From an uncultured bacterium (GTDB lineage: Bacteria; Cyanobacteriota; Vampirovibrionia; Gastranaerophilales; Gastranaerophilaceae), in the NCBI GenBank assembly GCA_949294335.1, contig CASFGO010000018.1:62001-126000 (forward strand): 64,000 nucleotides of DNA, written 5' to 3'. The position numbers and the translations under genes are program-made. The first letter of the stretch is position 1. Each line of letters opens with the position of its first letter. The notes below the pieces were generated by a model. It made no database searches, had not been told where the DNA came from, and was given only the letters and a program-made list of their open reading frames with translations. This document shows positions 1 through 64,000 of this stretch, piece by piece.

Positions 1-641
1 AATACGTTCTGTAATATCTCAGCTTCTTTTTGGTTTAATACACCCCCTTTATAACTTGCATCTATCAACATATTTAATTCTTCTGTTGAATATACCGCTT
101 GATGAGCAGGTGCTGGTTCTATTTTTAGTAATCGCAATAAACTATTACCAAGTCCATTTAATAAGAATATCATAGGTGCAAAAAGTCTTGTTACAACATA
201 CATAGGCTTTGCAACCCATAGGGTTGTTCCAACTGGAAACTGTAATGCGATAGATTTTGGCATCAGTTCTCCAATTACAACATGTAGTATAGTGATTAGA
301 GCAAAAGAAATTGTAACTGCAAGACTATGAGCTGCAATAATTTCTGCTTTAAGTGGTAAGAAATGGAATATTGGTAATAATAATTTTGCCAAAGTGGATT
401 CTCCAACCCAACCTATACCTAAACTTGCAATTGTAATCCCTAATTGGACTGCGGCTATATATCTATCTATGTTTTTTATTGCATCTAGTGCTAATTTTGC
501 ATTAAAATTTCCTTCGTTTGCTAATTGTTTTATTCTTGTTTTGCGAACACCTACCAATGCAAATTCAGCAGCAACAAAAAAAGCATTAAAAAACAATAAA
601 AGAACTATTATTAACAAATTAAACAACAAGCTTATATTCAA
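1..641 (-). CDS. CNNM/HlyC-CorC-type membrane protein, C-terminus cut by window edge
   Basis: The 213 visible codons encode an N-terminal hydrophobic segment, then the pattern of the DUF21/CNNM transmembrane domain (AAEFALVGVRKTRIKQL, QLGITIASLGIGWVGE, VVIGELMPKSIAL). CBS and CorC-HlyC domains would lie beyond the left edge. The family is usually annotated hemolysin-like or implicated in Mg/Co efflux; the substrate here is unknown. The start is a TTG at 641, chosen because an AAGGGAG ribosome site (651-657) sits 9 nt upstream and the hydrophobic start matches the family. Truncation is by the window, not a gene defect. Confidence 0.85.
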   Translation of the reverse strand, partial: MNISLLFNLLIIVLLLFFNAFFVAAEFALVGVRKTRIKQLANEGNFNAKLALDAIKNIDRYIAAVQLGITIASLGIGWVGESTLAKLLLPIFHFLPLKAEIIAAHSLAVTISFALITILHVVIGELMPKSIALQFPVGTTLWVAKPMYVVTRLFAPMIFLLNGLGNSLLRLLKIEPAPAHQAVYSTEELNMLIDASYKGGVLNQKEAEILQNV

Positions 642-718
642 TAATTTTAACTCCCTTGCTAGAAATTAAAAATAGAATAATATAAAACTTAATTTATAGC
701 AATATTATTAAGATAGTT

Positions 719-1606
719 TTATTTTTGAGATATAAAATTAATAACTTTTGAAAATATTGATGTTTTCTTTTGGACAGCCTCTTCTTTTGGTCTTGTTATC
801 CTTAAATTATAGTATTTTTTTAACTCATTAATATTTTCACTAGGAAAATCTTGAACTGTTAAACATGAAAAAGCATAAGCCTTTTCAGCTTTGTCTTTAT
901 TTTCATTAAGTAGTAATTTAGGATACAACGCAGTTAAATGTTTTTTCTCTGTCCCTGATAAATTTAATTTATATTGAGGTAATAACATTAATTTATCACC
1001 TTCTTCAAGTTGTTCTGAAATATATTTCCCTGACTGATATTTTACGAATGCTTGATTTGCATAATCCGCAAAGCCAGACCAAGTATCTAATATTATTGCA
1101 TCGTTGTTAGGCTTTATTAAATGTTTTGTCTCTACATTATCTATTCCATTCCAATATTTATAATTCTTTGGAAGTTTAACATTTACCCCAGAAACAACAT
1201 GATCTAAATCCTTTATTACATTAGTTTTAGGATTGTAGGCATAAAGATAATGAGTGCCGACATTTTTATAATCATTTAACTCTAAAGCAGCACAAGTTGC
1301 AGATGCTTGTTCATAACAATTCCCTACTCTTGTTTTTTTTAACCCAGGCAACATTTTAAATAGATTAACACTTGGTTCATTAGATATTGAGTAATAATTT
1401 CGTAATTCACTTACCAACGAAGACACATAACTTATAAAATTAAAACAATCATGATTACTATCAGAATTATTAAATCGTTCTAGCGTAGTATTTGAATAAA
1501 CAGGGAATTCTTGATGAACTCTACGGAAAATTTCATCTGCTTTTCTTATTGATATGTTCCTTGATTTAAAATAAGGAGATGGGGTTTTGTTTATTGTGTT
1601 ATTCAT
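719..1606 (-). CDS. papain/transglutaminase-fold putative cysteine hydrolase
   Basis: No named family is recognised with certainty. The 295-residue protein has the order Cys-His-Asp expected of a transglutaminase-like or papain-fold enzyme: C97 in GNCYEQA, H136 in DLDHVVSG and D174 in ILDTWSGFADY. There is no signal peptide or membrane segment. The N-terminus is polar and Asn-rich (MNNTINKTPSPYF), like several other hypothetical proteins here. No Shine-Dalgarno site is evident. A TAGCAAATTTATTTTT element lies 36 nt upstream of the ATG, as upstream of the subtilase at 41272. The fold call is inference from the triad spacing; it could be a protease, deamidase or acyltransferase. Confidence 0.6.
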   Translation of the reverse strand: MNNTINKTPSPYFKSRNISIRKADEIFRRVHQEFPVYSNTTLERFNNSDSNHDCFNFISYVSSLVSELRNYYSISNEPSVNLFKMLPGLKKTRVGNCYEQASATCAALELNDYKNVGTHYLYAYNPKTNVIKDLDHVVSGVNVKLPKNYKYWNGIDNVETKHLIKPNNDAIILDTWSGFADYANQAFVKYQSGKYISEQLEEGDKLMLLPQYKLNLSGTEKKHLTALYPKLLLNENKDKAEKAYAFSCLTVQDFPSENINELKKYYNLRITRPKEEAVQKKTSIFSKVINFISQK

Positions 1607-1626
1607 ACAAAGTTATAAAACTATAA

Positions 1627-1642
1627 AAAAATAAATTTGCTA
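1627..1642 (-). promoter_or_regulatory. TAGCAAA-type leader/promoter element (copy A)
   Basis: Reading the minus strand, TAGCAAATTTATTTTT is a perfect copy of the element also found at 41235-41250. It starts 36 nt upstream of the ATG at 1606 and is preceded by a TGTAAAG stretch. Whether it is a -10-proximal box or the start of the mRNA cannot be told from sequence alone. Confidence 0.55.
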
Positions 1643-1727
1643 AACACAAAATAATTCTTTACATTAGCCGTTATAGTAATGTTTTATTTTAAATAAAATC
1701 TAAAATATCTTTAAAGGAGGGAATATT

Positions 1728-1934
1728 ATGTTTAATTTCTTAAAATATTTTTCATTTGTATTAGTTATTATTGGGGCAATAAACTGGGGGCTTATAGGGT
1801 TCTTTAATTTTGATTTAGTTGCTGCTATTTTTGGTGAAATGACAATGATGTCTAGAATAGTCTATTCTTTAGTTGGAATAAGTGCTATTGTATCAGCTAT
1901 TACAACTTATATGTGCCATGCTGATTGTTATTAA
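1728..1934 (+). CDS. DUF378 family small membrane protein
   Basis: This is a 68-residue protein with two hydrophobic helices. It carries the DUF378 signature INWGLIGFFNFDLVAAIFG followed by a second segment (SRIVYSLVGISAIVSAITTYM). Function of the family is unknown. An AAAGGAGGG ribosome site precedes the ATG, and a strong terminator follows immediately, so it is a single-gene transcript. The length is typical of the family. Confidence 0.85.
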   Translation: MFNFLKYFSFVLVIIGAINWGLIGFFNFDLVAAIFGEMTMMSRIVYSLVGISAIVSAITTYMCHADCY

Positions 1935-1940
1935 TAGATA

Positions 1941-1974
1941 AAAAAGAGCTTTCTAATTAGAAAGCTCTTTTTTA
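1941..1974 (+). terminator. intrinsic terminator after DUF378 gene
   Basis: AAAAAGAGCTTTCT and its inverted copy AGAAAGCTCTTTTTT form a near-perfect hairpin ending in a T run. The symmetric A/T flanks mean it may also work on the opposite strand. Confidence 0.85.
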
Positions 1975-2042
1975 TTATACCTATTTAAATAGCTAATTGG
2001 ATAATTTATTTTTCCCAAGAAAAACACTAGCATATAATTGTT

Positions 2043-2885
2043 ATGAGAAAATATTTTTTATTAGGATTTATTTTAATTGCGATAGGTTTATGTTGGGTTA
2101 TTTATAAAGAAATAACTTACACTAAAATTTATGTCAAATTTTCTGATTTAAGACCCTTTAATAACAGAATACCTGTTTATTATAAAGGTATTGTAATAGG
2201 TGAAGCTAGAGGGAAAAAACATAGTGATGATTATAAATATACAATAGTAAAACTTGTTTTATACCCTAAAAATTTAATGCTTCCTTCTAATACTGAAGTT
2301 TTATTAAAGAAAAAAATAGATGGTGTAAAAATCTATGATTTTATTGAATTAGTTTATCCTAAAAATCCAACTAACAAAATGATTTGTAATGGTTGTATAA
2401 TTAATGGTTCTACAACTGTAGATATTGATGAGTTTATGAAAAATAATAAACTTACAGAATTAGAGGATATCAAAGAAAATCTTCTTGCAACAACTCAAAA
2501 TCTAAATCAAGCAACTAAAAATGTTAACACTCTATTGGTTAATGTAAATGCAATGTTAAAGCAAAATCAAACAAATATTGAAAATACAACTAGCAATATT
2601 TCTAGTCTTACAACCAAAATTAATGATTCTCTTAATCAAACAAATTTAGATAGTACTGTATCTAATATTGAAAAAATAACAGATAATTTAAATAAAACAA
2701 CAGAAAATATAAATACAATTCTTCCAGAAGTTAGTTCTACATTAGAAAATACACAAGATATTACCGCTAATGTAAGTGCAATAACTTGTGGTATTCGTCA
2801 AACATTGAGAAAGCCTTTTGGTGGGATGAGAGTTTTATTTGGAAAGTCTATAAATGAACCTAGGTGTAAAGCTTGTGGACAATAA
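2043..2885 (+). CDS. MlaD/MCE family lipid-transport substrate-binding protein
   Basis: One N-terminal transmembrane helix (residues about 4-22) anchors the protein. An MCE/MlaD domain follows (about 28-120; VYYKGIVIGEARG, DFIELVYP), then a long Asn/Thr-rich coiled coil (about 130-255) and a basic tail ending CKACGQ with two cysteines. MlaD-like proteins bind phospholipid in ABC systems that move lipids between inner and outer membranes; no permease or ATPase gene is adjacent. TATAAT lies only 4 nt before the ATG and there is no ribosome site, so the mRNA may be leaderless if that box is used. A CTAGCA element also lies just upstream (2027-2032). Confidence 0.8.
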   Translation: MRKYFLLGFILIAIGLCWVIYKEITYTKIYVKFSDLRPFNNRIPVYYKGIVIGEARGKKHSDDYKYTIVKLVLYPKNLMLPSNTEVLLKKKIDGVKIYDFIELVYPKNPTNKMICNGCIINGSTTVDIDEFMKNNKLTELEDIKENLLATTQNLNQATKNVNTLLVNVNAMLKQNQTNIENTTSNISSLTTKINDSLNQTNLDSTVSNIEKITDNLNKTTENINTILPEVSSTLENTQDITANVSAITCGIRQTLRKPFGGMRVLFGKSINEPRCKACGQ

Positions 2886-2932
2886 TAAATTATTGTATTA
2901 TTAAATAAAATTTAATTCTGGAAGTAAAACAA

Positions 2933-3775
2933 ATGGATAAACATACTTTTACGCTAAATAATGGTTATGAAATACCTAAAATTGGATTTGGTACATATCT
3001 TGCAGAGAATAAAATATTAATTGAATCAGTAAATATAGCTATCAATTCCGGATACCGATTAATTGATACTGCAGCTTTTTATAATAATGAATCGGCTTTA
3101 GGGTTTGCAATTAAAGATTCTGAAATAAGTAGAAATGAATTATTTATTACAAGTAAAGTTTGGAATACTGATAGGGGCTATAAGCAAACAAAACTTGCTT
3201 TTGAAAAAAGTTTAAACAACCTCAAACTTGATTACCTTGATTTATATTTAATACATTGGCCAGCAAACAAAAAGCAATTTAGTAATGCAAAAGAAATTAA
3301 TGCACAAACTTGGAAAGCGATGGAAGAACTATACATTGATGGAAAAATCAAAGCCATTGGTTTAAGTAATTTTTTACCTCATCATATTGAAGAATTAAAA
3401 GAAACCGCACAAATAATGCCAATGGTTAACCAAATTGAATTTCATCCAGGCTTTGCTCAATTTGAAATCGTAAAATATTGTCAAAAAAATAATATTATTG
3501 TTGAAGCTTGGTCTCCATTAGGAAGAAGAGATGCTTTAAATAATGAAATTATAAAATCATTATCTAGAAAATATGACAAAACACCTGCTCAAATAATATT
3601 AAGATGGATTGTACAGCAAAATATCATACCATTACCTAAATCAATAACTCCATCAAGAATACTTGAAAACATCAATATTTTTGGTTTTGGACTGGATAAT
3701 GATGATATTGAACTAATAAATACCATCAATGAATCAAATGCGGAATGTGTAAACCCAGATGAAGTAGATTTTTAA
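2933..3775 (+). CDS. aldo/keto reductase
   Basis: The 280-residue protein is full length for the AKR family. The tetrad is visible: D45 and Y50 (LIDTAAFYNNE), K75 (TSKVW) and H108 (LIHWPA). The NADPH-binding end is also present (PLPKSITPSRILENINIF). It reduces aldehydes or ketones with NAD(P)H in the cytoplasm; the substrate is not predictable. It lies 47 nt after the mlaD-like gene and 15 nt before the SMR transporter, suggesting co-transcription with the latter. Confidence 0.9.
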   Translation: MDKHTFTLNNGYEIPKIGFGTYLAENKILIESVNIAINSGYRLIDTAAFYNNESALGFAIKDSEISRNELFITSKVWNTDRGYKQTKLAFEKSLNNLKLDYLDLYLIHWPANKKQFSNAKEINAQTWKAMEELYIDGKIKAIGLSNFLPHHIEELKETAQIMPMVNQIEFHPGFAQFEIVKYCQKNNIIVEAWSPLGRRDALNNEIIKSLSRKYDKTPAQIILRWIVQQNIIPLPKSITPSRILENINIFGFGLDNDDIELINTINESNAECVNPDEVDF

Positions 3776-3790
3776 AGAGGATAAATTCAT

Positions 3791-4108
3791 ATGAGTTGGT
3801 TTTATTTATTTCTAGCAGCAATATTTGAAGTTGGTTGGCCATTAGGCTTTAAAATGGCAGATGTTACAGGACAAAAATATCTTTGGATAATATTTGCTAT
3901 TATTGCAATGACACTTAGTGGTTATTTTCTTTTTATTGCACAAAAAGAAATTCCTATAGGGACTGCTTATGCTGTATGGACTGGTATTGGTGCTTCTTGT
4001 ACTTTTTTAATCGGAGTTATATTTTTTAACGATGTTATTAATCTAATGAGATTGCTTGGTGTAGTTTTAATTATTGGTGGCGTTATTTTACTTAAGATTG
4101 GACACTGA
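3791..4108 (+). CDS. sugE: SMR-family exporter, SugE/Gdx (guanidinium) type
   Basis: The 105-residue protein has four hydrophobic helices. It carries the SMR glutamate E13 in helix 1 (AAIFEVGWPLGFK) and the segment IPIGTAYAVWTGIGAS, which is closer to SugE/Gdx guanidinium exporters than to EmrE-type drug pumps. It would act in the inner membrane as a dimer. The stop overlaps the next ATG by one base. No guanidine riboswitch is visible upstream, since the preceding gene is only 15 nt away. Substrate assignment is by similarity in these motifs only. Confidence 0.75.
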   Translation: MSWFYLFLAAIFEVGWPLGFKMADVTGQKYLWIIFAIIAMTLSGYFLFIAQKEIPIGTAYAVWTGIGASCTFLIGVIFFNDVINLMRLLGVVLIIGGVILLKIGH

Positions 4109-4779
4109 TGAATATTAAAGAAAGATTATTAAAAGAAGTTGATAAAGCATACAAAGATTTTAATCAAAAACTAATACCTAATATAAATAATATTTTAGGG
4201 GTAAGAGTTCCGATTTTAAGAAAAATATCAAAAGAAATTTATAAGAATAATTGGAAAGAATTTCTTCAACAAAAACCTGAATATTTTGAAGAAACAATGC
4301 TTCAAAGTATGGTAATAGGCCTTATTAAAGACAAACCTAATTTAATTTTAGAATATATTGAAGCTTTTATACCTCAAATTGATAACTGGGCTGTATGTGA
4401 TTGTTTTTGTTCCAGTTTAAAATTTACTAAAAATAATAAAGAATTAGTTTGGAATTTTTTGCAAAAATATCTTAATTCAAATAAAGAATATGAAATCAGA
4501 TTTGTTCTTGTTATGTTACTTAATTATTACATAGAGGAAAAATATCTATATAATATTTTCAAAATAATTGAACAGTATCAATATAATGATTATTATGCAC
4601 ATATGGGTGCCGCTTGGTTAATCTCAATTTGCTATATAAAATATCCCAAAGAAACAACTAAATTTCTTATAAATTCTAATTTAGATACAAAAACCTATAA
4701 TAAATCTATTCAAAAAATTATTGAATCAAATAAAATTGATAAAAGAACAAAAAATAAATTAAAAACTTTAAAAAAATAA
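4108..4779 (+). CDS. AlkD-like DNA alkylation repair protein
   Basis: The 223-residue helical protein matches the ALK-repeat (HEAT-like) pattern of AlkD DNA glycosylases: GVRVPILRKISKEI near residue 32, FEETMLQSMVIGLI near 78, and IDNWAVCDCFC near 108. The IDNWAVCD aspartate corresponds to the catalytic-site region of the family. It would excise bulky or cationic alkylpurines. The gene is translationally coupled to the exporter upstream through a one-base overlap. Confidence 0.8.
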   Translation: MNIKERLLKEVDKAYKDFNQKLIPNINNILGVRVPILRKISKEIYKNNWKEFLQQKPEYFEETMLQSMVIGLIKDKPNLILEYIEAFIPQIDNWAVCDCFCSSLKFTKNNKELVWNFLQKYLNSNKEYEIRFVLVMLLNYYIEEKYLYNIFKIIEQYQYNDYYAHMGAAWLISICYIKYPKETTKFLINSNLDTKTYNKSIQKIIESNKIDKRTKNKLKTLKK

Positions 4780-4812
4780 GCAAAAAATCTATTTTGATGC
4801 TTTCATTCTAAT

Positions 4813-5421
4813 ATGAAAGCTATAAAAAATAATTTGCCAATATTAGATACAACAAACAGGATTTTTCAAAGTTTTTATTATAAAAAACCTGTAACATTAA
4901 AAAGAGCATTATATGATATTTTTGAATCATCATCAATGAATGGTGTAATTATGGCAGAAAAATCTAAAATAAAACAATTTATTTCTGATTTAAAAGATGA
5001 AAAAATTGGACAAAGAAAAATCAATAAAATTATTGGTTCCGGAAGCTCATCTATTGCATTTGAAACACCTATGGGCGATGTTTTAAAAATATCTCATACA
5101 AATCCTTTTGTTAATAATCGACCAATACAAGATTTTGATGCAGAAATCTTCCAAAAAGGCAAACACAAAAATAGTTATTACTTATTAGAAGAAAAACTTG
5201 ATAAACTTCATTTTATTGAAGACAATAACCCTGTATTACAAGTATCAGAAAAAATTAAAGAAAAAGGTTTTAAAGTTTATGATTTATGGAATATGGAAAC
5301 TTGGCAGATTGGAAGAAGTAAAAATGGGCAACTCAAGTTGTTAGATCATGAATGTGCCCAGTTTAAATCAAAATTTCATAGAATTAAAACAATTCTAAAA
5401 CAAGTTTTATGCAGGTATTAA
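4813..5421 (+). CDS. protein-kinase-like fold protein, function unknown
   Basis: The 202-residue protein has features of a minimal kinase-like fold. There is a glycine/serine-rich loop (IIGSGSSSIAFETPMG), a following lysine (VLKIS), and a C-terminal strand-Asp motif (NGQLKLLDHECAQF) where DFG would sit. DLWNMETWQIGRSKNGQ resembles the catalytic-loop region of small bacterial kinases but lacks a clear HRD. It could be a degenerate kinase or pseudokinase. The 3' end overlaps the convergent gene by 15 nt. A weak TAAGCAAAAAATC element lies 36 nt upstream, overlapping the stop of the previous gene. Confidence 0.5.
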   Translation: MKAIKNNLPILDTTNRIFQSFYYKKPVTLKRALYDIFESSSMNGVIMAEKSKIKQFISDLKDEKIGQRKINKIIGSGSSSIAFETPMGDVLKISHTNPFVNNRPIQDFDAEIFQKGKHKNSYYLLEEKLDKLHFIEDNNPVLQVSEKIKEKGFKVYDLWNMETWQIGRSKNGQLKLLDHECAQFKSKFHRIKTILKQVLCRY

Positions 5422-7035
5422 TTCCTTTAGAGAATTAATATTTTTCTCAATATGTTTATACAATTCTAATCCTCCTGCTAAGCTATATATATTCTTATAC
5501 CCTTTTTGCAACAAAATTCTAGAAGATACATAGCTTTGGAAACCAGTATTACAGAATAATAAAACTTTTTTATCTTTTGGAATCTCATCTAATCTATCTC
5601 GTAATTGAGAATTAGGAATATTTATAGCTCCATTAATACTATCTGAAAATGTTCCAATTTCTCTTATATCGATTAATAAAGAGTCTTTTACATCTTCATA
5701 GAACCCTGGTTTTACATATCCATTGATAATATTTTCTGCATGCATCCCTAACATATTTACAGGATCTTTTGCTGATGAATAAGGTGGTGCATAACATAAT
5801 TCACTATCTAACATATCATATATAGAACCATTATTTCTCATTATAGTTGCTATTACATCTATTCTCTTTTCAACTCCTTCATAACCACAGGCTTGAGCAC
5901 CTAAAATTTCACCCTTTTTAGTAAACAATAATTTATAAACAGTTGGTGTAGCATTTGGATAATAACTGGCATGAGATGGTTTGATAATAAATGTTTTAAG
6001 ATAATTTCTACCTTGTTTTATTAATTGTTTTTCATTATTACCAACATTCGCAACAGTTAAATCAAAAACTTTGACAACAGCAGTTCCTTGAGTTTTCTTG
6101 TATATAGATTTTTTACCTTTAATATTATCTGCTATTATTCGTCCTTGCCTATTTGCAGGACCTGCTAATGGAATCAAGATGTCTTTACCTGAAACAAAAT
6201 CAATAACTTCAACACTATCCCCGCCAGCATAAATATCTTTATCTGAAGTTTGCATATATTTATTAACCTTGAGACCTCCTAATTTCCCAATTTCTAAACC
6301 ACAATTTTTAGAAATTTCAACTTCTGGACGCACTCCTATTGCTAATATTGCAATATCAAATGGAATTATTTTTCCTGAATTTAGGACAATATTATCACCA
6401 TCAACTTCTTTTAATCCATCTGAAAGTATCAAGTTAACACCTTTGTCACGCATTTCATTTTGAGCTAATGCTGCAACTTCTGTATCTACTGGTGCTAAAA
6501 TTTGATTTGATAACTCAACTAATGTTGTGTTAAGGCCTAAATGTACAAAATTTTCAGCCATTTCAACACCGATAAAACCACCGCCAATTACTACTGCGTT
6601 TTTAGCTTCTTTTGAGAGTACCGCTTTTATATCATCACCATTTCTTAAAGTCCTTACAGTAAATATATTTGGATGATTTATTCCTTTAGCATTAGGAACA
6701 AATGGATTAGCACCTAATGCCAAAACTAATTTATCATATTTTAGAGTTTCATTGTTATTAATTTCTAGAGTTTTATTTTTTCTATCAATAGATGTAACTT
6801 TTGATGATAATCTAACATCAATATTCAATAAATCTTTAAATCTTTGAACTGATGACACTATCATTTGTTGTCGAGAATTAATTACATCAGAACAATAGTA
6901 TGGCAATCCACAATTAGCTATTGATATCTCATTTGTAGCTTCTAATATAATTATTTCCATATTGTCATCAAGACGTCTTAACCTTGCAGCTGTACTTGCA
7001 CCTGTAGCTCCTCCACCTACTACTATTGTTCTCAT
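5407..7035 (-). CDS. CoA-disulfide-reductase-like flavoprotein with C-terminal rhodanese domain
   Basis: FAD and NAD(P)H Rossmann motifs are at the start (MRTIVVGGGATGASTAARLRR) and near residue 150 (VVIGGGFIGVEMAE). The single redox cysteine is in NCGLPYYCSD, as in CoA disulfide reductase/Npsr enzymes. A C-terminal rhodanese domain has the active cysteine in LLFCNTGFQS. The fusion type handles CoA disulfide or persulfide and polysulfide chemistry; the exact substrate is not predictable. The start at 7035 is preferred to an upstream ATG at 7077, because AAGGAG lies 6 nt before it and the Rossmann fold begins there. Confidence 0.85.
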   Translation of the reverse strand: MRTIVVGGGATGASTAARLRRLDDNMEIIILEATNEISIANCGLPYYCSDVINSRQQMIVSSVQRFKDLLNIDVRLSSKVTSIDRKNKTLEINNNETLKYDKLVLALGANPFVPNAKGINHPNIFTVRTLRNGDDIKAVLSKEAKNAVVIGGGFIGVEMAENFVHLGLNTTLVELSNQILAPVDTEVAALAQNEMRDKGVNLILSDGLKEVDGDNIVLNSGKIIPFDIAILAIGVRPEVEISKNCGLEIGKLGGLKVNKYMQTSDKDIYAGGDSVEVIDFVSGKDILIPLAGPANRQGRIIADNIKGKKSIYKKTQGTAVVKVFDLTVANVGNNEKQLIKQGRNYLKTFIIKPSHASYYPNATPTVYKLLFTKKGEILGAQACGYEGVEKRIDVIATIMRNNGSIYDMLDSELCYAPPYSSAKDPVNMLGMHAENIINGYVKPGFYEDVKDSLLIDIREIGTFSDSINGAINIPNSQLRDRLDEIPKDKKVLLFCNTGFQSYVSSRILLQKGYKNIYSLAGGLELYKHIEKNINSLKELIPA

Positions 7036-7125
7036 AAGTTTCTCCTTATTTATGTATCCATAATCATAGAATAGCATACAAAAAATATGCCTTTACATAT
7101 CCTTTATAATCAAACAAATTTGGGC

Positions 7126-7155
7126 AAAAAAAACAGGTAGGATAACCTTCCTGTT
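7126..7155 (-). terminator. intrinsic terminator of the sigma factor-prepilin peptidase operon
   Basis: On the minus strand a 10-bp stem with one mismatch and an ATAA-type loop (7132-7155) is followed by a run of at least six T. It lies 85 nt past the prepilin peptidase stop. Confidence 0.8.
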
Positions 7156-7240
7156 AAGATTTTACACTAGCCGAAATATAAATAGCATGTTTATTATAGT
7201 AATTTTTTTAATAAATTACAAGAGTTTTACATTATTTATA

Positions 7241-8158
7241 TTAGATAAAATATAAATAAGTAAATGCAGACAAAAATATTGATGGTAAAAATGCGTCTAT
7301 TATTGGTTTTGAGGTGCTTTGTATTTGGGAAAATAAATATTTAAACAGAATTAAAATTGATAAAATTAAGTTAAGAAATATTAAGACATTAAAAAATAGA
7401 CTAATATATATAAAATAATATCTAACTAAAAATGCAAGATAATATGATGTAATAAACCAAATTAGTAGAAAACCGAATACATATTTTTGTTCTTTAAATA
7501 TCCTTTTTATGATAGTAGGGAGTGAAAATAGTAGTTGAAATATTAAAATTGATATAAATACATATCCAAGATTTTTACATCCGCATAATGCTGAAAGAGA
7601 TGCGATAGCATATATATCTCCCTCTCCTATCACCTCTTTTTTAGATATATAGTTTAGGATTTTTCTTAGTGTGTATATTATGAGTCCTCCTAAAAACATT
7701 CCTAATATAGAATCAAATAAATTGTTATAATTAAATAAAATAGATGTAATTATTGAAAAATACACTAATTTATTAGATATTTTTTTCTCTTTAATATCCA
7801 TGCCAGCAAGCATTAAAAATATTGATATGCATATAATTGCAAGAAGATATTTTAAGCATAATCCAAGTTTTATATACATAATTGCATATATTATTGCTGT
7901 TAAAATTTCTACGATTGGATACATTATATCAATTGGTTTATGGCAATATGAACATTTCCCTTTTAATATCAAATACGAAAATACAGGGATTTTTTCCCAC
8001 CATTGAAGTTTTGTATTACAATTTGGACACTTTGATTCAGGATAAATTATACTTTCGCCTGATAATGTTCGTATTATAACTACATTATAGAAACTTCCCA
8101 TTATTAAGCCCAATATAAAAACACAAATAAATTGATACCAAAAATTTTCTAAAATCAT
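7241..8158 (-). CDS. prepilin peptidase (type IV pilin leader peptidase/methyltransferase)
   Basis: This A24-family membrane aspartic protease shows the cytoplasmic zinc-type pairs CPNC and CSYC flanking KIPVFSYLILKGK. The two catalytic aspartates are in AGMDIKEKKISN and in GEGDIYAIASL (GxGD). About eight hydrophobic segments are present. At 305 residues it has an extra C-terminal hydrophobic stretch beyond typical PilD. It cleaves and methylates type IV pilin-like precursors at the inner membrane. It follows the sigma factor gene by 6 nt, so both are likely one transcript. Confidence 0.92.
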   Translation of the reverse strand: MILENFWYQFICVFILGLIMGSFYNVVIIRTLSGESIIYPESKCPNCNTKLQWWEKIPVFSYLILKGKCSYCHKPIDIMYPIVEILTAIIYAIMYIKLGLCLKYLLAIICISIFLMLAGMDIKEKKISNKLVYFSIITSILFNYNNLFDSILGMFLGGLIIYTLRKILNYISKKEVIGEGDIYAIASLSALCGCKNLGYVFISILIFQLLFSLPTIIKRIFKEQKYVFGFLLIWFITSYYLAFLVRYYFIYISLFFNVLIFLNLILSILILFKYLFSQIQSTSKPIIDAFLPSIFLSAFTYLYFI

Positions 8159-8164
8159 ATAATA

Positions 8165-8947
8165 CTATTCTGCATCTTTTATGTATTTATACATTAATGA
8201 ATATGCTTTTTTTAATTTACGAGAAACCATCATTTCATTCATATTCATTTTTTCAGCAATACTCTTTTGCTTCATATCTTCATAATAAAATAATTTAATT
8301 ATAGTTTTTAATTCATCAGGCAATCTTTCTATAATATCATCCAATTCTATTTTCATATCATAACGTTCTACAAATTCATTATAATCACATGCTGGAGTTA
8401 AATCTCCAATAGAAGCATTATTCTCTGAATCATTTACAATCTCATCTAAAGATACAACTTTTCGACGTCTATCAACTTCAATCGCCGTTTGAACTTTTTG
8501 AACAGGAACATCAAGCGCTTGTGCTAATTTTTCATCAGTTAATTTTTCTAATTCTCTGTCAGATAATGTTTTTGAAAAATTCTTAATACGAATTGCTAAC
8601 TCTAAAACTTCTCTAGGAACTTTTATCATAGCAACTTTATCTCTCATATAATGTTGCATTTCACCTACAATTAAGTAACCTGCATATATTCTAAACTTTG
8701 CATTTTTATCAGGATTATATTTTTCAATAGCTTTTACCAAACCAATAGAACCTGCTTGAACTAGATCTTCAACAGGGTCTTCAGCACGTCGAGCAATTGA
8801 ACGAGCAATTCTTTTTATTATTGGCATCATAGCAACGACAATTAGATTTTCTAATCGTTTTTTTTGCACTCTCTTGCTTGTTTGTTTGTATGCTTCAAGC
8901 CATTCTTGAATTCGAGTATAAATAGATTCTTCTACTTGTGTATTCAT
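8165..8947 (-). CDS. group 3 sigma-70 factor, SigF/FliA-like
   Basis: The 260-residue sigma factor has region 2 (EDLVQAGSIGLVKAIEKYNPDKNAKF, about residues 60-90), a region 3 segment (VPREVLELAIRIKNFSKTLS) and a region 4 helix-turn-helix (YEDMKQKSIAEKMNMNEMMVSRKLKKA). It lacks region 1.1. This layout fits sporulation, stress, motility or cyanobacterial SigF-type sigma factors. Its pairing with a prepilin peptidase suggests control of pili or motility, as SigF does in cyanobacteria; that is inference. The ATG lies 9 nt past a GATAAT box inside a divergent palindrome, so the mRNA is probably leaderless. Confidence 0.85.
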   Translation of the reverse strand: MNTQVEESIYTRIQEWLEAYKQTSKRVQKKRLENLIVVAMMPIIKRIARSIARRAEDPVEDLVQAGSIGLVKAIEKYNPDKNAKFRIYAGYLIVGEMQHYMRDKVAMIKVPREVLELAIRIKNFSKTLSDRELEKLTDEKLAQALDVPVQKVQTAIEVDRRRKVVSLDEIVNDSENNASIGDLTPACDYNEFVERYDMKIELDDIIERLPDELKTIIKLFYYEDMKQKSIAEKMNMNEMMVSRKLKKAYSLMYKYIKDAE

Positions 8948-8952
8948 AATTT

Positions 8953-8981
8953 TATATTATCACATAATTTGTGATAATATA
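8953..8981 (-). promoter_or_regulatory. divergent palindrome holding both -10 boxes
   Basis: TATATTATCACA (8953-8964) and its exact inverse TGTGATAATATA (8970-8981) are separated by TAATT. Each arm presents TGTGATAAT, an extended -10 promoter, toward the sigma factor gene on the minus strand and the Nudix gene on the plus strand. The predicted start points fall about 2 nt before each ATG. The symmetry also makes it a candidate repressor site. Confidence 0.65.
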
Positions 8982-8986
8982 AGTAT

Positions 8987-9526
8987 ATGGATTTTACTGA
9001 AAAAACTCTTACATCTAAATATGTATATAATGGTAAAGTTATTGATGTTAGAAAAGATGACATAGAAGTTTCTAATGGTCATAAATCTGTCAGAGAAGTT
9101 GTTGAACACTCTGGGGGCGTTACAATGCTTGCTCTAAAAGATAATGGGAACATATTATTTGTAAAACAATTTAGATATCCAATTAAATCGGTATCTATAG
9201 AACTCCCAGCAGGCAAGCTTGAAAAAGGAGAAGATCCTGATGAAGCAGCAAAAAGAGAATTAGAAGAAGAAACAGGTTACATTTCTGATACTTGGATAAA
9301 ATTAGGTTATATTTATACTTCCGTTGGATTTTGTGACGAAAAATTATATTTATATTTTGCTAAAGACCTAAAATATAAAAAAGAAAATCCTGATGAAGAT
9401 GAAATTATTCAATGTGAAGAATATTCAATTCCTCAAGTTTTAGAAATGATTGATAATGGCATAATAAGTGATGCTAAAACAATTTGTACTATTTTAAGAG
9501 CTAGGAAATATCTTAATTATGATTAA
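8987..9526 (+). CDS. Nudix hydrolase, ADP-ribose pyrophosphatase type
   Basis: The Nudix box is complete: GKLEKGEDPDEAAKRELEEETGY, fitting GX5EX7REUXEEXGU, around residues 78-100. The surrounding N-terminal strand pattern (VVEHSGGVTMLALKDNGNILFVKQFRYP) and length of 179 residues fit ADP-ribose pyrophosphatases. These hydrolyse ADP-ribose to AMP and ribose 5-phosphate. There is no ribosome site; the predicted leader is about 2 nt. It overlaps the following HAD gene by 8 nt. Confidence 0.88.
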   Translation: MDFTEKTLTSKYVYNGKVIDVRKDDIEVSNGHKSVREVVEHSGGVTMLALKDNGNILFVKQFRYPIKSVSIELPAGKLEKGEDPDEAAKRELEEETGYISDTWIKLGYIYTSVGFCDEKLYLYFAKDLKYKKENPDEDEIIQCEEYSIPQVLEMIDNGIISDAKTICTILRARKYLNYD

Positions 9527-10322
9527 ACTAGTTGCAACTGATATTGATGGAACAATTTTAAATGAAAATGGTGATTGCTCGAATGGAGTAAGAAATTGTA
9601 TTACAAATATGCAAGAAAAAGGTATCAAAGTTGTTATTGTGACAGGCAGAATGTATGCAGGAGCAAAACAAGTTGCAGAAAAACTTAATCTTAAAGATGC
9701 AATTGTATCATATCAAGGTGGCCTGATAAAAAAAAATTGTGTTTCAAATGAAACACTTTATGAAACTTGTATCCCTCTAGAAGATGCTAAGCTTGTTCTT
9801 GATTGGGCAAAACAAAATAATATTCATATAAATTTATATGTTAATGATGTTCTTTATGTAGAAAATAATAATGAAATAATACAACGATATGCAAAAAGAC
9901 AAAATCTTGAATATAAAGTTTGTAATTTTAATGATTTAGAATTAGAAAATATTAATAAAATCCTTGCAATAAACTATAATGATGCAGACATTGTTACATC
10001 GTGGGTAAATGAATGTCAAAAAACATTTCCACATTTATATATAATTAAATCAACACCTTACTTTTGTGAGTTTTCGACTAAAAAAGCAACAAAAGCTTGT
10101 GCTGTACAATTCTTAAAAGGATACTACAATATTAATGATAATGAAGTTCTTGCCATTGGAGATCAAGATAACGACATTGAGCTTTTAAAAGCTGGGGGAA
10201 TAAGTATTGCAATGGGAAATGGAACAGAAAAATTAAAGAAATATGCTGATTATATTACTGATACAGTAGAAAATGATGGATTTGTAAAAGCTATGGAGAA
10301 ATTTGTACTATGTTCAAAATAG
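9519..10322 (+). CDS. Cof-type HAD-superfamily phosphatase
   Basis: The 267-residue protein has HAD motif I DIDGTILN (residues 8-15), motif [13 protein letters not shown], and motifs III/IV in [13 protein letters not shown] and [16 protein letters not shown]. The C2-type cap between them identifies the Cof/YidA group, which dephosphorylates small sugar phosphates, FMN or PLP. The substrate cannot be assigned. It overlaps both neighbours (8 nt and 13 nt), so the Nudix-HAD-ispF genes are translationally coupled. Confidence 0.88.
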
Positions 10323-10783
10323 GTCTAGGATATGATATTCATAAGCTTGTTGAAAATAGAGATTTAATAATAGGTGGTGTAAAAATTACTCACGAAAAAG
10401 GACTTCTTGGGCATTCAGATGCAGATGTACTAGTTCATGCAATTATTGATGCTTTATTAGGGGCTGCAGGATTAGCTGATATTGGAACTTTATTTCCAGA
10501 TACTGACCCTAAATACAAAGATGCAGATAGTATTGTATTACTAAAGAATGTATTTGAACTTGTAAAGAAAAAAGGTTATAAAATAAATAATATTGATAGT
10601 AATATCATTGCACAAGCACCTAAAATGATGCCATATATCCCTAAAATGAAAGAAATTTTAGCAAAAGTTTTAGATTTAGATATCGAAAATCTTTCAATAA
10701 AGGCAAAAACCAAAGAAAAATTAGATGCTGTTGGAGAAAAACTAGCAATAGAAGCGAATGCTGTAGTTCTTTTAGAAAAATAA
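10310..10783 (+). CDS. ispF: 2-C-methyl-D-erythritol 2,4-cyclodiphosphate synthase
   Basis: The 157-residue enzyme matches IspF from end to end: GLGYDIHKL with the zinc ligands D and [28 protein letters not shown] and [11 protein letters not shown]. It forms MEcPP in the non-mevalonate isoprenoid pathway and works as a trimer with zinc and magnesium. The start overlaps the HAD gene by 13 nt. An operon with unrelated genes is common for ispF when ispD is elsewhere. Confidence 0.95.
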
Positions 10784-10794
10784 GGAGAGATAAT

Positions 10795-11178
10795 ATGAAA
10801 TTCTTACATACAATGATTAGAGTAAAAGATATTGATGCTTCAATAAAATTTTATACAGAAGTATTAAATATGAAATTAGATAAGAAAAAAAGGCTTGATG
10901 ATTGTTGGTTATATTTTTTAACAGATGAAGAAAATGTAGCTCAAATAGAGCTTACTTATAATGATGAAACTCCAGATAATGGATATGAAAATGGTAATTG
11001 CTTTGGACATTTTGCATTTTCGGTTAAGTCTCTAGAAGAATTTACTGAAAAAATTAATAATCTTGGCTATGAATACTTGTATGAACCTTTTGATTTAAAT
11101 GGAAAAGGTACTAAAATCGCATTTATTAAAGACCCTGATGGCAATGAAATTGAATTAATTGAAAAAGTTGTTTGGTAA
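10795..11178 (+). CDS. VOC family protein, glyoxalase I-like
   Basis: Paired beta-alpha-beta-beta-beta modules of the vicinal oxygen chelate fold are visible in 127 residues: FLHTMIRVKDIDASIKFYTEVLNM with H5, QIELTYN with a glutamate, GHFAFSV with a histidine, and IKDPDGNEIELIE. These four positions match the metal ligands of glyoxalase I, so a lactoylglutathione-lyase-like activity is plausible. Whether this organism makes glutathione is unknown. A ribosome site AAGGAGAG precedes the ATG; it is the last gene of the Nudix operon. Confidence 0.8.
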   Translation: MKFLHTMIRVKDIDASIKFYTEVLNMKLDKKKRLDDCWLYFLTDEENVAQIELTYNDETPDNGYENGNCFGHFAFSVKSLEEFTEKINNLGYEYLYEPFDLNGKGTKIAFIKDPDGNEIELIEKVVW

Positions 11179-11180
11179 GC

Positions 11181-11205
11181 AAAAAAAAGTCACTTAATGT
11201 GACTT
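11181..11205 (-). terminator. intrinsic terminator between convergent genes
   Basis: AAGTCAC-TTAAT-GTGACTT forms a 7-bp stem. On the minus strand it is followed by eight T (11181-11188), so it mainly serves the coiled-coil protein gene at 11264-12163. On the plus strand the tail is weak. Confidence 0.75.
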
Positions 11206-11263
11206 AAATATTTGTTATAGGGAAAAATTATATTATAGGGAAATTTTTGTTAAAGCATTCTTA

Positions 11264-12163
11264 TTATGAAAAACATTTGAATGCTTTTTCAATATTATCA
11301 TTTCTAACTTGTTTCAATGAGTCCATTTCTGTCTTAATCGCATTTCTTTCTGTTTCAGTTTGAGAAAGTAATGTGTCATATTGTGCATCTTTTCTATTTA
11401 TACGTGTTGTTTCTGCTTCATAAGTTGCTTCAGCTTTTTTAAGCTCTTTATCATCGGAAATTTCTTGTAACATTGTATCATTAGATACTGTAACTTGTGT
11501 CCAATCTCCTTCTCCATCGTCACCTGCAGAAGTATCCCATTTGTGTAATAGAACTTCGCCATTTGCTAACATATTTGTTAACCATTCAGAACTATCTGCA
11601 TATTCTTCATTCATTAGTACGAGTCCATTCCCATCTACAAATACAGAAAATAAATTTTCATAATATGTAATTGCATTTACATCTGTACTATTATTTGAAG
11701 CTTCTTTTGCAAAATTTCTTGCAGCAACTTTTTGTTGATATTCTGCTCTGTTATTATCATCTATTTCTGTATCTGGAAATAAAGCTTTAATTGCATCATC
11801 TGTAATATTTCCCCAATTTTGGTTGTTATTGTATGCATTAATAATTGTTTCTGTTGCAAAAAATTTACCTGAATTTTCTCCGTTGAGAATTTCTAAAGCA
11901 TATGTTCCTTGAAATAATCCAGGATTATAACCGCTTAACATATTATTAAATGTTGCATCATAGTATGATATTGATCCGTCATTTTCAACAAATTTATATT
12001 GAACTTTTTTTGCATCTAATGCAGTCATATATTCGTTATAAACTTGATCAGACTCATTAGAAAGTTGGAGCTTTTGAGCTTGAATTCTTTGAGCTTGATA
12101 CTCTATGCGGTGCTGTCTTGATGTTAATTGCAGCAAACGTACTTGTGTCGCAGCTAAACCCAT
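11264..12163 (-). CDS. coiled-coil protein of unknown function (MGLAATQ-type N-terminus)
   Basis: No known family is recognised. The 299-residue protein has an N-terminal helix (MGLAATQVRLLQLTSRQHRIEYQ, about 1-50), a globular acidic middle (about 55-215; pairs of Asp/Asn) and a C-terminal coiled coil (about 225-295). Helices at both ends around a variable middle recall secreted axial proteins of flagella or type III systems, but this is only shape. There is no signal peptide. The upstream region is the richest in the window, with a TAGCAAATTTA box, a TGTAAC-N6-GTTACA palindrome and GTATATAC. GAG-rich ribosome site AAAGGAG precedes the ATG. Confidence 0.6.
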   Translation of the reverse strand: MGLAATQVRLLQLTSRQHRIEYQAQRIQAQKLQLSNESDQVYNEYMTALDAKKVQYKFVENDGSISYYDATFNNMLSGYNPGLFQGTYALEILNGENSGKFFATETIINAYNNNQNWGNITDDAIKALFPDTEIDDNNRAEYQQKVAARNFAKEASNNSTDVNAITYYENLFSVFVDGNGLVLMNEEYADSSEWLTNMLANGEVLLHKWDTSAGDDGEGDWTQVTVSNDTMLQEISDDKELKKAEATYEAETTRINRKDAQYDTLLSQTETERNAIKTEMDSLKQVRNDNIEKAFKCFS

Positions 12164-12228
12164 TTTGACTCCTTTTTCTAGTTTCCTTTGATTTAGTTAA
12201 CGACATATTTTTTATTTTCTTTAGGTTT

Positions 12229-12246
12229 TGTAACGCATTTGTTACA
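12229..12246 (-). promoter_or_regulatory. TGTAAC-N6-GTTACA palindrome (candidate operator)
   Basis: TGTAACGCATTTGTTACA is a perfect 6-bp inverted repeat with a 6-bp spacer. A further TGTAAC half-site is at 12259-12264. The same 6-6-6 design occurs at 51515-51532. It lies 66-83 bp upstream of the ATG at 12163 and downstream of the TATACT/TAGCAAA box, so a bound regulator would block or modulate early transcription. Confidence 0.55.
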
Positions 12247-12270
12247 ATATTAACTTTTGTAACAAATATA

Positions 12271-12281
12271 TAAATTTGCTA
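12271..12281 (-). promoter_or_regulatory. TATACT + AGCAAATTTA promoter element (copy D)
   Basis: On the minus strand the order is TATACT followed directly by AGCAAATTTA. TATACT is a good -10 box and AGCAAA would then be the discriminator or first transcribed bases. A GTATATAC octamer lies further upstream at 12311-12318. Confidence 0.5.
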
Positions 12282-12402
12282 GTATATTTTAATGAAAAAT
12301 TGTATAATCAGTATATACACAATACAATATAAAAATCCAACTATCACTATCTTTTTAAATCTAGTATGATTATTTAATCATACTTTTTTCTTTTATATAG
12401 AG

Positions 12403-13032
12403 TTAATTATTATTTTGGCAATATTTAGATATTGGACAGGCTGCACAGTTAGGTTTTATTGGTTTACAGATGTTTTGACCTAGTGTTACCATTAATGTAT
12501 TTATATCAAGCCAATATTTTATAGGTAATTTTTTTCTTAAAGCAAATTCTGTCTCTTCTGGAGTTTTCGTATTTACATAGCCTATACGATTAAAAATTCT
12601 GTGGACGTGAACGTCAACACATATAGCAGGTTTGTTAAAACCTTTTGCTAAAACTAAATTTGCAGTTTTTCTACCTACCCCATTAAATTTAACAAGTTCA
12701 TCTATTTCATTAGGAACTTGCCCCTTAAGTTCTTCAACAATTTGTCTTGATAGTTCAAGAATTTGTTTGGCTTTATTTTTATAAAAACCAACGGGGTAAA
12801 TCGCTTTTTCTAAATCTTCAATATTTACTCTCATCATTTCTTCAGGAGTTTTCGCTAGTTTTAACATTCTTAATGTTGCAGGGTATGTCGTTTTATCATT
12901 CGTTCTTAAACTTAAAATACAACCGATTAATACAAGATAAGGATTTTTAAATGTTTCCATTAAATTAACAAAGTCGCTTCTTGGCATATCAGAATCACTT
13001 AAAGCCTTAACGATTTTATCAATTTCTATCAT
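12403..13032 (-). CDS. nth: endonuclease III
   Basis: The base-excision DNA glycosylase/AP lyase is full length at 209 residues. The helix-hairpin-helix is LVKFNGVGRKTANLVLAKG with the catalytic lysine, and the catalytic aspartate follows in CVDVHVHRI. The 4Fe-4S cluster has the C-X6-C-X2-C-X5-C pattern at the C-terminus (ICKPIKPNCAACPISKYC). It removes oxidised pyrimidines. Its start overlaps the lpxK stop by 4 nt, so the two are co-translated. Confidence 0.95.
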   Translation of the reverse strand: MIEIDKIVKALSDSDMPRSDFVNLMETFKNPYLVLIGCILSLRTNDKTTYPATLRMLKLAKTPEEMMRVNIEDLEKAIYPVGFYKNKAKQILELSRQIVEELKGQVPNEIDELVKFNGVGRKTANLVLAKGFNKPAICVDVHVHRIFNRIGYVNTKTPEETEFALRKKLPIKYWLDINTLMVTLGQNICKPIKPNCAACPISKYCQNNN

Positions 13033-14051
13033 TTCTTTAAAAGTCCTTCGACATCAATTATATTTTTTAATTTTAGAGCAAAAATATTATCTCTATCAAA
13101 TTTTGCAAGTTTTACAGCATCTTTTTCTGTAGTAATAATATTTCCTTTGATATTTTCTATATCGGATTTTACATATCTATGATGATCATCAAAAGTTACT
13201 TTATTTAGTATTTCATAATTTGATTCTAAAAATCTATAGAATTGAGAAGGTTGCCCAATAGCACAAAGGGCTGTAACAGCTTCTCCTGCAACTAAATTAT
13301 CACCAGTTTTTATATTATAAACATAATCAGGGAATGTATAACATACATAAGATTCACATTTAAACTTTTTCCCCATAATTTTAGCAACTTTCTCAGCTCT
13401 TACATTATCTGGAGATTTATTAACAACTACTAATTTATCAACCCTTGAAAATGCTTCAGTACCTTCTCGAAGAGGACCTGCAGGAAGAAGTTTTTCATTT
13501 CCAAACCCCATTTCGGAGTCAACTAATACAATATTTAAATCTCGATGAATTCTTCTATACTGGAAAGCATCATCAAGAATAATTTTTCTTGCACCTAACT
13601 TTTGAATTGCATATTTTGCTGCTTTTACTCTATCTTTACAAGTTAGCACTGCACACATGTTAAGATTTACAGCTAACATATATGCTTCATCTCCAGCCAT
13701 ATCTGCATTATAGAATAAATTTATTCCATCGGATATTACATTAAGTTTTTTATTAGATAATTTTCCTCCATATCCACGAGAAATTATTGCAACTTTTTCA
13801 TTTTTTTCGACAAAATATTTCGCTAAAGCCATTACAATAGGGGTTTTACCAACTCCTCCTGTTGTAAAATTTCCAACCGAAATTACATCTGCACTTACTT
13901 TTACTGTTTTAAGAATACCTTTATCATACATTTTGTTACGTATTTTAGTAACAAGGCCATATAATAAAGAAAAGAATTCTAGCAAATCGAGCCAAAAGCC
14001 TTCGGCGTTTTTATCATAATGTAATTTAGTTATTTGGGTTTTTAAATTCAA
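13029..14051 (-). CDS. lpxK: tetraacyldisaccharide 4'-kinase
   Basis: LpxK phosphorylates the lipid A precursor at the inner membrane. Visible are the N-terminal amphipathic segment (FWLDLLEFFSLLYGLV) typical of the family, the P-loop SVGNFTTGGVGKTP, the Walker B-like ILDDAFQYRRIHRDLNIVLVD and the end ITTEKDAVK. The gene implies a lipid A-type outer membrane. The start is uncertain: a TTG at 14051 with AGGG 8 nt upstream is preferred. An in-frame TTG at 14096 falls inside the fabI terminator. Confidence 0.9.
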   Translation of the reverse strand: MNLKTQITKLHYDKNAEGFWLDLLEFFSLLYGLVTKIRNKMYDKGILKTVKVSADVISVGNFTTGGVGKTPIVMALAKYFVEKNEKVAIISRGYGGKLSNKKLNVISDGINLFYNADMAGDEAYMLAVNLNMCAVLTCKDRVKAAKYAIQKLGARKIILDDAFQYRRIHRDLNIVLVDSEMGFGNEKLLPAGPLREGTEAFSRVDKLVVVNKSPDNVRAEKVAKIMGKKFKCESYVCYTFPDYVYNIKTGDNLVAGEAVTALCAIGQPSQFYRFLESNYEILNKVTFDDHHRYVKSDIENIKGNIITTEKDAVKLAKFDRDNIFALKLKNIIDVEGLLKK

Positions 14052-14094
14052 AATACTATGCCCTAATTCCAATTGATACCTTGTATATAATAAC

Positions 14095-14127
14095 AAAAAA
14101 AGGACTACTTATCAAGCAGTCCTTTTT
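14095..14127 (-). terminator. intrinsic terminator after fabI
   Basis: AAAAAGGACT (14097-14106) pairs with AGTCCTTTTT (14118-14127), with T-rich tails on either strand. It separates fabI from lpxK on the same strand. Confidence 0.8.
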
Positions 14128-14143
14128 ATATTGAATTTTATAA

Positions 14144-14953
14144 TTATAATTCCATATTATTAGAAATAATATCCATTTCTTGAGCAGATGCATAAGCTGA
14201 ATTACATCCACAATCACAATATATAACTTCACCTGTAGTTCCTGATGATAAATCAGAAGCTAAGTATAAACCTGCTTTCCCAACATCATCTAAAGAAACA
14301 TTTCTTCCTAAAGGAGCTCTTGCAACTGCAGCTTTAAGCATTTTTGAAAAACCAGAAATACCCATTGATGCTAAAGTTTTAACAGGACCTGATGATAAGC
14401 AGTTAACTCTAATTCCTTTTGGTCCTAAATCAACAGCTAAGAATCTCATTGCTGATTCTAAAGCAGCTTTAGCAACACCCATTACATTATAGCTTGGAAC
14501 AGATTTAATAGAACCAAGATAAGTAAGAGCAAATATAGAAGAACCTTCATTCATAATAGGTTCTGCATATTTAGAAACAGTAACTAATGAATATGCACTA
14601 ACACCTAATGCTGTATTCCAAGCATCATATGATGTATCTACAAATCTTCCCATTAGAGCTTCTTTTGGAGCAAAAGCAACTGCGTGAACAACAAAGTCTA
14701 ATTTACCATAAACTTTTTCACATTCGTCAAATACTGCTTTTACTTCTTCTTCTTTAGTAACATCACAACTCATTATAATTTTGGCATTCATTCCTTCTGC
14801 AATTGGCTTAACTCTTTTTTCCATAGCTTCACCAGCATAAGTGAATGCAATTTCAGCACCTGCTTCATATAATTGTTTAGCGATTGCATAAGCTATACCG
14901 TGAGTATTTGAAACTCCAAATATAACACCTTTTTTACCTTTCATTAAATCCAT
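14144..14953 (-). CDS. fabI: enoyl-ACP reductase [NADH]
   Basis: FabI catalyses the last step of each fatty-acid elongation cycle. It has the SDR-like nucleotide site with the FabI signature GVSNTHGIAYAIAKQL. The catalytic Tyr-x6-Tyr/Lys region is TYLGSIKSVPSYNVMGVAKAALE. The C-terminal part GLYLASDLSSGTTGEVIYCDCG is also typical. The length of 269 residues is normal. GAGAGGG precedes the ATG. It is followed by a terminator and appears monocistronic. Confidence 0.95.
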   Translation of the reverse strand: MDLMKGKKGVIFGVSNTHGIAYAIAKQLYEAGAEIAFTYAGEAMEKRVKPIAEGMNAKIIMSCDVTKEEEVKAVFDECEKVYGKLDFVVHAVAFAPKEALMGRFVDTSYDAWNTALGVSAYSLVTVSKYAEPIMNEGSSIFALTYLGSIKSVPSYNVMGVAKAALESAMRFLAVDLGPKGIRVNCLSSGPVKTLASMGISGFSKMLKAAVARAPLGRNVSLDDVGKAGLYLASDLSSGTTGEVIYCDCGCNSAYASAQEMDIISNNMEL

Positions 14954-15047
14954 ATTTTAATCCCTCTCTACAATTTATAATAAACTTATACTATCAAAAA
15001 TAAAGTTTTTAAGCAAACATTTCAAAGTTTAGTAAAAATTATTTAGT

Positions 15048-15710
15048 TTACTTGTTTATTTGGGAATTCTTTAATCGTTCAATTTCTTCTTTTAAATCCA
15101 AAACTTCGTATTTAAGACGGTTTAATTCGCAAGTTATAGGATCTGGAATTCTGTTATGCATTAATGTCCCATCAGGAGCAACATATTTTTGATGAACAAT
15201 TCTTCCTGGTATACCTACTACTGTTGAATGCTCTGGGACATCGTTTACAACAACTGAACCCGCACCAATTCTAACATGGTCACCTATTTTAATATTTCCT
15301 AAAACTTTAGCACCAGCTCCAACAATTACATTATTGCCTAATGTAGGATGGCGTTTTCCTGATTCTTTTCCTGTGCCACCAAGTGTAACTTGTTGGTATA
15401 TTAAAACATCATCCCCAATTATTGCAGTTTCTCCTATTACCACACCTTCTCCGTGGTCAATAAAAAATCTATTTCCTATAGATGCTCCAGGATGAATTTC
15501 TATGCCTGTAATAATTCTAGTTAAATAAGAAATTAATCTGGGAATAAAAGGAACATGCCAGTATCTTAATTTATGAGCTACACGATGAGATATCAATGCT
15601 TGTAATCCTGGGTAGCAAAATAATACTTCAAAAATATTTTTTGCTGCAGGGTCGTTGTCATAAATAACTTTTATATCTTCTTTTATTTTTTTAATTGCTC
15701 TTAGTAACAT
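15048..15710 (-). CDS. cysE: serine O-acetyltransferase
   Basis: This short-form CysE (EpsC type, 220 residues) has a helical N-terminus (DPAAKNIFEVLFCYPGLQALISHRVAHKL) and a left-handed beta-helix of hexapeptide repeats (about residues 65-175), including the catalytic-site segment FIDHGEGVVIGETA. It makes O-acetylserine from serine and acetyl-CoA. It begins one base after the cysK stop, so the pair forms the cysteine synthesis operon. A coiled C-terminal tail (about 195-215) follows. Confidence 0.95.
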   Translation of the reverse strand: MLLRAIKKIKEDIKVIYDNDPAAKNIFEVLFCYPGLQALISHRVAHKLRYWHVPFIPRLISYLTRIITGIEIHPGASIGNRFFIDHGEGVVIGETAIIGDDVLIYQQVTLGGTGKESGKRHPTLGNNVIVGAGAKVLGNIKIGDHVRIGAGSVVVNDVPEHSTVVGIPGRIVHQKYVAPDGTLMHNRIPDPITCELNRLKYEVLDLKEEIERLKNSQINK

Positions 15711-16604
15711 TTAATCAAATAACTCCGTTGATAAATATCTTTCTCCAAAATCACAAACTATTGTAACTATTAATTTATCAGGATATTTTTTAGCTAATTC
15801 TTTTGCTGCATATACATTTGCACCAGTCGAAATACCGCCTAATATTCCTTTCTCTTTTGCTAATAATTTTGCTTCTGTTATCGCATCATCTCCTTTTACA
15901 GTCAATACCCCATCTAGGTTGGCTGACTTATAAATATCAGTGATAAAATTTGCACCAATACCTTGGATTTTATGTGAACCTGCAACTCCTTTTGTAATTA
16001 AAGGACTTTCAAATGGTTCAACTCCATATACTTTTACCTCAGGATTTAATTTTGATAATCCTTTTTTTATCCCAATTGCAGTTCCTCCTGTTCCAATCCC
16101 TGCAACAACAATATCAACTTTACCATCTGTATCATTAAATATTTCTTTTGAAGTTGTTTCTATATGAGCCTTAGGATTAGACATATTAGAAAATTGCATT
16201 GGGATAAATGTTTTTTTATACTGGTTAGTTAGCTCATTAGCTTTATCTACCGCACCTTGCATACCTTTTTCTTTTGGGGTTAAAACTAGTTCTGCTCCAT
16301 AACCTTTGATTAACTTTTTACGTTCTTCTGACATATTTTCTGGCATGACTATTACAAGTTTTAGCCCCATTACTGCACAACACATAGCTAATCCAATACC
16401 GGTATTTCCACTTGTTGGTTCAATTATTACAGTATTTTTATCTACCAAATTTGAATTAATAGCATCTTTTAACATATAAAGAGATGCTCTATCTTTTAGT
16501 GAATTTGACGGATTAAAGTATTCTAGTTTTAAAAGAATATTATCTGAATATTTAACAAGTGGAGTATTCCCAATTAAGTCAAGAATATTATCGTGTATTT
16601 TCAC
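15711..16604 (-). CDS. cysK: cysteine synthase A (O-acetylserine sulfhydrylase)
   Basis: The PLP enzyme converts O-acetylserine and sulfide to cysteine. The Schiff-base lysine is in NPSNSLKDRAS, the substrate loop is PTSGNTGIGLA and the phosphate-binding glycines are in GIGTGGTAIG. At 297 residues it is slightly short but complete. The start is GTG with AAGGATTAG upstream. It is the first gene of cysK-cysE. Confidence 0.95.
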   Translation of the reverse strand: MKIHDNILDLIGNTPLVKYSDNILLKLEYFNPSNSLKDRASLYMLKDAINSNLVDKNTVIIEPTSGNTGIGLAMCCAVMGLKLVIVMPENMSEERKKLIKGYGAELVLTPKEKGMQGAVDKANELTNQYKKTFIPMQFSNMSNPKAHIETTSKEIFNDTDGKVDIVVAGIGTGGTAIGIKKGLSKLNPEVKVYGVEPFESPLITKGVAGSHKIQGIGANFITDIYKSANLDGVLTVKGDDAITEAKLLAKEKGILGGISTGANVYAAKELAKKYPDKLIVTIVCDFGERYLSTELFD

Positions 16605-16722
16605 TTAGCTAATCCTTTATTTTATTTATTGTATTAAATTTATAGCATAAATTTGAAAATGATTAAATGTAAAGTAAAAATTTACAAACAAATAAATTTT
16701 TCTAGAGTAAAATAAGTTTGTT

Positions 16723-19398
16723 ATGGCAAGAAGAGATTTGTTGGAAAAATGTTTAGAAGATAGAATCCTAATACTTGATGGTGCTATGGGAACTATGCTT
16801 CAAAAATATAATCTTACAGAAGAAGATTATAGGGGTAAATTATTTGAAAATCATAAAACTGAATTAAAAGGTAATAATGAGCTTTTATCTATTACTAAAC
16901 CAGAAGTAATTAAAGAAATTCACGAAAAATTTCTTCAAGCAGGTGCAGATATTATCGAAGCAAATACTTTTTCTGCAAACTCAATCTCACAAAAAGATTA
17001 TAATTTATCAAATTTAGTAAAAGAATTAAATGTTCAGTCTATAAAAATAGCTAGAGAAATAGCTGATAAATATTCAACAGAAAAAAAACCAAGATTTGTA
17101 GCAGCATCAATTGGACCTACTAATAAAACAGCATCAATATCTCCGGACGTGATGAATCCTGCATATAGAGATGTTACTTTTGATGATTTGGTATTGGTAT
17201 ATAAAGAACAAGCCTCTATTCTTGCTGATTGTGACATTGATATATTCTTAATAGAAACAATATTTGATACATTAAATGCAAAAGCTGCAATATACGCTAT
17301 TAAACAAGTCCTTATAGAAAAAAATATTGATATTCCAATTATGATTTCTGTAACTTTGTCTGATAAATCAGGCAGAACATTGTCAGGACAAACTTTAGAA
17401 GCATTTTATTATAGTGTGGAATTTGCAAAACCTTTATCAATAGGTTTAAACTGTTCACTTGGAATTAATGATATGATTCCGTATATTGAAGAACTTTCAA
17501 CATATTCAAAATACAGAATTAGTCTTTACGCAAATGCAGGTTTACCAAATGCTTTTGGACAATATGAACAAACCCCTGAAATGATGGCTAAAGGATATGA
17601 AAAATTAGCAAAAAAAGGACTATTAAACATTTGCGGAGGTTGTTGTGGAACAACTCCAGCACATATCAAGGCTATTGCAGATGCTGTAAAAAATTATGCT
17701 CCACATAAAGTTGAACAAAAACCAAATTATCAAAGCTATTCAGGACTTGAACCATTTATATATGATGGAAATCAAAATTTTGTTATGATTGCAGAAAGAA
17801 CAAATGTGACAGGTTCGAAAAAATTTGCAATACTAATAAAAGAACATAGACTAGATGAAGCGTTAGAAATTGCAAGAAGTCAAATAGAAAACGGGGCAAA
17901 TATTATTGATATTAACATGGATACTGATTTAGGTGATTCCAAAGCTCAAATGACAGAATTTCTAAATCTTATATCTTCTGAACCTGATATTGCAAAAGTT
18001 CCTATAATGATTGATTCTTCTGATTTTAGGGTGTTAGAAGCAGGTTTAAAATGTACTCAAGGTAAATCTATTGTAAATTCAATTAACTTAAAAGAAGGGG
18101 AAGAATATTTTATAAAAGAAGCGACTAAAATAAGAGATTTAGGGGCTGCAATGATTATTATGGCTTTTGATGAAAAAGGTCAAGCTGATTCTGTAGAAAG
18201 AAGAATTGAAATTGTTGATAGGGCTTATGATATTTTAGTTAATAGGCTTAATATAAATCCAACAGATATTATTTTTGATTTAAATGTTTTCCCTATTGCT
18301 ACAGGAATTGAAGCGCATGATAACAATGCAGTAGATTTTATTGAAACAACAAGAATTATTAAACAAAAATATCCTAAAATAATGATTTCAGGAGGAATAA
18401 GTAATCTTTCATTCTCTTTTAGAGGGATGGGAAAAATAAGGAATGCAATGCACGCAGTATTTTTATATCATGCAATAAATGCAGGTTTAGAAATGGGAAT
18501 AGTAAATCCTGCAATGCTAGAAATTTATGATAATATTCCAGAACCTTTAAAAACATTAGTAGAAGATGTCGTTTTAAATAAATCAAAAGATGCAACTCAA
18601 AAATTATTAGAATATGCAGAAACTATTAAGGTAGAAAAGACTGAAAAAGAAGAAAAAGTTGAAGATTGGAGAAATGATAAAGTTGAAGAAAGACTTCAAA
18701 ATGCATTAATTAAAGGTGTTAATAAATACTTAGAAGTAGATATAATCGAAGCTCTAAAAACATATAAACCTATTGATATTATAGAAAAAATCTTACTAGA
18801 AGGTATGAATAAAGTTGGAGTTCTATTTGGTGATGGTAAAATGTTTCTCCCTCAAGTTGTAAAAAGTTCTCGAATAATGAAAGAAGCTGTTGATATTCTT
18901 CAAGTTCATTTTAAGAAAACTGATTCAAATAATAATATCGGAAAAATCGTTATTGCAACTGTGAAGGGTGATGTTCATGATATTGGTAAAAATATTTTAT
19001 CTTTAATTTTACAATGTAATAATTTTGAAGTTATTGATTTAGGTGTAATGGTAAATTCGTCAGAAATATTGAAGGCTGCAATACAATATAAACCAGATAT
19101 TGTAGGATTATCAGGTTTGATTACTCCATCATTAGATGAAATGATTAATGTCGCACAAACAATGGATAAAGAAGGTGTCAAGCTTCCTGCAATAATGATA
19201 GGTGGAGCTACAACAAGTAAACTTCATACTGCTTTAAAAATAGCACCAAATTACAATGGTTTAGTTGTTCAAACAAACAATGCATCAGAAGCCGCTGTTG
19301 CAGCTCAAAAAATAGTTATGAAAGATGAAACATTTATTAGTAATACTATTCAAGAACAACAAAAACTGAGAGAAGAATATGAGGCAAGTTTAAAATGA
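16723..19398 (+). CDS. metH: cobalamin-dependent methionine synthase lacking the activation domain
   Basis: The domains in order are a homocysteine methyltransferase (residues 1-about 320, zinc cysteines in CGGCCGTTPAHI), a methyltetrahydrofolate-binding pterin domain (about 345-610; MIAERTNVTGSKKFA), and the B12 cap and binding domain (about 650-885; VKGDVHDIGKNI). At 891 residues it ends after the cobalamin domain, whereas E. coli MetH has about 1227 and a C-terminal AdoMet reactivation domain. TAAAAT at 16708-16713 predicts a leader of about 3 nt. The stop overlaps the next gene by 4 nt. No B12 or SAM riboswitch is seen in the 118-bp leader. Confidence 0.93.
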   Translation: MARRDLLEKCLEDRILILDGAMGTMLQKYNLTEEDYRGKLFENHKTELKGNNELLSITKPEVIKEIHEKFLQAGADIIEANTFSANSISQKDYNLSNLVKELNVQSIKIAREIADKYSTEKKPRFVAASIGPTNKTASISPDVMNPAYRDVTFDDLVLVYKEQASILADCDIDIFLIETIFDTLNAKAAIYAIKQVLIEKNIDIPIMISVTLSDKSGRTLSGQTLEAFYYSVEFAKPLSIGLNCSLGINDMIPYIEELSTYSKYRISLYANAGLPNAFGQYEQTPEMMAKGYEKLAKKGLLNICGGCCGTTPAHIKAIADAVKNYAPHKVEQKPNYQSYSGLEPFIYDGNQNFVMIAERTNVTGSKKFAILIKEHRLDEALEIARSQIENGANIIDINMDTDLGDSKAQMTEFLNLISSEPDIAKVPIMIDSSDFRVLEAGLKCTQGKSIVNSINLKEGEEYFIKEATKIRDLGAAMIIMAFDEKGQADSVERRIEIVDRAYDILVNRLNINPTDIIFDLNVFPIATGIEAHDNNAVDFIETTRIIKQKYPKIMISGGISNLSFSFRGMGKIRNAMHAVFLYHAINAGLEMGIVNPAMLEIYDNIPEPLKTLVEDVVLNKSKDATQKLLEYAETIKVEKTEKEEKVEDWRNDKVEERLQNALIKGVNKYLEVDIIEALKTYKPIDIIEKILLEGMNKVGVLFGDGKMFLPQVVKSSRIMKEAVDILQVHFKKTDSNNNIGKIVIATVKGDVHDIGKNILSLILQCNNFEVIDLGVMVNSSEILKAAIQYKPDIVGLSGLITPSLDEMINVAQTMDKEGVKLPAIMIGGATTSKLHTALKIAPNYNGLVVQTNNASEAAVAAQKIVMKDETFISNTIQEQQKLREEYEASLK

Positions 19399-21236
19399 AA
19401 ATACCTTTCTTAGAAAAAATAAAAACAACACCTTTAATTTTTGATGGTGCAATGGGTACAGTTATATATGAAAAAGGTATATTTTTAAATGCTTGTTATG
19501 ATGAATTAAATATATCAAATCCAAATCTTATACAAAGTATACATGAAGATTATATAGAAGCAGGAGCTGATGTAATTTTAACAAATACTTTTGGAGCAAA
19601 TAGAATAAAATTAGAAAAATTTGGATTAGCTGATAAAGTTAGTGAAATAAATAAAAAAGGTGTTGAGATAGCAAAACTAGCTGTTGGGGATAATGAGAAT
19701 GTTTATATATTAGCATCTGTTGGTTCTAATTTAAGTAGTGGCGAAATTTTAACATCAGAAAATATTCAAACAATTAAAGATAGTTATAAAGAACAAATAT
19801 CTGCTCTTGTTGAAGCAGGAATAGATGGTATAATTTTTGAAACTTTTTTTGATATAGAAGAATTAATTCTTGCAGGAGAAATCGCTAAAGAATTTAATAT
19901 TCCAGTAATAGGTTCAATAACCTTAACAAAAGAAATGGAAACTCCAAAAGGTTTAAGTATAATTACAGCATTAGAAAAACTAGATTCTTGTGAATGTTTT
20001 GATGCTCTTGGTTTAAATTGTAGTATTGGTCCCCATGCAATGCTAAGTGCAGTAGAAAAAGTTATTGATAATATAACAAAGCCATTGATAGTTCAGCCTA
20101 ATGCGGGACATCCACAAAAACTTGATGGTCGAATGATATACTTAAGTACACCTGAGTATTTCACATCATATTGTAAAAATTATATTAGCCTTGGAGTTAG
20201 AGGTGTAGGTGGTTGTTGTGGAACGAATTCTGAGCATATCGAAGAAATGTCAAAAACAATAAAAGCACTAACCGGAGTAAAAAAACATGTTGAAATCAGT
20301 AAAATTGAAGTAAATTCTAATTCTGATATTGTGGTTACACCAACTGAAGAAAAAAGTAATTTTGCTAAAAAATTGTTTAATAAATCTGAAAAAGCAATAA
20401 CAATTGAAATAACTCCACCTCGTTCTGTTGATTTAGCACCAATGTTAGAAAAAGTTCAATTATGTAAAGATTATGGTATAGATGCAATAAATATACCTGA
20501 TGGACCAAGAGCGAGTGCAAGAATTTCGCCAATGGTAGCAGCAGTAATGATTGAGCAAAAAATTGGAATGGAAGTAATTTTACACTATTGTTGCAGAGAT
20601 AGAAATTTAATCGGTATGCAATCAGATTTATTAGGCGGATATGCAGCAGGTATTAAAAATTATCTTGTAATAACAGGAGATCCTCCAAAGCTTGGCAATT
20701 ATCCAAATGCTACAGCAGTATTTGATGTAGATGCTGTTGGGCTGACAAAAGTAGTTCATAATTTAAATCATGGAGAAGATATTGCAGGAAATCCAATTAA
20801 CCCTCCAACATCCATTCTTATTGGAGTAGGAGCTAATCCTTGTGCAATAAATCTTGAAAAAGAAATACAACATTTTTATAACAAAATAGATGCAGGGGCA
20901 GAATATGTAATAACTCAACCTGTATTTGATGCGGATACTTTGTTACGTTTTATAGATACAACATCTAAATATCATAAGACACTACCTGTTGTAGCAGGGA
21001 TTTGGCCATTAGTATCATTAAAGAACGCATTATTCTTAAAAAATGAAGTTCCAGGAGTAGAAATACCGGAGAGTATAATAGATAGAATGTCAAAAGCTCA
21101 GACTAAGGAAGATGGAGTAAAAATAGGCGTAGAAATAGCACATGAGATTAAAGAGAAAATAAATTCATCAGTCCAAGGTTTTCAAATAAGTGCACCATTT
21201 GGTAGAGTCGATCTTGCTTTGCGCGTAACTAGGTAA
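19395..21236 (+). CDS. homocysteine S-methyltransferase / methylenetetrahydrofolate reductase fusion
   Basis: The N-terminal half (to about residue 300) is a second homocysteine methyltransferase domain with the zinc motif GVGGCCGTNSEHI. The C-terminal half (about 325-610) is a MetF-type flavoprotein (EITPPRSVDLAPML, VITGDPPKLGNYP, VITQPVFDADTLLRF). The YitJ-like fusion of 613 residues makes methyl-THF and may transfer a methyl group directly. Coupled to metH, it completes the methyl branch of methionine synthesis. Its 3' end overlaps the convergent gene at 21168 by 69 nt. Confidence 0.92.
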   Translation: MKIPFLEKIKTTPLIFDGAMGTVIYEKGIFLNACYDELNISNPNLIQSIHEDYIEAGADVILTNTFGANRIKLEKFGLADKVSEINKKGVEIAKLAVGDNENVYILASVGSNLSSGEILTSENIQTIKDSYKEQISALVEAGIDGIIFETFFDIEELILAGEIAKEFNIPVIGSITLTKEMETPKGLSIITALEKLDSCECFDALGLNCSIGPHAMLSAVEKVIDNITKPLIVQPNAGHPQKLDGRMIYLSTPEYFTSYCKNYISLGVRGVGGCCGTNSEHIEEMSKTIKALTGVKKHVEISKIEVNSNSDIVVTPTEEKSNFAKKLFNKSEKAITIEITPPRSVDLAPMLEKVQLCKDYGIDAINIPDGPRASARISPMVAAVMIEQKIGMEVILHYCCRDRNLIGMQSDLLGGYAAGIKNYLVITGDPPKLGNYPNATAVFDVDAVGLTKVVHNLNHGEDIAGNPINPPTSILIGVGANPCAINLEKEIQHFYNKIDAGAEYVITQPVFDADTLLRFIDTTSKYHKTLPVVAGIWPLVSLKNALFLKNEVPGVEIPESIIDRMSKAQTKEDGVKIGVEIAHEIKEKINSSVQGFQISAPFGRVDLALRVTR

Positions 21237-21440
21237 ATATGGTATATCATATATTGTTCCATCTTTAGGTATATATAAAGATTTAAAAATAGTAGTATTG
21301 TATTCTTTGGGTGGGATAGGCTTATGTTTAATAATTCCAGAAGAGATTCCTGATATTAAAGTCGTTCCTATAATAAATTTTGCTCCTGTTAGTAATTTAT
21401 TTTTTATTGGGATATTAAATTTTATGTGATTAATTTTCAT
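21168..21440 (-). CDS. small protein of unknown function
   Basis: No family is recognised. The 90-residue protein has an N-terminal hydrophobic stretch (LLTGAKFIIGTTLISGISSGII, about 16-37) and a Pro/Tyr-rich remainder. AGGGATACGAA precedes the ATG. It starts 9 nt after the stop of the gene at 21450-21833 and is probably co-transcribed. The final 23 codons lie over the metF-domain gene on the other strand; this part may be a read-through extension, so the true C-terminus is less certain than the start. Confidence 0.55.
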   Translation of the reverse strand: MKINHIKFNIPIKNKLLTGAKFIIGTTLISGISSGIIKHKPIPPKEYNTTIFKSLYIPKDGTIYDIPYLPSYAQSKIDSTKWCTYLKTLD

Positions 21441-21449
21441 TTCGTATCC

Positions 21450-21833
21450 CTATCTAATTTTTTCAATCATTTCATTATCTACCTTGTAAAAAATATCATT
21501 ATTTTTTATATCATAAACACAATCAATGCCATCATTTTTCTGAATAATTATTTCTGGAGTTTTATCGTTGTTTAAATCTTCAATTTTTAAAGATTTTGTA
21601 TCATCAAGTTTATATTCTTCCATCATATCATTCATTAGTGATTTCGTTTGATAGTTATTATAAATATTATTTATTCCTCCTCCAATAAATGCAGATGCAA
21701 TAGCAGCTCCTATTATTGTTTTATTTTTAGCTAGGAAAGTATTGTCATTATTAGGCTTATTTGAATTGTTTTTTATTTGTTTTTGGAAATAGATATTATT
21801 TCTATTTGATGTGTTGTAATTAACATTATACAT
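21450..21833 (-). CDS. small membrane-anchored protein of unknown function
   Basis: The 127-residue protein has an Asn-rich N-terminus (MYNVNYNTSNRNNIYF), one hydrophobic helix (TIIGAAIASAFIGGGIN, about 39-55) and an acidic C-terminal part. The LEDLNNDKTPEIIIQKNDG-like segment (IEDLNNDKTPEII) resembles a calcium-binding or FG-GAP loop. AGGAG precedes the ATG. A TAGCAAAAA element next to a GTTACAT site lies 53 nt upstream, grouping it with the other genes carrying this element. Confidence 0.6.
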   Translation of the reverse strand: MYNVNYNTSNRNNIYFQKQIKNNSNKPNNDNTFLAKNKTIIGAAIASAFIGGGINNIYNNYQTKSLMNDMMEEYKLDDTKSLKIEDLNNDKTPEIIIQKNDGIDCVYDIKNNDIFYKVDNEMIEKIR

Positions 21834-21877
21834 TTATAATCTCCTATTTCTGGATATTTAATATATCTAAATAAAGT

Positions 21878-21886
21878 TTTTTGCTA
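21878..21886 (-). promoter_or_regulatory. TAGCAAA-type promoter element (copy E)
   Basis: On the minus strand GTTACATAC is followed directly by TAGCAAAAA, and then CTTTATTTAG. CATACT overlaps as a -10-like hexamer. GTTACA is the half-site seen in the palindromes at 12229 and 51515. Confidence 0.45.
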
Positions 21887-22007
21887 GTATGTAACTTTAA
21901 TTTTACAAATAAAAAAATGAAATATTAATTTTTTGTTTATTTTTTTAACTTTATTCAAAAAAAGTGCTTAAATGATAATGTAGAAATAAATATAATTATT
22001 CAGATAA

Positions 22008-23852
<1,845 letters not shown>

Positions 23853-23877
23853 GCATTATAACCTTATTTAACAAAAG

Positions 23878-23905
23878 AAAAGTCCGGTCAAATGGCCGGA
23901 TTTTT
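23878..23905 (+). terminator. intrinsic terminator after dnaK
   Basis: AAAAGTCCGGTC pairs with GGCCGGATTTTT around an AAAT loop with two G-T wobbles, ending in T5C T3. Confidence 0.85.
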
Positions 23906-23947
23906 CTTTGCTTATTGTTAACATTTATGTCAAAAAGTATATACTAC

Positions 23948-23960
23948 TAGCAAAAATTTC
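23948..23960 (+). promoter_or_regulatory. GTATATAC + TAGCAAA promoter element (copy F)
   Basis: GTATATAC at 23937-23944, containing TATACT with the following T, is followed by TAGCAAAAATTTC. It lies 58 nt upstream of the helicase ATG. Confidence 0.45.
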
Positions 23961-24005
23961 TTAATAAATGCTTTTAATTAACATACATTTATGTGGAGAA
24001 ATTAT

Positions 24006-26351
24006 ATGCGTGTAATTAACAATACCCCAATATTTGGAGTACAATCAACAAATTTTAAACAAAATATAAAAAATCAAAATACAACATCAACAATTAGTTA
24101 TCAACCAATTAATCTTAATAATTTAAATCCTGCAAATCGTTCGTTGGTTAAATTTACAGGTTATGGTCCAGATTTTCAACAAACATTGAATGATAATTAT
24201 TTTAATTTACCAACAGACCCTAAAACTCATAAAGCTTTTCAACCTGATGTTTATCAAAAAGCCGCTGCAGAAAATTTATTTAAAGGAAATGATGTTGTAG
24301 TGGCTGCTCCAACAGGTACAGGAAAAACTGCAATAGCGCATTATGTTATACAAAAGAATTTAAAAGAAGGTAAAAAAACTTTTTATACAGCACCATTAAA
24401 AGCATTAAGTAACGATAAAGTTAGAGAATTTCAAAAAATATACGGACCTCAAAATGTTGGTTTACTTACAGGTGATAGAAAAATTAATAAAAATGCACCT
24501 GTAGTAATTATGACTACTGAAGTTTATCGTAATATGTTAATGCAAAATGCAATGAACAATCATAATCCAATATTAAAAGATTTAAAAACAGTTGTTTTTG
24601 ATGAGCTTCATTACTTAAATGATGAAGATAGAGGTGGAGTATGGGAACAATCTATCCTATTTACAAAACCTAAAACACAGATATTAGCATTATCAGGAAC
24701 TATGGGTAATGCTGACACAGTAACAGATTGGATTGCATCAACCAAAGGTCATGGTTTAGCTGAAAAAGTAACACCTGATGAAGATTATAAAGCTGCAAAT
24801 ACTAAGAAACCTCATACTGTTTTAATTAATGTTCCTTCAGAAAATAGACATGTTCCTTTAGAATTTACTATTGTTAAATTAGATCATCAAAAATCAAAAT
24901 ATGATAATAAAGGACACAAGCCAGGACAAAGTAAAAAAGTATCTAATAAGCCAGCAGAAGAAATTCTTCCTCAAAATGAAGATTATGTACAAATGGTTGA
25001 TAAACTAAAAAAAGGAGATAAACTTCCTGCTATATTTTTTGTATTTAGTAAACGAAAATCAAAGGACTTATTAAATGAAATGAAATTTAATGGTCCTACT
25101 CTAACAACACCTGATGAAGCAAAGAAAATTGCAAAGACTATTCATAATTATCAAAAACAAGGTAAATATTTAGGAGAACTTCTAGATGAAGAAGCACTTA
25201 CTAGAGGTTATGCAATTCATAATGCTGGAATGTTACCAGAGCAAAAAGAATTGATTGAATCATTATTTCAACAAAAATTAGTAAAAGTAGCCTTTGCAAC
25301 CGAAACTTTATCAGCAGGTATTAATATGCCGGCTAGAACAACAGTAATTTCAAGTTTAATGAAACCTGTTAGTACAAAAGTTAATGAAGAAGGCAAAAGA
25401 CAACTTGTGCCAAATGAATTCCATCAAATGGCAGGGCGTGCAGGTCGTCGTGGAATCGATGTAAAAGGTTATACTTATTGTATGGCTTGTAATAATGCAC
25501 AAGAAAAAGGTTTCAAAAAACTAATTGCTCAAAAATCAAATGATATTGAAAGTCATTTAAAAACAGATTTTTCATTTGTAGCAAATGTAGATAAGAATTT
25601 TGATAATAAAGAATTTCTATCAAACTTCTATGAAAAATCACTATTTGCATATGATAAAGACCCAGGGGTAAGAGCAATGAAAACATCTGCTTTAGTTGAT
25701 GAATTTTACACAAAAGAAGATATCCTAAAAGAAAATGGGTTTATTACATCAGGCAATAAATTAACACCTAAAGGGGAACTACTAACAAAAATAAATGGTT
25801 ATGAACAAATTCCGGTAATAGATGCAATTTATAACCAACAACTAAAAGGAATGAATCCTCAACAATTAGCTGGATATGTTGCAGGACTTGCAATGTTATC
25901 AACAGAAGAACAAAAAGGTATGGGCGATTCTATGGTTCCTTTTGACGATGAATTTCTTGAAAATAAAGCCGGTGATTTAGCAGAAAATGTTCAAGAATAT
26001 AATACGACTGTTTATCCAATGTTAGGTCAAGAGCTTCATCTTAATACAGATGCAATGAAACATGTTTATACTTGGGCTAATAAGAATGATGTTTCTGAAC
26101 ATTCAACTAAAAACTGGCATGATATGTTTAAAGGTGATACAGGATTCAAAATAAAAGATGAAGGAACATTATTTAAAGAGATAACTATGACAACAGACTT
26201 ATTGAAACAAATTAGAGATATTGCTGAATTTGCTAAAGATGAATCTGTAAATGTTCATGATAAAAGGTATTATTCTAATCTTCAAGAAACATCACAAGAA
26301 GCAATAAATTTAATCAATAGAAAACCTGCTTGTCAAGATGAAAATGCATAG
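24006..26351 (+). CDS. Ski2/Mtr4-like superfamily 2 helicase with lineage-specific N-terminal extension
   Basis: The 781-residue helicase has motif I APTGTGKT, motif II FDELHYLND (DExH), motif III LSGTMGN, and motif VI QMAGRAGRRGIDVKGY, which is the Ski2/Mtr4/Brr2-type signature. A C-terminal helical region follows. An approximately 70-residue N-terminal extension (MRVINNTPIFGVQSTNFKQN, later VKFTGYG) precedes the core and resembles the N-termini of small hypotheticals in this window. The ATG at 24006 is preferred over 23991 because GGAG lies 7 nt upstream. It is probably an RNA helicase; the partner nuclease is unknown. Confidence 0.85.
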   Translation: MRVINNTPIFGVQSTNFKQNIKNQNTTSTISYQPINLNNLNPANRSLVKFTGYGPDFQQTLNDNYFNLPTDPKTHKAFQPDVYQKAAAENLFKGNDVVVAAPTGTGKTAIAHYVIQKNLKEGKKTFYTAPLKALSNDKVREFQKIYGPQNVGLLTGDRKINKNAPVVIMTTEVYRNMLMQNAMNNHNPILKDLKTVVFDELHYLNDEDRGGVWEQSILFTKPKTQILALSGTMGNADTVTDWIASTKGHGLAEKVTPDEDYKAANTKKPHTVLINVPSENRHVPLEFTIVKLDHQKSKYDNKGHKPGQSKKVSNKPAEEILPQNEDYVQMVDKLKKGDKLPAIFFVFSKRKSKDLLNEMKFNGPTLTTPDEAKKIAKTIHNYQKQGKYLGELLDEEALTRGYAIHNAGMLPEQKELIESLFQQKLVKVAFATETLSAGINMPARTTVISSLMKPVSTKVNEEGKRQLVPNEFHQMAGRAGRRGIDVKGYTYCMACNNAQEKGFKKLIAQKSNDIESHLKTDFSFVANVDKNFDNKEFLSNFYEKSLFAYDKDPGVRAMKTSALVDEFYTKEDILKENGFITSGNKLTPKGELLTKINGYEQIPVIDAIYNQQLKGMNPQQLAGYVAGLAMLSTEEQKGMGDSMVPFDDEFLENKAGDLAENVQEYNTTVYPMLGQELHLNTDAMKHVYTWANKNDVSEHSTKNWHDMFKGDTGFKIKDEGTLFKEITMTTDLLKQIRDIAEFAKDESVNVHDKRYYSNLQETSQEAINLINRKPACQDENA

Positions 26352-26371
26352 ATTAAATAAATAATTGTATA

Positions 26372-26407
26372 AAAAATACGGGTATGATTTAATACCCGTA
26401 TTTTTTA
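26372..26407. terminator. bidirectional terminator between convergent genes
   Basis: A 15-bp perfect stem (AAAAAATACGGGTAT and its inverse) encloses a 6-nt loop and is flanked by A and T runs. It serves both the helicase gene and the minus-strand gene at 26430. Confidence 0.9.
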
Positions 26408-26429
26408 TATCTCCCAAGATTAAGCAATA

Positions 26430-26786
26430 CTAGCTTAATGATAATAAAGATTTTACTGAACGAGCATTTTCGCGAACTTCTTCGTCTGAATGCATATTAA
26501 TAGTATCATCTAAAATTTTTATAGCTTCTGATTTGTTTTCAAGATTTAGGATTTCATTAATTGTAGACATTGCAACAACAGGACTCATATCATTGATACC
26601 TTTACCTTTGTTGATAATTACAACTTTTAGAGCATCATGTATATTTTTTCTAACTAATACTTGAGAAGTTAATTCTCTAACCTCATCATCTTGAGAATTT
26701 GTTCCTAATTCTTCTAAAACAGAAATAGCTTCTGTATCTTCATGTTTGCCTAATGTTTCAATAATTCTTCTGATTTTTTTATTCAT
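26430..26786 (-). CDS. HEAT-repeat-like small protein
   Basis: The 118-residue all-helical protein looks like three HEAT-type repeats: DTEAISVLEELGTNSQDDEVRELTSQVL, then VVAMSTINEILNLENKSEAIKILDD, then HSDEEVRENARSVKSLLS. This suggests a protein-binding scaffold; the function is unknown. Its ATG overlaps the stop of the upstream gene, so the two are translationally coupled. Confidence 0.6.
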   Translation of the reverse strand: MNKKIRRIIETLGKHEDTEAISVLEELGTNSQDDEVRELTSQVLVRKNIHDALKVVIINKGKGINDMSPVVAMSTINEILNLENKSEAIKILDDTINMHSDEEVRENARSVKSLLSLS

Positions 26787-27316
26787 TATGCAACCTCCTT
26801 AGATACTTTTCTTGCTGCTTCAATTTTATTTTCTTCTAACCAAGTATTTTTTAAATCAGCAATTGAAGCTTTAGTATTAATTTGGTGAAGATTTAGCACC
26901 TTTACTATATCTTTTGCTTCTTCTTTATGTAAATGTAATTTTTCTAAATTCAAAGATTCAGAAATTTTATTAGACACATTTTTACTAATTTCATTAACTT
27001 TTTGAGGTACTGATTTTATAGCTGAAATTGTGTTGTTAATACTAGCTTTTACATTTTTAGCAAAGTTAACAATTGGTTGAGATATTCTATGTCCAAAATT
27101 AGAAACTGCAGCTACAACTGATGCTGACATCATTTTTAACTTGCTAGCTTCTTTAATTTTTTTTGTTTGAAAAAGGTCTGCAGAAATTAATGCACTACCC
27201 TTAAATACTCTTCCTGAAAAGCTATTATGTTCAAATGGATTTGTTGATGTTGTTTTACGAGTAAATGGTGAAGCAACTTTACTTGCTATATTTGCTCCTA
27301 TTGCTCTTATTCCCAT
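26786..27316 (-). CDS. helical protein of unknown function
   Basis: The 176-residue protein has no recognised family. It begins MGIRAIGANIASKVASPF and contains NPFEHNSFSGRVFKGSAL (about residues 27-44); Asn/Phe/FKG-like segments are recurrent near N-termini of hypotheticals here. A basic amphipathic helical region (about 60-140) follows. The start at 27316 is preferred over 27355 because AAAGGA lies 8-9 nt upstream. It is coupled to the HEAT-like gene through an overlapping TAATG. Confidence 0.55.
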   Translation of the reverse strand: MGIRAIGANIASKVASPFTRKTTSTNPFEHNSFSGRVFKGSALISADLFQTKKIKEASKLKMMSASVVAAVSNFGHRISQPIVNFAKNVKASINNTISAIKSVPQKVNEISKNVSNKISESLNLEKLHLHKEEAKDIVKVLNLHQINTKASIADLKNTWLEENKIEAARKVSKEVA

Positions 27317-27549
27317 AGGATCATATCCTTTCTTTTTCTCTAGTGTTTTACACATCTAGGATATCATAGCAATATTTTTCTAAATCGTCTTTTAAGAGGA
27401 TTGTATTACTTATACCAAAGTTATAGTAAGCTAAATTAAGAAAAAGGAGCTAAAAGTTTATAAATATTGTCCTTTAGTATTATTAATAAAAAATAAAATA
27501 AAACTGGAATTATACCTTTGTATTAGGTTTATTATAATTAAGTATTATA

Positions 27550-28449
27550 TTAACTTAGTTTTTGAAATGGATAATTTGAGAATAATTTTATAAAATATAG
27601 GATTTTTACAAAAGGAGAATTGATTGTTTTGTACCAATCAATTAATATATTCTTTTTAGATTTTTCAAACTGATATTTTAATTCTTTATATAATTTTCTT
27701 TTTAAAAGAAAATCTTTTTCTAATTTCATGATTTTGAATAAATCCATTTTTTTATAATCTTTTTTGAACCCTTTTTTGTTATTTTCTCTATGTATTATAA
27801 GTGGTTTTCTAAATATACTAATATTATTAGCTAATATATATGCTTGAATAAAGTATAGATAAAATTCATAACTTACCCCTTTAATAAATGTAAGGTTATT
27901 TTTTTCTAAGAAATCTCTTTTAAACATTTTATTATATGTGTTAGGTTTAATTTTAAATATAAAATCATATGTTTCTTGTGGAGAAAATGCTCTGTTGTCA
28001 TAAGCTTCAGAAAATTCTTTTAATGGAGATTTTTCATCAAAAAATTCCATTGTTTGTGGGTTTAAGCTTGTATATGAAAATAAAACAATATCAGATTCAT
28101 GTTCTTTTGCATTTTTGTATAAGTTCTCAATCATTTCAGTTTTTGCATAGTCATTACTATTCATAAATATTATGTATTCACCACGTGTAAGATAACGACC
28201 TTTATTTCTTGCAAGAGCACTTCCTGAATGAGGTTGAGTTATTAACTTAACTCTAGGATCTTTTCTCATGTATTCTTCAATTATTTTTTGAGATTTATCA
28301 GTTGAACCGTCATTAACACAAACTATTTCAATATCGTTAAATGTTTGAGTTAATAAACTATCTATACATTGTTTTAATGTCTCTTGTGAATTATATACAG
28401 GTATTATAATTGATACACAAGGTGGTTTAATTGAATCTGTAACTATCAT
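27550..28449 (-). CDS. family 2 glycosyltransferase with altered DxD motif
   Basis: A GT-A fold is clear: VSIIIPVYNSQETLKQCIDSLLTQTFNDIEIVCVNDGSTDKS (residues 12-53), then SALARNKG. The metal-binding position usually written DSDD reads NSND here (FMNSNDYAKTEM). The C-terminal half (about 200-299) is basic and hydrophobic, and may touch the membrane. It probably transfers a sugar in surface polysaccharide or protein glycosylation. No sugar-synthesis cluster is adjacent. With the first Asp replaced, activity may depend on the remaining D or be lost. Confidence 0.8.
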   Translation of the reverse strand: MIVTDSIKPPCVSIIIPVYNSQETLKQCIDSLLTQTFNDIEIVCVNDGSTDKSQKIIEEYMRKDPRVKLITQPHSGSALARNKGRYLTRGEYIIFMNSNDYAKTEMIENLYKNAKEHESDIVLFSYTSLNPQTMEFFDEKSPLKEFSEAYDNRAFSPQETYDFIFKIKPNTYNKMFKRDFLEKNNLTFIKGVSYEFYLYFIQAYILANNISIFRKPLIIHRENNKKGFKKDYKKMDLFKIMKLEKDFLLKRKLYKELKYQFEKSKKNILIDWYKTINSPFVKILYFIKLFSNYPFQKLS

Positions 28450-28520
28450 TTTTCTACTCCTTAAAATAATTATCTATATTTTTGAGTATTATGCAATTTG
28501 TAACATTTATTTTAATAAAA

Positions 28521-28537
28521 TAGCAAATTATTTTTTG
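28521..28537 (+). promoter_or_regulatory. TAAAAT + AGCAAATTATTTTTT promoter element (copy B)
   Basis: TAAAAT, a good -10 box, runs directly into AGCAAATTATTTTTTG. TGTAAC lies about 20 nt upstream near the -35 position. It is 50 nt from the ATG at 28571. Confidence 0.5.
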
Positions 28538-28570
28538 AAGTGGTTTAAAAATAAAGTAAAGGAAGTAATT

Positions 28571-28903
28571 ATGCATATACCTCAAAATCGATTTACAAAT
28601 GGAATAAAACCTGCAGCAAAATATGTAGGGCAAAAATCTTTTGAATTAGCTAAAAGAATAATACCAGGAATTGTTATGATGACTTGTTCATTTACTATTG
28701 GGCATATGATGAATAGGCCTTCTAATAATCAATCATCTCATTTACCTAAAAGTTTAGATGCAAACTGGGCATATCAAGCAGGTCAACAAAGAATTAAAGA
28801 TAGTTTGCAAATTGTTGAGCTTAAACAAAAGCTTGCAGCAGATTCTGTAAAAATTTACGAACTTACTAAAAAAGCAGGATTAGATAAAGCTATTAAGAAA
28901 TAA
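28571..28903 (+). CDS. small membrane protein of unknown function
   Basis: The 110-residue protein has a polar N-terminus (MHIPQNRFTNGIKPAAKYVG), one hydrophobic helix (RIIPGIVMMTCSFTIGHMM, about 29-47) and a C-terminal coiled coil (about 65-108). The ATG at 28571 has AAGGAAG 6 nt upstream and is preferred over a TTG at 28535. It overlaps the convergent rimO by 11 nt. It belongs to the set preceded by a TAGCAAA element. Confidence 0.6.
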   Translation: MHIPQNRFTNGIKPAAKYVGQKSFELAKRIIPGIVMMTCSFTIGHMMNRPSNNQSSHLPKSLDANWAYQAGQQRIKDSLQIVELKQKLAADSVKIYELTKKAGLDKAIKK

Positions 28904-30197
28904 TTTCTCCAATTAAATCATATTCATAGCAATCTGTTATTTTAACTTGTTCTATGTCTCCAGGGACAACAGGCTTATCTGTTTTAATATAAACAACCCC
29001 ATCAACTTCAGGTGCATCATATTGACTTCTAGCAATAACCATTCCGTCATCAGTAAAGCTTTCAATTATACAATCAAGAGTTTTGCCGATAAATGATTCA
29101 TTTATTTCTTTTGAAATTGTTTGTTGAAGTAACATCAATTTCTTATGACGTTCATTCATTACTTTTTTAGGAACTAAAGGTTTTATTTTATAAGATGGAG
29201 TTCCTTTTTCTCTAGAATACTTAAATACACCCATCTTATTAAATCTCATTTCTTTTACAAAATTATATAAATGCTCAAATTGTTCTTCTGTTTCACCAGG
29301 GTATCCAACAATAAAAGCAGTTCTTATTGCTACATTAGGAATTCTATTTCTAATATTTTGAACTAACTCTCTATAATCAAATGATGGTCTACACATAGAT
29401 TTTAACATTTCAGGATGTGAATGTTGTAAAGGAATATCTACGTATTTAACAACTTTGTCCAATTTTGCGATTGTATCTAATAATTCATCTGACATATTTG
29501 TCGGATATGCGTACATAATTCTTATCCAACAAAGATTATCAATTTTATTTAATTCTTCTAAGAGTTCTTTTAGCATTGGTTTTCCATACAAATCAATGCC
29601 ATAGTATGTTGTATCTTGAGCAATCAGAATTATTTCATTAACCCCTTTTGATACAAGTTGTTTTGCTTCTTCTACAATATTTTCAATACTTCTTGAATGA
29701 TAATCACCTCTTAAGTAAGGGATTACACAATAACCACATCTATAATTACAACCATCAGCAATTTTTAGATATGAACTTGCTCCAACAGTAATTTGTTGTC
29801 TTTCAATATTTTCAGGGTAAATGTAATTAGGTTTTTCTGAAACTTGATTAGTAAAATTATTATCAATATTTTTTAAAACATCAATAAGTTTTTCAATATC
29901 AGTCGGTCCTATCATGCCAGCAATTTCTGGAATGGCTTGTTTTAATTCTTCGTTGTGTTTTTGAGGTAGGCAACCTGCGACGATAACTTTTTTACCTTCT
30001 TCAACCATTTCTAATATTGAATGAATAGATTCTCGTTCTGCGTCATTAATAAAAGAACAAGTATTAACAATAACAATATCTGATTCTGATTCATCAAGAG
30101 TAATCTCATACCCATTTTGAGCTAGAAGTCCTAGCATAAGTTCAGAATCAACTAAATTTTTTGCACATCCGTGACTTATTAATGCTATTTTTCTCAT
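28893..30197 (-). CDS. rimO: ribosomal protein S12 methylthiotransferase
   Basis: This radical-SAM methylthiotransferase of 434 residues has an N-terminal UPF0004 domain with three cluster cysteines (HGCAKNLVDSE, NTCSFI, AGCLPQ). The radical SAM motif is GCNYRCGYCVIPYLRG, and a C-terminal TRAM domain follows. GxAKN/LVDSE identifies RimO rather than MiaB; it modifies S12 aspartate 89. A TATGAT box predicts only a 5-nt leader, and there is no ribosome site. Confidence 0.95.
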   Translation of the reverse strand: MRKIALISHGCAKNLVDSELMLGLLAQNGYEITLDESESDIVIVNTCSFINDAERESIHSILEMVEEGKKVIVAGCLPQKHNEELKQAIPEIAGMIGPTDIEKLIDVLKNIDNNFTNQVSEKPNYIYPENIERQQITVGASSYLKIADGCNYRCGYCVIPYLRGDYHSRSIENIVEEAKQLVSKGVNEIILIAQDTTYYGIDLYGKPMLKELLEELNKIDNLCWIRIMYAYPTNMSDELLDTIAKLDKVVKYVDIPLQHSHPEMLKSMCRPSFDYRELVQNIRNRIPNVAIRTAFIVGYPGETEEQFEHLYNFVKEMRFNKMGVFKYSREKGTPSYKIKPLVPKKVMNERHKKLMLLQQTISKEINESFIGKTLDCIIESFTDDGMVIARSQYDAPEVDGVVYIKTDKPVVPGDIEQVKITDCYEYDLIGEIIS

Positions 30198-30292
30198 AAA
30201 AATAATTTATCATAAACGAATTCAAATTTCACATCTTATCAAAATGTAAATGTGGGGGTTTAAAAGATTTATGATTGCGATAAAATAGACAT

Positions 30293-32431
30293 ATGAAAAG
30301 AAAGAGTATTGCTTTAGCTTGTATATTATCATTAATGCTTGCTTCTCCTGTCCTTGCAGGATTTAGAGAACACTATGAAGCAGGACAACAATATCTTTAT
30401 CAATCACAATATTCAAGTTCAATTGATGAATTCAAAAAAGCATTAAGAATTAACCCTCTTGATAATTCAGCAAGAATTGGGATTGTAAATGCTTATCTTG
30501 CAAGAGGTACTTATTATGCAAACAAAGCTAATAATTATACAAGTGCAGCAAATGATTTTAGAAGTGCATTATTTTATATCAAGTATTATCAAAAAGATAA
30601 CGATATAGAAAATACTTTTTCTACTGCAACATCAGCAGCTAATAGTCTTAATTATTGCCTAAAACAAATAGGTTTTGATTACTCACCTGAATCAAGATAT
30701 AACAAAGGAGATCAATTAAGAACAGAAGGACAATTACCTGCTGCGATATATGAATTTGAACAAATACGCTCTAATCCTAAATTTAAGAAAAATGTAACAG
30801 CACAAATTGCAGATATGGTTAAGCTTTTAGGTAATAATGATAGAGCAACCGATTACTATAAAGAAGCAGTAAAATTAGATCCACATAATGGTCCTTTATT
30901 ACTTAGATATGCAAGACTTCTTGATAAATTAGGTAGAGAAGATGAAGCTGTTCAGCAATACAATACGGCTCTAGCAGAAGGTGATAATGATCCTGAAATT
31001 CTTTATGCAATGGAAAGGATTTATTACAAAAAACTTGATGCAAATCCTAAAGATCCGGAACTTAATGCAAATATTGGTGCGATTAAACAAAAACAAGGAA
31101 ATTATGTTGATGCTCTTGTATATTATAAAAAAGCCGAAGAATATAGTGCATCTTCATCTGATGTTAATTCGAAAATAAATACAAGATTAAATATAGGAAC
31201 ATTGTTCCAAGTTCAAAAAAACTATACAAAAGCACTTGAAGTTTATAAGTCTATTTTAATAGAATATCCGGATAATTTAAATGCTAATTTATACGCAGCA
31301 CAATGTTTGGAAGCTATGGGAGAAAACGCCAAAGCAATTGATGCATACGAAAAAGTCTTATCTCTTGATCCTACCAATAGTACAATTCGACAACAAATAG
31401 TTACTTTAAAACGTAATTCAATGACGCCGGAAGAATTACTTGCAAGTATTGAAAATAATTCACAAGTTGATAAAACTATGGTTGGTATGATGTATGATTA
31501 TGCCCTTGAATACCATAAAAAGAATGATGTTGATAATGCAATCAAATTTTATCAGGGTGTTTTAAAATTTGATAAAACAAAACCTGATGTTTATACAAAC
31601 ATAGCTCTTTGTTATGCAGAAAAGAAAGATTATAAATCAGCTAAAGAGATTTTAACAACAGCAAAACAAAGATTCCCAAATAATAAAACAATTCAAACTA
31701 CTTTAGATAATCTAAATAGTACCATGATAGCTCAGTCTGCAAATGATGCGTATGATGCTTATGCTAAAAAAGATTATCAAAAAGCAATTCAATTATATTC
31801 TGCAGTAAACCCTGCAACAAAAGATTCTTTATTAGGTATTGCAGCATCCTATGAAGGATTACAAAATTCTGACAAAGCAATTGAATACTATAAAAAAGCT
31901 CTTAATTTAGAGCCTAATAATGCAGATATCGCATACAGTATTGGTGCATTATATGCAAACAAAGAAGAATGGTATAATGCAAAAACATATTTAAATAAAG
32001 CTGTAACTTTAAATCCTAATAATAATGACGCAAAAACAGCATTAAATGATATCAAAAAAGTTACAAGCCAAATTCAAGTTCAAAAAGGGACGGAATTATT
32101 TAATGCAACCAAATATGATGATGCTCTAAAAGCATTTACTCAAGCAATTACAGATGATAATACAAACTCTGATGCTTATTACTATAGAGGAATGATTTAC
32201 GATGCAAAAAATCAACGTAATCTTGCAATAAATGATTATAAAAAAGCTGTTCAATATAACCCTCAACAATATCTAGCAAACTACTTAATCGCAGTAGACT
32301 ATGATATTATTGGACAATATAAAAACGCACTAGATTTTTACAAAAAATTTGCGCAACAATATACAACAGAAGATGAATATTTAAAATACACAAAAACAAG
32401 AGTTCAAGAATTAGCAAAATATGGAAATTAA
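30293..32431 (+). CDS. exported TPR-repeat protein
   Basis: A signal peptide (MKRKSIALACILSLMLASPVLAG, cleavage after about residue 22) is followed by roughly 16-18 tetratricopeptide units over 690 residues, for example GQLPAAIYEFEQI, NYTKALEVYKSILIEYPDNLNANLYAAQCLEAMG and DKAIEYYKKALNLEPNNADIAYSIGALY. It is likely a periplasmic or outer-membrane-associated scaffold; the partner is unknown. TAAAAT at 30281-30286 puts the transcription start at the ATG, so the mRNA is predicted leaderless. It overlaps dusB by 11 nt. Confidence 0.88.
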   Translation: MKRKSIALACILSLMLASPVLAGFREHYEAGQQYLYQSQYSSSIDEFKKALRINPLDNSARIGIVNAYLARGTYYANKANNYTSAANDFRSALFYIKYYQKDNDIENTFSTATSAANSLNYCLKQIGFDYSPESRYNKGDQLRTEGQLPAAIYEFEQIRSNPKFKKNVTAQIADMVKLLGNNDRATDYYKEAVKLDPHNGPLLLRYARLLDKLGREDEAVQQYNTALAEGDNDPEILYAMERIYYKKLDANPKDPELNANIGAIKQKQGNYVDALVYYKKAEEYSASSSDVNSKINTRLNIGTLFQVQKNYTKALEVYKSILIEYPDNLNANLYAAQCLEAMGENAKAIDAYEKVLSLDPTNSTIRQQIVTLKRNSMTPEELLASIENNSQVDKTMVGMMYDYALEYHKKNDVDNAIKFYQGVLKFDKTKPDVYTNIALCYAEKKDYKSAKEILTTAKQRFPNNKTIQTTLDNLNSTMIAQSANDAYDAYAKKDYQKAIQLYSAVNPATKDSLLGIAASYEGLQNSDKAIEYYKKALNLEPNNADIAYSIGALYANKEEWYNAKTYLNKAVTLNPNNNDAKTALNDIKKVTSQIQVQKGTELFNATKYDDALKAFTQAITDDNTNSDAYYYRGMIYDAKNQRNLAINDYKKAVQYNPQQYLANYLIAVDYDIIGQYKNALDFYKKFAQQYTTEDEYLKYTKTRVQELAKYGN

Positions 32432-33401
32432 AGATATACTGAAACAAACAAGAGTTTCACTAGCACCAATGGCTGGAATTACAGATTATGTATTAAGAAC
32501 CCTAATTAGAGAACAATCTAAAACCTGTATATTAACAACAGAAATGATAAGCTCTGAAGCTCTTCACAATGTCAAAGAAACAGATATGACAAAACGAGAT
32601 GAAAACCATTCTCCAATTATTTATCAGTTAAGCGGTCATAAACCTGAATTGATGGCAGAAGGAGCAAAATATCTTGAACCAATGGCAGATGTTATTGATA
32701 TAAATATGGGTTGTCCTGTAAATAAAGTGGTAAAAGGTCAAGATGGAAGTGCTTTAATGAAAAATCCATCGTTAGCTTATGATATTGTACAAGCCGTAAA
32801 AGAAAGCATAAATATACCTGTTAGTGTAAAATTTAGATTAGGCTACACACAAGAAACAATGAATTTTGTTCCATACGGGCAATATATGCAAGAAGCAGGA
32901 GCAGAATTTATAACAATACACGGACGAACAAGAAATCAAATGTATTCAGGAAAAGCAGATTGGAAAAAAATCAGAGAGCTTAAAGAAAATGTAGATATTC
33001 CTGTTTTTGCAAATGGCGATGTAATATCAATTGATAGTGCAATACAATGTCTTGAAGAATCAGGAGCAGACGGTGTTGCAATAGGTCGTGGAGCATTAGG
33101 AGATGTAACTTTAATCGCAAGAATAGAACATTACCTAAATACCGGAGAAAAACTCCCCCCACCAACTTTGGCAGAAAAAATTGAAACAATGAAAAAACAC
33201 CTTGATATGGAAATTGAACTTAGAGGTGAAAAAGTTGGATTAAAATTTGTAAGAAAGTTTTATCCATTCTATATTTCAGGAGTTCCAAATGCTGCAAAAT
33301 ATAGAAGTAAACTTGTTGTTATGGATGATTATAAAGAAATCATAGAAGCATTAAACTATATAAAAAATAATCACTCAAACACTATTTCCAGTATGGTTTA
33401 A
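32421..33401 (+). CDS. dusB: tRNA-dihydrouridine synthase
   Basis: The FMN enzyme of 326 residues has the Dus pattern: LAPMAGITDYVLRTL at the start, IDINMGCPVNKVVKGQDGSALM with the catalytic cysteine, TIHGRTRNQMYSGKADW and GVAIGRGALGDV. It reduces uridines in tRNA D-loops. DusB is the common single Dus in such genomes; the subfamily call is by overall similarity. It is coupled to the TPR gene upstream. The 3' end overlaps the convergent HAD-like gene by 20 nt. Confidence 0.92.
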   Translation: MEIKDILKQTRVSLAPMAGITDYVLRTLIREQSKTCILTTEMISSEALHNVKETDMTKRDENHSPIIYQLSGHKPELMAEGAKYLEPMADVIDINMGCPVNKVVKGQDGSALMKNPSLAYDIVQAVKESINIPVSVKFRLGYTQETMNFVPYGQYMQEAGAEFITIHGRTRNQMYSGKADWKKIRELKENVDIPVFANGDVISIDSAIQCLEESGADGVAIGRGALGDVTLIARIEHYLNTGEKLPPPTLAEKIETMKKHLDMEIELRGEKVGLKFVRKFYPFYISGVPNAAKYRSKLVVMDDYKEIIEALNYIKNNHSNTISSMV

Positions 33402-33726
33402 AATTTATAATTTTATTAAAAGTTTCCTCATAATTTCCATTAAAATTTATAGCTCTATCATCTAAAAAAATTGATGAAAATTTATTTTTAATATTTGTAA
33501 TATTAAAAATATACTTTTCTAAATCATTATTTTTTAACCAATTTTTAACTAATAATTCATCTCTTACAGTATAAATTTCTATTCTGAAATATTTTGATAA
33601 GTTTTCAATAAATTCATAAGCTCCAACTCTAATTGATGGAATAAAATCATTTTTATAATCTCCATTATAATTATTTAAAACTCCATCTAAATCTATTGAT
33701 ATTATTTTTTTAGAATTTTTATTCAA
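33382..33726 (-). CDS. small HAD-like phosphatase domain protein
   Basis: The 114-residue protein has HAD motif I ISIDLDGVLNNYNG with both aspartates, a motif II-like threonine (IYTVRDELLVKNWL) and motif IV-like FLDDRAINF. The cap domain is missing, as in compact HAD proteins. The substrate is unknown. There is no obvious terminator between it and dusB, with which it converges. Confidence 0.7.
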   Translation of the reverse strand: MNKNSKKIISIDLDGVLNNYNGDYKNDFIPSIRVGAYEFIENLSKYFRIEIYTVRDELLVKNWLKNNDLEKYIFNITNIKNKFSSIFLDDRAINFNGNYEETFNKIINFKPYWK

Positions 33727-33842
33727 TATTAATCCCTTACAAAAATGTATGTTTTATGTAAACAATAAGTTATATTTATAATTATAATACTTAGTTATCA
33801 TGTAATCAATTAGCTACAATAATATAATTTTAGGTTTTAACT

Positions 33843-34163
33843 TTGAAAAAATATTTATCAGCATACGGAAATACATGGCAACTATATATAAGTAAACCAA
33901 TTGCTCAAATTATGGGAATTACTCAAGATGAGTATACTGTTAATTTAACTATTGAAAACAAAGTATTATATGTAAAAAAAATCCCTAATAATGAGCTTGA
34001 AAAATATAAAAATTTATTGTGTAAAAAACTAGTAAAACGCAATTCTAGTTTTGGTTTAACAATCCCAATGTCAATACTTGAAGTTTTAGATATTAATCCA
34101 GAAAAAGATATGATTAATTTTGAAATAAATGGGTTAATTTTGAGTATAAATAAAGCAGATTAA
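33843..34163 (+). CDS. tandem SpoVT/AbrB-like (MazE-type) DNA-binding protein
   Basis: The 106-residue protein is an internal duplication of a swapped-hairpin-like half. The first half is GNTWQLYISKPIAQIMGITQDEYTVNL...VLYVKK and the second is NSSFGLTIPMSILEVLDINPEKDMINF...ILSINK. A single chain therefore may replace the usual AbrB dimer. It could be an autonomous regulator or an orphan antitoxin; no toxin gene is adjacent. The start is TTG with AGG 8 nt upstream and a TATAAT box at about 33823. Confidence 0.65.
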   Translation: MKKYLSAYGNTWQLYISKPIAQIMGITQDEYTVNLTIENKVLYVKKIPNNELEKYKNLLCKKLVKRNSSFGLTIPMSILEVLDINPEKDMINFEINGLILSINKAD

Positions 34164-34170
34164 TTTACTT

Positions 34171-34209
34171 AATTTACCCCTTGAATTTACCCCTTGAATT
34201 TACCCCTTG
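34171..34209 (+). repeat. three tandem 13-bp repeats with a downstream inverted copy
   Basis: AATTTACCCCTTG occurs three times head to tail, ending just before the radical SAM gene. An 11-bp inverted copy, AAGGGGTAAAT, lies right after that gene at 34871-34881. The C4 runs stand out in this AT-rich sequence. Confidence 0.85.
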
Positions 34210-34242
34210 ATGTGGGACAATATTTGTGAGGTATTTATTGAT

Positions 34243-34866
34243 ATGTCTGACAATAATTTAGTTTACATTTTAGATGATAAAATCTATATCAATTTAACTA
34301 ATATGTGTACTAATGATTGTATTTTTTGTTTAAGACGAGATAAAGATGATGTTTGTGGTCAAGATATGTGGCTTAAAACAGAAAAAGCAACATCTGAAGA
34401 TGTTATTGAACAACTTGAAAAATATTCAGACAAAATCAGTAAAGGCGTAACTTTCTGTGGTTATGGTGAGCCTACTATGAAATTTAATCAACTTAAAGAA
34501 GTTGCAGAATATATCAAAAAAAATTACCCTAATACCTACATAAAAGTAAATACAAACGGGCATGGTAATGCTATTAACAAGAAAAATATATTACCAGAAT
34601 TAAAAGGTTTAGTTGATGAATTTTCAATTAGTTTAAATGCCCAAAACGAAGAATTATATAATGAACTTTCTCAACCTAAAATTGAGAATGCATATAATGC
34701 AATGAAAGAGTTTGCAATCCAAGCTCACAATGAAGGCTTTAAAACAACATTATCTGTTGTATCAGGTTACAAAGATTATGATGTAGATTTAGACCTTTGT
34801 GAAGGCTTAGCAAAAGAATTAAAAGCAAGCTTTAGAAACAGAGAATGGATTGAAAACGGATACTAG
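34243..34866 (+). CDS. radical SAM protein, TatD-linked type
   Basis: The 207-residue protein has the radical SAM cysteines in NMCTNDCIFCLRR and a SAM-site GGE-like FCGYGEPTMKF. The core is short, ending near the barrel (FRNREWIENGY). It resembles the small radical SAM proteins often found next to tatD, though no tatD is adjacent here. The ATG at 34243 has a GAGG 11 nt upstream. An in-frame ATG at 34210 without a ribosome site is the alternative. The reaction is unknown. Confidence 0.75.
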   Translation: MSDNNLVYILDDKIYINLTNMCTNDCIFCLRRDKDDVCGQDMWLKTEKATSEDVIEQLEKYSDKISKGVTFCGYGEPTMKFNQLKEVAEYIKKNYPNTYIKVNTNGHGNAINKKNILPELKGLVDEFSISLNAQNEELYNELSQPKIENAYNAMKEFAIQAHNEGFKTTLSVVSGYKDYDVDLDLCEGLAKELKASFRNREWIENGY

Positions 34867-34980
34867 GAGTAAGGGGTAAATATAGAAATAAAACTCTTTG
34901 CCCTAAAATCTTAGATAAAAAGATTAAAACAAAATACAATATAAGTTATTGGAACTTACAAAATAAAGAAAGGCGAAAAC

Positions 34981-37140
34981 ATGCAAAATTTAGACAAAAT
35001 CATGAAACCAAAATCAATTGCAGTTATTGGTGCATCTACCAAAGAACACACTATTGGTTCAGACATCATGAAAAGATTACAAGAATACAAATTCAACGGT
35101 AATATCTACCCTGTAAACCCAAAAGGCGGAATTATTGAAGGATTACAAGCATACACTTCTGTATTAGAAATTCCAGGTGAAGTAGATTTAGCAATCATCG
35201 TTGTTAATGCAAAATTTGTACTATCAACTATTGATCAATGTCACGAAAAAGGAATTAAAGGTTTATGTATTATCACAGCTGGTTTCAAAGAAACTGGTAA
35301 AGAAGGTGCAGAAGCAGAAAAACAATTATTAGAAAAAGTTAGAGAATATGGTATGAGATGTGTAGGTCCTAACTGTTTAGGTGTAGTAAATACTCACCCA
35401 GAAATCAGAATGGACGGATGTTTTGCTGAAAGTTTACCAGAAAGAGGAAATATTGGTTTTGTATCTCAATCAGGTGCTTTAGGTGGTGGTATTTTAAATA
35501 TCTTAAAAGACTTAAACTTAGGTTTTGCTCAATTCATCTCAATTGGTAACCAAGCTGATGTAAATGCAGAAACAGCTCTTGAATATTGGGAAAATGAAGA
35601 AGATGTTGAACAAATTCTTCTTTACATGGAATCAATTCAAAATCCAGCTAACTTCAGAAAATTAGCTTCAAGAATTTCTAAGAAAAAACCAATCCTAGCA
35701 TTAAAAGCTGGACGTTCAGCAGCAGGTGCTTCTGCAGCATCTTCTCACACTGGTTCATTAGCTGGAGCTGATAAAGCAGCTAACGCATTATTAAATCAAT
35801 CAGGTGTTATCAGAGAATACTCATTGAAAAACTTATTTGCAACAGCAAAAGTTTTTGCAAACTGCCCTATTCCAAAAGGTGATAGAGTTGCAATCATAAC
35901 AAACTCTGGTGGTCCTGGTATTATGGCAACAGATGCTGTATGTGAATACGGTATGCAAATGGCTAAAATAACAGATGCTACAAAAGAAAAATTAAGAAGC
36001 TTCTTACCTTCTGCAGCATCAGTTAAAAACCCTATCGATATGATTGCTTCAGCTCCTATCGAACACTATAAAGAAACTTTAAAAACAGTTATTGCTGACG
36101 AAAATGTTGATATGATTATTACAATCTATCTTCCATTCTTAGGCTTAAAAGATATTGATGTTGCTAAAGCTTTAATGGAAATTAAAGCTGAACATCCAGA
36201 AAAACCAGTTATTGGTGTATTCATGACTAAGAGTGAATTCTTCTCAACATTATCTGATATGGATGTTAATATGCCATTCTTTATGTATGCAGAAGAAGCT
36301 GCTGATGGTTTAAACAGATTAAATCAACAAAGATTATGGATGGAAAGACCTGAAGGTCAAATCAAAACATTTGATGTTGATAAAGCAAGAGCTGCTGAAA
36401 TCATCAAAGGTTCTTTAGCTGAAGGTAGAGCTCAATTAACAACAAGAGAGTCTATCGATGTATTAGATGCTTACGGAATCAGAGTTTGTAAATCAGGTTT
36501 TGCAACAAATGAAGAAGAAGCAATCTCTATTGGTAATTCTATCGGATACCCTGTTGTTATGAAAATGACTTCTAAAACAACATCACATAAAACAGATGTT
36601 GGTGGTGTAAGAGTTAACATTCAATCTGAAGAACAATTAAGAGCTGAATACAAAGACCTTATTTCTAAATTAGAAGAAAGAGGGTTATTAGACGGTTTAG
36701 AAGGTGTTATCATTCAAGAAATGGTTAAAGGTAATCGTGAAATGGTTTGCGGTATCGCAACAGATCCTCAATACGGTCCAATGATGATGTTCGGTCTTGG
36801 TGGTGTATTCATTGAAGTTATGAAAGACGTAACATTCAGAATAGCTCCACTTACTGATATTGATGCTAAAGAAATGATTAAATCAGTTAAAGCATACAAA
36901 TTATTAGAAGGTGCAAGAGGAACAACTCCTGCACAAATGGAACAAATTGAAGAAACATTATTGAGATTATCTCAATTAGTTAACGACTTCAAATTCATCG
37001 ATGAATTAGATATTAACCCATTGTTAATTTCTGAAAAAACAGGTGAAGGTATCGCAGTAGACGGACGTATTAAAGTTCGTTTAGAAGAAGCAAAAGAAAC
37101 ACTTGCTGAATGCTGTGGTATGTGTTCTTGTTGCCACTAA
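34981..37140 (+). CDS. ADP-forming acetate-CoA ligase (acetyl-CoA synthetase), alpha-beta fusion
   Basis: The order is a CoA-binding Rossmann domain (IAVIGASTKEHTIGSDIMKRL, residues 12-130), two succinyl-CoA-ligase-like domains (FVSQSGALGGGIL; SHTGSLAGAD with the phosphohistidine), and an ATP-grasp domain (about 480-700; VVMKMTSKTTSHKTDVGGV). The enzyme turns acetyl-CoA, ADP and phosphate into acetate, CoA and ATP, giving ATP in acetate-producing fermentation. The C-ending codon bias is strong, so expression is likely high. AAAGGCG precedes the ATG. The C-terminus is cysteine-rich (CCGMCSCCH), which is unusual. Confidence 0.92.
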   Translation: MQNLDKIMKPKSIAVIGASTKEHTIGSDIMKRLQEYKFNGNIYPVNPKGGIIEGLQAYTSVLEIPGEVDLAIIVVNAKFVLSTIDQCHEKGIKGLCIITAGFKETGKEGAEAEKQLLEKVREYGMRCVGPNCLGVVNTHPEIRMDGCFAESLPERGNIGFVSQSGALGGGILNILKDLNLGFAQFISIGNQADVNAETALEYWENEEDVEQILLYMESIQNPANFRKLASRISKKKPILALKAGRSAAGASAASSHTGSLAGADKAANALLNQSGVIREYSLKNLFATAKVFANCPIPKGDRVAIITNSGGPGIMATDAVCEYGMQMAKITDATKEKLRSFLPSAASVKNPIDMIASAPIEHYKETLKTVIADENVDMIITIYLPFLGLKDIDVAKALMEIKAEHPEKPVIGVFMTKSEFFSTLSDMDVNMPFFMYAEEAADGLNRLNQQRLWMERPEGQIKTFDVDKARAAEIIKGSLAEGRAQLTTRESIDVLDAYGIRVCKSGFATNEEEAISIGNSIGYPVVMKMTSKTTSHKTDVGGVRVNIQSEEQLRAEYKDLISKLEERGLLDGLEGVIIQEMVKGNREMVCGIATDPQYGPMMMFGLGGVFIEVMKDVTFRIAPLTDIDAKEMIKSVKAYKLLEGARGTTPAQMEQIEETLLRLSQLVNDFKFIDELDINPLLISEKTGEGIAVDGRIKVRLEEAKETLAECCGMCSCCH

Positions 37141-37167
37141 TATTAATTAGGTAAATATAAATACTCA

Positions 37168-37200
37168 AAGGGTACTGATTTTTAATCAGTACCCTTGTTT
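37168..37200 (+). terminator. intrinsic terminator after acetyl-CoA synthetase
   Basis: AAGGGTACTGATT and its perfect inverse flank a short T loop, followed by GTTTT. Confidence 0.85.
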
Positions 37201-37233
37201 TAACTTCACTTGATTTTCAGAACTTAAAATTTT

Positions 37234-37464
37234 TTATGCTAAATAATATGCATGTTCTCCAACTCCAGGTTTTCTACTTTCTGGACTATAAGTTGGGTAT
37301 TTAGCATCTAATGAAGCTTGGATATTTTGTGGCTTCGGATCAAATTGAGCATAGTTTACACCTTGTTGATAAGGTTGCCTTTCAACTTTCCCAGCAAAAG
37401 GGTTTTTACCAATTGGTGAAGCTGAAGCATTATACCAATTCAATTTATCAATACCTTGAACCAT
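37234..37464 (-). CDS. small hypothetical protein
   Basis: The 76-residue protein (MVQGIDKLNWYNASASPIGKNPF...) is rich in Pro, Gln and Tyr, has no membrane segment and no recognised family. GIDKLNWYNAS near the start and the NPFAGKV segment recall short linear motifs in other hypotheticals here. GGGGA lies 9 nt before the ATG at 37464, so this start is preferred over 37479. It is divergent from the small gene at 37658. Confidence 0.5.
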   Translation of the reverse strand: MVQGIDKLNWYNASASPIGKNPFAGKVERQPYQQGVNYAQFDPKPQNIQASLDAKYPTYSPESRKPGVGEHAYYLA

Positions 37465-37583
37465 TATAAATTTCCCCATAAAAAATCTTAACTCTATATT
37501 TATATAAAGTATTTATTATTAAAAAAATTGCTTTACTGTTAAGAAATATTACAAAAAAAATAAAAACTGAAATTTAGATATAA

Positions 37584-37604
37584 GTATATACTTTATATAT
37601 ATGT
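37584..37604 (+). promoter_or_regulatory. 21-bp promoter block shared with 51463-51483
   Basis: The block starts GTATATAC and ends TATATATGT. It is identical over 21 bp to the minus-strand block upstream of the gene at 50436-51437. TATACT within it is a credible -10 box. It lies 54 nt upstream of the small gene at 37658. Several AAGTTAAG-like direct repeats follow between 37606 and 37642. Confidence 0.55.
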
Positions 37605-37657
37605 AAGAGTTAAGTTTAAGTAAGTCGAGTAAGTTAAGTTAAAAAGAAGAGGTTTTC

Positions 37658-37852
37658 ATGTCTTTTAATTTGTCTGGCAACCTGTATCATAGGGCGTGGC
37701 AGTTTCAAAAGTCTGCCAAAATGGGTGAACATAAAGTTGAGAATAATAAAACTCAATACACATTATCATTTACTGATGCGTATATAAAAACTTCAGCAGC
37801 ACCAGTTAAAGAGCCTCCACCAGAAAAACATAAAATTGATTTTCTTGGATAA
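37658..37852 (+). CDS. small hypothetical protein
   Basis: The 64-residue protein (MSFNLSGNLYHRAWQFQKSAKMG...HKIDFLG) is basic in the middle, with a Pro-rich segment (APVKEPPPEKHK) near the end. It has no membrane helix. AAGAAGAGG precedes the ATG. No family is recognised. The strong conserved promoter block upstream supports it being a real, possibly highly transcribed gene. Confidence 0.6.
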   Translation: MSFNLSGNLYHRAWQFQKSAKMGEHKVENNKTQYTLSFTDAYIKTSAAPVKEPPPEKHKIDFLG

Positions 37853-37879
37853 AGATATTTTTTATAATAAAATATCCTT

Positions 37880-38951
37880 ATGGATTTAAATGAGTTAAAA
37901 AATAGAATTAAAATTAATAAGGAGTGTCTTTGACCTAGATAAGTTAAAGACTGATTTAAAAGATATAGAATATCGACTTCAAACCCCAGAGGTATGGGCA
38001 GATCAAAAGTTAGCTTCTGACTTAGGACAACAATCCAAGGAACTTAAACTTACTCTAGATATGGTTGCAGAATGGGAGCAGATAATTGAAGATGCCGAAG
38101 TTTCCTATGAAATAGGAGATGAAGAATTAATAGAGGAAATCAACTTACAACTTGATAAACTTAAAACTTCGTTAGACAAATTTGATTTTCAAAAAATGCT
38201 TAGTGGTGAATATGATGAAGCAGATGCAATACTTACAGTCAATGCAGGTGCAGGTGGAACAGATGCTCAAGACTGGACAAGTATGTTACTTCGTATGTAT
38301 ACAAGATGGGCTGAAAGCAAAGGTTGGAAAGTTGATTTATTAGACAAATCTGACGGAGAAGAAGCTGGAATTAAATCTGCAACAATTAAGATACAGGGTA
38401 AGTATGCATATGGATATGCAAAGGCAGAAAAAGGAGTTCATAGATTAGTTAGAATTTCACCTTTTAATGCAAATGGGAAACGACAAACAAGTTTTGCATC
38501 TTGTGAAGTATCTCCAATTATTAAAGATATAGAAAAAACGATTGTTATACCTCCAGATGAATTAGAGATAGAAACAATGCGTTCAGGAGGAGCTGGCGGA
38601 CAAAACGTAAATAAGGTTGAAACAGCTGTAAGAATTTATCACAAACCAACAGGAATTGTTGTAAAATCTCAACAAGAGCGTTCTCAACTTCAAAATAAAG
38701 AAATAGCAATGGAAATATTAATTTCAAAATTATTAGAAATTAAACAACAAGAACATGAGAAAAAACTTGCAGAATTAAAGGGAGAAGCATTTGATATAAA
38801 TTTTGGTTCCCAAATTCGTTCATATGTATTCCATCCATACAAAATGGTTAAAGATCATAGAACCGGTTACGAAGTTGGAAATGTTGATTCTGTAATGGAT
38901 GGAGATTTAGATGGATTTATTGAATCGTATTTAAAAAATAATAATAATTAA
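37880..38951 (+). CDS. prfB: peptide chain release factor 2 with programmed +1 frameshift
   Basis: The reading frame starts at ATG 37880 and meets an in-frame TGA at codon 18 (37931-37933) in the context AAGGAG-TGT-CTT-TGA-C. This is the classic RF2 autoregulatory site with an internal Shine-Dalgarno. After the +1 shift the frame runs to 38951. RF2 hallmarks are the SPF-type anticodon region ([18 protein letters not shown]) and [16 protein letters not shown]. It recognises UGA and UAA; low RF2 favours the shift. TAAAAT at 37868-37873 places the start point at the ATG, so the mRNA is predicted leaderless. Confidence 0.97.
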
Positions 38952-38954
38952 CAC

Positions 38955-38984
38955 AAATGGCGGATAAATTATTATCCGCCATTT
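38955..38984 (+). terminator. intrinsic terminator after prfB
   Basis: A 13-bp perfect stem, AAATGGCGGATAA and its inverse, encloses ATTA. The downstream T run is short. Confidence 0.8.
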
Positions 38985-39010
38985 AAAATCCAACTATTTA
39001 ATTGTCAAAT

Positions 39011-39163
39011 CTATACTACTTTTGCCTCCTCAAAATAATCTACTACTGTTGCCATTACGTTATCAAAAAAGTTTTCGAGCTCTAAGCTTACTCCATCTTT
39101 CAGTTCATTTGCTGCAATTGAATCTGACACACTTACAAACTCGAAATTTTGATTTAAATCCAT
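39011..39163 (-). CDS. acidic 50-residue protein of unknown function
   Basis: This small reading frame begins MDLNQNFEFVSVSDSIAANE and ends DYFEEAKVV. It is strongly acidic with no cysteine or membrane helix. GAGG lies 8 nt before the ATG at 39163 and regular codon use supports coding. It occupies the otherwise empty 335-bp gap between prfB and fliR. Its job is unknown; a small cytoplasmic regulator is possible. Confidence 0.55.
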   Translation of the reverse strand: MDLNQNFEFVSVSDSIAANELKDGVSLELENFFDNVMATVVDYFEEAKVV

Positions 39164-39336
39164 AATCATTTCCTCACTTAATTCTAGTAGACGATACTTA
39201 TTACATAATTAGATTACGGACACTTTTCCACAAACTTTAATCAATTTATTTATTTTGTTACAATTAAAAATTGAAAATAGGATAAAGTTTAGTAATAATA
39301 ATGGTTTTAAAATTGTTACAAAAAAAGCATGTTTAA

Positions 39337-40116
39337 TTAAAATACTGCCATAACCATTTTCATAAATTGAGGTATTAATGTATTCAAGTATTCAACAATT
39401 GGGCGAACAAACATTAATGACAGTAATAAGCCTAAGTAAATTTTTAAAGGAATTGAAACCATAAATATGTTCATTTGAGGCATTAATTTAGAAGTAAAGC
39501 CAAGTAAAACATCTGTAATTAACAAAACGCCAAAAATAGGTAATGCAATTTTTAAAGATATGATGAATATTTGACTGACTATAAATATAATTTGATGAAC
39601 AACTTCAGGAGAAAAGCCAAAACCATAACCAATTGGCATACTTTGAAAACTATTATAAAAAGCTGCAAATAACCAATGATGTGCATTTAGTGCAATAAAT
39701 ACCATAGTCATCATCCAAGTATACATTTGTGTAATCATAGGAGAAGTTCCCCCAGACATTGGGTTTAGTGCCATATCTGCAGATAATCCCATTTGGATTG
39801 AAAACATGTTTGCCCCAAGTTCCATTGCAATAAATATAACATTTGCACAATAACCTATTGCAAAACCAATTAAAAACTCTCTAAATAATATAATAGTAAG
39901 TTCAGGAACAGATGTTGGAGCTATAAAATTCATTTTTGCTTGAATCATTGGAAATACTAAGAATGATATTACAGCACTTAACCAAATCTTAACCTGTTGA
40001 GGAATTGGGAATGTTGAAAACATTGGTGCTGTTGCAAACATACCACTTAATCTGGTTACTATAGCCATAAATAAAATTATATTTGCAGGTGAAAATATGT
40101 CGAATAGATTAATCAT
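39337..40116 (-). CDS. fliR: flagellar export gate protein FliR
   Basis: The 259-residue inner-membrane protein has about six helices and the FliR/SctT pattern: RLSGMFATAPMFSTFPIPQQVKIWLSAVISFLVFP at the start and EFLIGFAIGYCANVIFIAMELGANMFSIQMGL in the middle. It completes the export gate with FliP and FliQ. The three genes are directly adjacent and in gate order. The presence of a true flagellin in the window favours the flagellar rather than a virulence type III assignment. flhB does not follow. Confidence 0.93.
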   Translation of the reverse strand: MINLFDIFSPANIILFMAIVTRLSGMFATAPMFSTFPIPQQVKIWLSAVISFLVFPMIQAKMNFIAPTSVPELTIILFREFLIGFAIGYCANVIFIAMELGANMFSIQMGLSADMALNPMSGGTSPMITQMYTWMMTMVFIALNAHHWLFAAFYNSFQSMPIGYGFGFSPEVVHQIIFIVSQIFIISLKIALPIFGVLLITDVLLGFTSKLMPQMNIFMVSIPLKIYLGLLLSLMFVRPIVEYLNTLIPQFMKMVMAVF

Positions 40117-40388
40117 TACCCACCTATCAATTTAGGAACTGTATCCATAAATTCATTGAATGTTCCAATAAATAAATTGAACATCCAAGGCATTAATATA
40201 ACTAGTACAACTACACTACCAATGATTTTAGGAACAAATGTTAAGGTTGATTCTTGAATCTGTGTAACAGTTTGGAATACACTAACTATCAAACCTAAAA
40301 TCATGCCGGCAAGTAAAATTGGGACAGAAAGTTCTAAAACCAAAACAAAAGATTTTTGTAATAACGTAATAATAATATCTTGATTCAT
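40116..40388 (-). CDS. fliQ: flagellar export gate protein FliQ
   Basis: The 90-residue protein has two hydrophobic helices with the FliQ pattern: LQKSFVLVLELSVPILLAGMILGLIVSVFQTVTQIQESTLTFVPKI. It assembles with FliP and FliR into the gate of the flagellar secretion pore. Its stop and the fliR start share one base. It lies 3 nt after the fliP stop. Confidence 0.95.
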   Translation of the reverse strand: MNQDIIITLLQKSFVLVLELSVPILLAGMILGLIVSVFQTVTQIQESTLTFVPKIIGSVVVLVILMPWMFNLFIGTFNEFMDTVPKLIGG

Positions 40389-40391
40389 ATT

Positions 40392-41150
40392 CTACCTCAC
40401 AAATCCTTCAACAAGTGATTTAACAACAAGATACCATCCATCTACAAGAACAAACATAATTAATTTAAAAGGTAATGCAATCATTGTAGGAGGTAAGAAC
40501 ATCATCCCCATTGAAACTAATACTGATGAAACAACAATATCAATAATCAAGAATGGTAAAAATACAACAAAACCAATTGTAAAAGCTGTCTTTAATTCGC
40601 TTAAAATAAATGCCGGTAAAAGACAATATGTTGGAACATCATCCTTATTCTTAGGTTTTTCAATTTTTCCCATTCTTACAAATAATGCTAATTCTTTTTC
40701 ACTAGTTTGTTTAAACATAAAATCACGCATTGGAACTATCGCTCTATCAATTGCGGCTTGTTGAGTTATTTGATTTTTCATATAAGGTTGCAAAGCATTA
40801 TCATTAATTTGATTTAAAGTAGGAGACATTACAAAGAATGTTAATATTAATGCCAAACTTGTAATAACTTGGTTTGGAGGTAATGTATTTACCCCAAGAG
40901 CCTGTCTTGTTAATGATAATACAATAACAATTCTTATAAATGACGTTGTCATTATAAAAATACTTGGTGCTAAGGTTAAAATGGTTAACCAAATAACGAT
41001 TTGAACACCATTAGTAAAGTCTTGTGGTGTATTTGCAGGCTGCATTCCAATATTAATATTCGGGAATGAAACAGGAGCTGCTAATGCTGGAACTACAGAC
41101 AAAAATGCTGCTATTAAACCAAACAAAGTATATTTTAATTTTCTATTCAT
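40392..41150 (-). CDS. fliP: flagellar export gate protein FliP
   Basis: The 252-residue protein has a cleavable signal peptide (MNRKLKYTLFGLIAAFLSVVPALAAP) typical of FliP. The conserved core includes TSFIRIVIVLSLTRQALGVNTLPPNQVI and FLPFLIIDIVVSSVLVSMGMMFLPPTMIALPFKLIMFVLVDGW. Five FliP subunits form the core of the flagellar export gate. It is the first gene of fliP-fliQ-fliR; a TATATTATAG stretch upstream is a likely promoter. Confidence 0.95.
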   Translation of the reverse strand: MNRKLKYTLFGLIAAFLSVVPALAAPVSFPNINIGMQPANTPQDFTNGVQIVIWLTILTLAPSIFIMTTSFIRIVIVLSLTRQALGVNTLPPNQVITSLALILTFFVMSPTLNQINDNALQPYMKNQITQQAAIDRAIVPMRDFMFKQTSEKELALFVRMGKIEKPKNKDDVPTYCLLPAFILSELKTAFTIGFVVFLPFLIIDIVVSSVLVSMGMMFLPPTMIALPFKLIMFVLVDGWYLVVKSLVEGFVR

Positions 41151-41234
41151 ATTTCTCTACTATCCCTATCATTTTACTCTCTTTTCTATAATATATGACT
41201 AATAATAAGAAATCAAAAAGTTTACAAATGTAAA

Positions 41235-41250
41235 TAGCAAATTTATTTTT
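41235..41250 (+). promoter_or_regulatory. TAGCAAATTTATTTTT leader/promoter element (copy C)
   Basis: This is a perfect copy of the element at 1627-1642. It is preceded by TTTACAAATGTAAA, itself an inverted repeat (41221-41234). It lies 37 nt upstream of the subtilase ATG. Confidence 0.55.
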
Positions 41251-41271
41251 GAGGAACGTTATATTACTTGT

Positions 41272-42369
41272 ATGAATCTCTCTATTAATAAATTTAGAAC
41301 TATAAATGTATTTGCAAATGATGCTGGTAAAACTGCTAGGCGTTTAAATCAGCTAGCTATTCGTGAACTAAAAACAGAACAGATAGAATACACATATCCT
41401 AAAGCAACAGTAGAAGATTTGAAGAGGTTGACTTCTAAAAAAATAGAAGATACATACAAACGAGTTACTTGGACTAATCCTAATGATGGCAAAGTCTATC
41501 ATATACTTGAAGAAGGAAGAAATAAAGAAGGTATAAATGTGAGGATATTATCATCAGAAGGAGAGTTTATAAAAAATGCAATTCTTAAACCTAAAACAAT
41601 AGTAATATTTGATCAATTCAAAAATATGGGAGGACTAAGAAGCTTATTAAAATTTAAACGCGACACTTACCCTTCTCATGGCGAGATTGTTGAAACTTAT
41701 TTAAGACGTACAAATCCATTTGCGACAATTAAACGTTTGGAGCATAAGAAAAATATTTTTGAGCAAATAAAATATAGAGGATCTCTTCCAATATCTCTAA
41801 CAGAAAAAAGATTTGAAGAACTAAATAAGCAGATAAACAAAGGTGAAAAGGCTGATTATATATCAATGTCAGAAGTAGCTGTATGTGATATAGGAGATTT
41901 TTCTAGTACTAGTGGAAATATGCAAAAAGTTGCAATAGAATCTAATATTATTCAAAAAGATTTTCTAAATTTATCTAAAATTTTTAAATCAATCATAAAT
42001 AAAGGCAGCCGAATATTTATGTCTGCAAGTAATGAATTAGAAAATCCAAAGCAAAAAGTAAATGCATTTCTTGCTATAGATGGCGTCGAAGGAGTTGGTA
42101 GTTTAGCTAGAAATGGTAAAATTGCTAGAGATTCAGCATCAAGAAATTCAATTTTTACCCAACATTATGAACAAAGAAGTTTTCAGGGGGAAATTGTAGA
42201 AGAAAATGGTGAGATTTTAGGTATTAATATAACAGGAAAGCCTGGAGCTGAACTTCCATATAATAAAAAGTACAAGCATTTGCTAAGAGATATCGCGGGA
42301 ACATCTTATTCTACACCAATAAGGGTTGGTAAAATATCTTTGAATGATATGATGAAAGGAATTTTGTAA
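41272..42369 (+). CDS. divergent subtilisin-like serine protease (S8)
   Basis: In 365 residues the subtilase triad can be read in order: D114 in TIVIFDQF, H136 in YPSHGEIVETYL and S345 in AGTSYSTPIRVGK, which matches the GTSxAxP serine motif. N254 in FMSASNE fits the oxyanion Asn. Long insertions and replaced flanks make it divergent. There is no signal peptide; the N-terminus (MNLSINKFRTINVFAND) resembles other Asn-rich starts here. The gene shares the TAGCAAA element and a 36-37 nt leader with the cysteine-hydrolase gene at 719. Activity is inferred, not shown. Confidence 0.7.
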   Translation: MNLSINKFRTINVFANDAGKTARRLNQLAIRELKTEQIEYTYPKATVEDLKRLTSKKIEDTYKRVTWTNPNDGKVYHILEEGRNKEGINVRILSSEGEFIKNAILKPKTIVIFDQFKNMGGLRSLLKFKRDTYPSHGEIVETYLRRTNPFATIKRLEHKKNIFEQIKYRGSLPISLTEKRFEELNKQINKGEKADYISMSEVAVCDIGDFSSTSGNMQKVAIESNIIQKDFLNLSKIFKSIINKGSRIFMSASNELENPKQKVNAFLAIDGVEGVGSLARNGKIARDSASRNSIFTQHYEQRSFQGEIVEENGEILGINITGKPGAELPYNKKYKHLLRDIAGTSYSTPIRVGKISLNDMMKGIL

Positions 42370-42442
42370 CTTATTTCCCTAGAAATATTTTTTATGATAA
42401 ACTTAATAAGTAACGATTAGAGAAGTTAGGGAGAAGTATAAA

Positions 42443-43285
42443 ATGGGCTATAAAATTTTATCAAAAAAAGAACTTTGTCCAAACCAATACGAAATCACTA
42501 TTGATGCACCTTACGTTGTAAGAAATGCAAAAGCTGGACAATTTATCATATTTAGAGCAGAAGAAAATGGTGAAAGAGTTCCATTAACAATTGCAGATGT
42601 AAATAAAGAAACAGGAGCTTTAACTCTTGTATTTATGGCTGTTGGGTATTCAACAAAAAAACTTGCTCAATTAGAAGTTGGTGATGAGCTTGTTGATATT
42701 GTTGGTCCTTTAGGCCAACCAACTCATATTAAAAAATATGGAACAGTTGTTTGTTTAGCAGGTGGTTATGGTGCTGCTCCTTGCTACTTAATCGCAAAAG
42801 CATTTAAAGAAGCAGGTAACAAAGTTTACATGATTATGGGTGCTAGAACTAAAGATTTAATTTTCTGGCAAGATAAAATGAAAGATGCTTGTACTGAGTT
42901 ATTCATTACAACAGATGACGGCTCATTAGGTGAGAAAGGTTTTGTTACTGGTGTGCTTGAAAGAATTATGAATTCTGAAAAAGTTGATTATGCAATCGCT
43001 GTAGGTCCAATGCCTATGATGAGAGCAGTTGCTAATATGACTAGAGACAAAGGTATTTATACAGAAGCTAGTATGAATCCTATTATGGTTGATGGTACTG
43101 GCATGTGTGGAGCTTGTCGTGTTACAGTTGGTGGCGAAACTAAATTCGCTTGTGTAGACGGACCTGATTTCGATGCTCACAAAATTGATTTTGATGAGGT
43201 TATCAATAGAACTAGAATTTACAAGGACGAAGAAAGAAAAAGATCGGAAAATTGCAACCTGCTAAAAATGGCAGAAAAAGTTTAA
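42443..43285 (+). CDS. NfnA-like FAD/NAD-binding iron-sulfur flavoprotein
   Basis: The 280-residue protein has a ferredoxin-reductase fold with an FAD site (RVPLTIADVN), an NAD site (AGGYGAAPCYLIAKAF) and a C-terminal 2Fe-2S set in GTGMCGACRV plus KFACVDGPDFDAHKIDFDE. This is the sulfide/dihydroorotate dehydrogenase-like (PyrK/NfnA) family. In NADH-dependent ferredoxin-NADP oxidoreductase it pairs with a GltA-like NfnB subunit, which is not adjacent here; the next gene is purA. GGGAG precedes the ATG. Its codon use suggests good expression. Confidence 0.85.
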   Translation: MGYKILSKKELCPNQYEITIDAPYVVRNAKAGQFIIFRAEENGERVPLTIADVNKETGALTLVFMAVGYSTKKLAQLEVGDELVDIVGPLGQPTHIKKYGTVVCLAGGYGAAPCYLIAKAFKEAGNKVYMIMGARTKDLIFWQDKMKDACTELFITTDDGSLGEKGFVTGVLERIMNSEKVDYAIAVGPMPMMRAVANMTRDKGIYTEASMNPIMVDGTGMCGACRVTVGGETKFACVDGPDFDAHKIDFDEVINRTRIYKDEERKRSENCNLLKMAEKV

Positions 43286-43290
43286 GTACT

Positions 43291-43320
43291 ATAAAGGTTG
43301 AACAATAGTTCAACCTTTAT
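43291..43320 (+). terminator. hairpin between NfnA-like gene and purA
   Basis: ATAAAGGTTGAAC pairs perfectly over 13 bp with its inverse around AATA. The T tail is weak (AATTTT), so read-through into purA is possible. Confidence 0.7.
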
Positions 43321-43348
43321 AATTTTGAATATATTAAAGGGGGCATAG

Positions 43349-44623
43349 ATGAAAAATACAGTTGTTGTTGGTGCACAATGGGGAGATGAAGGAAAAGCAA
43401 AAATTACTGATTTGCTTGCTCAAAATGCAGATGTAATTATTCGTTATCAAGGTGGCTGTAATGCAGGTCATACTGTTGTAGTTGACAATAAAACTTTCAA
43501 GTTTCATCTAATTCCATCAGGAATTTTATATAAAAATAAAATTTGTATAATCGGTCCTGGAACTGTTATACATCCTGAATCTTTTGAGAAAGAATTAAAT
43601 GGTTTAATAGAAGAAGGTATTGATGTTTCAAACCTTAAAATCAGCCCCTTAGTATCGATTACAATGCCTTATCATATCGAAATTGACGGTTACTCTGAGT
43701 CTAATGCAGGAAAAGGGAAAATAGGAACAACTAAAAAAGGTATTGGTCCAACTTATACAGATAAATACGCAAGAATTGGATTAAAAATACAAGATCTATA
43801 TTCTACTGAAACTCTATCAGAAAAATTAGATATTATATTACCGTTAAAAAATAAACAACTTGAAAAAGTATATGGTTTAGAACCATATTCAAAAGAATGT
43901 ATAACTGCATTATGTGAAAAATATGCAGAATTATTTAAGCCATATGTTTGCTTTGAATGGCAAGATTTATTAAGAGAGCATAAACAAGACACAATTCTTT
44001 TTGAAGGAGCTCAAGGAGTTATGCTTGATGTTGATTATGGTACATATCCATTTGTAACTAGTTCAAATCCAATTGGAGGAGGGGCTGCAACAGGCTCTGG
44101 GTATGGGCCAAGAATGATTGATGAAGTTATTGGGGTTTCAAAAGCTTATGTAACAAGAGTTGGTGAAGGTCCTTTTGTTACAGAGTTAAATGATGAAACA
44201 GGTGATAAAATAAGAGAAATCGGTCATGAATTTGGTGTTACAACAGGACGTCCAAGAAGATGCGGTTGGTTTGATGCTGTTATTATGAAATATGCTGTTT
44301 TAGTTGGGGGGCTTACATCTATTGCATTAACTAAAATTGATGTATTTGATTCCTTTGACGAAATAAAAGTTTGTACAGCTTATAAAGATATAAGAAACGG
44401 ACAAATTTATACATCATATCCGACAGATGTATTTATCCATAAATATTTAGAACCAATATATGAAACACATGCCGGTTGGGGTGTGGACATAACTCAAATA
44501 AAAGAGTATGATAAATTACCTGAAAATGCTAAAAAATATCTTGAAAGATTGGAAGAACTTCTTGAATGTCCAATATCTATAATTAGTGTTGGTCCTGATA
44601 GAGAACAAACAATTATAAAGTAG
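43349..44623 (+). CDS. purA: adenylosuccinate synthetase
   Basis: The 424-residue enzyme joins IMP and aspartate with GTP hydrolysis in AMP synthesis. It has the P-loop VVVGAQWGDEGKAKITDLLA, the switch-like QGGCNAGHTVV, KGIGPTYTDKYAR and the C-terminal GPDREQTI. The usual GDEGKGK reads GDEGKAK here, a glycine-to-alanine change next to the P-loop lysine. AAAGGGGG precedes the ATG. A mannosidase gene follows after 21 nt. Confidence 0.95.
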   Translation: MKNTVVVGAQWGDEGKAKITDLLAQNADVIIRYQGGCNAGHTVVVDNKTFKFHLIPSGILYKNKICIIGPGTVIHPESFEKELNGLIEEGIDVSNLKISPLVSITMPYHIEIDGYSESNAGKGKIGTTKKGIGPTYTDKYARIGLKIQDLYSTETLSEKLDIILPLKNKQLEKVYGLEPYSKECITALCEKYAELFKPYVCFEWQDLLREHKQDTILFEGAQGVMLDVDYGTYPFVTSSNPIGGGAATGSGYGPRMIDEVIGVSKAYVTRVGEGPFVTELNDETGDKIREIGHEFGVTTGRPRRCGWFDAVIMKYAVLVGGLTSIALTKIDVFDSFDEIKVCTAYKDIRNGQIYTSYPTDVFIHKYLEPIYETHAGWGVDITQIKEYDKLPENAKKYLERLEELLECPISIISVGPDREQTIIK

Positions 44624-44644
44624 ATAATTATATTAGAGGTAATT

Positions 44645-46741
44645 ATGAAGAAGAAAGTTATTGGTTTCGTACACACTCATTGGGATAGAGAATGGTATAG
44701 AGAATTTGAAGTCTTTAGAATGAGATTATTAAGAGTATTTGATAATATTCTTTCAATGTTAGAATCTGATAAACTTCCTTCATTCTATTTTGACGGACAA
44801 ACATCTGCGATAGAAGACTATCTTGAAATTAGGCCAGAAAAAAAAGATATTATTAAAAAACTTATATCTGAAAGAAAACTATTTATTGGTCCATTTTATT
44901 GTTTAATTGATGAGTTTTTAACAGATGAAAAAGTTATAAGAAAAAATTTAGAAATTGGTTTAGAATACTCACAAAAAATGGGTTGTCATGATTTTATAGG
45001 CTATTTTGCAGATACTTTTGGTCATACACCTAATTTTATTCCAATATTAAAAGAACACGGTATTAATACAGCAATAGTTTGGAGAGGTTGTGGTGAAATC
45101 CCTTCTGAATTTACTTGGGGGATTGATGAAAATACTTCGATAAACTGTATAAATTTAGTAAGAGGGTATTTTAATGATTATATTTCTGCGGATTTAGATA
45201 TTGATAAAAAAGCTGAATGTATAAAGAATGAATTAGATAAAATAGCAAAGTATTCTGGAAATGTTCTTCTAATGCCAATAGGTGGAGATCATTTAGGCGT
45301 ACATTCTGATATTAAAAATATAGTTGATGAACTTAATAAAAGACTTGATGATTATGAAATAGAACTAGGTTCTTTATTTGATTATATAGAATTTGTTAAA
45401 GAAAATTTTAAACAATATAAATATTATGGCGAATTAAGAGATAATTCAAAAACATTTACTCTTCAAGGAAGCTATTCCTCAAGATTAGACTTAAAAAGAC
45501 TAAATATTGAAACAATACATTTGTTAGAAAAAGCAGACAGATTGAGAAAATATTTTAAAAATGAATCAAATAATTATGAACGATTAATAAACTATGCATA
45601 TAAGTTTTTACTCCAAAACCAAGCTCATGATTCTATTTATGGTTGTTCTCTAGATGATGTACATAGAGAAGATATCGTACGTTATAAAAAAGTTCAACAA
45701 ATAGCTAATACAATAATTGATGAAATTAAATTCAACAATAACATTACAGATACAGAAATAATAAATCTAGGACAAGATTACAATGGAACAGTTGAATTTA
45801 AAACAACTAAAAAACTAAAAGGATATCAATTGATAAATACAGAAATGGGATTTGAAAAAAACTTATTAACAGATACCTTAAAAGTCCCTGTAACAGAAGA
45901 TTATACAGAAATTTATACATATCTAGGTCAAATTAGTGTAAAAGATAATGAAAGAAAAAAAATACAGACAATTAAAGAAGAAACAGACGTATTTACTTCA
46001 GATAAATGTATTGGTAATTCTAAAATATTCTTATCAATTGAAAATAATGAAATAAAAATTGGAAACTATAAACTTAAATTTATTGATTATATAGATAATG
46101 GCGATAGTTATAATGAAGGACCTGATGAAAATGATAGGGGAAAATTAGGAAATATTATAAATTCAAAAGTTTTATATAATGGAGAAATTCGTTCTGCAAT
46201 TCATTTTCAAATAGATTTAGGTGATATTTTAAATGTATTAGTTACTTTGGATACACAATCTGAATTACTAAATTTCAAAATTGAGTGGGTTAATACATAT
46301 ACAAATCACAACTTACAAGTTGTAATAGCAACAAATGAAAAAATTTACAATACATATTCCGAAGATACAAATATAATAATAAACCGAGAATTTAATCCTG
46401 ATTATGATATTCGTAAAAATCTTCCGAAAACTAAAGGGTTGGAAGCAAAAAATAATACAGCACCAATGCAAAGAGGTGTTTGGGCAAATGGAATTGGTAT
46501 TATTACCAAAGGACTAACTCAATATGAAATAAGTGGTAGTAATATTGGAATATGTTTATTACGTTCAACAGATATTTTATCAAATCCTAAAAACCCAGCT
46601 CGAACAACTCCAGCAGGTCCACCAATTATGTTAAATGATTTAAAACAATTAGGAGAAAATCAAGCAGAATTTTCCATTTATATAGGAAGTAATAAAGAAC
46701 TAAAACCTATGATAAATAAGGTTTATAACTACATGGTTTAG
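44645..46741 (+). CDS. GH38 alpha-mannosidase family protein
   Basis: The 698-residue protein opens with the GH38 zinc motif VHTHWDREWY, and the nucleophile aspartate is in YFADTFGHTPN. The middle helical domain contains LLQNQAHDSIYGCSLDDVHRED with another zinc ligand, and a beta-rich C-terminal half follows. It lacks a signal peptide, so it acts in the cytoplasm on mannosides or mannosylglycerate-like substrates taken up from outside. GAGGTAATT precedes the ATG. It may be co-transcribed with purA. Confidence 0.88.
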   Translation: MKKKVIGFVHTHWDREWYREFEVFRMRLLRVFDNILSMLESDKLPSFYFDGQTSAIEDYLEIRPEKKDIIKKLISERKLFIGPFYCLIDEFLTDEKVIRKNLEIGLEYSQKMGCHDFIGYFADTFGHTPNFIPILKEHGINTAIVWRGCGEIPSEFTWGIDENTSINCINLVRGYFNDYISADLDIDKKAECIKNELDKIAKYSGNVLLMPIGGDHLGVHSDIKNIVDELNKRLDDYEIELGSLFDYIEFVKENFKQYKYYGELRDNSKTFTLQGSYSSRLDLKRLNIETIHLLEKADRLRKYFKNESNNYERLINYAYKFLLQNQAHDSIYGCSLDDVHREDIVRYKKVQQIANTIIDEIKFNNNITDTEIINLGQDYNGTVEFKTTKKLKGYQLINTEMGFEKNLLTDTLKVPVTEDYTEIYTYLGQISVKDNERKKIQTIKEETDVFTSDKCIGNSKIFLSIENNEIKIGNYKLKFIDYIDNGDSYNEGPDENDRGKLGNIINSKVLYNGEIRSAIHFQIDLGDILNVLVTLDTQSELLNFKIEWVNTYTNHNLQVVIATNEKIYNTYSEDTNIIINREFNPDYDIRKNLPKTKGLEAKNNTAPMQRGVWANGIGIITKGLTQYEISGSNIGICLLRSTDILSNPKNPARTTPAGPPIMLNDLKQLGENQAEFSIYIGSNKELKPMINKVYNYMV

Positions 46742-46814
46742 TAACTAAAGTTTTATAATTTCAACATAAAGTATAAAACATCTCCAACCAAAGTATAATT
46801 TTTGTAAAAATTAT

Positions 46815-46841
46815 CAAAGTTTTTAAAATTTGTGCCGTAAT
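46815..46841 (+). promoter_or_regulatory. sigma-28 (FliA)-like promoter
   Basis: CAAAGTTT, an 11-bp spacer and GCCGTAAT closely follow the FliA pattern TAAAGTTT-N11-GCCGATAA. It lies 43-70 bp upstream of the degenerate HD-GYP gene. The sigma factor at 8165 is a candidate reader. Confidence 0.5.
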
Positions 46842-46883
46842 ATAAAATGCAAGTCAAAAAATATTATAAGAAGGTAAAGTAAT

Positions 46884-48233
46884 ATGGCACAAGAAAACTT
46901 AGGCGCTTCACTATTTGGGCGTTCTTCAAACATGGTAGGGAACGACCCACTTGAGGAAATTTTTGCACTTAATCTTGGAGATTTTATATCAGAAAACCTT
47001 ATCTCTGAAGATTTAGCTAAAAAAATCGGTAATAGTGATAAGAATAAAGCTGCAAAACTTAAAAACCAATTAAGCGAACTTGTTTCAGTATATTCTTTTA
47101 ACAAAACTCTTAGCGTAATAGGGTTTAATTCTAAAGATGATTATATAGTTTATAACTCTATAGCTAAAACAATGGCACAGATATTAGAAGTTGATTTATG
47201 TCATGTTTATTTAAAAAGAGAGTTTGCATGCGGTCTTGAAAATACAAGTAAAGATTTAGTTTTTGCAGGCTCATCTTTAGAAATTGAAGATAGTATATAT
47301 TTAAAAAATATCGGATATAATTTTGATGAAGAAAATCCGGTAACAGAATGCTATCAAAAAATAGAAACTGTTAGTATAACAAACCCTGATGATGGTTTTG
47401 CTGAATTAAAAGAAAAAGATTTAAAATTATTTGTAGCAATTCCAATGCATAATAATGCAAATGTAGTTGGGGTTTTAGTAATAGAATCATTCAAAGATAA
47501 AACAGTAAGAGAAGAATTTGTCGATTTAGTTGAGAAAATGTCAAGATTATTTGGAACATCAATTTCTCTTCAAAATACAATCAATATAACAAATGAGCTT
47601 ATTGATAATCCAGATGCAGATATTACAGATTTACGACATATGAGAGCAGAATTGACAGCATTAATAGGTGATTTAGGAGATAATCAAGAAGCGTTTGTTA
47701 AAGCACTTGCAACTGCTGTTGATATCAAAGGTCAATATAGTGTTTCTCATTCAAGAAATACAGCAGAAATGGCTAAAATGATTTCTACAGAATTAGGCTT
47801 GAATGAAAAAACAAAAGATTTAATTTATTATGCCGGCTTATTGCAAAATATAGGTAAAATTACACTACCAGAAGAACTTTTTGCAACTAAAGGCAAATTA
47901 AGCAAAGAAGACTGGGACAAACTTAAAGAGTATTCAAATATTGGTGTAAATCTTCTTATGAACATTAACTTCATGTCAGAGGTTGTACCATACATTTGTT
48001 ACCAAAAAGAACGTTATGATGGATCTGGAGAGCCGGAAGGACTTGCAAGAATGTCTATTCCATTAGGTTCTAGAATTATTGCTGTAGCAGATGCTTTCTG
48101 TGCAATGACATCAGATAGAGCATACAGAAAAGCTATGTCAAAAGATGAAGCATTAGCAATTATGAGACAAGAAGCTGGAACTAAATGGGATCCGATAGTT
48201 GTAGATGCTTTATATGATAGTGTTCATAAATAA
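46884..48233 (+). CDS. GAF plus degenerate HD-GYP domain protein
   Basis: In 449 residues an N-terminal region (about 1-70) is followed by a GAF-like domain (about 90-235) and an HD-GYP-like domain (about 270-445). The metal-binding HD of LLHDIGK is replaced by LLQNIGK, and HxxRxDGxGYP reads KERYDGSGEPEGL. The residues needed to cleave cyclic di-GMP are therefore lost, suggesting a pseudo-enzyme used as a sensor or interaction module. The structural segments VADAFCAMTSDRAYRKAMS remain. A sigma-28-like promoter upstream links it to motility. Confidence 0.82.
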   Translation: MAQENLGASLFGRSSNMVGNDPLEEIFALNLGDFISENLISEDLAKKIGNSDKNKAAKLKNQLSELVSVYSFNKTLSVIGFNSKDDYIVYNSIAKTMAQILEVDLCHVYLKREFACGLENTSKDLVFAGSSLEIEDSIYLKNIGYNFDEENPVTECYQKIETVSITNPDDGFAELKEKDLKLFVAIPMHNNANVVGVLVIESFKDKTVREEFVDLVEKMSRLFGTSISLQNTINITNELIDNPDADITDLRHMRAELTALIGDLGDNQEAFVKALATAVDIKGQYSVSHSRNTAEMAKMISTELGLNEKTKDLIYYAGLLQNIGKITLPEELFATKGKLSKEDWDKLKEYSNIGVNLLMNINFMSEVVPYICYQKERYDGSGEPEGLARMSIPLGSRIIAVADAFCAMTSDRAYRKAMSKDEALAIMRQEAGTKWDPIVVDALYDSVHK

Positions 48234-48260
48234 CGATATAAAATCTTTTTCTTAAAATGC

Positions 48261-48290
48261 GGGGTGATAATAATTTATCACCCCTGTTGT
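48261..48290 (+). terminator. intrinsic terminator after HD-GYP-like gene
   Basis: GGGGTGATAA and TTATCACCCC form a 10-bp perfect stem with a TAAT loop and a TGTTGTTT tail. Two GTTACA direct repeats follow at 48298 and 48308, just upstream of lpd. Confidence 0.75.
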
Positions 48291-48352
48291 TTAAATAGTT
48301 ACAAATAGTTACAAATTACTGATGTATAATAACAACTGAGGGAGTATTATTT

Positions 48353-49600
48353 ATGGAAAGTTTTGATTTAGGAATTATAGGTGGAGGACCTGCTGGTTAT
48401 ACAACAGCTCTATATGCAGCAAAGCAAGGTAAATCAGTTATATTATTTGAAAAAGATGAAATAGGTGGAACCTGTCTTAATAGAGGATGTATTCCAACAA
48501 AAATATATCTGCATGCTGCTCACGTATATCAAGAAATCAAAGATGCAAGCAAAATTGGAATTTTTACTGATAATATAAATTTTGATTTTGAAAAAATATC
48601 AGAACATAAAAATAATACTATCCAAAAAATTAGAAAGTCATTAGAATTAATGATAAAACAAGCAGGTATAACAGTTGTAAAAGAAGAAGCTCATGTTGTT
48701 TCAAAGAACATTATAGAAGCTAACGATATTGAATATCAATGTAATGAAATAGTTATGTGTTCAGGCTCAGTGCCAAAAGAAATTAAAGGACTCGAATTTG
48801 ACCATAAATTTATAATAAATTCTGATGACATACTTAATCTAAATCAACTACCTAAAAAAATAATTATTGTAGGATCAGGAGCAATAGGTATAGAATGGGC
48901 AAGAATATTATCTAGTTTTGATGTTGAAGTTGTATTAACAGAAATCGCCCCAAAACTTTTACCTCTTGCTGATTGGGAAGTTTCTAAAAGAATTGAACGC
49001 CAATTTAAGATGAAAAAAATAAAATATTACACAGAAACATCAATCAAAACTATTGAAAATAAAAAAGTTACTTTATCTATCGATGAAATAATAGAATCTG
49101 ATTGTATTCTTGTAGCAGCAGGTAGAGAAATTGTGAGAAATGAAGGAGTTGAAAAATTAGAAGAAATAAAAATAATTGGTGATGCTGCAGGAGAGATACA
49201 ACTTGCTCATTATGCAACAAGCCAAGCAAAGGAATTAGTTCTAAATATTCCTTATGATAAAGAATTAATTCCTTCTGTAATATATGGAACTCCTGAAATA
49301 GCTTGGATTGGTAAATGTTTCAAATCAAAAGATGAAGAAGTTGAGTATGATGTTGTAGTTTATCCAATTTCTGCACTAGGAAAAGCACATTGTGACGGTT
49401 GTATTGATGGATTTATAAAAATAATATCTAAAGATAATAAAATTATAGGGGCTCATATAATATCACCGGAAGCATCTGCTCTTATTCAACAAATAACAAT
49501 TGCTATGCAAAATAATGTTACAGTAGATAAGCTGAAAGAAGTATGCTTTGCTCATCCAACATATTCTGAAGGGATTTTTGAAGGAATAATGCAATTATGA
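48353..49600 (+). CDS. dihydrolipoyl dehydrogenase family protein
   Basis: The 415-residue flavoprotein has FAD motif LGIIGGGPAGYTTALYAA, redox cysteines C41 and C46 in GGTCLNRGCIPTK, NAD motif IIIVGSGAIGIEWARIL and the C-terminal HPTYSEGI with the catalytic His. It is about 50 residues shorter than typical Lpd, mainly in the central and interface parts. It reoxidises lipoyl groups of 2-oxoacid dehydrogenases or the glycine cleavage system. It overlaps lipA by 4 nt, so the pair supports lipoylated enzymes. Confidence 0.88.
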   Translation: MESFDLGIIGGGPAGYTTALYAAKQGKSVILFEKDEIGGTCLNRGCIPTKIYLHAAHVYQEIKDASKIGIFTDNINFDFEKISEHKNNTIQKIRKSLELMIKQAGITVVKEEAHVVSKNIIEANDIEYQCNEIVMCSGSVPKEIKGLEFDHKFIINSDDILNLNQLPKKIIIVGSGAIGIEWARILSSFDVEVVLTEIAPKLLPLADWEVSKRIERQFKMKKIKYYTETSIKTIENKKVTLSIDEIIESDCILVAAGREIVRNEGVEKLEEIKIIGDAAGEIQLAHYATSQAKELVLNIPYDKELIPSVIYGTPEIAWIGKCFKSKDEEVEYDVVVYPISALGKAHCDGCIDGFIKIISKDNKIIGAHIISPEASALIQQITIAMQNNVTVDKLKEVCFAHPTYSEGIFEGIMQL

Positions 49601-50439
49601 GAAGACTACCAGACTATTTAAAAAGAAATATTATAGATAATGAACAAACAAAAACAGTAAGACGCATATTAAAGACCAAATGTCTAAATACGGTATGTGA
49701 TGGAGCAAGATGTCCTAATAAAAATGAGTGTTACGGGAATCATACTGCGACATTTTTAATAATGGGAAATGTTTGTACAAGAAACTGTAAATATTGTAAT
49801 ATATCAACTGCAAAGCCAGAACCACTAGATAAGAGTGAACCTAAACATATAGCAGAAGCTGTTAGTGAATTAGGACTTAAATATGTAGTAATAACTTCAG
49901 TTACAAGAGATGATCTTCCTGATGGAGGGGCTAATCACTTTGCAGAATGTATAAAAGAAATTAGAAACTTATCATCAGATATCAAAATTGAAATTTTAAC
50001 TCCAGACTTTTTAAGAAAAGATGGAGCATTAGATATTATTATTGAGTCTCAACCTGATGTATTTAATCATAATATAGAAACTACAAGAAATATTTTTAAA
50101 ACAGCAAGACCTCTAGGAGATTATAATCGTTCACTAGAAGTTTTGAAATATATAAAAGATAACAGCAATATAAAAACAAAATCAGGTCTAATGGTTGGTC
50201 TAGGTGAATCTTTTGAAGATATCGAAAATACACTAACTGACTTAAAAAATGTTGGTTGTGACATTCTAACGATCGGTCAATATATTCAGCCTTCAAAACA
50301 ACATTTGGAAGTTAGTAAATACTATACATTAGAAGAATTTGATGAGTTAAAAAAACTATCAGAAAAAATCGGACTAACAAAATACCAAATTGGTCCATTA
50401 GTCCGAAGTTCTTATAATGCTAAATTTTTAAACGATTAA
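49597..50439 (+). CDS. lipA: lipoyl synthase
   Basis: The 280-residue radical SAM enzyme inserts sulfur into octanoyl groups. The auxiliary cluster cysteines are C-x4-C-x5-C (CDGARCPNKNEC), the radical SAM motif is CTRNCKYCNI and the C-terminal RSSYNA motif is RSSYNAKF. It is complete and of usual length. It is coupled to the lpd gene by an ATGA-type overlap and converges with the gene at 50436 (4-nt overlap). lipB or lplA is not in the window. Confidence 0.96.
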   Translation: MRRLPDYLKRNIIDNEQTKTVRRILKTKCLNTVCDGARCPNKNECYGNHTATFLIMGNVCTRNCKYCNISTAKPEPLDKSEPKHIAEAVSELGLKYVVITSVTRDDLPDGGANHFAECIKEIRNLSSDIKIEILTPDFLRKDGALDIIIESQPDVFNHNIETTRNIFKTARPLGDYNRSLEVLKYIKDNSNIKTKSGLMVGLGESFEDIENTLTDLKNVGCDILTIGQYIQPSKQHLEVSKYYTLEEFDELKKLSEKIGLTKYQIGPLVRSSYNAKFLND

Positions 50440-51437
50440 TTATTACTAGGTGGAAATGTTGTAGGTTGCTCAAGTGTGAAATCAAAATTGTTTATTTTTT
50501 GAACGGTATTCTTAGTTCCGTTTGTTACCATTTCTAGCTTTTCTTTAATAGTATATTTTGTGTCATCATTAGAATCTTTAATGAATCCATTATTAATTAT
50601 ATATTCGTTTTGGGTAAATATTATGTCATTAGCATTTGCATAAATATTTGCAGATTCACATTTGTAAACAGGTTTTTGACTAGATTCGTCAATTCTAACA
50701 AATACAAATTTATAGACATTTGCTTTAAAATCGCTAGTTCCTGCTATTTTTTGTGGTTCTCCTTTTTTTCCATTTTGTGTAGAGTCGTGAACTTCAAAAG
50801 ATTTTGGATAACCATTAGTTGTTGCATCACCAGTGACTACATTTTTTACGTTGCCTCTAATTGATTCACTATTTGGATAATTTGAATTTGTTCCTATTGC
50901 AGTTGCATTTGTAATATCTTTTGGATTGTCTCCATCTTTAATTTTTTTATTAGGATCTGTTTCTATATCTTTTTTCGTATTGTCTGGTTGATTACCCTTA
51001 TCTACATTGCCACCATCAATATTTCCAGTAACGTTAGTAGATGTAGGAGTGTTTATTTTAAATAGTCCACTTAAATTAGTAAAATAGTTTTGGAATGGGA
51101 AGTTTATATTGCCTTGTATTGTTGTTTGTTGAGGTTGCTTATTTCTATTAAACAACGCAGATAACCCCCATAAGCCTAAGCCTCTTATAGCCGTAGCAAT
51201 ACCTCCAGCTAAGAATGTTGAACTCCAAGAAGTATTAGTATATCCTGCACCTAGGAAAATATTAACTTCTTTTTTTGAATGAATTCCTTTGAATGCTCTG
51301 CCATATTCGCCATTATCAAGCCAACTACCATCAATTCTATATTTAGTAGTATCAGTTAAGTCAATGTTTCCATTGTTAATCCAAGTACTATAAGTATTAA
51401 ATGGAGATGAAAAACCGCCACGTCTATAGTCTGACAT
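50436..51437 (-). CDS. hypothetical protein, Asn/Thr-rich
   Basis: No family is recognised in the 333-residue protein. A Tyr/Gly-rich N-terminus (MSDYRRGGFSSPFNTYSTW) precedes a short hydrophobic Gly-rich segment (STFLAGGIATAIRGLGLWGLSALF, about 95-118). A low-complexity Asn/Asp/Lys linker (about 150-215) and a C-terminal domain of beta-strand character (about 230-320) follow. AGGAG lies 8 nt upstream of the ATG at 51437, preferred to one at 51485. Its promoter contains the 21-bp block shared with 37584 and the TGTAAC palindrome at 51515. Confidence 0.55.
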   Translation of the reverse strand: MSDYRRGGFSSPFNTYSTWINNGNIDLTDTTKYRIDGSWLDNGEYGRAFKGIHSKKEVNIFLGAGYTNTSWSSTFLAGGIATAIRGLGLWGLSALFNRNKQPQQTTIQGNINFPFQNYFTNLSGLFKINTPTSTNVTGNIDGGNVDKGNQPDNTKKDIETDPNKKIKDGDNPKDITNATAIGTNSNYPNSESIRGNVKNVVTGDATTNGYPKSFEVHDSTQNGKKGEPQKIAGTSDFKANVYKFVFVRIDESSQKPVYKCESANIYANANDIIFTQNEYIINNGFIKDSNDDTKYTIKEKLEMVTNGTKNTVQKINNFDFTLEQPTTFPPSNN

Positions 51438-51462
51438 GATACTTGCTCCTATTTGTAGTGTA

Positions 51463-51483
51463 ACATATATATAAAGTATATAC
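51463..51483 (-). promoter_or_regulatory. 21-bp promoter block identical to 37584-37604
   Basis: On the minus strand the block starts GTATATAC and ends ATATATGT, followed by TACAC. TATACT is a likely -10 box. The block ends 26 nt before the ATG at 51437. Confidence 0.55.
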
Positions 51484-51514
51484 ATATTATATAATTGCCT
51501 TTTTAGAAATAAAA

Positions 51515-51532
51515 TGTAACGATTTTGTTACA
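51515..51532. promoter_or_regulatory. TGTAAC-N6-GTTACA palindrome (second copy)
   Basis: TGTAACGATTTTGTTACA has the same arms and spacer length as the site at 12229-12246. It lies between two divergent genes, 30-50 bp upstream of the shared promoter block of the minus-strand gene, near its -35 side. A lone TGTAAC half-site is at 51459-51464. Confidence 0.55.
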
Positions 51533-51620
51533 TTTTGATTAAAATATAAAGCTATAAATGATAAACAGTATATGGTTGTATAATAAGATAAAATAATGTA
51601 TCATTAACTTGAGGTGATTT

Positions 51621-52757
51621 ATGAACAATAAAATTATAATATTAGAAAAAGAAGAAGAGTCTGTTGAATTAATAAAAAATTATATAGGTGAAATTGATGA
51701 TTTAACTATTGATGCTATATTTGCTAATTACGAAGATGGTGTAAAATATGCATCCGAGTCTTTACCTCATATTGTTATATTCTCCTCAACAAATGATAAC
51801 GTTTATGATACTAAAATTATAAAGATGCTTTCTGATTTATCTGTAAATGTAATTGTATTGTCATTGAATTATACAACAAACCTTGTTATTCAAGCATTAA
51901 GAGCAGGAGCAAAGGACTTTGTTTCAAAGCCTATAATCAAAAAAGATTTTATAAATTCAATAAAAAAATGTTGTAAAGATGTTGTTAAAGCAATTAATAA
52001 ATCAAATATAATATCAATTTTTTCAAATAAAGGAGGAATTGGAAAGACGGCAATTGCGACAAATTTAGCTGTAGAATTCGCACGACAAACCCGAGAAAAA
52101 GTAGTTTTAGTTGATTTAAATTTGCCATTAGGAGATGTTACAACATTTATTAATATTAAGCCATCAGTAACAATATCATCAGCAATAGAAACAGCAACTC
52201 ACAAGGGTGCAGAAGCAGTATTTGATGCTTGTAAACAATATAAAGATACAAGTTTATATGTATTAGCAGAACCTATATATTTAGAAGAAAGTCATACAAT
52301 GACTCCTACTCATATTTTTAAGTTATTCGAGTATTTAAGAGAATCATTTTCTTATATATTGGTTGATGTAGGTACTAATATAGATAAAATGAATATGAAA
52401 ATATTGGAGCTTTCTGATTTGATATTGTTGGTATCAATCGTTAATTTACCTTTAATAAGGAATTGTCAAAGATGTTTAGATCTATTTAATAATCTAGGAT
52501 TTGATGAAAATAAAACAAAAATAGTAATAAATAGATATTTAGAAAATGATGAAATTAAAATAGAAGATGTAGAAAAAGTTCTAAATCAAAGCATATATTG
52601 GAAAATTCCAAATAATTATTTTACGATTATGTCTTCAATAAACAAAGCAATGCCTGTATGTGAGATTAATGAGAATTCTAATGTTACACTAAGTTTCAGT
52701 GGTTTGGCAGGTAAAATAACTGAAGATATTATAATAAAGGATTTCATTGGTAATTAA
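51621..52757 (+). CDS. CpaE-like receiver-ATPase (MinD/ParA family)
   Basis: The N-terminal receiver-like domain (about 1-120) lacks the phospho-acceptor aspartate: the strand reads HIVIFSSTND where D is expected, though the SKP lysine is present. The ATPase domain (about 130-370) has the deviant Walker A IFSNKGGIGKTAIATNLA, and switch motifs in VDLNLPLGDVTTF and YILVDVGTNID. This arrangement is that of CpaE/TadZ, which position Tad/Flp pili at the pole. No tad genes are adjacent. GAGGTGATTT precedes the ATG. Confidence 0.85.
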   Translation: MNNKIIILEKEEESVELIKNYIGEIDDLTIDAIFANYEDGVKYASESLPHIVIFSSTNDNVYDTKIIKMLSDLSVNVIVLSLNYTTNLVIQALRAGAKDFVSKPIIKKDFINSIKKCCKDVVKAINKSNIISIFSNKGGIGKTAIATNLAVEFARQTREKVVLVDLNLPLGDVTTFINIKPSVTISSAIETATHKGAEAVFDACKQYKDTSLYVLAEPIYLEESHTMTPTHIFKLFEYLRESFSYILVDVGTNIDKMNMKILELSDLILLVSIVNLPLIRNCQRCLDLFNNLGFDENKTKIVINRYLENDEIKIEDVEKVLNQSIYWKIPNNYFTIMSSINKAMPVCEINENSNVTLSFSGLAGKITEDIIIKDFIGN

Positions 52758-52786
52758 AGCGTTTAATAACATATATAAAAGCTAAA

Positions 52787-52827
52787 CATGCCCTAATAAT
52801 TGTAAAAGATACAATTATTAGGGCATG
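52787..52827 (+). terminator. 18-bp perfect hairpin after CpaE-like gene
   Basis: CATGCCCTAATAATTGTA and its exact inverse surround a 5-nt loop AAAGA. It is the longest perfect stem in the window. There is no T run downstream, so it may be a processing or protective hairpin rather than a simple terminator. Confidence 0.6.
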
Positions 52828-52918
52828 TAAGTAATAAATTGTAGATATTTTAATAAATGTATATTATACACTTTATCTAGAAATGAGTAATGGTGGGTAG
52901 TTTAAAGGAATGTTAAAT

Positions 52919-52997
52919 AAGTGTAATAAAAACACTTGACAAATAATTAGTTATGTATCATAATATAAGTGTTAAATGAAGTGTAGGTTAAACACTT
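52919..52997 (+). promoter_or_regulatory. consensus sigma-70 promoter flanked by two AAGTGT-N7-ACACTT operators
   Basis: TTGACA (52936-52941) and CATAAT (52959-52964) are spaced by 17 bp. AAGTGT-N7-ACACTT occurs at 52919-52937, overlapping the -35 box, and again at 52979-52997, just past the predicted start point. A single AAGTGT half-site is at 52967-52972. The arms are exact in both copies. This is a textbook layout for a repressor that loops or blocks at two sites. Confidence 0.75.
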
Positions 52998-53023
52998 AAT
53001 TAACAACCGAAACGGAGGCTACT

Positions 53024-53302
53024 ATGAAAGTTGCTAAGATAAATAACTATAATTTAAAAAATAATATAAAATTTAGAGAAAATGTTGCAAGTTCTTCAAT
53101 GAACAATAGAGATGCAGGTCTAATGATTCAATCTCAAAGTGCAGCAGTAAAATTTGCAAGAGAACGTTATATTGCTCAAGAAGCAAACTCAGTTAACTCA
53201 AGTCCTATAAAATCATTAGGATACAAGTTATATAGAACATTTGGGTATTTAACCAACCATGAAACTCCAAAAAGCAACAATTCATTAAATGTTGTTGCAT
53301 AA
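53024..53302 (+). CDS. small hypothetical protein under a dual operator
   Basis: The 92-residue basic protein (MKVAKINNYNLKNNIKFREN...) has no membrane helix and no recognised family. The N-terminus INNYNLKNNIKFREN resembles INNTPIFGVQSTNFKQN of the Ski2-like helicase. ACGGAGG lies 6 nt before the ATG. The tight promoter and strong terminator make it an isolated, regulated gene, possibly autoregulatory, but no helix-turn-helix is evident. Confidence 0.6.
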   Translation: MKVAKINNYNLKNNIKFRENVASSSMNNRDAGLMIQSQSAAVKFARERYIAQEANSVNSSPIKSLGYKLYRTFGYLTNHETPKSNNSLNVVA

Positions 53303-53352
53303 GTTACACATAATAGATAAATATATTAATTAACAGAACACATAAAACACCA

Positions 53353-53382
53353 AGTTACTTTTTAAAAAAGTAACTTTTTTTT
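53353..53382 (+). terminator. intrinsic terminator
   Basis: AAGTTACTTTTT and AAAAAGTAACTT form a stem followed by eight T. It ends the transcript of the small gene at 53024. Confidence 0.9.
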
Positions 53383-53488
53383 GCAGGTTGCAGTAGAGGC
53401 TATATCCTTTCACTCAGGCGAAATTGATTAATATAAGGATTGTAAATAAAGTTCTATTATTATAAAATAAATTCTAAGGAGTATAAAA
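53383..53488. other. unexplained GC-richer intergenic stretch
   Basis: 53383-53440 is richer in G and C than the surroundings (GCAGGTTGCAGTAGAGGC, CACTCAGGCGAAATTG). ATCCTT (53408) can pair with AAGGAT (53437). No known RNA family or gene is recognised; a degraded mobile or tRNA-derived fragment is possible. AAGGAG near 53478 is the ribosome site of the following pseudogene. Confidence 0.3.
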
Positions 53489-54164
53489 ATGCAGATTGAT
53501 TCACAAAAGAATAAAACCAGTTTTAAATCAGCTGTTTTCATAACAATTCAAAGCAAATTATAACTCAAGGTAATAATAGCTTTGTACGTAAAGTTAATAA
53601 ATTGGTAAAGGAATTAGACAAATCAAAAGATTGGGATTTACATGTTTTGCCAGTTGGAAATAATAATTACCTAGCTTATTACTGGACTAAAAAAGGCGGT
53701 AAGAATTATTGTATGGATACAAGTATTGGGACTTATTATATAAAAGATAATAAAGTAGGTATATATGCAATGAATCCATCTACTTATGGAGATTTAGCGG
53801 ATTTTAGTGCAACTTTAACTTATAATAATAATGAGGAAGCTAAAAAAGCTTATGATACAATTAATTCATTTAATATAAAAGAAACAACTTTTGATGAGTT
53901 CAAAAGACATGCTAATGCAACTTTAGCTATTGAAAAAGCTGAAAATTTTAATTTAAATAAGTTTTTAGGTTATAATCAACTATTAGGTAATTTACCTAAT
54001 AGTAAAAAAATATTTTGCCTTCAGAACCTAAAGTTGAATTAAGAGAAAGAAATCAAAATATTATAAGAGAATCTGAAAGTAATCATGTAGCTAAATCTGT
54101 AAAATATGGATTTGTGGATAGGCTAAGAATATTATTTGGATTACAACCTAAGAAAAAAGGGTAA
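53489..54164 (+). pseudogene. hypothetical gene broken by two single-base deletions
   Basis: The reading frame opens MQIDSQKNKTSFKSAVF at 53489 with AAGGAG upstream, then shifts at a T4 run near 53537-53540. Adding one T restores HNNSKQIITQGNNSFVRKVNKLVKELD and on through the long middle frame (53602-54042). A second shift at an A7 run near 54004-54010 hides the end, LPSEPKVELRERNQNIIRESES...LQPKKKG, stopping at 54164. Restored, the protein would be 225 residues of unknown function. Both lesions are in homopolymers, so natural decay, phase variation or sequencing error are all possible. Confidence 0.75.
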
Positions 54165-54213
54165 TATTTATATTTTATCAATTACAAGAATCCCTTACGG
54201 AATTCTTTAAAAG

Positions 54214-54230
54214 TGGTGGGCAGGGCTGGA
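54214..54230 (-). repeat. 17-bp copy of the tRNA-Tyr 3' end (attachment-site-like)
   Basis: TGGTGGGCAGGGCTGGA matches 16 of 17 bases of the tRNA-Tyr 3' terminus with CCA at 55344-55360, in the same orientation. Such a direct repeat at the 3' side of a tRNA is the mark left by tRNA-targeted integration. The interval of about 1.1 kb holds the HEXXH gene but no integrase. Confidence 0.6.
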
Positions 54231-54258
54231 CAAAATCCTAACTAATAATGTCTATGAA

Positions 54259-54290
54259 ATCTCAGCAATGTCAGCGTACCTTGCTGAGAT
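54259..54290. repeat. 10-bp inverted repeat
   Basis: ATCTCAGCAA and TTGCTGAGAT form a perfect stem around 12 nt. It lies in the 215-bp gap between the pseudogene and the HEXXH gene, and lacks a T run on the plus strand, so its role is unclear. Confidence 0.6.
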
Positions 54291-54345
54291 AAAAAATTGG
54301 TTGGAAAAATTGGACAGGATGAAATCGAAAGAAATGTTACATCAC

Positions 54346-54362
54346 TAGCACATTTTATTTTT
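54346..54362 (+). promoter_or_regulatory. TAGCACATTTTATTTTT element (copy H)
   Basis: GTTACATCAC precedes TAGCACATTTTATTTTT, one substitution and one insertion from the perfect copies at 1627 and 41235. It lies 34 nt upstream of the ATG at 54380. Confidence 0.45.
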
Positions 54363-54379
54363 ACGAGGTTTGTATCAGT

Positions 54380-55138
54380 ATGAATGCATTATTATCACCA
54401 TTGCTAGAAACCAATAGAAGAATCAACCATCAGCTTGTTCCAAAAGGTTCATACGCAAAAAGGATGCTATTAGCAGAACAATGCAACGCTGATTTCTTTG
54501 AAAAAATAAAACCATATATTAATGACAATGGTATTGATTTTAAAACATATAAGAGAATCTTAAATTCATATTTTAAACCATTAGGACTGAAGTTAAAAAT
54601 ACGTCCAGTAGCTGAATATAAAGATTATTCTGCGTGTGTGATATATGAAAACAATGCATATGAACTACAAGTTCCTATAGACACATTAGATAAAAAGTCT
54701 AAACAAAAGATTATTTCAAGAAAAAACATACCAATTTGTATGCATGAAAATTTCCATATGTTTAGTGATAGATTTTCATTGAAACAATTATGTCGAATGA
54801 AAATGGTAAAAGACACTAACTATAATTTATTTTTTAATGCGTATCATCATCATGATGGTATAACTTCAAAAAACAAAAAAGATATTTTAGCTAAAATCAA
54901 TTCAATGGAAAAAATCTTTACTATAAACTATTCTGCAGAAGATAAGATCAATTTATTTCAATATTATCGTTACAGGCTAGATAATGAAGTACGAGCTTAT
55001 AATGAATCAAAAAAATATTCTAAAAAGTTAGGTGTAGAATATAAACATGATACAGAAAATTACCACTTTGGAATAAAAATAGACATTCTAAAAAACAAGA
55101 TAGCTAAATTAATCAAAACAATTCGAGGGAAATGTTGA
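54380..55138 (+). CDS. putative HEXXH zinc-dependent hydrolase
   Basis: No family is recognised. The 252-residue protein has HENFH at 122-126 in a hydrophobic helix context (PICMHENFHMFSD), matching the HEXXH zinc-protease motif. E203 in RLDNEVRAYNES could be a third ligand. There is no signal peptide; the C-terminus is strongly basic (KNKIAKLIKTIRGK). ACGAGG precedes the ATG by about 11 nt. The gene lies between a tRNA-Tyr 3' end copy and the tRNA itself, which suggests acquisition, and shares the TAGCA leader element with two other putative hydrolases. Confidence 0.55.
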   Translation: MNALLSPLLETNRRINHQLVPKGSYAKRMLLAEQCNADFFEKIKPYINDNGIDFKTYKRILNSYFKPLGLKLKIRPVAEYKDYSACVIYENNAYELQVPIDTLDKKSKQKIISRKNIPICMHENFHMFSDRFSLKQLCRMKMVKDTNYNLFFNAYHHHDGITSKNKKDILAKINSMEKIFTINYSAEDKINLFQYYRYRLDNEVRAYNESKKYSKKLGVEYKHDTENYHFGIKIDILKNKIAKLIKTIRGKC

Positions 55139-55302
55139 GAAGTAAAATTAGATAGTACCTAACAAATTTTACCACTAAATATCTATTGTATAGCCAACAC
55201 ATACACACAAGACAATATTCACTACGTACACAACCTTTTAACGACTCTGGTCTCTGTACTTTCAGATTGCTAATTATAAAAATAATCTTAAATAAGTGGA
55301 AT

Positions 55303-55342
55303 ATAAAAAAAGAGACTAGAACAAATGTTCAGTCTCTTTTTT
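55303..55342 (-). terminator. terminator of the tRNA cluster
   Basis: AAAAAAGAGACT and AGTCTCTTTTTT pair, extended by an inner GAAC-AAAT-GTTC. On the minus strand the T run directly follows tRNA-Tyr. It can act on both strands. Confidence 0.8.
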
Positions 55343-55343
55343 A

Positions 55344-55429
<86 letters not shown>

Positions 55430-55629
55430 ATATTAAGTTTTCAATTTATTTGTTACTGTCAAACATAGTTTGACTCGTCGTGTATGTGCTCCGAGTGGCA
55501 GGACTAACTACCTACTTAACTTCAAAAAATGATACTTAATCATTTTTTGAAGGATCCGAGCCTTCGGGCTTACTCGGGCACCTACCCATATTTAGTTTTC
55601 AATTATCCAACAAATCTTGAGTTCAAAAA
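55430..55629 (-). repeat. partial duplication of tRNA-Tyr 5' region around a 14-bp hairpin
   Basis: The leader plus first 16 nt of tRNA-Tyr (ending GGGTAGGTGCCCGAGT on the minus strand) are repeated near 55574-55610 with one mismatch. The tRNA then stops matching and continues into AAGCCCGAAGGCTCGG and a perfect 14-bp inverted repeat at 55520-55552 (CTTCAAAAAATGAT arms, ACTTA loop). No gene is present. Confidence 0.75.
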
Positions 55630-55701
<72 letters not shown>

Positions 55702-55735
55702 TTATGAAGTATTTTTGTTGTCAAAGTGTTAAAAA

Positions 55736-55807
55736 AGCCGGTAATAGGAATCGAACCTACAACCTACGGTTTACAAAACCGTTGCTCTACCGTTGAGCTA
55801 TACCGGC
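55736..55807 (-). tRNA. tRNA-Thr (TGT)
   Basis: The minus strand gives acceptor GCCGGTA/TACCGGC, D-arm GCTCAACGGTAGAGC, anticodon loop TTTGTAA (TGT) and T-loop GTTCGATTC. CCA is not encoded. It decodes ACA and is the first gene of the Thr-Thr-Tyr cluster. Confidence 0.93.
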
Positions 55808-55834
55808 AACAATATTATTGTATTAAGGACATAA

Positions 55835-56281
55835 TTAATTGTCAACATTTTTGTTTGAAATTTCTAATTCTTTAGCAATTTCTTTTTCTAATTCTTCAGC
55901 ATTAATAATAGTAGGTTTTTTATCCATTTTTGACTTTGCAATGATTTCTGACATCATTTTGGTTGTTGTATCTATTTTTATTCTTTCCATGACTTCATCT
56001 AATTCTTCATCAGATAGTTCTGTAGGAGTTTTAAAAGATACCATAACATGGCGTTTTTTGAGAATCATATAACTAACAACAATAATCCCCCATAATAAAA
56101 TCCCTTGAATTATTCCTAGTTGTGGAATTAACATTGTTTTATTTGATATAAAATTCCATCCAGACATTAATACTATGCCAGGGAATGCAATAAAGCCTGC
56201 AATTAAACAAGTTAATATTGCTAATGCCATACATATTCCTCTAAAACCATTTATTTGAATTACTTTTAAATTCTTTCTCAT
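55835..56281 (-). CDS. small membrane protein of unknown function
   Basis: The 148-residue protein has two hydrophobic helices (ICMALAILTCLIAGFIAFPGIVLM, about 16-39; IIQGILLWGIIVVSYMIL, about 57-74) and a charged cytoplasmic coiled tail (about 85-145; TELSDEELDEVMERI). No family is recognised. It starts 9 nt after the ligA stop and is the last gene of the ligA transcript, just upstream of the tRNA cluster. Confidence 0.6.
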   Translation of the reverse strand: MRKNLKVIQINGFRGICMALAILTCLIAGFIAFPGIVLMSGWNFISNKTMLIPQLGIIQGILLWGIIVVSYMILKKRHVMVSFKTPTELSDEELDEVMERIKIDTTTKMMSEIIAKSKMDKKPTIINAEELEKEIAKELEISNKNVDN

Positions 56282-56290
56282 TATAAACCC

Positions 56291-59138
<2,848 letters not shown>

Positions 59139-59152
59139 AATGCCTCCATTTC

Positions 59153-59953
59153 TTATATTTCTTTTATAACTTCTAAAACTAAATTTTTAAATTTTGATTT
59201 AGCAGCATTTGCAGCTTGTAAAACTTCTTCATGTGATAATCCAACTGTACTTATTCCTGCAGCAGAATTACAAATACAACTTAAACCAAGAACATCCATT
59301 TTACAATAACTTGCCACAATTGCTTCAGGTACTGTTGACATTCCAACAGCATCTGCACCTAACAATCTAACCATTTTTACTTCAGCAGGTGTTTCATAAG
59401 TTGGTCCGGTAAGTGCCATATAAACACCTTCTTGAAGAGCTATTCCTAGTTTTTTTGCACAAGTTTTAGCTAATTCTTGTAAATCTTTTGTATAAACTTC
59501 ACTCATATCAGGGAAACGAGTTCCTAAAGTATCATCATTTGGTCCTATCAAAGGATTATCACCCATAAAATTAATATGATCTGTTATCAACATCAAATCT
59601 GACGGTTTAAAATAAACATTTACACCACCTGCAGCATTAGTTAAAATAACAGTTTTTATCCCAAGTTTTTTCATTATTTTAATAGGGAAAGTAACAACAT
59701 CCATAGGATGACCTTCATAATAATGGAAACGACCTTGCATCATCATAACTTTTTTTCCATTAATAGTTGCAAAGACTAATTGCCCTTTATGCCCTTGAAC
59801 TGTTGAAGTAGGAAACCCTGGTATCTTTGAATAAGGAATTGTAATTTCGCAAAATTCATCTGCTAAATCACCTAAACCTGAGCCTAACACAATACCGATT
59901 TCAGGCTTAAAATCTTTTATTTGCTTATTGATAAAATCTACAGTTTTTTGCAT
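59153..59953 (-). CDS. purine nucleoside phosphorylase (trimeric type)
   Basis: The 266-residue enzyme follows the PNP-I/inosine-guanosine phosphorylase pattern: GIVLGSGLGDLADEF (phosphate loop), MQGRFHYYEGHPMDVVTFPIK, LTNAAGGVN, ALTGPTYETPAEVKMVRLLGADAVGMSTVPEAIVA. It releases purine bases and ribose 1-phosphate. The start at 59953 has AAGGAG 7 nt upstream and is preferred to 59980. The gene runs in the same direction as speB, 14 nt away. Confidence 0.93.
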   Translation of the reverse strand: MQKTVDFINKQIKDFKPEIGIVLGSGLGDLADEFCEITIPYSKIPGFPTSTVQGHKGQLVFATINGKKVMMMQGRFHYYEGHPMDVVTFPIKIMKKLGIKTVILTNAAGGVNVYFKPSDLMLITDHINFMGDNPLIGPNDDTLGTRFPDMSEVYTKDLQELAKTCAKKLGIALQEGVYMALTGPTYETPAEVKMVRLLGADAVGMSTVPEAIVASYCKMDVLGLSCICNSAAGISTVGLSHEEVLQAANAAKSKFKNLVLEVIKEI

Positions 59954-59981
59954 ACCTACACTCCTTAACACAAAACACACT

Positions 59982-60012
59982 AAAATAGGGCAGAAAAATA
60001 CTGCCCTATTTT
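59982..60012 (-). terminator. intrinsic terminator after rpoZ
   Basis: AAAATAGGGCAG and CTGCCCTATTTT form a 12-bp perfect stem with a 7-nt loop. T-rich tails exist on both strands. Confidence 0.88.
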
Positions 60013-60023
60013 ATAAAACTTTA

Positions 60024-60263
60024 TTAACCAACTAATCTGTCATCATCAGCTTCTGCAGCTTTAACCATTAAAGCATGCTCAACCGGATTTTCTTTTTTAT
60101 ATGATGGTTCTGTATATTCTTCAAACCCAAAATCTTCACGATTTTTTTTCATTTGACTTTCATCAACTAATTTTTTTGCTAATTCAGCAATCTCATAAAC
60201 TAATTGATAACGGTTTTCAGAATTATCATTTAAATCCCAAACTACTTTTACAATTTGATCCAT
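60024..60263 (-). CDS. rpoZ: RNA polymerase omega subunit-like protein
   Basis: The 79-residue protein has the omega core NRYQLVYEIAELAKKLVDE (about 17-35) and a later segment NPVEHALMVKAAEADD that fits the C-terminal helix pattern of RpoZ. It would stabilise the RNA polymerase beta-prime subunit. The match is good but short. It is monocistronic with its own terminator. Confidence 0.7.
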   Translation of the reverse strand: MDQIVKVVWDLNDNSENRYQLVYEIAELAKKLVDESQMKKNREDFGFEEYTEPSYKKENPVEHALMVKAAEADDDRLVG

Positions 60264-60373
60264 ATTTACTAAATCCTCTTAATCTTACATATTAATTTTA
60301 TAACATAAAAAAAATTTGTCTACGGGTAGAAAAGGGTAAATATCTATGGATATAAATAAATTCTTACTCATTA

Positions 60374-62278
60374 TTAAATCAAATTAAGAGCAATTGAAGG
60401 AGCTTGATTTGCTGTTGCTAATAATGATGCTGAAGCTTGCTGTAATATTTGAGCTCGGATATAATCTGCTGATACTTTTGCGATATCTGCATCTTTTATT
60501 ACAGACCTTGATGCTATCAAACTCTGAGAACTTACATCAATCTGATCTAATATACTAAACAATCTATTTTTCATAGCTCCCAATTCAACTTGTTTTGTAT
60601 TTAATTGGTTTAAACAATCATCAATTTTATCTAAAAAATCAGGAGAAGTTATACCATCACCTGTTAAATCATTTAAAGCCGGTAATGAAATATAAGTATT
60701 ATATGTTAAGCCACTAGATGAATCAGAATTAATACCAATTTGTAAATAAAAAGAAGTTCCCATTGTCATATCAGTAACATTATCAATATTATTATTTCCA
60801 CTACCAACCATTGGCAGCCCTAGTATCAAAGTCCCATCATAATAACTATCTTTTATTGTTATTGTTTTATTATCATTAACAAAACCAACAAATCCTCCTA
60901 CATTAGTTTTACCATAAACTGTACCTTCAATTATAGTATTTGTAATAGAAAAACTGTGCTGTTTTGTTTTACCAATAATGCCACCAACATTTGTATCTCC
61001 TGATACACTTCCTCTAAAATAATTACCTGAGATACTTACATTAACAGATCCAATGATTCCACCTACATCATTAATTCCAATAACTGTAGCTTCAGAATAA
61101 CAATTACCTGCACCTCCAATACCAACAATACCACCAACATTATTATTTCCTTGGATTTTACCTTTTACATAACAGTACGAACTACTTGAGTAATTATTAA
61201 AGCCTGAAATCCCACCTACATTATTTAATCCAAAGATATTAACATCAGCATAACAATATGCAGTGCTTAGATAATATCCAGTACCAACTATTCCTCCTGT
61301 ATAATTATTCCCACCTTTAAGAGTTGCATTAAATACTGAACAGTTTATAATTTGGCCTCCAGACCCAGAACCTACAATTGCCCCACAATGTGCATTATTC
61401 GCAGAAGTAATATCTACATTTTTTAAAGATAAGTTTTCAATTCTTGAAAGAGATCTATCACTTCTATTCGCAACTCCACCAAATAGACCCACACGAGAAT
61501 AACTTGGTAAATTTATATACAAATTAGAAACAGTATAACCATTCCCATCAAATATACCTTTAAACAAATTAGAATCAGTACCAATTGGAGTCCAACCATT
61601 ACCTGATGTATATCCACTCAAATCAATATCATTTGCAAGTACAAATTCGCCATCAGTTACTTTTCCTGCGTTTACCATTCTTGCCAACTTTGCTAACTCA
61701 TCTGCACTTGAAATACTATATGTTCCACTTGTAATTATTGTATTTTCATCAACACTTGCAAGAGTTGTCATACCTGATGTATCCCTTACAACGACTTCTT
61801 TCAATAGACCTTGAGAATTCAATTTTAATTCCTTAGCTGGATTGGTAACATCAGATGTTGATGTAAACAATTTTTTACCATTATATTCTGCAGTAGATTT
61901 AATTCTATATAACTCACTTATTATTGAATTTGCCTCTCTTGTTATTGCAGATATAGAATCATTACCATATGTTCCATTTAATGCCTGAACAGATAACGCA
62001 CGCAAACGACTCAAAGAATCCGACATTATAGATAATGTCGAACTTGCAGTCTGTATCATATCCAAGCCATCATTCACATTATCTCTTGCAACACTATATC
62101 CTCCAATCTGTGTGTCCATTTTGGTAACAACAGCATATCCAGCAGCATCATCTTTTGTCGAGTTTATTCTATAACCCGTAGTCATCTGCTGCAAGGCTCT
62201 ATCCAACTCCAAGGATGATTGTTTTAATGACAACTGTACCATCAAGCTTGATATATTTGTATTGATTGTCAGCGCCAT
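60374..62278 (-). CDS. flagellin with GLUG-repeat variable domain
   Basis: The N-terminal D0/D1 (residues 1-about 150; MALTINTNISSLMVQLSL, LQQMTTGYRINSTKDDAAGYAVV) and C-terminal D1/D0 (about 550-634; LASRSVIKDADIAKVSADYIRAQILQQASASLLATANQ) are canonical. Between them, about 350-400 residues carry repeated GLUG-type units (NNVGGIVGIGGAGNCYSEATVIGINDVGGIIG). Such units occur in secreted adhesins and hydrolases, so the filament surface may be adhesive. At 634 residues it is larger than usual. GTGAGGT precedes the ATG. The promoter has a 12-G tract. Confidence 0.92.
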   Translation of the reverse strand: MALTINTNISSLMVQLSLKQSSLELDRALQQMTTGYRINSTKDDAAGYAVVTKMDTQIGGYSVARDNVNDGLDMIQTASSTLSIMSDSLSRLRALSVQALNGTYGNDSISAITREANSIISELYRIKSTAEYNGKKLFTSTSDVTNPAKELKLNSQGLLKEVVVRDTSGMTTLASVDENTIITSGTYSISSADELAKLARMVNAGKVTDGEFVLANDIDLSGYTSGNGWTPIGTDSNLFKGIFDGNGYTVSNLYINLPSYSRVGLFGGVANRSDRSLSRIENLSLKNVDITSANNAHCGAIVGSGSGGQIINCSVFNATLKGGNNYTGGIVGTGYYLSTAYCYADVNIFGLNNVGGISGFNNYSSSSYCYVKGKIQGNNNVGGIVGIGGAGNCYSEATVIGINDVGGIIGSVNVSISGNYFRGSVSGDTNVGGIIGKTKQHSFSITNTIIEGTVYGKTNVGGFVGFVNDNKTITIKDSYYDGTLILGLPMVGSGNNNIDNVTDMTMGTSFYLQIGINSDSSSGLTYNTYISLPALNDLTGDGITSPDFLDKIDDCLNQLNTKQVELGAMKNRLFSILDQIDVSSQSLIASRSVIKDADIAKVSADYIRAQILQQASASLLATANQAPSIALNLI

Positions 62279-62342
62279 AATATTACCTCACTTTCTTGTG
62301 AAGTAATAACAAAATCATATAAAACGCTCAAAAACCCTTTTA

Positions 62343-62384
62343 TTAGGCTATTATACCCCCCCCCCCCGAAATTGAAACAGTTTC
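62343..62384 (-). promoter_or_regulatory. flagellin promoter with G12 tract in the spacer
   Basis: On the minus strand TATAAT (62355-62350) is directly preceded by twelve G (62367-62356). A -35-like GTTTCA at 62378-62373 is 17 bp from TATAAT only because of the present G count. GAAAC-N-GTTTC, an 11-bp inverted repeat at 62374-62384, overlaps the -35. The predicted leader is about 65 nt. Confidence 0.75.
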
Positions 62385-62564
62385 GCAGCAAGGGTTTGCA
62401 GCATATTCAAACATTAATAAACAATTCAATCCATTTGAATTCATTCTTAGTTAATATCCCTAGGTGTAATTAATGCGATAGTATATACATTATTATTATA
62501 GATTATTTATATAACCCTTGCAATATATATTACAAAAAGTTTACACCTTATATTTTTTAATATT
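62385..62564. other. intergenic region upstream of flagellin promoter
   Basis: No gene is seen. A GTATATAC octamer is at 62481-62488. GCAAGGGTT (62387-62395) and AACCCTTGC (62512-62520) are distant inverted copies. No terminator is evident for the glycosyltransferase gene upstream, so read-through toward flagellin is possible. Confidence 0.4.
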
Positions 62565-63479
62565 TTAGTTAAGTGTAGCAATAATAAAATTAACCCCTTC
62601 TATTGAATTATACTTGTTAAGACAAATATTTTTGCAATATTGAGTTATAGAATCATAATCAGTTTTATTATCTAAAAAATATTTTATTTGTTTTTTTAAA
62701 TCATCACACGTTTCATAAACAGGAATTTTATTATCAAATAAATCTAATTCACTTCTTTTATCTGATATAAGCAATTTTCCACAAGCAATCGCTTGCATTG
62801 TTCGATAATTCAACGAAGATATTCCTTGAGAATTCATATTAATGACAATCTTAGATTTATTAATTGCCGTTGCCATATCTTTTTCATTATCTATAAATCC
62901 TGAGTAAATTTTTTCAATAGTAGTTTTATTTTTAGCTCTTGCGAGTGCATCTTTATAATGTTTTTCTATTGCGTACCATCTAAATTTAATATCAAGGTTT
63001 TCGACTAAATCAACTATCATATTTAATCGATAATCGGTATCAAGTCGCCCTGCAAACATAACGTCACACTCTGCAGATAAACCAAAATCCTTATAAATAT
63101 TTGTATTTACAAAATGAGGCAAATAATAAATATTTTTAAATTTTTCTTGTTTAATTAATTCTCTATCCCAATAAAAAGTATAATTTTCATCTTTTTCTAA
63201 TTCTTCTAGTAGTTCTTGCCAATAAGGTCCAGATGTTCTACATTTAATTTCGTCTGAGAAATAATTAACAGATTTCATCGTTAAATTATTATCTTTTTTT
63301 ATTTTGATAGCCGAAAAATCATAACCTACAATTAAATCGTACTCATTATTTAATTGGAAATTGTCTTTTAATTCATCAAAAACAGTTACACTATGTCCAA
63401 GCATAGTAAAACCATCTAGTATACTAGATGTTGTTAAGCGTCCTCCAATACTTTCTGGTAAAATTCCTAAAACTTTCAT
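62565..63479 (-). CDS. CgeB-like GT-B glycosyltransferase
   Basis: The 304-residue protein has a Rossmann-like N-terminus (KVLGILPESIGGRLTTSSILDGFTMLGHSVTVFD). A C-terminal donor-binding half resembles CgeB/spore-maturation-type transferases (VMFAGRLDTDYRLNMIVDLVENL, VINMNSQGISSLNYRTMQAIACGKLLISDKRSEL). The sugar donor is unknown. Its position just upstream of flagellin on the same strand makes flagellin glycosylation a reasonable guess. The ATG overlaps the stop of the sdaAA gene. Confidence 0.8.
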   Translation of the reverse strand: MKVLGILPESIGGRLTTSSILDGFTMLGHSVTVFDELKDNFQLNNEYDLIVGYDFSAIKIKKDNNLTMKSVNYFSDEIKCRTSGPYWQELLEELEKDENYTFYWDRELIKQEKFKNIYYLPHFVNTNIYKDFGLSAECDVMFAGRLDTDYRLNMIVDLVENLDIKFRWYAIEKHYKDALARAKNKTTIEKIYSGFIDNEKDMATAINKSKIVINMNSQGISSLNYRTMQAIACGKLLISDKRSELDLFDNKIPVYETCDDLKKQIKYFLDNKTDYDSITQYCKNICLNKYNSIEGVNFIIATLN

Positions 63480-64000
63480 TATCCAAAAATCTTTTCTTTT
63501 AATTTTAAAGCTGTTTTAGTTGTTGCTAAACCTGCTAATGATGACTCTTTAAGCATAGGCGACATTAACTGTCCTGTTTGTCTTACGGCATCGATGACTT
63601 CATCTAACGGGATTTTAGACTCAATCCCTGCAAGCGCAAGCTCTGATGATGTAACTGCGTGTATCGCTAAAATTGGATTTCTCTTAACACAAGGAACCTC
63701 AACTAAACCACACACAGGATCACAAGTTAAACCTAACAAATTTTTCATAGTCAAAGCTACTGCATTTAAAATTTGACTAATATCTCCACCTAGCATCTGA
63801 GTAAGTGCACCTGCACACATCGCAGCAGCAACACCACATTCTGCTTGACAACCTGCAACAGCTCCTGCTAATTGAACTTTATTAGAAATAATTGCACCTA
63901 TTGCACCTGCTGTTATTAAAGCATTAATTTGCGTATCTTCATCAAAGCTTTGTTCTTCTGCCACAGCGATTATAACAGAAGGAACAATTCCACAAGACCC
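63479..64000 (-). CDS. sdaAA: L-serine dehydratase alpha domain, N-terminus cut by window edge
   Basis: The 174 visible codons start GSCGIVPSVIIAVAEEQS and include the Fe-S cysteines in GCQAECGVAAAM and CDPVCGLVEVPCVKRN, diagnostic of 4Fe-4S L-serine dehydratase alpha chains. It turns serine into pyruvate and ammonia and is oxygen-sensitive. The N-terminal part runs off the right edge. The stop overlaps the glycosyltransferase start. Confidence 0.92.
   Translation of the reverse strand, partial: GSCGIVPSVIIAVAEEQSFDEDTQINALITAGAIGAIISNKVQLAGAVAGCQAECGVAAAMCAGALTQMLGGDISQILNAVALTMKNLLGLTCDPVCGLVEVPCVKRNPILAIHAVTSSELALAGIESKIPLDEVIDAVRQTGQLMSPMLKESSLAGLATTKTALKLKEKIFG

Follow-up and report, generated by a model that had tools for sequence, protein, structure and literature searches.

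Poly-G tracts within predicted leader reading frames upstream of flagellin genes in Gastranaerophilales: a putative frame-dependent switch

Introduction

A run of twelve G residues lies a short distance upstream of a gene for a large flagellin in the window (the whole 64-kb stretch of DNA analysed here), where it directly abuts the hexamer TATAAT. The question raised by this arrangement is whether the tract serves to switch the flagellin gene and, if so, by what means. Several ways of switching surface structures are known that might be called upon: poly-G/C tracts form promoter spacers at porA and opc of Neisseria meningitidis, frame-shifting poly-G/C contingency loci lie inside coding sequences in Campylobacter and Helicobacter, and flagellin phase variation in Salmonella proceeds by Hin, a recombinase that inverts DNA. 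The original prediction assigned the tract to the first of these types. Comparison of the locus with its counterparts in the genus points to another arrangement, in which the tract probably shifts the frame of a short leader ORF on the flagellin mRNA, to which translation of the flagellin would be coupled. No report of phase variation in Gastranaerophilales was found in the literature searched, and the one paper there that names both Melainabacteria and phase variation treats them separately.

Results

The flagellin locus of the window

The features of the locus are collected in Table 1. On the minus strand the order is GTTTCA-ATTTC-G12-TATAAT, the tract being followed by TATAATAGCC, and the spacer between GTTTCA and TATAAT is exactly 17 nt, so that the layout described in the original prediction was accurate to the nucleotide. 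The tract is also unusual: in DNA with a GC content of 29.2% it is the only G/C run of at least 7 in the window, G runs of at least 12 are expected by chance ∼3e-4 times in the whole 1.75-Mb genome (both strands), and 8 G runs of at least 9 were observed in that genome versus ∼0.09 expected. The downstream gene, the ATG of which is separated from the end of the tract by 77 nt, proved to encode a flagellin with both terminal domains, the middle of the protein being long and variable with repeated GLUG-like (NVGGIVG) motifs. Its nearest relatives among named genomes are in Gastranaerophilales/Melainabacteria MAGs, which points to a host among these gut-dwelling relatives of cyanobacteria. Directly upstream of the flagellin gene is a glycosyltransferase gene (Glyco_trans_1_2, 62565-63479), which is kept at loci in genomes G002 and G005 and is possibly a flagellin glycosylation gene.

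Table 1 Features of the flagellin locus, with positions numbered from the start of the window
Feature	Position	Strand	Basis or remark
G12 tract, predicted slippage site	62356-62367	minus (C12 on plus)	sequence
TATAAT adjoining the tract, -10 of the original prediction	62350-62355	minus	sequence
GTTTCA, -35 of the original prediction	62373-62378	minus	3/6 matches to TTGACA; not conserved
Flagellin gene, 634 aa	60374..62278	minus	Flagellin_N E=2.6e-31, Flagellin_C E=3.7e-15
Flagellin Shine-Dalgarno GAGGT	62285..62289	minus	6 nt before ATG; sequence
P1, upstream promoter-like site: TTGCAA (62523-62518), 17 bp, TATAAT (62500-62495)	62495..62523	minus	10/12 matches
Hairpin ATTACTTCAC-AAGAAA-GTGAGGTAAT, predicted to sequester the Shine-Dalgarno	62282..62307	minus	pairing in 5 distinct sequences
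AGGG, candidate leader Shine-Dalgarno	62458..62461	minus	13-nt spacing in the window; in the other cassettes about 4-13 nt
Leader ORF as assembled at G12, MNSNGLNCLLMFEYAANPCCETVSISGGGGIIA then stop	62343..62444	minus	ends 13 nt past the tract; predicted OFF
Leader ORF downstream half, ON frame, YNSLIKGFLSVLYDFVITSQESEVILWR then stop	62269..62355	minus	TGA 8-10 nt inside the flagellin coding sequence

A family of cassettes with tracts of different length

The same cassette was found at 17 places in four of the eight genomes of the genus (eight in G000, four in G002, three in G003 and two in G004). The genes behind the cassettes mostly encode large flagellins (∼550-634 aa), and also giant flagellin-like proteins of ∼1350-1390 aa; no flagellin was recognised behind G004_C1a, and the contig ends before the gene at G000_C6e, G000_C22e, G002_C15 and G002_C40. 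Two of the giant proteins (L172:88-4266, 1393 aa, and L171:416-4483, 1356 aa) have both Flagellin_N and Flagellin_C, with a weak to moderate match to RTX calcium-binding repeats in the middle. The upstream regions read of flagellins of ∼287 and 344 aa contain no tract. Among 288 family genomes searched, exact GGGGGGTATAATAGCC was confined to this genus, the four matches outside it each having one mismatch to the cassette pattern, and viral contigs searched with GGGGGGTATAATAGCCTA gave no match.

Tract lengths across the cassettes range from 6 to 13. The G9 tract of G002_C24 and the G13 tract of G003_C5 lie between flanks that are identical at 194/200 positions upstream (97%) and 69/70 downstream, without gaps, and G002_C15 has a G7 tract preceded by the glycosyltransferase and serine dehydratase genes that also precede G12 in the window. 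These lengths are those of the assembled consensus, several contigs breaking at this repeated region, and the differences are between species and loci, with one genome per species; at that level the variation in tract length is well supported. The broader claim of the original prediction, of flagellin phase variation by a length-variable poly-G tract, gains from the recurrence of the cassette in four species and from the differences in length between near-identical flanks, but the promoter-spacer mechanism attached to it was not supported, for reasons given below.

Another account would be that the tract is conserved sequence spread among flagellin loci by gene conversion, with no role in switching. 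Exchange between loci has clearly occurred: a stretch of at least 70 nt following the tract is shared unchanged across species while the upstream parts differ (window 62279-62355, G002_C15, G002_C40 and G003_C1), and G002_C40 combines the upstream part of one cassette type with the downstream part of another. However, this account is very unlikely given lengths of 6 to 13 between near-identical flanks, the excess of G runs of at least 9 over chance, and the existence of tract-less alleles, which make the tract dispensable for having the gene.

Promoter sequences around and upstream of the tract

In the original prediction, transcription was set by the spacing between -35 and -10, as at porA or opc. 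On such an account a promoter (P2) would use TATAATAGCC as its -10, at a spacing from a -35 or from an upstream activator site that is governed by the tract, as in switches of the porA/opc or Bordetella fim type. In keeping with this, TATAATAGCC follows the tract at 13 of the 17 cassettes and hardly varies, synonymous positions included, and a conserved block ∼20 nt upstream of the tract (e.g. CTGCAAACCCTTGCAG) could bind an activator. Nevertheless, the hexamers 17 bp upstream of the -10 position match TTGACA at only 0-3 of six positions across the 17 cassettes, no -35 is conserved, and TATAAT is absent after the tract at four cassettes (G000_C4b, G000_C6, G000_C6e and G004_C1b). A recognisable -35 and -10 pair with a homopolymer spacer was thus not found. 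Moreover, a P1-like sequence lies ∼120-135 nt upstream of the tract, similar at other cassettes and at tract-less sister alleles; the latter lack TATAATAGCC and keep both this sequence and the leader ORF described below. A promoter scan gave no excess of P1-like sites over shuffled sequence, and automatic scoring chose other sites at some loci, such that the case for P1 rests on its conservation and, at those loci, on reading of the sequences. Control by promoter spacing is considered unlikely on these grounds, and it would also leave unexplained the pattern of open frames that follows. A sigma-28 promoter was considered at the cassettes and dropped: FliA is encoded in 8/8 genomes, and the motif TAAA-N15-GCCGATAA was not seen at the cassettes by eye.

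Position of the tract in an open leader frame and overlap with the gene start

At every one of the 17 cassettes an open leader frame starts from an ATG or TTG 77-84 nt ahead of the tract and runs into it, and this start codon is usually preceded by AGG at a distance of 4-13 nt. The tract is not in the coding sequence of the flagellin gene, ending before its ATG in a leader ORF of another frame, and the length of that ORF depends on the number of repeat units. At the window locus the TATAAT adjoining the tract is read as Tyr-Asn of YNSL in the ON frame, and as TAA TAG in another frame.

The 12 cassettes with a readable gene start were compared with dinucleotide shuffles, leaving aside those at contig ends (G000_C22e, G002_C40 and G002_C15), that at a contig edge with degenerate sequence (G000_C6e) and that with no recognised gene (G004_C1a). 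The chance of an upstream start in place was about 0.09-0.16 per cassette. In all 12 a frame is open from the tract to the gene start, over 51-230 nt, with any-frame chances of 0.006-0.56 each, and in all 12 one such frame stops overlapping the gene start codon or within the first codons; since several of the cassettes are related, the per-cassette chances are not to be multiplied as if independent. Where TATAATAGCC or TAATAGCC is present, at ten of the tested cassettes, the other two frames stop within 5 codons of the tract, and at G004_C1b the closed frames stop after 0 and 2 codons. The exception is G000_C6, which is without this pattern of two closed frames: one frame closes at once, whereas the remaining two are open over 44 and 56 codons, one of them running past the start. 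Outside the tested set, frames close after 3 and 0 codons at G004_C1a and two close within 5 codons at each of the three contig-end cassettes, while at G000_C6e one frame is closed at once and two are open for 18 and 20 codons.

The sequence between the tract and the gene was examined further by comparing C13 with its relative G002_C43. After the tract 39 of 230 positions differ, with no indel and no stop in the open frame, the other frames being full of stops. The changes fall at the three codon positions 14/11/14, so that no codon-position bias was seen in the leader of this pair and the leader peptide itself is not conserved; selection on the leader, if any, would be for openness. In addition, TATAATAGCCTA shows almost no variation, synonymous sites included, and this is more than coding alone requires.

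Alleles that cannot slip are open

Three distinct sister leaders are without a tract (G006:C18; G006:C15, identical at C37; and G005:C99), the last having the same glycosyltransferase end upstream as the window locus. Each has one continuous ORF that crosses the flagellin start and comprises ∼26-28 codons; examples are (TTG)YSKGLKLQLYLCNAITSQEREVILWL and MLNSNGLNLHLLYCCALKLPKKEVIVWR, each followed by a stop. These ORFs are alike at the beginning (YSKG/NSNG) and at the ending (EVI.W). Similarly, the tract is interrupted at only one flagellin cassette, G003_C2 (GGAGGGGGG), and there too the frame is ON. Alleles that are unable to slip are therefore open, as coupling would require.

These observations bear also on a further possibility, that the tract is transcribed from P1 and exerts graded control as part of the RNA, for example as the target of a C/U-rich small RNA. 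A precedent is RepG, which acts on a G repeat of 7-12 in the tlpB mRNA leader of Helicobacter pylori (PMC8295292), and if P1 is used the tract would likewise lie in the mRNA leader and vary in length. Small-RNA control would, however, explain neither the open frames and the stop overlap nor the ON-frame state of the tract-less and interrupted alleles, and it appears extremely unlikely; where RepG gives graded control, the evidence here points to reading frame.

A predicted hairpin over the flagellin Shine-Dalgarno

The flagellin Shine-Dalgarno region GTGAGGT is predicted to pair with ACTTCAC of the leader. All 50 of 50 pair cells are standard in the five distinct sequences, one pair having a double-sided change; the covariation is consistent with the hairpin and is not significant on five sequences, being reached by 50 of 500 shuffles. 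A similar hairpin, formed from different letters, is predicted at G005:C99. A hairpin separating leader ORF and gene, which lengthening of the leader ORF could open, is hence predicted both in the cassettes whose leader has GTGAGGT and at G005:C99. No terminator-like site was found in 62200-62640. A second candidate RNA stem, spanning the tract (AAACCCTT/AAGGGTTT), was dropped: it can form at C18 but, judged by eye, is incompletely paired at C4a, C33, G002_C24 and C13.

Discussion

Taken together, the findings suggest frame control of an overlapping leader ORF, rather than stretching of a promoter, with the G tract as a slippage-prone frame switch inside that ORF. Transcription would start at P1, to judge from its conserved sequence, and a ribosome would enter the leader ORF at a start ∼80 nt ahead of the tract. 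If the number of G residues keeps it in the ON frame, the ribosome would read through the hairpin that hides the Shine-Dalgarno and stop just inside the flagellin gene, and coupling would then lead to translation of the flagellin. Either of the other two frames would bring it to a stop soon after the tract (after 0 or 3 codons at the window locus), ∼65-75 nt too early, such that the hairpin would stay closed and the flagellin would be OFF; the untranslated mRNA may then be cut short by Rho. Slippage within one strain would presumably move a locus between these states.

Read from the conserved leader start, the window locus with its G12 is predicted to be OFF, while G10 or G13 would put it in the ON state. 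Alternative starts exist in other frames, namely a TTG 24 nt before the tract, which is in the ON frame at G12, and at C13 an ATG 20 nt before it, and the ON/OFF calls are provisional because of them. By the frame of the conserved start, the cassettes that are ON are G000_C22e (one of eight, G000_C6e being undecidable), G002_C24 (one of four), G003_C2 (one of three) and G004_C1b (one of two). One ON cassette per genome would fit, if weakly, with selection for a single active variant, the pattern having been seen after the fact and including cassettes at contig edges. The wider proposal that this gut genus holds a whole repertoire of large, variable flagellins, each switched individually through poly-G slippage in its own overlapping, coupled leader ORF so that the filament surface would differ from cell to cell, is one to which we give an even chance.

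Several known systems share elements with the one proposed. As at porA and opc, poly-G/C lies upstream of a surface-protein gene beside TATAAT and differs in length between relatives, but here there is no conserved -35, TATAAT is sometimes missing and the tract falls within an open leader frame. As in the contingency loci of Campylobacter and Helicobacter, slippage in a G tract would change the reading frame; here, however, the tract is in a separate leader ORF overlapping the start of flagellin. Heritable switching of flagellin expression, as predicted here, is shared with Salmonella, where it is achieved by DNA inversion. The closest described system, on our best reading, is the Pil1/Pil3 pilus switch of Streptococcus gallolyticus (PMC3894217), in which GCAGA repeats in the leader peptide gene of Pil1 decide the opening of a terminator hairpin. 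There, as proposed here, slippage repeats inside a leader-peptide ORF lie between the promoter and a surface-appendage gene, and the reading frame sets the point that the ribosome reaches, which in turn determines the opening of the hairpin ahead of the gene. The differences are that the repeat here is poly-G rather than GCAGA pentamers, that the leader stop overlaps the gene start, that many flagellin loci share the cassette, and that the hairpin hides the Shine-Dalgarno where that of Pil1 is an intrinsic terminator; since no terminator is predicted here, membership in the Pil1 type is not claimed.

If correct, frame control of an overlapping leader ORF would represent a further way of switching by a homopolymer, being neither promoter spacing nor an in-gene frameshift. 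It would concern flagellin, an immune target, in host-associated commensal gut bacteria related to cyanobacteria. It would also illustrate the ease with which a tract of this kind, when TATAAT happens to adjoin it, can be mistaken for a promoter spacer.

Long G tracts are not confined to this genus. A genome of a sister genus, G029, has 91 G tracts of at least 9 in 1.8 Mb (e.g. L236, L240 and L244), and 48 of the 68 tracts listed lie less than 400 nt before a prepilin-like (FTLAEVLITLG) gene on the same strand; at 15 of 16 sampled loci the tract is upstream of an FTLAEVL-type prepilin frame. In the loci of this genome that were translated, the tract lay 8-9 codons after the ATG, with G11 open and G10 closed, and these sequences would be compatible with a very large phase-variable prepilin family. 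The position of these tracts, just after the start of prepilin-like genes, was counted as support for frame switching. Genomes of other genera of the family (G016, G010, G021, G027 and G017) have 48-115 G tracts of at least 9, versus the 8 in the genome of the window. Within the genus of the window, G tracts of 9-13 also occur outside the cassette (L124-L153, e.g. L137 and L143 at G001:C189, and others in G003), some in apparent coding sequence and some within GGGGTAAATG-type repeats. Finally, G10 and G12 tracts at L127 (G004:C1:38385) and L156 (G115:C6:5937) lie beside sequence that by eye resembles the end of an acyltransferase, and are perhaps ordinary frame-shifting contingency loci.
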